A DNA stretch of 32,669 nt from Chitinispirillales bacterium (GTDB lineage: Bacteria > Fibrobacterota > Chitinivibrionia > Chitinivibrionales > Chitinispirillaceae), in assembly GCA_031254105.1 (NCBI GenBank), contig JAIRVB010000001.1, positions 1 through 32,669 of the forward strand, read 5' to 3'. The notes beneath the pieces are model-generated. The model saw only the letters and a list, made by a program, of their open reading frames with translations, did not search any database and was not told the DNA's origin. Made by a program: the position numbers and the translations under genes. This document shows positions 1 through 32,669 of this stretch, one piece after another. Within the stretch, counting starts at the first letter, position 1. The number at the start of each line of letters is the position of its first letter.

Positions 1-92
1 TAGAAGCCACTAAAAAGATACTGGCAAAACAAGGCATTGCCAATGCAGAAGAAATTTTGAAAGAACTTCGTAAAAGTCTTGGTGAAGACTAA
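1..92 (+). CDS. C-terminal tail of an Rpn-like protein, cut by the window edge
   Basis: An open frame enters from the left edge (first full codon at position 3) and stops with TAA at 90-92. Its last 29 residues end in LRKSLGED, exactly like the gene at 125-322. The two stretches 1-92 and 231-322 align base for base at an offset of 230, with scattered differences. The tail is charged and helical, as in the C-terminal region of Rpn/PD-(D/E)XK nuclease family transposase proteins. Only the tail is visible, so the nuclease domain cannot be confirmed. The family call rests mainly on the second copy, which carries the recognisable MLLTEW start of the tail domain. Confidence 0.5.
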   Translation, partial: EATKKILAKQGIANAEEILKELRKSLGED

Positions 93-124
93 CTCCAGGC
101 AACCACGGAAGTGAGGTTACAAAC

Positions 125-322
125 ATGCTGCTTACAGAATGGAAATTTGAGGATGCGTTGAAAGTAAGGGAAGAGGAAGCGTGGGAAGCGGCCCGAAAAG
201 CGACTCGGGAAGAAACAGAAAAAAAAGCAATAGAAGCCACTAAAAAATTACTGGCAGAACAAGGCATTCCTAACGCGGAAGAATTTTTGAAGAAACTTCG
301 TAAAAGTCTTGGTGAAGATTAA
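125..322 (+). CDS. Stand-alone C-terminal domain of an Rpn-like protein (65 aa)
   Basis: This encodes 65 residues, starting MLLTEWKFEDALKVREEE and continuing as a Glu/Lys/Ala-rich helix that ends LRKSLGED. The sequence resembles the tail that follows the nuclease core in Rpn family (PD-(D/E)XK transposase-like) proteins, where a stretch like MLLTEW..EDA precedes a charged helix. It has its own ribosome site, GTGAGGT at 111-117, about 8 bases before the ATG, so it is probably translated. It follows the tail of a related gene by 32 bases and is closed by a terminator hairpin. In enterobacterial rpn genes a short C-terminal protein made from an internal start is known to inhibit the full-length nuclease. 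A similar inhibitor role here is inference. It could equally be a leftover of a duplicated, truncated gene. Confidence 0.55.
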   Translation: MLLTEWKFEDALKVREEEAWEAARKATREETEKKAIEATKKLLAEQGIPNAEEFLKKLRKSLGED

Positions 323-329
323 CCCCCCA

Positions 330-361
330 AAGGCGGTTTTACTTCGTTGACCGCCTTCTTT
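330..361 (+). terminator. Rho-independent terminator after the Rpn-like tail gene
   Basis: AAGGCGGT (330-337) pairs with ACCGCCTT (350-357) over 8 bp around a 12-base loop, followed by a T-rich run. It lies 7 bases after the stop codon at 322. Confidence 0.7.
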
Positions 362-409
362 CTACACCACTGTCTGTACGCAGGGGCGGACAACAGCCGC
401 GCCCGCCAA

Positions 410-742
410 TCATTTTTTCATTTTCCCGCCGGACAAATTTTTAACCGTATCTGACAGCGTTTTAATTGTTTCCTGTTGCGATTTTACAACCTCTAAAAGC
501 TCGGTTTGCTCTATTTGTTTTTGCAGATATGGTTTGCCGAGAAATAAATAATTCAAATCAAGCTCTAAGAAATCTGCGATTATCACAATATTATTATAGG
601 ATGGATTTTTGACTCTTCCTTTTTTCCATTCAGTAAAGAAACTTGTATTAATGTTTACCATAAGTAAACAATCTTTTTCAGTCATTCCTTTTTTATGAAT
701 GCTGTCCAATAGTATTTCAAGTACTTGTTGACTATCACGCAT
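410..742 (-). CDS. XRE-family DNA-binding protein (110 aa)
   Basis: Small helix-turn-helix protein, probably a repressor. Residues about 5-70 fit a Cro/C1 (XRE) fold, with a recognition-helix region around NTSFFTEWKKGRVKNPSYNN and a following helix IIADFLELDLNYLFLG typical of XRE proteins. Residues 75-105 are Gln/Glu-rich and likely coiled, probably for dimerisation. The ATG at 742 has a good ribosome site (GAGG, 7 bases upstream on the minus strand). The gene diverges from the small gene at 874, and the intervening 131 bases hold a perfect inverted repeat (783-806), so autoregulation plus control of the neighbour is likely. The targets are inferred. A prophage-type or orphan repressor is equally possible. 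Confidence 0.75.
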   Translation of the reverse strand: MRDSQQVLEILLDSIHKKGMTEKDCLLMVNINTSFFTEWKKGRVKNPSYNNIVIIADFLELDLNYLFLGKPYLQKQIEQTELLEVVKSQQETIKTLSDTVKNLSGGKMKK

Positions 743-782
743 TGTTCATCCTCGAAATTAGAAATTTTGTATTTTTATCTTG

Positions 783-806
783 TATAATACAGAATTTTGT
801 ATTATA
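783..806. promoter_or_regulatory. Candidate XRE operator / divergent promoter
   Basis: TATAATACA (783-791) and TGTATTATA (798-806) form a perfect 9-bp inverted repeat with a 6-base spacer. The arms contain TATAAT on the plus strand and its mirror on the minus strand, so the repeat may overlap both -10 boxes. Extra TTGTAT half-sites lie at 767-772 and 780-785. Position between a repressor gene and a divergent gene supports an operator. No binding data are implied. Confidence 0.55.
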
Positions 807-873
807 TTTATATTAGCGGTCCCGATATCTTAACATACAATATAAAACAATCCACCCGCAAAGGAGCAAAACA

Positions 874-1089
874 ATGTCTGCAACACCCGACAAGCCAATT
901 TACGAAATCATCGCCTACAGAGGTTCGCTAATCGCTTCAAAAGTATGCGATGATATAATCTGCGCATCAAAAATTGTTATCTCATGTTATAACGGCAAAC
1001 TTATAATAATGCTTGACCCGCCGTCTGATTTTATAGAAAAACCTATAAAAGCCCTTGCGGCGCTTCTATACATGATAACATCGGGATAG
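874..1089 (+). CDS. Unknown small protein, divergent from the XRE gene (71 aa)
   Basis: The reading frame starts at ATG 874 with a strong ribosome site, AAGGAG 7 bases upstream, and stops at 1089. The protein is 71 residues with no signal peptide. It alternates hydrophobic beta-like strands (YEIIAYRGSLIA, KIVISCYNGKLIIML) with a final hydrophobic helix (IKALAALLYMITS). I do not recognise the family. Sharing a divergent intergenic region and a perfect palindrome with an XRE repressor suggests the two are co-controlled. A toxin-antitoxin-like or regulator-partner role is possible, but the sequence gives no direct support for it. Two cysteines (residues about 26 and 31) are present without a recognisable metal motif. 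Confidence 0.6.
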   Translation: MSATPDKPIYEIIAYRGSLIASKVCDDIICASKIVISCYNGKLIIMLDPPSDFIEKPIKALAALLYMITSG

Positions 1090-1150
1090 AATTAAGAATA
1101 AGATATTGAATTTTTCCGGAAAAAAGTATATATTTTATTTAAAGGGACAG

Positions 1151-1170
1151 GGACGCGGTTAACCGCGTCC
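1151..1170. repeat. 20-bp perfect palindrome, copy 1
   Basis: GGACGCGGTTAACCGCGTCC is a perfect palindrome. A second palindrome at 29140-29159 has the same 14-base core CGCGGTTAACCGCG, and only the outer bases differ, in a compensated way. Both lie just downstream of small plus-strand genes (stops at 1089 and 29113). A short REP-like element or an attenuating hairpin is likely. Confidence 0.6.
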
Positions 1171-1268
1171 GTATACATGGGTTAATAGAAGATCACCAAT
1201 AAATATCATATCAAAACCGTATTATCTTGAAATATTTATATTTAGCGGTTAATTAAGCAGCGTCAGAT

Positions 1269-1778
1269 ATGAAAAAAAGTATAAAAAACACCGTAATTTT
1301 TGGTCTCCTGTCCGCAGCCGCGCTATTTGCTCAGTCCGAAGGAGCATTTGAAAGAGAGGGGTCCGCAAGCGCGTCCGCGCCTGCGGGGCTGCTTGATCCG
1401 TCAAGAATCACTGTCAATCACTCAATGAGTTTTGCCGCGGGCGGCTCGCGTATGTCTGACATAAAATCACAAAGCGTCTACTCCACTATGTTTCAATACA
1501 AGTTTGACGCGCCTGTGGTGCTTCGGCTTAATTTTGACATGCCCTTGCACTCAACATTCAACAGCGCGCAGAATTTCACCGGAGACAATCTCGCTTCAAT
1601 GGATTACTTCAGAAACATGCCTGTCGATGCGTCAATCTCATGGCAGCCCAGCCGCAATTTTATGTTAAGTCTCGCTGTTATCAAACAGCCGGAATCATAT
1701 TCTTATTTCTCTAACAGATCATTCTTCATGAATTCTTTCAGAAGCGACCGCTACAGAACATCATTCCAAAACCATTAA
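1269..1778 (+). CDS. Exported protein of unknown function (169 aa)
   Basis: Residues 1-21 (MKKSIKNTVIFGLLSAAALFA) form a clear Sec signal peptide with likely cleavage after Ala21. The mature part has a Ser/Ala-rich stretch (27-40), then alternating strands such as ITVNHSMSFAAGG, YSTMFQYKFDAPVVLRLNFDMPL and DASISWQPSRNFMLSLAVIKQP, resembling a short outer-membrane or periplasmic beta structure. The C-terminus is polar and Phe/Ser/Arg-rich. No catalytic motif is visible and I do not recognise a named family. The ribosome site is weak (purine-poor upstream), but start and signal peptide agree. It stands alone, with a palindrome 100 bases upstream. Confidence 0.65.
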   Translation: MKKSIKNTVIFGLLSAAALFAQSEGAFEREGSASASAPAGLLDPSRITVNHSMSFAAGGSRMSDIKSQSVYSTMFQYKFDAPVVLRLNFDMPLHSTFNSAQNFTGDNLASMDYFRNMPVDASISWQPSRNFMLSLAVIKQPESYSYFSNRSFFMNSFRSDRYRTSFQNH

Positions 1779-1829
1779 TTTTGTTGACAAACAATGAACT
1801 TGATTTGTAACTTGTAACCTGTAATTTGC

Positions 1830-2804
1830 TTACACTGTCTGCCCTGTCATTCTGAAATACTTATCAAGAACTAAAAGCGAAATCAACTTTTCTCTTTTTT
1901 TATCAAAAAATTGAGCCGCGTATTCATTTGCGTTGCGGATGATATCTTCGGCTTTTTGCGGGTGTTCGATATAATAAGTCAGTTTTTCTTCCAGACCGGA
2001 AAAATCCTTTTTGATCTCTATGTAATGGTAATCTGGGATAAGTTTACCTTCCATAAACCATGTTTCATATGTTGGCCGCGGCATGACCGCGAGAGAGTTT
2101 GATGACATCACCCACTTGAGGTTGCTTGCTACATCGTTGCCTTCGAGGCAAAAAATAAATTTGTACGGGAGATGGTCGTAAAGCCTGATAGGTTTTTTCT
2201 TCCACTCAGCGGGAATCTGATTATTTTTGGAGATGGTTCCAAGATCGCACAGGGGATTATTGAAGTACATTTGCATGAATTTTTCACGGTGCGGTTTGCC
2301 TGTAACAGCTCCTCTGAAGATTGCCTTGTTCATTTTATTGCAAAAGGGACGCTTATCAGTCAAAAATGTAAAGTGCCGGAATTTCGCGAGTTTCAAAACT
2401 ACGGAGTTTGCGTTATCGCCGGCGATAGGGCGGCTCTTTACGATGGAAGGTTCATCTGGAATATGCGTTACGTCGCCGAAAGCAAACCCGAATTTAAGGC
2501 GGCCGTCAAACCACCTCAAAAACTCATTCGAGTCAAAAAAGTAAACATTACTGTTATGACAATTTTTGAGCTTGAAGTCAGATATTTTTTGATTGCCCGC
2601 AGCGGCTCCGGGTTTTAACTTGCAGTAATAGTCTACTCTGCCGAGTATGTAGCCTCTGTCATCCCTTTTATCAAACGCGGAGAGCGTGTGTTTAAGCCGT
2701 GTTCTGAAAATAATCTTAGGTGTAAACAGTTGAGAATAGCACCGTAAATGATAAGTAAGCTTAAAATTTTTTCCCCCGCACAGGATCTGAAATAATTTAT
2801 CCAT
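1830..2804 (-). CDS. GT90 (CAP10/LpsA-like) glycosyltransferase
   Basis: Predicted 324-aa cytoplasmic sugar transferase of the CAP10/lipopolysaccharide-modifying (GT90) family, which adds sugars to cell-surface glycans. Family-like features lie in the C-terminal half: a FRGAVTGKPHREKF motif, then YKFIFCLEGNDVASNLKWVM, MPRPTYETWFMEGKL and a final KAEDIIRNANEYAAQFF helix that typically closes these proteins. I place the start at the ATG at 2804, preceded by GGAGAGG at good spacing. A TTG at 2861 would add 19 residues and overlap the upstream gene's stop by 3 bases, but its ribosome site is poorly spaced. It follows the WalJ-like gene closely and is probably co-transcribed. The acceptor (LPS or another glycan) cannot be told. 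Confidence 0.78.
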   Translation of the reverse strand: MDKLFQILCGGKNFKLTYHLRCYSQLFTPKIIFRTRLKHTLSAFDKRDDRGYILGRVDYYCKLKPGAAAGNQKISDFKLKNCHNSNVYFFDSNEFLRWFDGRLKFGFAFGDVTHIPDEPSIVKSRPIAGDNANSVVLKLAKFRHFTFLTDKRPFCNKMNKAIFRGAVTGKPHREKFMQMYFNNPLCDLGTISKNNQIPAEWKKKPIRLYDHLPYKFIFCLEGNDVASNLKWVMSSNSLAVMPRPTYETWFMEGKLIPDYHYIEIKKDFSGLEEKLTYYIEHPQKAEDIIRNANEYAAQFFDKKREKLISLLVLDKYFRMTGQTV

Positions 2805-2857
2805 ATCATCCTCTCCAATATATCTGTCTTTTTTTGAAAGCGTAAACGTTTGCGGTG

Positions 2858-3700
2858 TCAATCCTTAACAAAAACGTCCTGTTCCTCAAAAGTAAGAAAT
2901 TCTGTTCTTCGGTCGCGCTTTGCGACGGTAAAGGAAACGGCTTTCCCGTTATCGCCTAAAATATTTTTCACCTGTTTAAGCGCGAGGGAAGGGGAGTTGT
3001 GATCTTTGCTTAGGTGGCATAGCACAACAACGCGCGGACGCGTAATGGAAACGTTAATGATTTCTAAAATCGCCTGGGCAGCCTGCTCGTTGGAAAGATG
3101 GCCCTTTGCGCCGCCAACCCTCGCCTTATGCGTGTACGGCCTGTTAGGGTTGCTCCATAAAAGAGATAAATCGTGATTCGCCTCAATGAGAAGCGCCGAA
3201 CAGTTTTTTAAGGCGTTAATGACTTTGGGCGGCGCATGCCCAAGGTCGGCAGCGTAACCTGTGGCCGGGGCGTCTTCATTTAACGCGCAGCGGAAAACAA
3301 AGCCGCTGCACACGCCGGCAGCGTCATGAGAGAGCTCAAAAGGGGTAAAACATATCTCCCCGATTGAGAAAGAATCTTCAAACCGAAAATTCTTTATCTC
3401 TACCTCTCTGCGGCATTTTTCGTCGAATATATTTTCAAGGCTGCCACGGTTCTCTTCATGAATAAAAAGCGGCAGATTATAGGAACGGCAGAAATTGAAT
3501 GTGGACTTATTGATATGATCGGTGTGAAGGTGCGATATGAGCACCCCGTCTATCTGTAACGGATCAGCGCCGATTTCATCAAATAATCTATCGAGCCCTA
3601 TCTTGCTCATTCCGCCGGCATCGAGTATTACACGGGTATCGCAATGTTCGATATAAGTGCAGTTGCCGCTTGAGCCGCTGCGCAAAACGCAAAATTTCAT
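2858..3700 (-). CDS. MBL-fold metallohydrolase, WalJ/YycJ-like
   Basis: 280-residue metallo-beta-lactamase-fold hydrolase. The metal-binding signature HLHTDH is at residues 57-62. It is followed by downstream metal ligands of the fold around LSHDAAG, a GYAADLGHAP segment, EANHD and the family-typical HLSNEQAA and LCHLSKDHNSP stretches. These match the YycJ/WalJ group, small one-domain enzymes related to DNA exonucleases/phosphodiesterases and often encoded near cell-wall regulators in Firmicutes. The N-terminus MKFCVLRSGSSGN is also typical and fixes the start at 3700. No good ribosome site precedes it. The downstream neighbour is a GT90 glycosyltransferase starting within about 55 bases, which suggests an operon. 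Substrate is not known. Confidence 0.87.
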   Translation of the reverse strand: MKFCVLRSGSSGNCTYIEHCDTRVILDAGGMSKIGLDRLFDEIGADPLQIDGVLISHLHTDHINKSTFNFCRSYNLPLFIHEENRGSLENIFDEKCRREVEIKNFRFEDSFSIGEICFTPFELSHDAAGVCSGFVFRCALNEDAPATGYAADLGHAPPKVINALKNCSALLIEANHDLSLLWSNPNRPYTHKARVGGAKGHLSNEQAAQAILEIINVSITRPRVVVLCHLSKDHNSPSLALKQVKNILGDNGKAVSFTVAKRDRRTEFLTFEEQDVFVKD

Positions 3701-3863
3701 ACAACAAATATAATTTAAAGGCTGAACGCATGTTGAGTACAGAAAGAATATCTTTTAACCGCATATGCAGATTTTTATCGTGAAAGCTCTCGCAATAAAT
3801 GATATTATAATATTATATATGATGAAAACATGCTCAACGGCGGTCAATAATAAAGGGGGAGTT

Positions 3864-5849
3864 ATGTGCGGTATCAGGAGAACTGTATTTTTGATTACGG
3901 CATTCGCGTTTGCAATGAGCGCTCAGGCGCAGTGGCGGAATTTGTTTCCGGCTTTTACCGGTTTGACTTCCGGAGGCGGTAAGTTTATAGCGGTGAGCTC
4001 TGACGGGATTATCATGAGTTCCGGTAACGGACAGGAGTGGTCGCAGTATTTTGCTTCCGGATCCTTGCATTCGGCGGCTTATGGAAATGATATGTTTATT
4101 GTAACTCAGAACAACAACAGCGCTTTGACCTCCTCAAACGGTACAGACTGGGAGCCTGAGCTTATCGGCAGCGCTACAGCCTGCAGGCATCTCTCTTTTG
4201 GAGGAGACCTGTTTGTGGGGGTAGGCGATAATGGCCGGACATTTCGGTTTGATGATGATGGATGGTCAAACTTTTCAAGTTCATACGATCTGTCCCGCGT
4301 TGCTTTTGGCGGCAACCGTTTTGTTGCTGTTGGGGATGCCATTGTGTCGTCCTCAGATGGAAAAGGCTGGGGCAATCGTTTTGATACACAAAAAAGCGCA
4401 ATTGTATATGGTGACGGCAAGTTTATAGCTTACAATTCAGACAATGGTTCTTTGCACACATCTACAAATGGAACGAGTTGGACAAGCCTAACATCAAATA
4501 TCCCTGTTGGTATGGCAAGTTTAACATATGGCGGTGGAAAATTTGTAGCGGTAGGAGTGGGCGGGTCAGCGGCAGTGTCGGCGGATGGAGTTTCCTGGAC
4601 TGCCTCAACGATGAATTCCGCAGACAAATTCATAGAGGTAAAATTTGATAATGGAGTTTTTGTTGCGCTTGGAGCGGGCGGTTCGGTTTACACTTCCGGC
4701 AATGGGGAAAGCTGGAGCCTGAGAGCTGAGGGCAGCCGTTTATCATACAGGCAGATAGCTTACGGCGGCGGAAGGTTTATGGCAGTGGGAGACAGCGGGG
4801 CAATGGTCTCTTCAGATGGTAAGAACTGGGTAAGAAAAGATCCCCCTGATGGGATAGGATTGGAAAGTGTCGCGTTTGGAGATGGTAAGTTTGTAACTGT
4901 CAGCAACAAGGGATTAATTTTCACGACCGCAGATAATGGAGAAAGTTGGAGAGAAAAAACTGCCGGCGACACTCTTGCTGCTGTGGCATACGGCGGCGGC
5001 AGGTTCGTTGCTATAGGAAAGGCCATGGGCTTTCCCTTTGGTGTTACATCTTCTGACGGAATAACATGGACAACATTGGGGATGACGGGATGGAATCATT
5101 CTGGGGTATTTCCCATTTCATTATGTTTTGGCGATGGTAAATTTTGGGCGGGCGGCAGCGCTAACCGAAGGTTTTACTCATCAACGGAGGGTTCATTCTG
5201 GTCAAGCGTGGAATTGCCCGGAGAGACGGAGAGGGTTGCGTCAATAACATATGCGGGGGGTAAATTTGTTGCCGCTTTGGCAGACGCTACGGGCGCGAAA
5301 AATAAAATAATTGCATCGGATAATGGGGTACAGTGGAATCAGTTCACAATACCTCAAGGCACGGTTAAGTCTGCTGTCTACGCGAAAGGACATTATATCG
5401 CGGTTGGAGACAGCGGCAGAATTTTTACCTCATCAACCGGACAAGACTGGGGCCAGCAGGGCATGGTAACTAACAGAAATCTTCAAACGGTTTTTGCTGA
5501 GGATACCATATTCCTGGCTGCGGGCGCGTCAGGAACAATGCTCTATCTGACAGGAAACACAATCTCTGTTCGTCATACCTCATCCCGTAACGCGAAACCC
5601 ATGACTGCCGGAAGTATGAGCGTTGATATACGTCAAAAAGCTCCCATGCTCAGTCTCTCGTTTGTTCCGGAAAAGCCCGGAACAATCGCATTCTATTCAC
5701 TGAGCGGAAGGCAGCTTTATACAAAACGTCTTAAGGCCGGAGAAAAGAGCGTAACCCTTCCGTGGAGAGTGGTATCAAACGGTATGGTTATAGCCAGATA
5801 TACCGGCGGTGGCCATACAATTGTTCAGAGGTTTCAATTTACGAAATAA
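3864..5849 (+). CDS. Secreted beta-propeller-like protein with 13 SSxG..W repeats
   Basis: 661 residues from the ATG at 3864, chosen because GGGGGAG lies just upstream and the signal peptide (residues 1-22, cleavage after AQA) then has normal length. The open frame extends further upstream to 3765. The mature protein is built from about 13 units of roughly 45 residues, each ending in S(S/T)xG..W and followed by a YGGGKF(V/I)AVG strand. This pattern is like BNR/PSII-stability-factor (Ycf48-like) or YVTN propellers. The last 80 residues (MSVDIRQKAPMLSLSFVPE onward) form a separate beta domain with FYSLSGRQLY and a VSNGMVIARY segment, resembling C-terminal sorting or FlgD-Ig-like domains of FCB bacteria. 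Extracellular or surface location is likely. The ligand is unknown. Two cysteines-free repeats suggest no disulphide scaffold. Confidence 0.8.
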   Translation: MCGIRRTVFLITAFAFAMSAQAQWRNLFPAFTGLTSGGGKFIAVSSDGIIMSSGNGQEWSQYFASGSLHSAAYGNDMFIVTQNNNSALTSSNGTDWEPELIGSATACRHLSFGGDLFVGVGDNGRTFRFDDDGWSNFSSSYDLSRVAFGGNRFVAVGDAIVSSSDGKGWGNRFDTQKSAIVYGDGKFIAYNSDNGSLHTSTNGTSWTSLTSNIPVGMASLTYGGGKFVAVGVGGSAAVSADGVSWTASTMNSADKFIEVKFDNGVFVALGAGGSVYTSGNGESWSLRAEGSRLSYRQIAYGGGRFMAVGDSGAMVSSDGKNWVRKDPPDGIGLESVAFGDGKFVTVSNKGLIFTTADNGESWREKTAGDTLAAVAYGGGRFVAIGKAMGFPFGVTSSDGITWTTLGMTGWNHSGVFPISLCFGDGKFWAGGSANRRFYSSTEGSFWSSVELPGETERVASITYAGGKFVAALADATGAKNKIIASDNGVQWNQFTIPQGTVKSAVYAKGHYIAVGDSGRIFTSSTGQDWGQQGMVTNRNLQTVFAEDTIFLAAGASGTMLYLTGNTISVRHTSSRNAKPMTAGSMSVDIRQKAPMLSLSFVPEKPGTIAFYSLSGRQLYTKRLKAGEKSVTLPWRVVSNGMVIARYTGGGHTIVQRFQFTK

Positions 5850-5860
5850 TATAAAAAAAT

Positions 5861-5903
5861 AATGCAGAATGCAGAAATTAAGACTCCATGCATTCTGCAT
5901 TTT
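5861..5903. terminator. Bidirectional terminator hairpin
   Basis: AATGCAGAATGCA (5861-5873) and TGCATTCTGCATT (5889-5901) form a perfect 13-bp stem with a 15-base loop, followed by T on the plus strand. It sits between convergent genes ending at 5849 and 5911. Its inner edge carries AATGCAGAAATTA, a weak relative of the dispersed AACGCRGAAATAAAA box. Confidence 0.6.
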
Positions 5904-5910
5904 GCGTTAT

Positions 5911-6627
5911 CTACATTCTTGCCTTTGCCGCTACGCAAATAAGGTGTTTGCTCTGCGGTGTGTAGATCTCACCTTTAAATGAACCGTATGAGTGCAGTAC
6001 GTACATGCCTGCCTGCATAATTGATCCGAGGAAATCAGTTAATCCATATGGGTATTGAAAGTGGATTTCTTTTGTTTCACCTGTGAATTCAAAATGGGTT
6101 TGTGCGGTGCGCATTCGGGTATCGTATATTTTTTTCTCCGTGAATCTGTCATTTTCACAAGTATGTATGGTTGTGCCCCGATGTTCCTTTTTAAGCAGAT
6201 GTTCGGTACAGGAGTCAAAATAAAAAAGAGATCCGGGCTCAAGAGCCATGGAGACCGATAAAAAGAAATCATCAAGCTGCTTTGGCTTTAGATAGTTTAC
6301 AGTAAAAAAGGTGCTGGTTATAAAATTGTATTTGTGTTCGCAGTAAAAACGGCTCATATCCTGTTTAATTAAATGTCCGGCCGGAATAGAACGGCTTGCG
6401 GCTGCCGCAATCATATTTGCGGATATGTCCATTCCGAAAGCTTTGTAACCCATTGCGCAAAAACGCTCTACCAAAGCGCCCGTACCGCATCCCAGATCCA
6501 GAAACTTTGAATCCTGGGGATATTTTTTTAAAAGCGGTTCTAAAAGAGGCAGATGCTGCGTATGCCATTTACCCCACAAGTTTTCATAGTGACGGCTTAA
6601 GTTACTGTAATTTTGCACAGTTTTCAT
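5911..6627 (-). CDS. SAM-dependent class I methyltransferase
   Basis: 238 residues with a Rossmann methyltransferase core. Motif I LDLGCGTG is at residues 43-50. The acidic residue binding the SAM ribose is in GMDIS (about 64-68). A QDMSRF segment follows at about 89 and an FLSVSMALEPGSLFYFDSC strand comes later. The layout matches small UbiE/Methyltransf_25-type enzymes. N-terminal residues 1-35 (NYSNLSRHYENLWGKWH) are typical of the group that begins with a Y..Ya..yD-like segment. The ATG at 6627 is in an AT-rich context without a clear ribosome site. The gene is convergent with the propeller gene and stands alone. The methyl acceptor cannot be inferred. Confidence 0.85.
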   Translation of the reverse strand: MKTVQNYSNLSRHYENLWGKWHTQHLPLLEPLLKKYPQDSKFLDLGCGTGALVERFCAMGYKAFGMDISANMIAAAASRSIPAGHLIKQDMSRFYCEHKYNFITSTFFTVNYLKPKQLDDFFLSVSMALEPGSLFYFDSCTEHLLKKEHRGTTIHTCENDRFTEKKIYDTRMRTAQTHFEFTGETKEIHFQYPYGLTDFLGSIMQAGMYVLHSYGSFKGEIYTPQSKHLICVAAKARM

Positions 6628-6693
6628 ATATATCGATTTCTATTTCAGGTTTTACATATTTGCGGATGTGTTATTATTTAGAGAAGATCAAAG

Positions 6694-6720
6694 GGTATAC
6701 CATTTTTTAGATAGTATACC
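6694..6720. promoter_or_regulatory. Inverted repeat upstream of the exported charged protein
   Basis: GGTATAC (6694-6700) and GTATACC (6714-6720) are perfect 7-bp arms spaced by 13 bases in the divergent region between genes starting at 6627 and 6865. A second weaker pair, ACAACCA/TGGTTGT, lies about 50-90 bases further on. Possible operator; no regulator is identified. Confidence 0.3.
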
Positions 6721-6864
6721 GCATTCTTAACAGGATGGGTTGTTTTATAACACGCGTATTTATGGTCACAACCAAAAATGGCATGGAATTAGCTGGTTGT
6801 AATGGTGTATGCGAATCGGTTTTATATCCGTCGCGTAGAATAATTCAAACAGGAGGTAACTTTT

Positions 6865-7479
6865 ATGTTGCGTAACATTTTTCTTATTACCCTGAGCGCC
6901 TTTGTGATAGCTTCGGCTGCTGGCGGCAACAAGAATAATCCTAAAGAGCATGGTCGGGATGGTAGCGGTATAGTAGAGATGGTAGGAACAGTCTCTTCTC
7001 ATGATGAAAACAGGCATTTTTTTGTTCTTGATAATAAAGATACTATCTATTATAACGATCATACGATTTTTACTCCTCGCGATGAGAAAAAAATGCTTCT
7101 TAAGACCGGCTCAAATGTAAAGGTCTTATGCATTATTCGTGAAGGTGACAAAATCGCTGAACGGATAGAAAAGGCGCCTGCCAATAACAAACGTACCAGC
7201 GGTGAAAAGGGAAAGGACACTACTAAAAATAAAGCTGCTGATGATGATAAATATAGTGATGACTATAAAACAGAAGAAAGAGATCAGGACACAGCTAAGG
7301 GTAAATCCAAGAGTGGAACTAACGACAGGGAAAACGATAAAAATAGCAAAAAACATGAAAAAGGGAAAGATAGGGGTAACAACGAAGGAAAAGATAATAA
7401 CGAAAAAGGTAAAGACCGCGGTGCTGAGCCTGACTCCGCTCCTAATCCGGAGAATGATGGTAGAGGCGAAGGTTGGTAA
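6865..7479 (+). CDS. Exported protein with small beta domain and long charged tail
   Basis: 204 residues behind a very good ribosome site (AGGAGGT, 8 bases upstream). Residues 1-19 are a signal peptide, with probable cleavage near Ala18/Ala19. Residues about 35-95 form a compact beta domain (IVEMVGTVSSHDENRHFFVLDNKDTIYYNDHT..., then GSNVKVLCIIREGDKIAERIEKA) resembling an OB-like or DUF5666-type fold. Residues 105-204 are low-complexity, almost all Lys/Asp/Glu/Asn/Gly, with repeated GKDRG and NEGKDNNEKGKD. The tail is surely disordered. The complementary strand is open over the tail only because of its biased codons. Function unknown; the net-charged exported tail might bind metal ions or polymers (inference). 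Confidence 0.72.
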   Translation: MLRNIFLITLSAFVIASAAGGNKNNPKEHGRDGSGIVEMVGTVSSHDENRHFFVLDNKDTIYYNDHTIFTPRDEKKMLLKTGSNVKVLCIIREGDKIAERIEKAPANNKRTSGEKGKDTTKNKAADDDKYSDDYKTEERDQDTAKGKSKSGTNDRENDKNSKKHEKGKDRGNNEGKDNNEKGKDRGAEPDSAPNPENDGRGEGW

Positions 7480-7507
7480 CATCTGCCACCTTTAAGTTAA
7501 TTCTCAA

Positions 7508-7546
7508 AACCGGGGCTGTCCTTTGGGATATCCCCGGTTCTCTTTT
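7508..7546 (+). terminator. Rho-independent terminator
   Basis: AACCGGGG (7508-7515) pairs with CCCCGGTT (7532-7539) around a 16-base loop and is followed by CTCTTTT. It closes the exported-protein gene ending at 7479. Confidence 0.8.
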
Positions 7547-7577
7547 AACAGGTACGACATAAGGGGGTAAAAAGTTT

Positions 7578-7922
7578 ATGGAGCTTAGAAAAAAACATTG
7601 CGGTTCCGGCCAGCCTGCAAGCCTGAGTATTAATGATGAAGAGCAGCTTGCGGGAAATTTAGTGAATTGGGAGATAGACAGGCGTTCAAAAGAACATAAG
7701 TTGATAAAAACTGTTAGTACAAATTCCTACACAGAAGCGCTCAATTGTCTGAATGAGATCGCGTCTCTCGCTCAAAAAGAAAATCACCACCCCGAAATTC
7801 TGCTGCGCTACAGCGGTCTGCGGATAGAGCTTTACACTCACAAAAGCGGTGGTCTCACTGAGAATGATTTCATTTTGGCCGCCAGAATTGATGAAATTTT
7901 AGAGGCTATGAAACTTCTTTGA
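7578..7922 (+). CDS. Pterin-4a-carbinolamine dehydratase
   Basis: 114 residues of the PCD/DCoH family, which dehydrates 4a-hydroxytetrahydropterin to regenerate pterin cofactor. The signature is clear: catalytic HHPE at residues 70-73, an RYSGLRIELYTH strand with a second active-site His at 88, and GGLTENDFILAARID after it. The N-terminal 20 residues are slightly longer than usual. A purine-rich AAGGGGG upstream of the ATG supports the start. No aromatic-amino-acid hydroxylase is visible nearby, so its partner enzyme, or a role in pterin use for molybdenum cofactor or other pathways, is open. It is convergent with the metal ATPase, with only 8 bases between stops. Confidence 0.9.
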   Translation: MELRKKHCGSGQPASLSINDEEQLAGNLVNWEIDRRSKEHKLIKTVSTNSYTEALNCLNEIASLAQKENHHPEILLRYSGLRIELYTHKSGGLTENDFILAARIDEILEAMKLL

Positions 7923-7930
7923 ACAGATCA

Positions 7931-10072
7931 TCAATGCTTCCTGAGCGCCCGGCTGGCGTTTGCAACCGCAATTAACGTTGTTCCAACGTCAGCGAATACC
8001 GCTTCCCACATCGACGCTAAACCCATAGCGCCAAGGATCACAAATAAAAGTTTTACCGAGAGCGCGAGGATTATGTTTTGCCATACAATTGCTTGTGTTG
8101 ACCTGCCGATTTTTACAGCCTCCGCAACTTTAAGGGGATTATCCCCCGATATTATTACATCTGCGGTTTCTATGGCAGCTTCTGATCCGAGCGTGCCCAT
8201 TGCGATCCCCACATCCGATCTGGCTAAAACAGGAGCGTCGTTTATACCATCGCCCACAAAAGCAAGTTGACTTTTTTGGCTTGCCAGCATGATTTTTTCC
8301 AGCTGCTCTACTTTTTGGTGCGGCAGCAGAGACGCTTCAACATTGTCAATTCCAAGTTTTTCAGCTACCGCCTGCGCTGTGTCCCAGCTGTCGCCGGTCA
8401 GCATAAATATATTTTTTATTCCTATTTCTTTTAATGCTGAGATTGCTTTGTAAGAATCTTCCTTGAGCGCGTCACCTACCTCAATGCGGCCGCAAAGCAC
8501 ACCGTCTTGCGCTATGTAAACTACAGCCGCGTCTTTTATATACTCCTGAGGAACCTTAATCTTCTCTCTTTGCATTAACTTAAAGTTGCCGGCAAGTATT
8601 CTGCTGTTTTTGTATATTGTAGCTACACCCATTCCCGCAATATCAGTATGCCCGCCAAAATGAGTTTCATCCGGTGTAAATTTTTCCAGGGCAGCTCTCT
8701 TTTTTATTGATTCCGCGATTGGGTGAGCGGAGTAGTGCTCCGCTGCCGCCGCAAGCTTTAAAAGCTGTTCTGAGCTTATATCTCTATGGGCGGAAACGAT
8801 TTCCCGTACCGCGAAAATACCTTTTGTTAAAGTACCTGTTTTGTCAAATACTACAGTTTGTACAGCGGCGAGACGCTCAAGAAAATGAGATCCTTTGATA
8901 AGTATTCCTCTTTTTGACGCGCCTCCTATGCCGCCGAAAAATCCAAGCGGAATACTTATGACAAGCGCGCAGGGGCAGGAGATCACGAGCAGTACAAGGC
9001 TTCGGTACAGCCAAACGCTGAATTGCTCCTCAGGCCATACAAGCGGCGGCAATAACGCCAGACCAGCCGCTGCCGCTACAACTATTGGTGTGTAAACGCG
9101 GGCTATGCGGCTTATGAATTTTTCTGTTTTAGCTTTGCGTGAGGAAGCGTTCTCCACCTCTTCGAGAAGCTTTACAATTGATGATTGCGAAAAGGGGCGG
9201 CTTACCTGAACCTTAAGCAATCCGCTCAGACAAATTTCGCCCGCGAGCACCGAATCTCCGGCTTTCACCGCGGATGGTCTGGATTCGCCGGTAAGAGCTG
9301 ATGTGTCAATGTTGGAATTTCCGGAAATTATTATTCCGTCAAGCGGTATTTTTTCCCCGGGAAGTACGTTTACAATTTCATCCTTTTCTACTTCCTCAGG
9401 GGGCAAGTCAAATACGGCTCCGTTTCTTAACACATGCGCTACGGATGGTCGTACCGCGAGAAGTGAACGTATGGAGTTTCGCGATCTGTGCAGCGCGAGG
9501 TTTTGCAGAAATTCGCCCACTTTATAAAAGATCATCACAGCCGCCGCTTCTGCCGGAGCGTGTATCAGAAAAGCTCCAACCGTAGCGATAGTCATAAGTA
9601 CATTTTCATCAAACAGCGTCCCCCGGTGTATCGTGCGAAATGCGGCAAGCAGAACTTTCCATCCGGCAGTAAGCCAGGCGCTTACAGCGATCCCGTATTC
9701 AAAAAAATGGCCGTAAGAAAATTTGTGAAAATGGTTTTTAAAAATAAGCACAACAAGAAAAAGCGTTCCAGCCGCGAATATCGAAAGCAAGTTACTCTTT
9801 ATGTGAAAATCCGCTTTGTCATATTTAACTTTACCGGCAGCATCGCGGGAGAGAGCAGTCAATTCTACATCAGGCTCAACGCTTTTTACTTCAGGTCTGA
9901 TAAGTTCAGGAATATCGGAATCGACCGTTAATATAAGGGAAGCAAAATTCAGATTGGCGCTGCGTACTCCGTTTACACTGTGAAGATGCTTCTCAATTTT
10001 GAGCGCGCAATCCGCGCAGTCCAGATTTCTGATTTGGTATTTTGTGACCATTTTTACCGGTTCCTCTCGCAT
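7931..10072 (-). CDS. Zn/Cd/Pb-type heavy-metal P1B-ATPase
   Basis: 713-residue inner-membrane efflux pump that exports divalent soft metals using ATP. An N-terminal HMA domain has the metal site DCADC (Cys19, Cys22). The membrane CPC motif is at about residues 366-368 (SCPCALVIS), the phosphorylated Asp at 410 in DKTGTLTKG, an SAHPIAESI nucleotide-site HP motif, and GDGINDAPVLARSD near 607. The last helices carry VKLLF and FADVGTTLIAV, with the Lys and Asp-x-Gly typical of the PIB-2 (ZntA/CadA) group rather than the copper group. An ATG at 10051 (MVTKYQI) is an alternative start. A TTGACT promoter lies 60-90 bases upstream. No metal-responsive regulator gene is adjacent. Confidence 0.92.
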   Translation of the reverse strand: MREEPVKMVTKYQIRNLDCADCALKIEKHLHSVNGVRSANLNFASLILTVDSDIPELIRPEVKSVEPDVELTALSRDAAGKVKYDKADFHIKSNLLSIFAAGTLFLVVLIFKNHFHKFSYGHFFEYGIAVSAWLTAGWKVLLAAFRTIHRGTLFDENVLMTIATVGAFLIHAPAEAAAVMIFYKVGEFLQNLALHRSRNSIRSLLAVRPSVAHVLRNGAVFDLPPEEVEKDEIVNVLPGEKIPLDGIIISGNSNIDTSALTGESRPSAVKAGDSVLAGEICLSGLLKVQVSRPFSQSSIVKLLEEVENASSRKAKTEKFISRIARVYTPIVVAAAAGLALLPPLVWPEEQFSVWLYRSLVLLVISCPCALVISIPLGFFGGIGGASKRGILIKGSHFLERLAAVQTVVFDKTGTLTKGIFAVREIVSAHRDISSEQLLKLAAAAEHYSAHPIAESIKKRAALEKFTPDETHFGGHTDIAGMGVATIYKNSRILAGNFKLMQREKIKVPQEYIKDAAVVYIAQDGVLCGRIEVGDALKEDSYKAISALKEIGIKNIFMLTGDSWDTAQAVAEKLGIDNVEASLLPHQKVEQLEKIMLASQKSQLAFVGDGINDAPVLARSDVGIAMGTLGSEAAIETADVIISGDNPLKVAEAVKIGRSTQAIVWQNIILALSVKLLFVILGAMGLASMWEAVFADVGTTLIAVANASRALRKH

Positions 10073-10132
10073 ATATGCTCAATCCCATATGACAGGATTT
10101 TCTCTGTGTCTGAAATTATTCTGACTCAATGC

Positions 10133-10160
10133 AGATTATGTTTATCGAGGCGTAAGTCAA
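10133..10160 (-). promoter_or_regulatory. Candidate sigma-70 promoter for the metal ATPase
   Basis: On the minus strand TTGACT (10160-10155) and TAATCT (10138-10133) are spaced by 16 bases, about 60 bases upstream of the start. The spacer contains CTCGATAAACA, which recurs in the promoter region of the nfeD gene (near 12371-12383). Confidence 0.4.
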
Positions 10161-10231
10161 ATATTAAAAGCACTTAATAATACAATAAAAACTCTATCGT
10201 ATCTTAATTTTTATTTCCGCGTTCTTCCATA

Positions 10232-10696
10232 TTATTTTTTCTTAACCACAATTCTATTGCCATCAGCGGCGGATACCACAACTTCCGTATCTTTGAGGAT
10301 AAAATCACCTTTACTGACTACATCTACGCGGCGGCCATTTATAAGAGCGATTCCTGCCGGGCGTAAATCTGTAACAGTAATTCCATCCTTCCCTAAAAGA
10401 ACGTGTGAATTATCTATCGCGCCGTCACCTTTGCCAAGAGATGTATGCAAAGAAACTTTGGACCTGGCAAGCATTTTTATCCCTGCAAGAACTAAAACCG
10501 GAATAATAATAAGATCAGCCAGAAGAAAAATGAGACCTGCTGTCGCAGAAATTTCGCTGAATACAAGAAAAAGCGAATACCCAAATACAATCAACGCAAT
10601 AATGCCAAGTATACCGGAAGTGGGCAGGATAAATTCAGCAATAATTATTGCGACACCAAGCAATTGCAGCAAAATCGGCACTATCAATTTTGACAT
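10232..10696 (-). CDS. Short NfeD-like membrane protein
   Basis: 154 residues with about three hydrophobic helices in 1-75 (LIVPILLQLLGVAIIIAEF, GIIALIVFGYSLFLVF, GLIFLLADLIIIPVLVLAG). A soluble C-terminal beta domain follows (about 90-154), ending in VVVSAADGNRIVVKK. That ending matches the OB-fold NfeD domain of the longer neighbour, which ends VVVSQINGNRIVV. This is the short, protease-less NfeD type (NfeD1b-like), often paired with SPFH/flotillin proteins, though no flotillin gene is visible here. It lies 92 bases downstream of the full-length NfeD gene on the same strand, so the two probably share a transcript. The ATG is preceded by AAAAAGG at somewhat long spacing. Confidence 0.8.
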   Translation of the reverse strand: MSKLIVPILLQLLGVAIIIAEFILPTSGILGIIALIVFGYSLFLVFSEISATAGLIFLLADLIIIPVLVLAGIKMLARSKVSLHTSLGKGDGAIDNSHVLLGKDGITVTDLRPAGIALINGRRVDVVSKGDFILKDTEVVVSAADGNRIVVKKK

Positions 10697-10788
10697 CTGA
10701 GATTACCTTTTTAATTTATAATTACTATGGAACAACAGACCTTCGGCTTCGTGAGAGTGAAGTGAACAGAGGCCGCTTTCCCCATTAG

Positions 10789-12306
10789 TCATCTACGTAC
10801 CGGCGGGGATCCAATGTTCTTCTCCCCTTCAGCCCTCTGACTCACCTGAGCCGCGGTCACCACAATTCTGTTTCCATTAATCTGAGAAACAACAACCTCA
10901 GCTCCGCTCTCTATGAACTGACCATCCGTAACTACATCGCAGCTCTCGGCGCCTATATAAATTCTACCGGACGGCCGAAGCGGAGTCGCCGCTTTGCCCC
11001 TGTCTCCTACATGAGGTACAAAACCCATATCGCAGTCAGCCTGCGCGCCCGCAAGCGTAGCGGACAGATAAGGGCCTTTTACTACAGTGCTCAACCGGAC
11101 AAAAAAGTATTTAAAGAATATAAAAATTATCAAAACGGATCCTAAAATACTAAGGGAGACTCTTAGGATATTTTTCATAAAAATATCATACTGCCATGGA
11201 AGCTCAGGCGCGGGGATAACAAAGCTTTGAAAAGAAAGCACCATTCCGAACATTATAAGTATTATCCCAGCAGCTCCCATAAACCCGAAACCCGGCAATA
11301 CAAAAATCTCAACAGCCAAAAGCACCGCTCCCGCGACAAGCAGGAGAAGTTCCGTATGGCTCGCGAGGCCCACCATGTACTGCCCGAAAAATACTAACGC
11401 GAGACATATAACTCCCAAAATTCCCGGAACGCCAAAACCAGGGGAACGTGTTTCAATGTACAGAGCGGCGAATCCAAGCATCATTAGTAAAGGTGACAAA
11501 GCGGCGATGAGTCTGACCAATCCCTCCGACCAATTTTGATCAACCCTGATTATTTCCGCGTTTTCGTACCCCATTTTTTCCAGCATCTCATCCAGGTCAG
11601 AAACCGTCATTTTTGAGAAACCGTACTGTTTAGCCTCCGATTCAGTCATTGTAAGCAGCTCCCCCGAGCGCACTACAAGCCGTGTTGATTGTATCTGCTT
11701 TTTTACTGAAGGGCTAAGATCTGCAAGCCTTGCGGAATCAAGGTATAAGACAGTGTCGCTCAGGCGGACTTCGTACACTGCGATATCTTCAGTTACCATC
11801 GCTTCGGCCAGAGTTTCGGGGTATCCGTTTTTAGCTGCCAATGTTCTGAATTTTGCCCTTAATGGAGACTGAAACTTTTCTCCCAGCATCTTTGGTCCCT
11901 CATTGGTATTAATTAGCGGAGCGACATCGCCGATAGTGGTATTTTCGCACATAACAAGCTGATCTGCGGCAAGCGCGATAAGCGCGCCGGCGCTTATCGC
12001 TTTTGAGGTCACAAAAGCTACTGTAGGCGCTTTGCACGTTACTATGGAGTCCACAATATTAAACGCGGCGTCAACCTGACCGCCAAAAGTGTTTATCTCA
12101 AGGACAATCAACGGATTATCATGCCGCTGCGCGTCCCGCACAGCTCGTCCGATAAATGCTGTCATACCATGATCCACAGTACCTGAGACAGGTACGATCA
12201 CGACTTTTTTATTCAGGCTTTCCGGTACCTGCGCACTGTTATTATCATCCAGAGCAAACACAACAGCGGCAAGCAGCAGAAATATAAGGAGTGGTTTTTT
12301 CATCAT
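10789..12306 (-). CDS. NfeD-family membrane serine protease (full length)
   Basis: 505 residues: signal or anchor peptide (1-19), a ClpP/S49-like serine protease domain (about 33-220), four or so membrane helices (about 265-400), and a C-terminal OB-fold NfeD domain (about 430-490). The oxyanion/substrate motif INTFGGQVDAA is at 71-81 and the nucleophile Ser105 is in AISAGALIAL. A later conserved Lys in EKFQSPLRAKF probably completes the Ser-Lys dyad. Family members act in membrane-protein quality control with SPFH proteins. The start may be either of two adjacent Met codons, with no clear ribosome site. The gene precedes the short NfeD paralogue. The family call is strong; substrates are unknown. 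Confidence 0.9.
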   Translation of the reverse strand: MMKKPLLIFLLLAAVVFALDDNNSAQVPESLNKKVVIVPVSGTVDHGMTAFIGRAVRDAQRHDNPLIVLEINTFGGQVDAAFNIVDSIVTCKAPTVAFVTSKAISAGALIALAADQLVMCENTTIGDVAPLINTNEGPKMLGEKFQSPLRAKFRTLAAKNGYPETLAEAMVTEDIAVYEVRLSDTVLYLDSARLADLSPSVKKQIQSTRLVVRSGELLTMTESEAKQYGFSKMTVSDLDEMLEKMGYENAEIIRVDQNWSEGLVRLIAALSPLLMMLGFAALYIETRSPGFGVPGILGVICLALVFFGQYMVGLASHTELLLLVAGAVLLAVEIFVLPGFGFMGAAGIILIMFGMVLSFQSFVIPAPELPWQYDIFMKNILRVSLSILGSVLIIFIFFKYFFVRLSTVVKGPYLSATLAGAQADCDMGFVPHVGDRGKAATPLRPSGRIYIGAESCDVVTDGQFIESGAEVVVSQINGNRIVVTAAQVSQRAEGEKNIGSPPVRR

Positions 12307-12354
12307 ACTTTAAAAATAGAAAATTGTAAGAGCCAGATACCACAATGCAAAAAT

Positions 12355-12383
12355 AATAATGCAGACCTTGTTTATCGAGTCAA
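12355..12383 (-). promoter_or_regulatory. Candidate promoter for the nfeD pair
   Basis: On the minus strand TTGACT (12383-12378) and ATTATT (12360-12355) are separated by 17 bases, about 50 bases upstream of the nfeD start. The CTCGATAAACA following the -35 is nearly the same as upstream of the metal ATPase. Confidence 0.4.
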
Positions 12384-12536
12384 AGCCAATGCGGAAATAA
12401 AAAAGATAACGAAGCGGTTACGCTGTAACTTTGTTTTTAATCTGTTTCCGCGGTTGACCTAATAAGTTCGGCAAGTAATACGTAATAAGATGAGCTACCC
12501 TTGAGTACACTTTTATTTTAACACAGAATTACACGC

Positions 12537-12566
12537 TTGCCCCCGGCTCCGGATAATAATTATAAT
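12537..12566 (+). promoter_or_regulatory. Candidate promoter for the sigma factor gene
   Basis: TTGCCC (12537-12542) and a perfect TATAAT (12561-12566) are spaced by 18 bases, with the -10 box 39 bases before the ATG at 12606. The rest of 12307-12536 holds one dispersed AATGCGGAAATAAAA box (12388-12402) and nothing else recognisable. Confidence 0.45.
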
Positions 12567-12605
12567 AAAAGAAATGGCGGCTGCGTATAAACATACCGGA
12601 ACAAT

Positions 12606-13442
12606 ATGAACTTAAAAACAGAATCTCTATATTTCCGAGACATCCAACGTTACAGCGTACTCACCGGCGAGCAGGAACGGGAACTTATAAAACGTGTTCA
12701 GATTAAAGATCAGGACGCGTTAAATAAGCTCATTACCTCTAATTTACGCTTCGTAGTTGTTATTGCCCAACGTTACAGAGGGAGGGGACTCTCTTTTCTT
12801 GAGCTGATTAACGAAGGTAATATCGGGCTTCTTAAAGCCGCGCGGCGCTTTGATTTGGATAAAAATGTCAAGTTTATCTCCTATGCGGTATGGTGGATCC
12901 GCCAGTCTATTCAAAGAGCCCTTTTTGAACAGTCGGGAACTGTTCGCATTCCTCACAATAAAATTGCTCTTGTTAGTAAATTCCGGCAGGCGCTTGACCG
13001 TAACAGCGGCGAATACCTCGCTACAATTGAGATGGATGAATTCAGAGATTGGGAAGCTGAGATTGTTGAAGTGATGGAGAGAATGCACGGAGTATCGTTG
13101 GATGCCCCTATAAGTTCCAGCGGTCAGGACGAAGACAGTGTAATAACGCTCCAGGATGCTCTGGGAGAAGATCCTGATCAGGACGGCGAAAGTGAACGCA
13201 AGCAGCTTGCGGCCGTGCTTGACAGTGTTTTGCAGTTGGTTTCAAGCAGGGAGGAACGGATTCTTAGAATGTATTTCGGACTCAACATGTCAAAGCAATT
13301 TACATTGGAAGAGATAGCCCGCGAACTCAATCTTACCCGTGAACGCGTACGGCTCATAAGAGACCGTACTTTGCGTAAACTGATGGCAAATCCGGCGTCA
13401 AAGGAGAAGCTTGCGCCGTTCTTTAATGATATGAAACAATAG
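12606..13442 (+). CDS. Primary-like RpoD/SigA-family sigma factor, short form
   Basis: 278 residues, lacking region 1.1. Region 1.2 starts at SLYFRDIQRYSVLTGEQE (7-25). Region 2 runs about 44-110 with NLRFVVVIAQRYRGRGLSFLELINEGNIGLL and the -10-recognition part FISYAVWWIRQSIQRALFEQ. Region 3 is short and acidic (about 115-190). Region 4 (about 200-265) ends with the HTH FTLEEIARELNLTRERVRLIRDRTLRKL that reads the -35 box. Regions 2.4 and 4.2 are close to primary sigma factors, so it probably recognises TTGACA/TATAAT promoters. It could be the main sigma (which in Fibrobacter-like bacteria can lack 1.1) or a group 2 paralogue. GGAACA just before the ATG is the only ribosome site. Confidence 0.87.
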   Translation: MNLKTESLYFRDIQRYSVLTGEQERELIKRVQIKDQDALNKLITSNLRFVVVIAQRYRGRGLSFLELINEGNIGLLKAARRFDLDKNVKFISYAVWWIRQSIQRALFEQSGTVRIPHNKIALVSKFRQALDRNSGEYLATIEMDEFRDWEAEIVEVMERMHGVSLDAPISSSGQDEDSVITLQDALGEDPDQDGESERKQLAAVLDSVLQLVSSREERILRMYFGLNMSKQFTLEEIARELNLTRERVRLIRDRTLRKLMANPASKEKLAPFFNDMKQ

Positions 13443-13471
13443 GGCAGGGTATGAAAGTCCTCCCCTGCTCT
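13443..13471 (+). terminator. Weak terminator after the sigma factor gene
   Basis: GCAGGG (13444-13449) and CCCTGC (13463-13468) form a 6-bp stem followed by TCTT. It directly follows the stop codon. The T tract is poor. Confidence 0.4.
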
Positions 13472-13575
13472 TATCTGCTGCATGGGCGGTAATTTGCCGT
13501 CCGCATATCATGCGCCCAAACATATGCGGGCTGTAATGAAAGCGGGCAGCAAGATTGCAACCCTTGCAGCAGATA
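13472..13575. other. Nested inverted-repeat region, possible structured RNA
   Basis: TATCTGCTGCA (13472-13482) and TGCAGCAGATA (13565-13575) are perfect 11-bp arms around 82 bases. Inside lies another perfect 8-bp pair, CCGCATAT and ATATGCGG. The region separates the sigma gene from the convergent small gene at 13588. No known riboswitch consensus is recognised. Strand is undetermined. Confidence 0.35.
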
Positions 13576-13587
13576 GAGATAAAGATA

Positions 13588-13818
13588 TCAATCTCCCGTA
13601 CCCGCCATCTTGTTCTCAAGCGTACATCCCACTTTCTGCCATAACTCCTGCGTGCGGATCGCCTCGCCTTTTCGCAACGCGAACTCTTTCCGCGCTTTTT
13701 CGATCTCTTCGTCTATCTGTTCTTTGCCAATATTGTATTTATCCTTAAAATACTCATACAACTCTTCGCGGGAATCCCATTTAAATTTTAGAGTCCTGTT
13801 TACAGGCAAACGTTCCAT
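13588..13818 (-). CDS. Small charged protein of unknown function, upstream partner ispE
   Basis: 76 residues, start at ATG 13818 with GGAG 7 bases upstream, so it is likely translated. The sequence is charged and mostly helical: WDSREELYEYFKDKYNIGKEQIDEEIEKARKEFALRKGEAIRTQELWQKVG. There is no signal peptide, membrane segment or metal motif. One Cys lies near the C-terminus. It starts 17 bases after the stop of the ispE-like gene on the same strand, so the two are probably one transcript. I do not recognise the family. The Asp/Glu/Lys pattern would suit a protein-protein adaptor, but that is a guess. Confidence 0.62.
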   Translation of the reverse strand: MERLPVNRTLKFKWDSREELYEYFKDKYNIGKEQIDEEIEKARKEFALRKGEAIRTQELWQKVGCTLENKMAGTGD

Positions 13819-13835
13819 GTTATATCTCCAGTCAA

Positions 13836-14687
13836 TTATAATAATGTTTCTGTAATTATTGTCCGGCAGTCAATAGAAGCGGCAACTTTTTGGGCTTGAG
13901 CTTTATCAGACGCAATACCATAAAGTGTTGATCCCGAGCCGCTCATGCCGGCAGCAGCGCATCCTGCTTTAATAAGAGAACTGCGAATCTCTTCTAATTT
14001 TGGAAAGCGCTTAAATACCGACTTTTCAAAATCATTATGCACATAACGTGCCGCCTCCGCGGAATCGCCGCGCGAAAGTGCTTCTCTTAGAGAGGTTGTT
14101 AAAAAAATATCTTTTCCGACACCGCTATAGTCAAGACTACCATAAGCTTCTTTTGTACTTACCCCAAAATCAGGAAGCGCCAGCACAAAGTAAAATTTTA
14201 AACTCGCAGCCACAGGTTCAAGCACACCGGTCGCCTCGCTGTCAAACGCGGTTTTACCTGTAAAGAAGAACGGCACATCCATACCAAGCTGACGTCCCAG
14301 GCCGCAGAATTGTTCATGAGTCAAATTCAATTCCCATAGTTCATCGAGTATGCGAAGCATAGCCGCGGCGTTTGCGGATCCTCCCGCCATGCCTCCCATT
14401 ACTGGGATGCGTTTGTCAATAATTATTCTAAGCGGTTGTTCGATGCCAAACTGTTTTCTGACAAGCTCACACGCTTTAAGGCAGATATTCCTTCCATCAA
14501 TCGGAACTAACGGATTGTCGCATTCTACAAAGTCACAGCTCCACGGTTCAACGTGCAACGTATCAGCCAGAGATATCTGATGTTTAATAATTCCAAGCTC
14601 ATGATATCCGCTTAGCGGCCCTGATTCAAGCTGGCGAATAATATCAAGTGCGAGTGTAAGACGGGTGGGTGAATCTTTAGTGATCAT
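13836..14687 (-). CDS. ispE: IspE-like GHMP kinase (4-diphosphocytidyl-methylerythritol kinase)
   Basis: 283 residues of the GHMP kinase superfamily. The ATP-binding glycine loop PVMGGMAGGSANAAAML is at 95-111, the GMDVPFFFTG segment supplies the catalytic Asp, and motif 3 GMSGSGSTLYG is near the C-terminus. SGYHEL at 26-31 matches the DGYHxL motif that marks IspE, the fourth MEP-pathway enzyme, which phosphorylates CDP-methylerythritol for isoprenoid synthesis. The N-terminal motif reads SPTRLTLAL where most IspE have PAKLNLFL: the usual catalytic Lys is Arg here and the following Asn is Thr. It is therefore a divergent IspE or a related kinase. No clear ribosome site precedes the ATG. It shares a transcript with the small downstream gene. 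Confidence 0.82.
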   Translation of the reverse strand: MITKDSPTRLTLALDIIRQLESGPLSGYHELGIIKHQISLADTLHVEPWSCDFVECDNPLVPIDGRNICLKACELVRKQFGIEQPLRIIIDKRIPVMGGMAGGSANAAAMLRILDELWELNLTHEQFCGLGRQLGMDVPFFFTGKTAFDSEATGVLEPVAASLKFYFVLALPDFGVSTKEAYGSLDYSGVGKDIFLTTSLREALSRGDSAEAARYVHNDFEKSVFKRFPKLEEIRSSLIKAGCAAAGMSGSGSTLYGIASDKAQAQKVAASIDCRTIITETLL

Positions 14688-15054
14688 AGCAGAATCAAAA
14701 TTATTTTAAAAGTAAAGTATATTTAAATATGTCATGACTGATCTAAATATAATTCAAGGATATTGTTGCGATTATACTTTATGGGATCGTATATTAATAA
14801 TTGCGTTTTGATATAGCATACAATTATATTCTCTTTCCAAGCGGTTCCTCTCTACAATATCTCTTATTCTCAATTTTTCAATCTCATAATACTCTCATTT
14901 AATATTGTTCGCGACATCTCTCATTCTCATTAATAAATTTTCATATCTCAACTTTTCCAGTTTTTACATTTCATTTGTCAGGCCTGATTATTTTTTACAA
15001 CAAAACAGGCAGTACTCTTTTATGATCAATAATCTGAGAAGTTTTATTTGAATA
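14688..15054. other. Gene-less AT-rich stretch
   Basis: No open frame with coding character is seen. The segment is AT-rich and pyrimidine-rich on the plus strand, with six TCTCA motifs between 14868 and 14950. It may include the ispE promoter and decayed sequence beside the IS1 relic. Confidence 0.5.
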
Positions 15055-15812
15055 TTGCTCACTTTATATTGACGAAAATGTTTTCTTTAAGTATATTTAC
15101 TTCCAAAAGGAGACTTTTATGCAATGCTCTCACTGCGGAAGTTTAAAATCTGTAAAAAATGGCAGCTACAACGGTTCGCAGCGCTTTATTTGTAAGAATT
15201 GTAATCGTGCTTTTAGCGACAAGGTTCGCAAATTTTCCTATGCGGATAAGGAACGCTTTATCCAGATGTATCTGAACAATGTCGGCATTAGAAGAGCGGC
15301 CGGGTTTATGGGCTGCTCCTCTTCGCTGCTTGTTCGCTGGGTGAGAGAATTTGCGCAAAATTTAAGACGGCAATTGCAAAAAGCTCAAAATGAGTTAGAG
15401 AATGATAAGGTTCCAGACATTATAGGAATGGATGAGATCTACACACATGTAAAAAACGGAACGCGAAAGTACCAATACGGACTGCTTATCCTCGGAGAAG
15501 AAGTAAAATTGTTACGTATGTGGTAAAACAAGTCCGGCCGGTGTGTAATATGGATTTATTATTCTAATAGTGCTAAGCCTTAATATCGAAAAAATGTACA
15601 CAAATGATGATAGTTGTTACTCTGAAAAATTCACAGAAGTTAATTTACCTCACTTACGTATAGTAACACCAGGCAAAGTTATAAACGCTCTCAGTGGAGA
15701 GCGCTAACAACAGTATAAGAGAAACTGTACAAGTTTTATAAGCATAGAAGAGATGTAGTAAAGCTGTTATTGTTTTTAATCAAAACAAATTGCATCAATA
15801 TAAAGTAAGCAA
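15055..15812 (+). mobile_element. Decayed IS1-family insertion sequence
   Basis: The element is about 758 bp, a normal IS1 size. Terminal inverted repeats are visible: left TTGCTCACTTTATATTGACG (15055-15074) and right CATCAATATAAAGTAAGCAA (15793-15812), which pair with 18 of 20 matches. The transposase begins 45 bases inside the left end, and its stop codon lies inside the right repeat. No clear 8-9 bp target duplication was found, so the insertion is probably old or the exact ends extend a few bases. Confidence 0.8.
15119..15808 (+). pseudogene. IS1-family transposase, broken by frameshifts
   Basis: The first 135 residues are intact (15119-15526): a zinc-ribbon with CSHCGS and CKNC, an HTH (GIRRAAGFMGCSSSLLVRWV), and the first catalytic Asp in IGMDEIYTHV. 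The frame then breaks near 15500. The expected continuation KIVTYVV is found in another frame from 15505. IEKMYTNDDSCYSEKF and LPHLRIV lie in a third segment (15585-15704). The catalytic Glu region ESANNSIR (15697-15720) and the C-terminus EKLYKFYKHRRDVVK (15719 to the stop at 15806-15808) use yet other frames. At least three breaks rule out programmed frameshifting alone. IS1 normally joins InsA and InsB, and here the zinc, HTH and DDE parts were one protein. Confidence 0.85.
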
Positions 15813-15884
15813 AGCTTCTGTTTTTAAGAGTAATCTCAAAAGCGGCTGCTTATCTTGTATTTGAAAGGAAGAGGGTATGCGCCG

Positions 15885-17303
15885 ATGGGCAGTTCTTACC
15901 GCTCTATGCCGATCTCTTTTTATGGAGATATTTCCGAGTCAAATAAAGATGGTGAAATTTTGTCATCGGTTGGCAGAGAAATACTTACTGATATAGCAAG
16001 AGACGCCATCGAATTACTTGACATGTCAGTCTCAATATTTGAAAAAGACGGCAGCTATGCGTTGCTTGCGGTTAGCTCTTCGTGGTGTCGTTTCCTTGAT
16101 CACCACTCTCGTGAAGCATGTGGAGCCGTTTCTAATATTGAAGCTATGAACAGCGGCAAATGGCTATGTCATGAGTTCAGGCGTAAAGCGGCGTTAAAGT
16201 GTATCAGCGCCGGTTGCCCCAATGAATCGGTTTGTTCTGGCGGACTTCCCTATTTTTCTATCCCTGTCAGAGCGGGTCTGGAGATAATTGGGGCGATGGT
16301 AATCGGAATTGGAAATATCTCCACTGATCCACGTCAAATTATGAAAATTGCCGAATGTTACGGGGTGGATTATTCAAAACTGCTTAATCTTTCAAAAAAC
16401 AGTACCTCACATCCGGCATCATTTTTTGATATAAATAAAAACAGGCTTTTCCTAAGCAGCCGCATGATTGGCAGCATAGTAGAACGTAAACGCGCCGAGA
16501 GAGCGTTCCGTCAAGCGTTTTCAGAAGTTGAGAGAAGAGTTGAACTGCGTACCGCGGAACTGGAACGTTCAAAAGAGATGCTTAGAGCCAATGAGGAGAT
16601 GAACTTGCTGGGTCAGTTTGTTTCCGGTGTGGCTCATGAAGTTCGCAACCCTTTAAATGGAATACTTGCTATTACCGAGGCTCTCAATGCCGAACTTAAT
16701 GATAATCCGGAGTATGGGGTTTACATAAATCATATCCGTGATCAAGTCGGCCGTCTTTCCGATCTTATGCGGGATCTGCTAAACTTCGGCAAGCCGATTG
16801 AAAAATCCAATCTTCAGCCTGTTTCTATTTCTAATGTTGTTTCAGACGCTCTGCAAACTTGGAAAAATTCTTCCAAATACAGAGAACGAAAAGTCATTTT
16901 TAACAATATGATCGATAACGCCCGCGGCGTAGTTAACGCAGACATAAACAGACTGCAACAGGTGTTTATCAATCTACTTGAAAACGCGTGCAACCACAGC
17001 AGCGATTCTTCTAAGGTAACTATTTCTTTAGAGAGCGGGCCTGTTATGCGGGTTACGGATGAGGGCAGCGGGGTCAAGGATGAACATCTTGATAAGCTGT
17101 TCAAACCATTTTTTACCACCCGTAAAGGCGGTACCGGACTTGGTCTTGGAATAGTAAAACAGATCATACAAAATCACGGCGGTACGGTGCGGTTATATAA
17201 CAATTCCCCGCATCCCGGTTGTACAGCGGAAATCTGCCTGCCTGAGTACAGAAACTGGGACTGCGGTCTTGAAATAGAAAGTGACATGCCCAGTAAAAAT
17301 TAA
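15885..17303 (+). CDS. Sensor histidine kinase with PocR-type Cys-rich sensory domain
   Basis: 472 residues from ATG 15885 (GGAAGAGGG upstream; a TTG at 15855 would add 10). Residues about 25-175 look like a PocR sensory domain: SSSWCRFL, KWLCHEF, KCISAGCPNESVC and GGLPYFSIPVRAGLEIIGAMVIG, with seven or so cysteines that may bind a ligand or metal cluster. A coiled-coil linker (ERRVELRTAELERSKE) leads to the dimerisation domain with phospho-acceptor His251 in HEVRNPLNG. The catalytic domain has the N-box NLLENACNHS (363 on), DEGSGV (392 on), FKPFF and GGTGLGLGIVKQ. No membrane helices, so it is cytoplasmic. No response regulator gene is adjacent; its partner is elsewhere. Confidence 0.87.
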   Translation: MGSSYRSMPISFYGDISESNKDGEILSSVGREILTDIARDAIELLDMSVSIFEKDGSYALLAVSSSWCRFLDHHSREACGAVSNIEAMNSGKWLCHEFRRKAALKCISAGCPNESVCSGGLPYFSIPVRAGLEIIGAMVIGIGNISTDPRQIMKIAECYGVDYSKLLNLSKNSTSHPASFFDINKNRLFLSSRMIGSIVERKRAERAFRQAFSEVERRVELRTAELERSKEMLRANEEMNLLGQFVSGVAHEVRNPLNGILAITEALNAELNDNPEYGVYINHIRDQVGRLSDLMRDLLNFGKPIEKSNLQPVSISNVVSDALQTWKNSSKYRERKVIFNNMIDNARGVVNADINRLQQVFINLLENACNHSSDSSKVTISLESGPVMRVTDEGSGVKDEHLDKLFKPFFTTRKGGTGLGLGIVKQIIQNHGGTVRLYNNSPHPGCTAEICLPEYRNWDCGLEIESDMPSKN

Positions 17304-17351
17304 CCGGATACTATGTTTTGGCGAATCGTATTTTCATAAAGTTGTGTAATT

Positions 17352-17450
17352 TAACGCAGAAATAAAATATCCGAATGCAGAAATATTAAAACCTGTTTTA
17401 CAGTACAAAAAGAAACTGTTTCATATATTTATTATTTTATTTCTGCGTTA
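17352..17450. repeat. 99-bp element bounded by 18-bp perfect inverted repeats, upstream of recA
   Basis: TAACGCAGAAATAAAATA (17352-17369) and TATTTTATTTCTGCGTTA (17433-17450) are perfect inverted copies 63 bases apart. Each carries the dispersed AACGCRGAAATAAAA box, and a third related AATGCAGAAATATT lies inside at 17374. The right end is 58 bases before the recA start. Confidence 0.65.
17393..17421. promoter_or_regulatory. Possible SOS-type operator of recA
   Basis: CTGT (17393-17396), ACAG (17400-17403) and ACTGT (17415-17419) half-sites lie in inverted order, about 90-115 bases before the recA start. CTGTTTTACAG and ACAGT-N10-ACTGT are both symmetric. LexA boxes of this phylum are not something I can verify, so this is a candidate only. 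Confidence 0.3.
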
Positions 17451-17508
17451 CTTCAGTATATTATTGAGAAAAATAGATAAATTAATAATTCTTAAGGGGT
17501 AGTACACA

Positions 17509-18603
17509 ATGGCCAAAAAAACCGTGCAAACGCAGTCGGCAAATGAACAGAATAATAAACAGCGCAACGCGGCTGTTGAACAGGCGTTAAGCCAAATAGA
17601 GAAACAGCATGGCAAAGGCTCTATCATGCGGCTTGGTACCGGCAGCTTGCAAAGCGACATTCCTGTTATTCCATCCGGATCAATTTCGCTCGACAGCGCT
17701 CTTGGAGTAGGGGGATTTCCAAAGGGGCGTATTGTAGAGATTTACGGCCCTGAATCTTCAGGAAAAACAACAGTCGCTCTGCACGCTATCGCAAACGCCC
17801 AGCGTCAGGGCGGTATTGCGGTTCTCATTGACGCGGAATACGCTTTTGACGCAGCTTATGCGAAAAGCCTTGGCGTTGACATAGATAATTTGCTTGTGTC
17901 TCAACCGGATACCGGAGAACAGGCGCTTGAAATAGCAGATACTCTTGTACGCAGCGGCGCGATAGATCTTATTGTTGTAGACAGTGTGGCCGCGCTCGTG
18001 CCCGCCGCGGAAATTGAAGGCGAGATGGGAGACAGTCATGTAGGACTTCAGGCGCGCCTCATGTCTCAGGCTCTGCGTAAACTAACCGGAATACTGTCCA
18101 AATCCAAAACATGCCTGATATTCATCAACCAGCTGCGCATGAAAATAGGCGTCATGTTTGGAAATCCCGAAACAACCACAGGCGGCAACGCTCTCAAATT
18201 CTACTCATCCGTACGTATTGACATCCGCCGTATCGCGGCTATTAAAGACGGCGAAAATGTTATAGGAAACCGCACCCGCGCTAAAGTTGTCAAGAACAAA
18301 GTAGCTCCCCCGTTTCAGGAAGCGGAATTTGATATTATGTATGGAAAAGGGATCTCTTTTGAAGGAGATGTTCTTGACGTAGCGGTAGAGATGAACATTG
18401 TAGACAAAAGCGGAACCTGGTTTTCCTACGAAGGAGAAAGATTAGGTCAGGGAAGAGAAAAAGCGCGCGAATTTCTCAAGGAAAACAGAGATATCCTCAA
18501 CAAAATAGAAACAAAAATAAGAGAACAAACGGCAGCAAAAAAACGCGGCGGCGATGTTGTGGTATCCGCTGAGGCGGAAGAACCAGAAGAAGAAACAGTG
18601 TAG
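17509..18603 (+). CDS. recA: Recombinase RecA
   Basis: 364 residues; RecA forms filaments on single-stranded DNA for homologous recombination and triggers LexA cleavage. Walker [10 protein letters not shown] is at 80-88, with [39 protein letters not shown] (Walker B and loop L1) and [30 protein letters not shown] (loop L2). The N-terminal oligomerisation helix ([24 protein letters not shown]) is intact. The first 20 residues are a Gln/Asn-rich extension. The C-terminus is acidic, ending AEEPEEETV, as is common. AAGGGG 9 bases before the ATG sets the start. It stands alone with its own upstream inverted repeat and a downstream terminator. Confidence 0.98.
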
Positions 18604-18610
18604 CAGGGAT

Positions 18611-18647
18611 GTTGCGCGCAGCGCCAGTATATGCGTATGCATATAGC
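18611..18647 (+). repeat. Dispersed 37-bp repeat, copy downstream of recA
   Basis: Starts GTTGCGCGCAGCGCCAGTAT and ends GCATATAGC. It matches 28248-28285, downstream of the RRM gene, with three substitutions and one gap. Both copies begin shortly after a plus-strand stop codon. Confidence 0.6.
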
Positions 18648-18691
18648 GTGGATGCATAAAACGCGTGTAAAACAGATAATTTCCCCATAGG

Positions 18692-18718
18692 GGCGGCCTT
18701 GGCGGCCGCCTTTATCTT
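18692..18718 (+). terminator. Rho-independent terminator of recA
   Basis: GGCGGCC (18692-18698) pairs with GGCCGCC (18704-18710) around TTGGC, followed by TTTATCTT. It lies about 90 bases after the recA stop. Confidence 0.75.
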
Positions 18719-18989
18719 GTACCCGTATACAGTATGAATGTACAGAATGTGTGCGGGCAAAAATGGTGACACAGCTGCGCGAAGATGGAGCGAACACGCA
18801 GGTTCCGCCCGCACGGGGAATGAGCAATAAATGAGTGGGGCAGATGCGCATGAAAAGGGCAGCCGTTAGGGTTGCCGTACAAGAAATATGGGATATGAAA
18901 AATGGAAGATGGGATCAGGAATCAAAAAGCAGAATCAAAAAATATAAATTTCCCAATAAAAAATTTTCTCACAGGTACAATACATTAAA
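18719..18989. other. Gap between recA and alaS
   Basis: No convincing gene. The minus-strand open frames here have no ribosome site and no coding character. The alaS promoter must lie in this stretch, but no clear -35/-10 pair stands out. There is no recognisable T-box. Confidence 0.5.
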
Positions 18990-21668
18990 ATGAAAACAGC
19001 AAATGTTATCAGAAATGAATTTCTTCAATTTTTCGCGGAGCGTTGCCACACAATAGTACCAAGCGCTCCAGTGATCCCCCAGGATGATCCCACACTGCTT
19101 TTTACCAATGCTGGTATGAATCAGTTTAAGTCAATATTTTTGGGCGATAACCCAAAGGGGCTGAAACGCGCCGCTGATACTCAGAAGTGTATGCGCGTAT
19201 CCGGTAAGCATAACGATTTGGAAGAGGTCGGCAGAGATCATTACCACCATACTTTTTTTGAGATGCTTGGTAACTGGTCATTCGGCGATTATTACAAAAG
19301 AGAGGCGATAAAATGGGCGTGGGAACTGTTTACGGAAGTGTGGAAACTCCCCAAAGACCGCCTCTTCGCCACTATTCACGACAGCGATGACGAAGCGGAA
19401 CAGATTTGGAAAACAGAGACTGATATTCCTCATCACCGCATCATGCGTTTTGGTGACAAAAGCAATTTTTGGGAGATGGGCGAGACTGGCCCATGCGGCC
19501 CCTGTTCTGAAATCCATTTTGACATTGGGGATGAGGCGACAAGGGAAAGCACCTATAATGATCCTGTTGAGGGTGTCAACGGAGAAAATGCAAGATACAG
19601 AGAACTTTGGAATTTGGTGTTCATCCAGTACAACCGTGAAAAGGACAGGTCGCTAACACCGCTTCCGGCAAAACATGTTGACACCGGTATGGGATTTGAA
19701 CGCATAGTTTCGGTGATCCAGGGTGTGGAGTCAAACTACGATACCGACCTTTTTCAACCCATCATACGATCACTTGTCAAGATGAGCGGGATACCTTATG
19801 ACAATGGCGAGGCTGGTACCCCTTTTCGGGTGATAGCTGATCATATAAGAGCTCTTGTTTTTGCGATAACAGACGGCGCGGTTCCTTCAAATGATGGGCG
19901 CGGTTATGTGCTGCGCAGGCTTTTGCGCCGCGCTTACCGATTTGGCAGGGAGATTGGATTCAGAGAACCATTTCTTTACAAATTAGTATCGGCTGTTATT
20001 GAAAATATGGGCGGCGCTTTCCCGGAAATCGCTCAGAGACGTACGTTTCTCGAAGAGGTAATACATTCCGAAGAGGAGAGGTTTGGAGCGACTCTTGAGC
20101 AGGGGCTGGAAAAGTTTACAACCATGGTGGAATCCGCGGGTAAACAGAAGAGAACTATGCTTACAGGTGCCGATGTGTTTACGCTCTATGATACGTATGG
20201 TTTCCCTATGGATTTGACACGTCTCATGGCTTCGGAGAAGGGTCTTAGCGTTGATGAAAAAGGCTATGGCATACTCATGGATCAACAAAAGGAACGCGCC
20301 CGCGAGGCGCGCAAAGGCAGTGAGGATGGATTGACGCCTGAGGGTTGGACATCGTTGCGTGAAGTTAACGGAACGGAATTTTTGGGTTATGATCAAGAAA
20401 GCGTAAATGTCAATGTGTGCCGTTACAAGATCGTAAATGATGAAAGCGGCGCTCCGGTTTACCTTCTTATTCTTGATAAAACTCCGTTCTACGCGGAATC
20501 GGGCGGACAGATGGGCGATAAGGGGATTTTAGTTACCTCTACGGGAAAAGAAGCTGTTGTTGAAAATACTTTTAAATGGAATGATTCAGTTGTTCACAGT
20601 GTCAAGTCAAACAGTGTGCTTACGGGAGATGATTTAAAAGGCGTTTTCACAGCCGATGTTGATAATGCGTTACGTTTGGCTACACGGAGAAACCATACCG
20701 CCACTCATCTTTTACAGGCTGCTTTACGCAACGTTTTAGGTGAGTATGTGCAGCAGTCAGGATCACGGGTTGATCACGCCGGTCTGCGTTTTGACTTTAC
20801 CTGTATTAACAGACCAGGCGTCGAAGAGATTAATGAGATAGAAATACTTGTTAACAAATGGATAATGGATAATTTCGCTGTAGAAACCGAGCTTAAAGAT
20901 ACCGCGGCAGCTAAAGCTGAAGGCGCGATCGCTCTTTTTGGGGAAAAGTATGGAGACAAGGTTAGAGTGGTAACAATAAATTCCGTCTCAAAAGAGCTGT
21001 GCGGAGGAACACATGTGTCAAATACCGGACAGATTGGCTTGCTCCATATTACAGGAGAAGAGAGTGTTTCCGCGGGCGTCCGCCGCGTGACCGCTGTAAC
21101 CGGAATGACCGCTGTCCAATATCTTATTGACAAAGAAAGAGCAGCCTCCTCGCTTTCAATTATGTTAAAAACCGGGCAGGAAAATCTGCCGCAGCGCATT
21201 CAGGGGCTTCTTGACACAATAAAAGAACTTGAAAGTAAAGTAAAGAATTTATCAACAGCAAAGGCAGCCGGCGTTATTGAAACATTGTTTGAAGACGCGC
21301 TTCAAAACGGAATGGCCCTCCCCTTTGCCGTAAAAGATATGGGTGAGCTTGACAAAGAATCGTTCGCCCGCGTAGCTGACGCAGTTTCGGATAAAATACG
21401 CGGTCAGAAAGATTTGATTGATGTTGTTATTGTAATAGGCGCAAAAGTTGACGACAAGGTAATGTTCGCCGCGGGAGCGGGTGAGCAGGCTGTGTCGGAA
21501 TTCGGTGTGAACAGCGGAGAACTTGTTAAGGCCGCCGCCAAGCGTACCGGAGGCGGCGGAGGCGGCACACCAACACGCGCTCAAGCAGGCGGTAAAGACC
21601 CTTCTAAAATTGAAGAAGCTCTTAATGACGTAAGAAAAATTCTCTCTGAGAAAGCGGTGCGCGGATGA
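18990..21668 (+). CDS. alaS: Alanyl-tRNA synthetase
   Basis: 892 residues, close to the usual 870-890. The enzyme charges tRNA-Ala with alanine and edits mischarged Ser/Gly. The class II catalytic core starts IRNEFLQFFAERCHTIVPSAPVIP, with TNAGMNQFK and TFFEMLGNWSFGDYYK (motif 2 region). The editing domain zinc site is intact: HTATH at 569-573 and CGGTH at 671-675. The C-terminal DHHA1 domain ends with the GGGGGGTPTRAQAGG glycine-rich stretch. The ATG overlaps no upstream gene. The stop overlaps the start of the GGGP synthase gene by 4 bases (ATGA), so the two are translationally coupled. The family assignment is certain. Confidence 0.98.
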   Translation: MKTANVIRNEFLQFFAERCHTIVPSAPVIPQDDPTLLFTNAGMNQFKSIFLGDNPKGLKRAADTQKCMRVSGKHNDLEEVGRDHYHHTFFEMLGNWSFGDYYKREAIKWAWELFTEVWKLPKDRLFATIHDSDDEAEQIWKTETDIPHHRIMRFGDKSNFWEMGETGPCGPCSEIHFDIGDEATRESTYNDPVEGVNGENARYRELWNLVFIQYNREKDRSLTPLPAKHVDTGMGFERIVSVIQGVESNYDTDLFQPIIRSLVKMSGIPYDNGEAGTPFRVIADHIRALVFAITDGAVPSNDGRGYVLRRLLRRAYRFGREIGFREPFLYKLVSAVIENMGGAFPEIAQRRTFLEEVIHSEEERFGATLEQGLEKFTTMVESAGKQKRTMLTGADVFTLYDTYGFPMDLTRLMASEKGLSVDEKGYGILMDQQKERAREARKGSEDGLTPEGWTSLREVNGTEFLGYDQESVNVNVCRYKIVNDESGAPVYLLILDKTPFYAESGGQMGDKGILVTSTGKEAVVENTFKWNDSVVHSVKSNSVLTGDDLKGVFTADVDNALRLATRRNHTATHLLQAALRNVLGEYVQQSGSRVDHAGLRFDFTCINRPGVEEINEIEILVNKWIMDNFAVETELKDTAAAKAEGAIALFGEKYGDKVRVVTINSVSKELCGGTHVSNTGQIGLLHITGEESVSAGVRRVTAVTGMTAVQYLIDKERAASSLSIMLKTGQENLPQRIQGLLDTIKELESKVKNLSTAKAAGVIETLFEDALQNGMALPFAVKDMGELDKESFARVADAVSDKIRGQKDLIDVVIVIGAKVDDKVMFAAGAGEQAVSEFGVNSGELVKAAAKRTGGGGGGTPTRAQAGGKDPSKIEEALNDVRKILSEKAVRG

Positions 21669-22420
21669 AAATCGGTTCTGTTCTCAGTGAAATTCTTGCG
21701 GTTAAACAAAAAGGGAAACGCTCTCACTGGGTTTTACTTGATCCGGATGATTTTACCATAGAGCAAGCTGCCGCTGCCGCGCGTTCATCGCAGGAAAATG
21801 GGGTAAGCGCGCTTCTTGTGGGCGGGAGTCTTTTGCAAACAAATCATTTTGATGAGTTTGTTAAATCGTTGAGAGCAACCGTAACTATTCCGGTTATTCT
21901 TTTTCCCGGGGATGCTGCCCAGCTTTCAAGACACGCAAACGCGCTTTTATATTTGTCGCTTATTTCAGGCCGCAATCCGGTTAATCTTATCGGTGAACAT
22001 GTAAAGGCCGCTCCTATTATACGTCAATATGGTATAGAGCCGATAGCAACAGGGTATATGCTTGTTGAATCCGGCACAGTAACATCTGTAGAGTTTATGA
22101 GTGATACCCGTCCTCTGCCCCGCGCAAAACCGGGGATTGCTGCTGCGCACGCTTTGGCGGCTCAATATCTTGGGATGCACATGGTATACCTTGAAGCGGG
22201 AAGCGGAGCCGCGCTCACCGTACCGTCAGAATTAATAAGAGCGGTGCGCTCCTGTGTTGATATTCCTGTTATTGTTGGCGGCGGTATCAGAGATAAGGCG
22301 GCGGCAATTGAGAAACTTGAGGCTGGCGCGGATATAATTGTTACGGGTAATCTGTTGCAAAAAGAGAATGGGTTAGAGGTTATGAAAGAGATTGCGGAGA
22401 GTGTGAGAAAGTATTCATGA
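21665..22420 (+). CDS. Geranylgeranylglyceryl-phosphate synthase family protein
   Basis: 251-residue TIM-barrel prenyltransferase that joins an isoprenyl diphosphate to sn-glycerol-1-phosphate, the first ether-lipid step in archaea. Features: VLLDPDD at 23-29 (Mg and diphosphate site), LLVGGS at 49-54, PVILFPGD, then YLEAGSGA, IPVIVGGGIRD and ADIIVTGNLL, which bind the glycerol phosphate. The sequence is of the longer GGGPS type found in archaea and the Bacteroidetes/FCB group rather than the short Firmicutes PcrB. The gene starts inside the last codons of alaS (ATGA overlap). The chain length used and whether a DGGGP synthase partner exists cannot be told from this window. Confidence 0.92.
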   Translation: MKIGSVLSEILAVKQKGKRSHWVLLDPDDFTIEQAAAAARSSQENGVSALLVGGSLLQTNHFDEFVKSLRATVTIPVILFPGDAAQLSRHANALLYLSLISGRNPVNLIGEHVKAAPIIRQYGIEPIATGYMLVESGTVTSVEFMSDTRPLPRAKPGIAAAHALAAQYLGMHMVYLEAGSGAALTVPSELIRAVRSCVDIPVIVGGGIRDKAAAIEKLEAGADIIVTGNLLQKENGLEVMKEIAESVRKYS

Positions 22421-22431
22421 TGTCTGATACA

Positions 22432-22462
22432 AAAATGTTTGATATTCCCTTTAGAACATTTT
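22432..22462 (+). terminator. Weak hairpin after the alaS operon
   Basis: AAAATGTT (22432-22439) pairs with AACATTTT (22455-22462). The downstream T run is short, so termination is uncertain. Confidence 0.3.
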
Positions 22463-22637
22463 GTTGGAGAATAACAGCGGTACATAGAATTATGAGAAAC
22501 ATCTTTCGATTGTGTTTATTATTTTGATAGTTTTGATGAGCTTTTTGGGGTATTTGGATTCGATAGGTGTTTTGCCTGAGCGATAAGCAGATTAGTCGCA
22601 ATTAAAAGTCAACATAGTGGTAATAAAACTTCTATAA

Positions 22638-22853
22638 TTATACCAAGCGACTACCATTAAAACTATAATTTGCCATTGCCCCCTCTCCGCTGATCGTCAG
22701 CGTTCCGCCGCTAAGCGCAGCTGTTACGCTTGCCGCTCCGCCAACGTTTGTATTGGCTCCGCAGTTCCACGTCTGCGCGTTTACCGTCCCTGCCAGCAAT
22801 CCTGCCACAACTACCACTGCACCTGCAAACTTTGAAAGGTTGATCTTTCTCAC
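22638..22853 (-). pseudogene. Orphan N-terminus of a BspA-like surface protein
   Basis: 71 residues beginning with a GTG start. Residues 1-26 form a strong signal peptide (SKFAGAVVVVAGLLAGTVNA). The next 45 residues read TWNCGA..., then GTLTISGEGAMANYSF, the hallmark opening of leucine-rich (LRR_5/BspA-like) surface proteins of gut Fibrobacterota and Bacteroidota. The frame ends with TAA at 22638, just where such proteins normally go on into LRR repeats. No continuation was found in the next 200 bases. It is probably a truncated relic, or the part left by a deletion. A short secreted peptide cannot be excluded. Confidence 0.6.
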
Positions 22854-23099
22854 ATTTCACCGTTTCTTTAAAAAAGGTTATTACAAGTTACAAGATTAAA
22901 GTCAAAATTTGAATATTTGCCAATTACTAAAATAGTCGAAGGATTTTAGAAAGATAACAACGCGCAAAAAATAATTTGGTCGGTTTGACCATAGCGAAAA
23001 TCAATACCAAAAATAAAACGGTACTCGATTTGCTCCCCAAAAACGTATTTTAATTATATTGTGATAAGCAGTAAGCAGATTTTTACGAAGAAGGCTTTT

Positions 23100-23441
23100 A
23101 TGTGCGACAAAGCCGTATTGGATGAGATTACAAAAAGGGTTTGTGCCTCAGCTAAAGAGGTGTTGGGTGAAAAGTTGGAAAAAGTGGTTCTCTTCGGTTC
23201 CCGCGCGAGAGGAGATTATGATAATGAATCGGATATTGATATAATGGTGCTTGCGGATATTAAGCCGCAGGACACTAACAACACGCGCAGAAAAATACGC
23301 GCTCTTACAGGTGACTTGGGATTGGAATATGATGTACTTGTCAGTTTGCATATGATATGCAGTACAAATTTTCACGAATATATAGATGTTTTGCCGTATT
23401 ATATGAACATTGTAAAAGACGGGATAGAGTTGCATGCTTGA
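23100..23441 (+). CDS. MNT-type nucleotidyltransferase (antitoxin-like)
   Basis: 113 residues from ATG 23100 (AAGAAGG just upstream); a GTG at 23061 would add 13. The polymerase-beta-like motif GSRARGDYDNESDID is at residues 33-47 with the catalytic Asp pair (Asp45, Asp47), followed by IMVLAD. Proteins of this length are the minimal nucleotidyltransferases that usually neutralise a HEPN-domain toxin by adding AMP to it. The stop codon overlaps a downstream ATG (ATGCTTGA), as in intact MNT-HEPN pairs, but the next frame is only 31 codons long. The catalytic residues look intact, so the protein may still be active. It could also serve another adenylylation role. Confidence 0.82.
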   Translation: MCDKAVLDEITKRVCASAKEVLGEKLEKVVLFGSRARGDYDNESDIDIMVLADIKPQDTNNTRRKIRALTGDLGLEYDVLVSLHMICSTNFHEYIDVLPYYMNIVKDGIELHA

Positions 23442-23529
23442 CAACAAAAATCTCCTTCAAAAAAATGTTGATAGAAAGATTAAGCTTACGCGGACACGGG
23501 GAGCGTTTGCTGGCAGGCGTGTTTGTTAG
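23434..23529 (+). pseudogene. Stub of a gene overlapping the MNT stop, possibly a lost HEPN toxin
   Basis: ATG at 23434 overlaps the MNT gene by 8 bases and reads MLDNKNLLQKNVDRKIKLT before a TAG at 23527-23529 (31 codons). In MNT-HEPN operons the second gene starts in just this way with a short charged helix, but here no HEPN R-x4-6-H motif follows in any frame. The stub is too short to fold as a HEPN domain. Whether it is a true relic or a chance frame is uncertain. Confidence 0.35.
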
Positions 23530-23625
23530 GCAGAAAAATCCCCAAAAATACCATCCCATTCATTATATTATATATCTTTACCAAAAATTTCCAATTTATC
23601 AACAACCCTTCTCTGAGAGGATTGC

Positions 23626-26166
23626 ATGAATCAAACTAACAAAACAAATTCAAAAGCAGTTAAGACAGAAAATACTTCTACTTCCAATTACAAGTGGAGA
23701 ATCAATCATAAGGGCACGGACGAAACGGACGTGCGGCACAGCTTTCTCAGCAATTTAGAATATAATATCTCTAAAGATCCTTCAAATCCCGCTTTGATCA
23801 AATTGTATGATCAATTTTTGAGTTTATCTTACGCGGTGCGCGAACGTGTTATAGAGCGCTGGATATCCACAAGCCAGCAATACTATTCTGATAACGTAAA
23901 GCGGGTATATTATCTCTCAATGGAATTTCTGATGGGCAGGCTTTTGGGCGATACCATGATGAATCTTCAGTTGACAAAAATGAGTGATGAAGCGATGCGT
24001 GAGCTTGGCCTTGACATGGAAGAGATCATCGATCAGGAAGTTGACGCGGGGTTAGGCAATGGAGGTTTAGGACGTCTTGCCGCCTGTTATTTAGATTCTA
24101 TGGCAACTCTCAAACTGCCTGCTATGGGTTACGGTATCCGTTATGATTTTGGTATCTTTAACCAGAAAATCGTAAACGGTTATCAGCATGAAACACCGGA
24201 ACAGTGGCTGCAGAACCGTAATCCCTGGGAGGTTGAAAGACCCGAATATAAAGTTAAAATTAAGTTTTACGGCCGCACGATGCAATATCAGGATAAAGAC
24301 GGCCATAACGTAGTATCCTGGATAGATACCGAAAACGTTATCGCTATGCCTTACGATATTCCTATTCCCGGATACGGAGTGGGTAATGTTAACACTCTGC
24401 GGTTGTGGTCCGCGCGTTCAGCTGATGAGTTTAAGTTTGATTTTTTTAACAGCGGTGATTATATCGGCGCGTGTCAGGATAAGTTCGTAAGCGAAAATAT
24501 ATCCAAAGTGCTTTATCCTAATGATAATAATATTTCCGGCCGTGAACTTCGCCTCAAGCAGCAGTTTTTCTTCTCTTCCGCTTCACTTCAGGATATTATC
24601 CGCCGCTATCTGCTGACTAATAAAAATTTTAAAACATTCCCTGAAAAGGTTTCTATTCAGCTCAATGATACTCATCCGGCAATAGCTACCGTAGAACTCA
24701 TGCGCCTTCTCATAGATGAACACAAGCTATTATGGGATGAGGCGTGGGATATTGTGCGGAAGACTTTTGCCTATACAAACCATACTCTTATGCCTGAAGC
24801 TCTTGAAAAGTGGTCAGTGGGTTTGATGCAGCATCTTCTGCCCCGTCATATGGAAATTATATTTGAGATTAATCACCATTTTATGCGTGAGGTTTCTTTC
24901 AAATTTCCTAACGACTTAGACAGACTGCGCCGTATGTCTTTGATTGAAGAAGGGGACGATAAACAGGTACGCATGGCGTATTTAGCTTTGGTAGCAAGCC
25001 ATTCTGTAAATGGTGTAAGCGCGCTTCACTCAGATCTTCTCAGTCAGGGTCTGCTTAAAGATTTTTATGATTTGTGGCCTAAGAAGTTTAACAATAAGAC
25101 AAATGGTATCACTCAGCGCCGCTGGCTCTATAAGGCTAATCCACCGCTGCGCGATCTTATTAACAGCAGCATTGGCGATGGCTGGATAACAGATCTCTAT
25201 CAACTCAAAAAGCTAGAAAAATTTGTTGATGATAAAGAGTTCCGCAAAAAGTGGATGGAAGCCAAACACAGCGCAAAAGTTGCGTTTGCGGACAAGATCA
25301 AAAAGTGGGATGGGATAGTAATCAGCCCCGACACCATGTTTGATGTGCAGGTAAAGAGAATACATGAATACAAGCGCCAGCTTATGAACGCGCTGCACTG
25401 CATAGCTCTTTACAATCAGATAAAAAGCGGGGATACTAAAAACTTCGTACCCCGTACGGTGATGTTTGCCGGTAAGGCGGCTCCGGGCTATTACTTCGCA
25501 AAACTCATAATTAAGTTTATTAACAGTGTCGCAAGCGTGATCAACAAAGACCCCGCTACAGAAGGACTTCTGAGAGTAAATTTCCTTCCCAACTACAGAG
25601 TGTCTTTGGCTGAATATGTAATTCCAGCCGCGGACCTTTCAGAGCAAATTTCGACTGCGGGCACAGAGGCCAGCGGTACAGGTAATATGAAATTCGCTCT
25701 CAATGGCGCCTTAACTATAGGAACAATGGACGGCGCAAACGTGGAAATGCATGAAGAGTTCGGCGATGATAACATTTTCATTTTCGGTCTCCGCACAAAA
25801 GAGGTTGATGACCTTCGCGCCTCGGGGTACAACCCCTGGGACTACTATCACAAAAGCCCTGTGCTGCGTCAGGTGATTGATCTCATCTCAAGCGGTTACT
25901 TTTGTCAGGAAGATCCAGCCATGTTCGCTCCCATTTACGACGCTCTGCTAAACCATGGAGACCGCTACATGATCATGGCGGACTTTGATTCTTTTGTAAA
26001 CTGTCAGGCGGATGTTGCGAAATGCTACAGCAATGTCGATGAGTGGACAAAGAAATCTATTCTCAATGTTGCGAGAATGGGTAAGTTCTCCTCAGACAGA
26101 TCTATTGATGAATACGCGAAGGGGATATGGAACGTTAAGCCTGCCAATGTTTCATTGGATAAGTAA
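23626..26166 (+). CDS. glgP: Glycogen/starch phosphorylase
   Basis: 846 residues, normal length for the GT35 family. The enzyme releases glucose-1-phosphate from alpha-1,4-glucans and uses pyridoxal phosphate. Landmarks: YLSMEFLMGRLLGD near 105, GNGGLGRLAACYLDSMATL, the VQLNDTHPAI-type segment (SIQLNDTHPAIATVELMR), DVQVKRIHEYKRQL, and the PLP-lysine motif EASGTGNMKFALNG, with Lys689 as the Schiff-base residue. GAGAGG lies 5 bases before the ATG. Downstream is a strong 13-bp hairpin. There is no other glycogen gene in the window, so it is a single-gene unit. Substrate preference (glycogen or maltodextrin) cannot be told. Confidence 0.97.
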   Translation: MNQTNKTNSKAVKTENTSTSNYKWRINHKGTDETDVRHSFLSNLEYNISKDPSNPALIKLYDQFLSLSYAVRERVIERWISTSQQYYSDNVKRVYYLSMEFLMGRLLGDTMMNLQLTKMSDEAMRELGLDMEEIIDQEVDAGLGNGGLGRLAACYLDSMATLKLPAMGYGIRYDFGIFNQKIVNGYQHETPEQWLQNRNPWEVERPEYKVKIKFYGRTMQYQDKDGHNVVSWIDTENVIAMPYDIPIPGYGVGNVNTLRLWSARSADEFKFDFFNSGDYIGACQDKFVSENISKVLYPNDNNISGRELRLKQQFFFSSASLQDIIRRYLLTNKNFKTFPEKVSIQLNDTHPAIATVELMRLLIDEHKLLWDEAWDIVRKTFAYTNHTLMPEALEKWSVGLMQHLLPRHMEIIFEINHHFMREVSFKFPNDLDRLRRMSLIEEGDDKQVRMAYLALVASHSVNGVSALHSDLLSQGLLKDFYDLWPKKFNNKTNGITQRRWLYKANPPLRDLINSSIGDGWITDLYQLKKLEKFVDDKEFRKKWMEAKHSAKVAFADKIKKWDGIVISPDTMFDVQVKRIHEYKRQLMNALHCIALYNQIKSGDTKNFVPRTVMFAGKAAPGYYFAKLIIKFINSVASVINKDPATEGLLRVNFLPNYRVSLAEYVIPAADLSEQISTAGTEASGTGNMKFALNGALTIGTMDGANVEMHEEFGDDNIFIFGLRTKEVDDLRASGYNPWDYYHKSPVLRQVIDLISSGYFCQEDPAMFAPIYDALLNHGDRYMIMADFDSFVNCQADVAKCYSNVDEWTKKSILNVARMGKFSSDRSIDEYAKGIWNVKPANVSLDK

Positions 26167-26181
26167 CTTTATCTCGAACTA

Positions 26182-26214
26182 AATATACGGGCGGCCCCGG
26201 TCCGCCCGTATATT
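26182..26214 (+). terminator. Strong hairpin after glgP
   Basis: AATATACGGGCGG (26182-26194) and CCGCCCGTATATT (26202-26214) form a perfect 13-bp stem with a 7-base loop. The 3' side shares CGCCCGTATATT with the hairpin after the RRM gene (28260-28270 region), linking it to the same repeat family. It may serve both glgP and the convergent gene at 26242. Confidence 0.65.
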
Positions 26215-26241
26215 ATGAAGTTTTTAGGAATTTGGACTTTC

Positions 26242-26739
26242 CTAAGCCCTGTTTCTCCTCATAGGAATAGTAAACCTCACTCCAATTCCTCCGCCCATGC
26301 GAAGGGCGGTAGACGGCGCGATTCCTATAATGGGAACAACTTCCATAAGAAGGCTTAAAGGGGCTTCATCAAATAGATAGGTAATGCCTATTGGAATACG
26401 TACTCCTACAAATGTATCATCCGTAAAATATACCGCGCCGCCTAAGCCAAAGTACACAGGCATGAGCCCGCTGTTCATGTTAAGATAAAATAAATTATAC
26501 AGCAAGTCGCTGTGAACCTCAAAACTACCTTCATCTTCAAAAGCCCACGCTCCCGCCACATCAACCGCGAGGCGGTTATTAATCCAATATTTAGCGTTTA
26601 TACCTGTGGGAAAACCTAATATCGCGCCGAATTCAAAACGGGGAAATTCGGACCGCGTTGGCTCATCACGCACTTCAGACCCGCGAGCGGGAAGCAATAC
26701 CGCGATCAGACACAATAAAATTAATGGTAACTTTTTCAT
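26242..26739 (-). CDS. Small outer-membrane beta-barrel-like protein
   Basis: 165 residues from ATG 26739, chosen because it places a normal signal peptide (MKKLPLILLCLIAVLLPARG) at the N-terminus. The open frame extends to 26841. The mature part alternates strands typical of an 8-strand barrel: FEFGAILGFPTGINAKYWI, LAVDVAGAWAF, MPVYFGLGGAVYF, VGVRIPIGITYLF, PLSLLMEVVPIIGI and a final MGGGIGVRFTIPM. It resembles DUF3996-type outer-membrane proteins found in spirochetes and FCB bacteria. It probably sits in the outer membrane. Function is unknown. The upstream region carries a TATTTCTGCGTTA box (26853-26865). Confidence 0.7.
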   Translation of the reverse strand: MKKLPLILLCLIAVLLPARGSEVRDEPTRSEFPRFEFGAILGFPTGINAKYWINNRLAVDVAGAWAFEDEGSFEVHSDLLYNLFYLNMNSGLMPVYFGLGGAVYFTDDTFVGVRIPIGITYLFDEAPLSLLMEVVPIIGIAPSTALRMGGGIGVRFTIPMRRNRA

Positions 26740-26918
26740 GTCAATACCATGGTTTAGTGTAAAGTGAATAATCGCAATATGATAAAACCGCAAAACCGCT
26801 GCCATAAAAAATGGGAATCTGTGGTGGTTGATTTTTGGCATAATTTTTGATCTATTTCTGCGTTATACATTGTTATTTCTTCATTGATTTTGAGAATGGA
26901 GAGAGCTGACTAAAAAAG

Positions 26919-27833
26919 ATGGATCTTATTAACAGACACCACTTCAATGAAGCGCCTGTTATGCTCGCTGCCTGGACAGGGGCTGGAAATGTTGGTATTC
27001 TCTCGGTCGATTATCTCAGGCGTAAATTAAACGCGCATCTTTTCGCCCAAATCGACATGAGGCAGTTTATCACACCTGAATCGATAATAGTCACAGGCGG
27101 GGTTGCGCATTTTCCTGAGACTCCTCAGAGTGTGTTTTATCACCATCATAATCCTGATCTTGTGATTTTTGAGAGCAACGCTCACGCGGGCGGTAAAAAT
27201 GACGTTGAAGTCATGAAAGCGATTTTAGAGCTTGCAAAGCAGCTTGAGACTCCCCGTATCTACACTGCTGCCGCTCTGCCGCAGTCGATGAGCCATACTG
27301 ACCCTTCTAAAATGTTATTTGCGACAAACAACCCAAATCTTATTCCGGAGCTTCGAAGCTTTGGGCTTGAGCCTATGCCTGATGGCGCAATAAGCGGACT
27401 TAACGGGCTTATGCTTGGATTTGCGGCAAACCGCAACATAGACGCGGTTTGCCTGCTTGCGACAATACCCGCTTACGCGGGGGGGCTTACGTATCCGCGC
27501 GGAGCTATGGCTGTGGTGAGGGCGATAGGAAAACTTGCTAAAGTTGAAGTTGATATGGGTGACCTTGATACCGATGCTTCTAACGCGGATACCATGTTTG
27601 ACGATATAGAGGGTAAGATCCGCAGCTTCTTCACTTCCGGTCAGATGGACATTGAAGAGGGAAGCCCTGAGGTTGACCATCAGGAAGTGCCGCGATATGT
27701 AATGGACCGTATAGAGAAGCTCTTTAAGGTAGCGGCCGGTGACCGCTCAAAGGCGCAGGAACTCAAGAGTGAGCTTGACAAATGGAATTTATATGAACTT
27801 TATGAAAATCGCTTTCTCGACCTATTTGAATAA
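26919..27833 (+). CDS. PAC2 family protein
   Basis: 304 residues of the PAC2 (proteasome-assembly-chaperone-like) family. The N-terminal part has AWTGAGNVGILSVDYL and LFAQIDMRQFITPES. The middle has a DLVIFESNAHAG strand, RIYTAAALPQSMSH and a long IPAYAGGLTYPRGAMAVVRAIGKL segment. The C-terminus is a charged helical extension (LDTDASNADTMFDDIEGKI... and a final KWNLYELYENRFLDLFE). In archaea and actinobacteria PAC2 proteins occur with proteasomes, but no proteasome gene is seen here, so its partner is unknown. The ATG at 26919 follows a purine-rich stretch. The gene stands alone before the RRM gene (132 bases apart). Confidence 0.85.
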   Translation: MDLINRHHFNEAPVMLAAWTGAGNVGILSVDYLRRKLNAHLFAQIDMRQFITPESIIVTGGVAHFPETPQSVFYHHHNPDLVIFESNAHAGGKNDVEVMKAILELAKQLETPRIYTAAALPQSMSHTDPSKMLFATNNPNLIPELRSFGLEPMPDGAISGLNGLMLGFAANRNIDAVCLLATIPAYAGGLTYPRGAMAVVRAIGKLAKVEVDMGDLDTDASNADTMFDDIEGKIRSFFTSGQMDIEEGSPEVDHQEVPRYVMDRIEKLFKVAAGDRSKAQELKSELDKWNLYELYENRFLDLFE

Positions 27834-27965
27834 GTTTGAGAAAAAAATTTGGGTACGGCAGCATTTTTGCAGTATTTTGTATAAAGGTTTTTGGGCGGAC
27901 TCGGAAGCTTGCCAGGTAAACAAGGTCTGCCTTTTGCAGCAAAAAATAGTTCTACGGAGGATCTC

Positions 27966-28214
27966 ATGAACAAACTGTATGTCGGTAACCTCGCCTGGGC
28001 AGCGTCGGAAGACAAACTCAAGGAACTCTTTTCCCAGTATGGAAAAGTTCACAGCGCATCAATCATCACAGACAGAGAAACCGGACGGTCTCGTGGTTAC
28101 GGCTTTGTCGAAATGGACAACGCGGAGGAAGCTCTGGGCGCCCTCAACGGCCAGGATTTTGAAGGACGCCCCCTGAAGATAAGCGAGGCTACAGGCAGAA
28201 AAGAAAGAAAATAA
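27966..28214 (+). CDS. RRM-domain RNA-binding protein
   Basis: 82 residues, essentially one RNA-recognition motif. RNP2 LYVGNL is at 4-9 and RNP1 RGYGFVEM at 43-50. The start is fixed by GGAGG 6 bases before ATG 27966; the longer upstream frame lacks one. Bacterial single-RRM proteins of this kind (cyanobacterial Rbp-like) bind RNA and are often cold- or stress-induced. The tail ends in a short basic RKERK stretch, which may add RNA affinity. The 132-base leader upstream has no gene and could form a 5' UTR. The gene is followed by a 20-bp palindrome within a repeat shared with recA. Confidence 0.93.
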   Translation: MNKLYVGNLAWAASEDKLKELFSQYGKVHSASIITDRETGRSRGYGFVEMDNAEEALGALNGQDFEGRPLKISEATGRKERK

Positions 28215-28243
28215 CAATATTTTTGTGCAGGCATGTACGGGCG

Positions 28244-28285
28244 GGGCGTTGCGCGCAACGCCCGTATATTGCGTATGCAAATAGC
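28244..28285 (+). repeat. Palindrome plus dispersed repeat after the RRM gene
   Basis: GGGCGTTGCGCGCAACGCCC (28244-28263) is a perfect palindrome. It is followed by GTATATTGCGTATGCAAATAG, which matches the stretch after recA (18611-18647). The hairpin could act as a terminator, though a T tract is missing. Confidence 0.6.
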
Positions 28286-28394
28286 AGAGGAGAAGCGCGC
28301 GCGAAAAGATAGAGAGTGTCTGTAAAAATAAAGGCAGCGGTCTGTCAGTTTTTGGCGGTGTGTGTGTAAATGGTTTTCTGTGATTTTGCTTATC

Positions 28395-28430
28395 AACGCA
28401 GGAATAAAATGGCGGAACGCGGAAATAAAA
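28395..28430 (+). repeat. Two tandem copies of the AACGCRGAAATAAAA box
   Basis: AACGCAGGAATAAAA (28395-28409) and AACGCGGAAATAAAA (28416-28430) lie 21 bases apart. The same box recurs at 10208-10223 (minus), 12388-12402, 17352-17369, 17433-17450 (minus) and 26853-26865 (minus), always between genes. The rest of 28286-28697 shows no gene. Confidence 0.55.
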
Positions 28431-28697
28431 AATTAAGATATGTGTTATAGGTTTTTGTTTTATTATCGGGCTTTTTCTATTTCTGTATTTGTTTTCGGGG
28501 TTGATTGAAAGATAGATTAAAAAACTTTACTGGTTAATTTAGCGGCTGCCGCCGCGCCTCCTGAATTTTCCCGCATACTGTGAGTAGTACTTCGAAAATT
28601 TGTCTTACAAAGAGTTAGCTTAAAATCGTAACAAATCGGGCAGTGTTAATACGATTTAATTATTCGGTTAAGGAGACTCTGTTTACGGTATTGCGTT

Positions 28698-28861
28698 AGG
28701 TGGTGTGGACACAAGTATGAGACGCCTGTCTTTTGATATATTTTACGTTATACAGCGTTAAATTTTCTTGAAATACTGCAAGTATTCCTGCAGAAATTTT
28801 CCTTGTCTAACATAAAATCTTTTCAAAATCCAAACATTTCAGACTTGTGTCCGCACCGCCT
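28698..28861. mobile_element. MITE-like 164-bp element with terminal inverted repeats
   Basis: The ends are 23-bp imperfect inverted repeats. The left end starts AGGTGGTGTGGACACAAGT (28698-28716). The right end ACTTGTGTCCGCACCGCCT (28843-28861) is its complement with two mismatches in 19, and the match continues four bases inward. The interior has no gene but contains a further perfect pair, AATACT/AGTATT. No clear target-site duplication was found. An insertion-sequence-derived, non-autonomous element is the simplest reading. Its family cannot be named. Confidence 0.5.
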
Positions 28862-28933
28862 GGTTGGCCTGAAGCTTGCGCTAAGTAGACCAGAAGAGTG
28901 ACAAATAGAAACACGCACAAACCGGAGGTAAAA

Positions 28934-29113
28934 ATGATAAAGGTTGAGTTGACAGATAATCAGAGTCAACTGCTGGCGGAAATACTTGATAGAACCTTAT
29001 CGGATCTGCGTATGGAGATCGCCGATACAGACAGTCCTTTTTATAAGGATAAACTCAGAGAACGTAAAGAGGAGCTTATCGCGATAGCCGCGCTTCTTAA
29101 AGAAAATTCTTAA
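28934..29113 (+). CDS. Small conserved-type protein of unknown function (59 aa)
   Basis: 59 residues from ATG 28934, which has GGAGGT 5 bases upstream. An earlier start at 28898 lacks this. The sequence is MIKVELTDNQSQLLAEIL followed by LSDLRMEIADTDSPFYKDKLRERKEELIAIAALL, two or three amphipathic helices. The pattern of a short beta start, L..IL...LSDLR.EI..TD and a final REREE..I helix recurs, from memory, in small uncharacterised bacterial proteins, so it is probably a real gene. There is no signal peptide or cysteine. It follows the MITE-like element by 72 bases, and a 20-bp palindrome follows its stop. Confidence 0.7.
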   Translation: MIKVELTDNQSQLLAEILDRTLSDLRMEIADTDSPFYKDKLRERKEELIAIAALLKENS

Positions 29114-29139
29114 TACGGGAGAATGCCGCTTCATTGTTT

Positions 29140-29159
29140 GGGCGCGGTTAACCGCGCCC
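29140..29159. repeat. 20-bp perfect palindrome, copy 2
   Basis: GGGCGCGGTTAACCGCGCCC is a perfect palindrome with the same 14-base core as the copy at 1151-1170. It lies 27 bases after the stop of the 59-aa gene and may be its terminator. Confidence 0.6.
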
Positions 29160-29297
29160 CGCCGCTCTATAATCATTCCGCACTAAGCGTTTGAAGGTGG
29201 ATTTTCATTTTCCGGCGTGCAAAATGTATCTTATTTATATGGAACAGGCGATGTAAAAGGCCAAATCCTTATATTTAATGGCTCCGGAAAAACTTAA

Positions 29298-30032
29298 ATG
29301 AAAATATGTATTAATATCATTCAAATAATACTGCTTGCCGTAGCGTTCTGTTTCGCTCAACCTCAGCAGCAGACTCAAACCCAAAGCTCCTCTCCCGATG
29401 GGTTTAATGGAGCGGCATGGGGGAGTACCCCTGCCCAGGTCCAACAGGCTGTTGGAATAACCTCCTGGCAGCCTGACAGGGTAGCAGCCGATTTCCCGCC
29501 TGAAATGAGGGTCACAGCATTCAGAGCGGCATCCACTATTGTGGGCTACAGGGCGTTTGTTACCTATTATTTCTGGCAGGATCGTTTTTTTCAGGTTACG
29601 GTACGTTTCGATTTTGATGATCTTGCTTCATTTGATTTCAATTACAACGTTTACCGCAGCGTCAACGAGTATTATACAGTGATACGGAGCAGGACGCTTA
29701 ATTTTGTGAATGAGATATATGATCTGCTCGGCAAAAAGTACGGTAAAAAGCAGCCGGTCTTTAAAGGGCTTGATCCGCGCTTTGCTTTTACAAGGCTTGA
29801 CGCTTATCTAAAACAGGAGCGGTGGAACCTGCGCTACCATCCCTACGAATATTATCAGCGCATAGTTACAGCCGCTTACGCCAGATGGGATTTCCCCAAA
29901 ACCCGCGTGATTTTTGCCATAAATATCTCCGCGCCAAACAAACGGTTCGATTACTCTCTTTCGGCGGTATCGCTTGATTTGGAGAGGGAGGTTAATAGGG
30001 AGTTGGACAGGTTGAAGATGCGTGGGCTTTGA
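29298..30032 (+). CDS. Exported protein of unknown function (244 aa)
   Basis: Residues 1-20 are a signal peptide (MKICINIIQIILLAVAFCFA, cleavage probably after Ala20), followed by a Gln/Ser/Thr-rich linker. A GFNGAAWGSTPAQVQQAVG motif comes next, typical of small periplasmic proteins that start with an F.G..WG.s.eev repeat unit. The rest is aromatic-rich: YRAFVTYYFWQDRFFQVTVRFDF, NFVNEIYDLLGKKYGKKQP, and a helical C-terminus LEREVNRELDRLKMRGL. The fold may be a mixed alpha/beta domain. I do not recognise a named family. The ribosome site is weak (GGAAAA). It is the only gene between the 59-aa protein and hisD. Confidence 0.65.
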   Translation: MKICINIIQIILLAVAFCFAQPQQQTQTQSSSPDGFNGAAWGSTPAQVQQAVGITSWQPDRVAADFPPEMRVTAFRAASTIVGYRAFVTYYFWQDRFFQVTVRFDFDDLASFDFNYNVYRSVNEYYTVIRSRTLNFVNEIYDLLGKKYGKKQPVFKGLDPRFAFTRLDAYLKQERWNLRYHPYEYYQRIVTAAYARWDFPKTRVIFAINISAPNKRFDYSLSAVSLDLEREVNRELDRLKMRGL

Positions 30033-30334
30033 GGCAGTATCAAAAAAGTCCAATTTTACAAAAAGTTCCTGTATAAGTTCAAATTATGTAAATTCAACAT
30101 ATTATGGATTCAGATTTATATGTAACTGTAAAAGTCGGGCAATTGACAGTGAATTTGTATTATATTAAGAATCTTATAATCAAATAAACGGAAAGTTAAA
30201 AACGCGCTAACCCATTAAATATTAATGAGTCAGGCCGCTTTTGTTTACTTACCGCTATAAAAAATCGACCCTTGGCCAGGTGGTTTTGCTACCATCCTTA
30301 CATCTGATATTCGCGTTTTTCAAAAGGAAATGAA
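30033..30334. other. Gap between the exported-protein gene and hisD
   Basis: AT-rich and gene-less. TTGACA at about 30143 followed by AT-rich sequence may be the hisD promoter, but no well-spaced -10 is obvious. No his leader peptide with a run of His codons is seen. Confidence 0.4.
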
Positions 30335-31657
30335 ATGCGTTCTAAATCCCGTACCCATTCAATCCCAATAGTAGAAGTAAACAGCGCCGAAGGCAAAAAA
30401 ATTCTCAAGCTTATAAAAAATGGGCGGGAAAAACGAAGCGATGAAGTTACCCGTATAGTAAGTTCGGTGCTTGAGAATGTGCGCGCCAGGGGTGATAAGG
30501 CGCTTTTTGAGTATACTGAAAAATTTGACAAAGTGCGTCTTACTTCTTCTACAGCGCGTATACCCGAATCTTTACTAAAAGCAAGAGCGAAACTCGCGCC
30601 TCCAGCGCTCAAAAAAGCGATACAGGAAACAGCGAAGCGGATTGAGGCTTATCACAAAAAACAGGGTCTGAAAAGCTTCAGCATAAAAACATCCGATGGC
30701 ATACTAAAACAGCTTGTAAAGCCGCTCAGGCGTGTAGGCGTTTACATTCCGGGAGGACATACGGTTTATTCATCAAGCGTTCTCATGGATATTATTCCCG
30801 CCCGTATTGCGGGTGTCAAAGAGATCGTGGCGGTAACTCCTCCAAGAGATGAGCTTGACACCGGCGTTGCTTATGCGCTCAATTATCTGAAAGTAGAGGA
30901 AATTTACCGCGTGGGCGGAGCGCAGGCTGTGGGCGCGCTTGCTTACGGTACGCAAACTATCGCTCCTGTTGATAAAATTGTCGGGCCTGGTAACTCCTAC
31001 GTCGCAACTGCCAAACGTCTTGTTTACGGAAACGTTGATATAGACTCTGTAGCAGGCCCAAGTGAGGTAGTTATTATTGCCGATGCGTCCGCTCCGCCGC
31101 GTCTTGTCGCTCTTGACCTGCTTGCTCAGGCGGAGCATGGTTCCGGCGATGAAATTGCGGTGTGTATCGTTGAGAGTAAATCAGTTGCCTCAAAAATCGC
31201 GGCTGCTGTCTCAAAAGAGATCGAAATCTCTCCTGTAAAAGAAACTTTATTAAAACTTCCGCCGCACGCCATAACTATTTTAGTTACCGCATCGCGTAAA
31301 GAAAGCATGGAGCTGTCCGACTCAATTGCGCCTGAACATTTGCAAATAATGACAAAAACCGCTGATGAAGATCTATTGTTTGTAAATAATGCGGCTGCTG
31401 TTTTTGTGGGAATTGATACGCCTGTCGCTTTGGGTGATTACTACATAGGCACCAATCATGTTTTGCCTACCGGAGGCGCGGCCCGTTTTGCTTCTCCGCT
31501 TGGGGTAGAGAGTTTTCAAAAACGTATATCGGTTGCCAAAGCTTCACCAAAAGGCATTCTGACAGCTGCCGGATATGTGTCTGTCTTTGCCCGTTCGGAG
31601 GCGTTTGAGCATCATGCGTTAAGTGTGGAAGTCAGAGCAAAGAACAGGAGCAAGTGA
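30335..31657 (+). CDS. hisD: Histidinol dehydrogenase
   Basis: 440 residues; the enzyme makes the last two oxidations of histidine synthesis, histidinol to histidine, using NAD and zinc. Landmarks: GVYIPGG at 136-142, GGAQAVGALAYGT, VGPGN(S)YVA, DSVAGPSEVVIIAD, the zinc-site AEHGSGDE (His268), the catalytic pair Glu334-His335 in IAPEHLQI, and GTNHVLPTGGAARF with a further active-site His at 375. The C-terminal FEHHALSVEVRAK holds the last zinc ligand His. AAGGAA precedes the ATG. No other his gene is adjacent, so hisD is separate from the rest of the pathway here. Note the slightly unusual DYYIGTNH (usually DYA.GTNH). Confidence 0.96.
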   Translation: MRSKSRTHSIPIVEVNSAEGKKILKLIKNGREKRSDEVTRIVSSVLENVRARGDKALFEYTEKFDKVRLTSSTARIPESLLKARAKLAPPALKKAIQETAKRIEAYHKKQGLKSFSIKTSDGILKQLVKPLRRVGVYIPGGHTVYSSSVLMDIIPARIAGVKEIVAVTPPRDELDTGVAYALNYLKVEEIYRVGGAQAVGALAYGTQTIAPVDKIVGPGNSYVATAKRLVYGNVDIDSVAGPSEVVIIADASAPPRLVALDLLAQAEHGSGDEIAVCIVESKSVASKIAAAVSKEIEISPVKETLLKLPPHAITILVTASRKESMELSDSIAPEHLQIMTKTADEDLLFVNNAAAVFVGIDTPVALGDYYIGTNHVLPTGGAARFASPLGVESFQKRISVAKASPKGILTAAGYVSVFARSEAFEHHALSVEVRAKNRSK

Positions 31658-31755
31658 CAATATGATGAAAGATGCGGAACAAACAATTGGAACTCTTCAG
31701 TTCGGAGGCGTTTGAGGTTAAAGTATAAAAAATTTATTTATGAGAGTGATATTTT

Positions 31756-32310
31756 TTAAAGAGCTGTACCATTTTCAGGAGCAAATAATCCGGACATATC
31801 AACACCCTCCAATTCAAGCAGTTTTATTTTTTTGTTGATACCTCCGGCATAACCTGTCAAACTGCCGTTTGACCCTACAACGCGGTGGCAGGGGATGATA
31901 ATAGATATGGGGTTATGTCCAACCGCTCCGCCTGCCGCCTGGCTTGACATGCTTTTTTTGCCAGTTATCACCGCCAGTTTTTTCGCGATTTTTTTATAGG
32001 TAATGATTTCACCATAAGGTATTTCACATAAAATGTTCCATACTTGTTGACGAAATTTACTGCCGTCAGGAGATAATGGTAAATCTGAAATTGCGGGGTT
32101 TTTACCCGCAAAATATCTGTCAAGCCATTTTTTTGCTGTGTTGAAAATCGGCAAGTCGTTTTTCACGGTCATCTTTTTGTGTATGGTATTTCCGTGATAC
32201 TTTTGTCCTTCTATCCATAAGCCAGCAAGATTGCCATTATCATCACACCCAAGCGTAATTTCGCCTATGGGTGATGAGACTGCTGTCAAATAATATATTT
32301 TTTTTTCCAT
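31756..32310 (-). CDS. ogt: Methylated-DNA-[protein]-cysteine S-methyltransferase (Ogt/AGT)
   Basis: 184 residues from ATG 32310; a TTG at 32337 would add 9. The protein repairs O6-alkylguanine by moving the alkyl group to its own cysteine. The acceptor is Cys141 in IIIPCHRVVGSNGSLTGYAGG. The preceding FRQQVWNILCEIPYGEIITYKKIAKKL is the DNA-binding HTH. The N-terminal domain (1-75) is shorter and less conserved, as usual for Ogt. The spacer AVITGKKSMSSQAAGGAVGHNP before the active site is somewhat longer than in E. coli. No good ribosome site precedes the start. The gene is convergent with hisD, with about 98 bases between stops. Confidence 0.93.
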   Translation of the reverse strand: MEKKIYYLTAVSSPIGEITLGCDDNGNLAGLWIEGQKYHGNTIHKKMTVKNDLPIFNTAKKWLDRYFAGKNPAISDLPLSPDGSKFRQQVWNILCEIPYGEIITYKKIAKKLAVITGKKSMSSQAAGGAVGHNPISIIIPCHRVVGSNGSLTGYAGGINKKIKLLELEGVDMSGLFAPENGTAL

Positions 32311-32403
32311 ATAGTATATTTTAACACAATGGTGCAATAATTGCCAATATCCAATATTATGGTAAAAAGTAAGGCTGCATTATTCCAATTTTTTTACCCA
32401 CAT

Positions 32404-32437
32404 GCCGCTCCCAAAACGTTTTTGGCGGCTTTTTTCT
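32404..32437 (+). terminator. Orphan plus-strand terminator
   Basis: GCCGC (32404-32408) with CAAAA pairs with TTTTG and GCGGC (to 32429), followed by TTTTTT. It is a good rho-independent structure for plus-strand transcription, but no plus-strand gene ends here. An unannotated small RNA or a cassette-end terminator are possible explanations. Confidence 0.5.
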
Positions 32438-32460
32438 CAATAAATTTCAAGAAAAATGTC

Positions 32461-32578
32461 GCTTAACATATGTCGGCTTTGCGTTGGTCGCAACAATTTG
32501 AGTGGGTGATACACACACGTTAGTATAAAAACGTATGCGGGTGTATATTGCGCCTAACGCAAAGCCGCTCTGTTATGT
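32461..32578. other. Long imperfect palindrome with attC-like features
   Basis: The left end GCTTAAC (32461-32467) fits the integron R-box pattern RYYYAAC, and the right end GTTATGT (32572-32578) fits GTTRRRY at 6 of 7 positions. Inside, CGGCTTTGCGTT (left) and AACGCAAAGCCG (right) pair perfectly, extended by CGCAA/TTGCG to a 20-bp stem with one wobble and one mismatch. The total length of 118 bp is within the attC range. No integrase or second attC is visible in the window, so this is a candidate only. It could instead be another kind of long hairpin repeat. Confidence 0.35.
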
Positions 32579-32611
32579 GCCGTATATCTTATTTCTTAAT
32601 CTTACTTAATT

Positions 32612-32664
32612 TGGCGTTATTATGGCGTTATTACAGTGCCACTGGCGTTATTATGGCGTTTTTA
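32612..32664 (+). repeat. Four 11-bp direct repeats of TGGCGTTATTA
   Basis: TGGCGTTATTA occurs at 32612, 32623 and 32643, and TGGCGTTTTTA at 32654. The copies form two abutting pairs separated by CAGTGCCAC. The 11-base period would place the copies on one face of the helix. The array may continue past the window edge. Confidence 0.6.
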
Positions 32665-32669
32665 GTTTA

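Follow-up and report, generated by a model that had tools for sequence, protein, structure and literature searches.

A probable free rpnS gene duplicated from the 3′ end of rpnL in a Fibrobacterota genome

The closest described systems are the Rpn gene-within-gene toxin-antitoxin pairs, in which RpnS is translated from inside the rpn gene and blocks RpnL (Zhong et al. 2023, PMC10327210, a preprint). The parts of the preprint drawn on here describe RpnS as encoded either within the rpn gene or as a separate gene. Second rpnS copies behind rpnE (ypaA) and behind rpnC are reported there to have arisen independently, rpnS has been lost by deletion or fusion, and tagged RpnES has been detected from ypaA. 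In the same parts, the origin of the variable Rpn C-termini is left open. RefSeq annotates E. coli ypaA as a pseudogene and RpnE as inactive. A literature search restricted to openly available papers listed no other account of free RpnS genes.

The window analyzed here is the whole 32,669-nt stretch of DNA from a Chitinispirillales bacterium and corresponds to contig C52 from base 1 onward, in a 3.68-Mb genome of 56 contigs. The same sequence at a 230-base offset, noticed in the sequence-only reading, is confirmed as a direct repeat. Positions 1-96 and 231-326 are identical at 84 of 96 bases (88%), and this is the only direct-repeat family reported within 1-1500. The first copy holds the final 29 codons of a reading frame, which are all that the contig start leaves of the upstream gene, and the second copy forms the 3′ end of a 65-aa ORF. 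The repeat spans just the last 92 nt of this 198-nt ORF because the window opens at base 1 of C52. Over the 29 shared codons, the tail and the 65-aa ORF are identical at 24 residues and at 76 of 87 bases. The ATG of the ORF at 125 is preceded by GAGGT with a spacing of 7 nt. The features of the region are given below.

1-92, forward strand: last part of an rpn reading frame (codons at 3-89, stop TAA 90-92), the remainder lost at the contig start; 24/29 residues shared with the C-terminus of the 65-aa protein, with a match to the rpn tail on contig C38
93-124, forward strand: 32-nt spacer with the copied internal ribosome-binding site (GAGGT, 113-117); the same bases are found inside the C38 rpn frame
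125-322, forward strand: probable free rpnS ORF, 65 aa; 69% identity to the in-frame rpn tail on C38
231-326, forward strand: copy 2 of the 96-nt direct repeat, copy 1 lying at 1-96; from the direct-repeat comparison
330-357, forward strand: stem-loop 3′ of the rpnS stop, a possible transcript end (-13.5 kcal/mol, z -4.78); missed by the terminator consensus scan
410-742, reverse strand: HTH-type gene facing rpnS, with a weak HTH_26 match below the cut-off; its flank is shared with the rpn gene on contig C4

The terminator consensus scan found no terminators (0), the stem-loop at 330-357 included. Beyond the HTH gene, a palindrome (TATAATACAGAA/TTTTGTATTATA) has been observed at 783-806, between the start of that gene (742, reverse strand) and a 71-aa ORF at 874-1089 (forward strand). 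A promoter-like match at 759-788 lies near the palindrome, which could be an HTH operator.

It is likely that 125-322 is a free rpnS gene that arose as a tandem duplicate of the 3′ end of rpnL, starting at the internal ribosome-binding site. The 65-aa sequence is also found on C38 of the same genome (69% identity), and there it continues upstream in one frame. This frame continuity, together with the rpn identity of the genes on contigs C4 and C55, identifies the ORF as a stand-alone RpnS segment of an Rpn protein, and the way the tail runs on in frame into Rpn on C38 bears out the proposal of the sequence-only reading that the ORF is a C-terminal Rpn segment. That reading also gave the second copy a start and Shine-Dalgarno (SD) site of its own. 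The ATG at 125 and the GAGGT at 113-117 are indeed present, but the SD is the copied internal one of rpn and not a new signal, the same bases as window 113-117 lying inside the rpn frame on C38. The SD and ATG of the free rpnS are copied, and the same start is conserved inside the rpn genes of relatives. As expected of an RpnS, the 65-aa ORF begins at the internal SD and ATG of rpnL.

In this genome, every complete tail of the subfamily (8/8) carries an SD-like site followed by an ATG that lies 51-68 codons before the frame end, while most Rpn frames of the same genome outside the subfamily lack an SD and ATG near the usual place when ATG starts alone are considered. The start methionine (225) occupies one of 21 invariant columns in an alignment of 14 relatives. 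The internal start of rpn is marked by a codon-level bias in this subfamily. The start motif is carried by 79 of the 142 frames examined; GAG is the codon of the SD-core glutamate in 76 of these 79, compared with 927 of 2316 other glutamate codons of the same genes and with 37 of 68 catalytic glutamate codons, and the serine before it is encoded by TCG in 32/48 cases compared with 118/1118, counts that are not independent, given the relatedness of the frames and two duplicate pairs among them. An SD count of 73/76 has not been taken as evidence, since the rule behind it is loose and picks other ATGs too.

The sequence-only reading suggested a free gene right after a full-length nuclease gene, and rpn genes with an intact nuclease residue set and the same tail start are present in the same genome. 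Contigs C4 and C55 both end inside rpn genes, with 230 codons up to the contig end. With the A of the equivalent internal ATG taken as base 1, both ends fall on base 20, and the last 119 nt of both contigs are identical to C38:1-119. Both genes exceed the cut-off for Pfam PF04754, Transposase_31 (27.5 bits on C4 and 26.1 on C55 vs 21), and stay below those for Pfam PF12784, PDDEXK_2 (21.5 and 21.2 vs 27.4 bits) and NCBIfam TIGR01784 (28.7 on C4 and 28.9 on C55 vs 52.1 bits). At E ≤ 0.01, TIGR01784 is matched 29 times in the whole genome (G000). In an alignment with E. coli RpnA, the C4 and C55 proteins keep each of the five active-site residues compared, D11, D63, E82, Q84, and R94, positions at which mutations were made by Kingston et al. 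(2017, PMC5350276, as far as the part of that paper used here describes). Of the other three aligned Rpn proteins, that of L124 is without D11 and that of L132 has a lysine at R94.

Part of the HTH gene of the window (405-661) has an 89% identical DNA copy at C4:101420-101675, just 5′ of the rpn gene at C4:101743. Because this flank is common to C4 and the window, C4 probably precedes C52, with a gap of about 86 bases if the copies are equal in length. Directly upstream of rpnS would then lie a full-length rpnL, and this is probably the gene that the end of C4 truncates. The two HTH copies, of which that on C4 is truncated, have the same orientation; as direct repeats, they may flank the rpnL-rpnS unit. 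We consider it quite unlikely that the frame ending at 92 is instead a free tail in an array and not the end of a full-length rpnL. Just 29 of its codons are visible and a Treponema locus (L184) has two consecutive free tails, but C4 ends in a matching rpn gene whose HTH flank is common with the window. C55 carries Cas9, Cas1, and Cas2 genes and one CRISPR repeat ahead of its rpn gene, while C38 has 13 copies of this repeat behind its rpn tail in the stretch examined. Since the same repeat is found on both, C55 and C38 probably form one locus. If this join holds, that rpn gene (L210 on C55, L042 on C38) sits between cas9-cas1-cas2 and the repeat array.

Six contig ends of this genome lie inside rpn frames of one subfamily, since C38, C44, C47, and C52 start there and C4 and C55 end there. 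Such ends could point to an assembly artefact at the contig end, yet the two copies in the window differ at 12 of 96 bases, the same junction is present on C38 with a truncated second copy, and similar loci occur in other genomes. An artefact is, as a result, extremely improbable.

Family searches with the 65-aa protein gave no Pfam, NCBIfam, or PADLOC family over the cut-off. DUF4351 (PF14261), which reportedly marks free RpnS in certain species, was matched neither by the window protein at E ≤ 1 nor by the 47 tails at 0.01. No match to the protein was found by tblastn in a plasmid collection at E 0.01 or in one other genome of the genus at 0.001, and a PDB sequence search with the single protein gave no Rpn match. 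A profile of the 47 tails matches the RpnA C-terminal structure 7th0 with an E of 1.8e-4; this match ranks sixth in 47 rows that also include resolvases and designed helical proteins. The model of the 65-aa monomer consists of a long helix and a short one (pLDDT 79.5, pTM 0.44). For full-length RpnL, a model of the C45 gene gave no Foldseek match at E ≤ 0.001. VIA-align placed the PD-(D/E)XK proteins McrC, EndoMS, Shedu, BspD6I, and FokI among unrelated chains, all at Z < 5, so that the modeled RpnL weakly resembles PD-(D/E)XK nucleases.

The recurrence of free copies has been assessed by comparing each rpn tail with up to 700 nt downstream. In a first set, drawn from the own genome, family members, and one E. 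coli control, 6 of 59 frames had a downstream match. The control, rpnE-ypaA, was recovered (177 nt, 84%, gap 12 nt). In the same family, L124 (G009) has an intact free copy behind rpn. In L119 (G011), a second tail is fused in frame and followed by a decayed third; at 1483-2751 (reverse strand), a single frame of this Rpn contains both tails, which differ in type, and is followed by the decayed third start segment. On C38, a 20-nt ribosome-site remnant lies 3′ of the rpn stop. Because these 20 nt of a second ribosome site remain after its stop, C38 shares the duplication. The second set comprised the best 80 of 571 relatives, with 82 rpnL frames, 76 of which were evaluable. Among these best 80, 10 of 76 frames had a downstream match and 66 of 76 had none. 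Intact free copies were found behind 4/76, namely L132 (Fibrimonadaceae), L167 (a Deferribacterales record), and L184 and L189 (Treponema); L184 has two free tails in a row. Decayed downstream copies are present at L138, L173, and L208. The upstream control gave matches at 2/73, L198 (29 nt) and L199 (a second rpn gene). The downstream repeat of L120 consists of its last few codons and is no RpnS copy, and short matches at L166 (20 nt), L197 (35 nt), L201 (28 nt), and L124 (12 nt) were left uncounted. These rates do not amount to a survey, because many of the genomes are metagenome-assembled and were picked by similarity to the query. The free copy is dispensable for the system, since most loci (66/76) gave no downstream match. 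The conservation as a separate gene in relatives on which the sequence-only reading depended is nevertheless seen, as intact free copies recur behind four of the 76 related genes and behind L124.

The decayed examples (the C38 remnant, L138, L173, L208, and the third segment of L119), together with the pseudogene annotation of E. coli ypaA in RefSeq, would fit a free copy that is an inert by-product of duplication in the course of decay. For the window we regard this as unlikely. The ORF and its ribosome site are intact, and dN is lower than dS over the 29 shared codons (NG86, 0.077 and 0.425), a comparison that rests on few sites and may partly predate the duplication. In addition, the detection of tagged RpnES from ypaA is reported in the part of Zhong et al. 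(2023, PMC10327210) used here.

The tails differ between loci in the type of their 3′ part. The window, L124, and L167 each have two tails of a single type. In L132, L189, and L119, the second tail keeps the start and the first-helix segment and then continues into a different 3′ module. Similar breaks are found between RpnL proteins with near-identical cores. L132 and L133 share 212/232 residues in the core and 18/18 after the start, followed by 14/41; L170 and L189, from one Treponema assembly, share 217/228 and 18/18, then 13/32; and L131 and L136 share 208/226 and 17/18, then 9/28. A pair survey used 83 distinct genes that were split, out of 114. It gave 14 pairs with cores at least 85% identical, and in 7 of these 14 the identity of the last 30 residues was below 0.5; five of the seven were judged to have different modules, and two (0.47) the same module diverged. 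The free module of L132 resembles the RpnL tail of L131 (72% over 18 aa). Tails can also differ by smaller steps, with one four-residue unit inserted between those of C44 and C47. This four-residue repeat is seen in relatives (C44 vs C47), and no clear one is present early in the first helix of the window protein.

The abrupt breaks between near-identical cores and their tails fit an exchange of the 3′ module. It is possible, although we hold it with some doubt, that the main role of the free copy is to supply an alternative tail, as a cassette. Recombination within the conserved segment of start and first helix would then swap the C-terminal module of RpnL, and the specificity of toxin and antitoxin would switch together, which is compatible with an antitoxin function. 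The second tails of L132, L189, and L119, the break between L132 and L133, the five clearly different modules among the seven divergent pairs, and the likeness of the L132 free module to the L131 tail speak for such a role. Against it, first and second tail match in type in the window, L124, and L167, no before-and-after pair of one strain has been seen, and fusion or loss of rpnS is already reported in the part of Zhong et al. (2023, PMC10327210) considered here. If true, it would explain near-identical Rpn cores with unrelated tail ends, and exchange of tail modules via free copies would provide a testable origin for the variable Rpn C-termini.

In the reading that we favor, the free gene acts through its product. 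The 3′ end of rpnL would have been duplicated in tandem from the internal ribosome-binding site to give the free rpnS, and both genes may be read from one transcript. The long first helix of the 65-aa protein would pair with its counterpart in RpnL and so restrain the nuclease, and the protein would supplement the RpnS that is translated from the internal start. Judged from its sequence, the 65-aa protein is probably a separate inhibitor (antitoxin) of the nuclease, a defence protein that cuts DNA.

Orphan modules behind the CDI/Rhs polymorphic toxins have a conserved 5′ segment in common with the preceding gene and an alternative 3′ part. The toxin is delivered in those systems, whereas the module here would, by analogy, be the tail of a cytoplasmic nuclease. 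With the Rpn gene-within-gene systems (RpnL/RpnS), the rpn genes of this subfamily share the nuclease core, the internal SD and ATG, and the variable helical tail, but the window has a free second copy besides the internal one. The sequence-only reading called this a new arrangement, a claim that does not hold, as Zhong et al. (2023, PMC10327210) describe rpnE/ypaA and rpnC in E. coli. Since free rpnS behind rpn is already described in the part of that preprint cited here, the window is a new case of a known arrangement. What is new are the intact free copies behind 4/76 related genes in other bacteria and behind one gene of the same family (L124), as well as the second tails in which a different 3′ module follows the retained start and first helix, in line with the tail differences between RpnL proteins that are otherwise nearly identical. 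The arrangement of rpnL and a free rpnS is thereby extended from E. coli to a member of the Fibrobacterota, with intact copies also in Treponema, Fibrimonadaceae, and Deferribacterales records. The E. coli pairs rpnE-ypaA (rpnES) and rpnC-rpnCS, as far as they are described in the preprint, resemble the window in having a second rpn C-terminal copy with SD and ATG right behind the gene. The gap is 12 nt in rpnE-ypaA and 32 nt in the window. RpnE is called inactive by RefSeq, whereas the C4 and C55 rpn genes keep the active-site residues, the window's own upstream gene lying beyond the contig start. Compared with E. coli rpnE and rpnC, the window belongs to another subfamily and another phylum, which suggests an independent origin.
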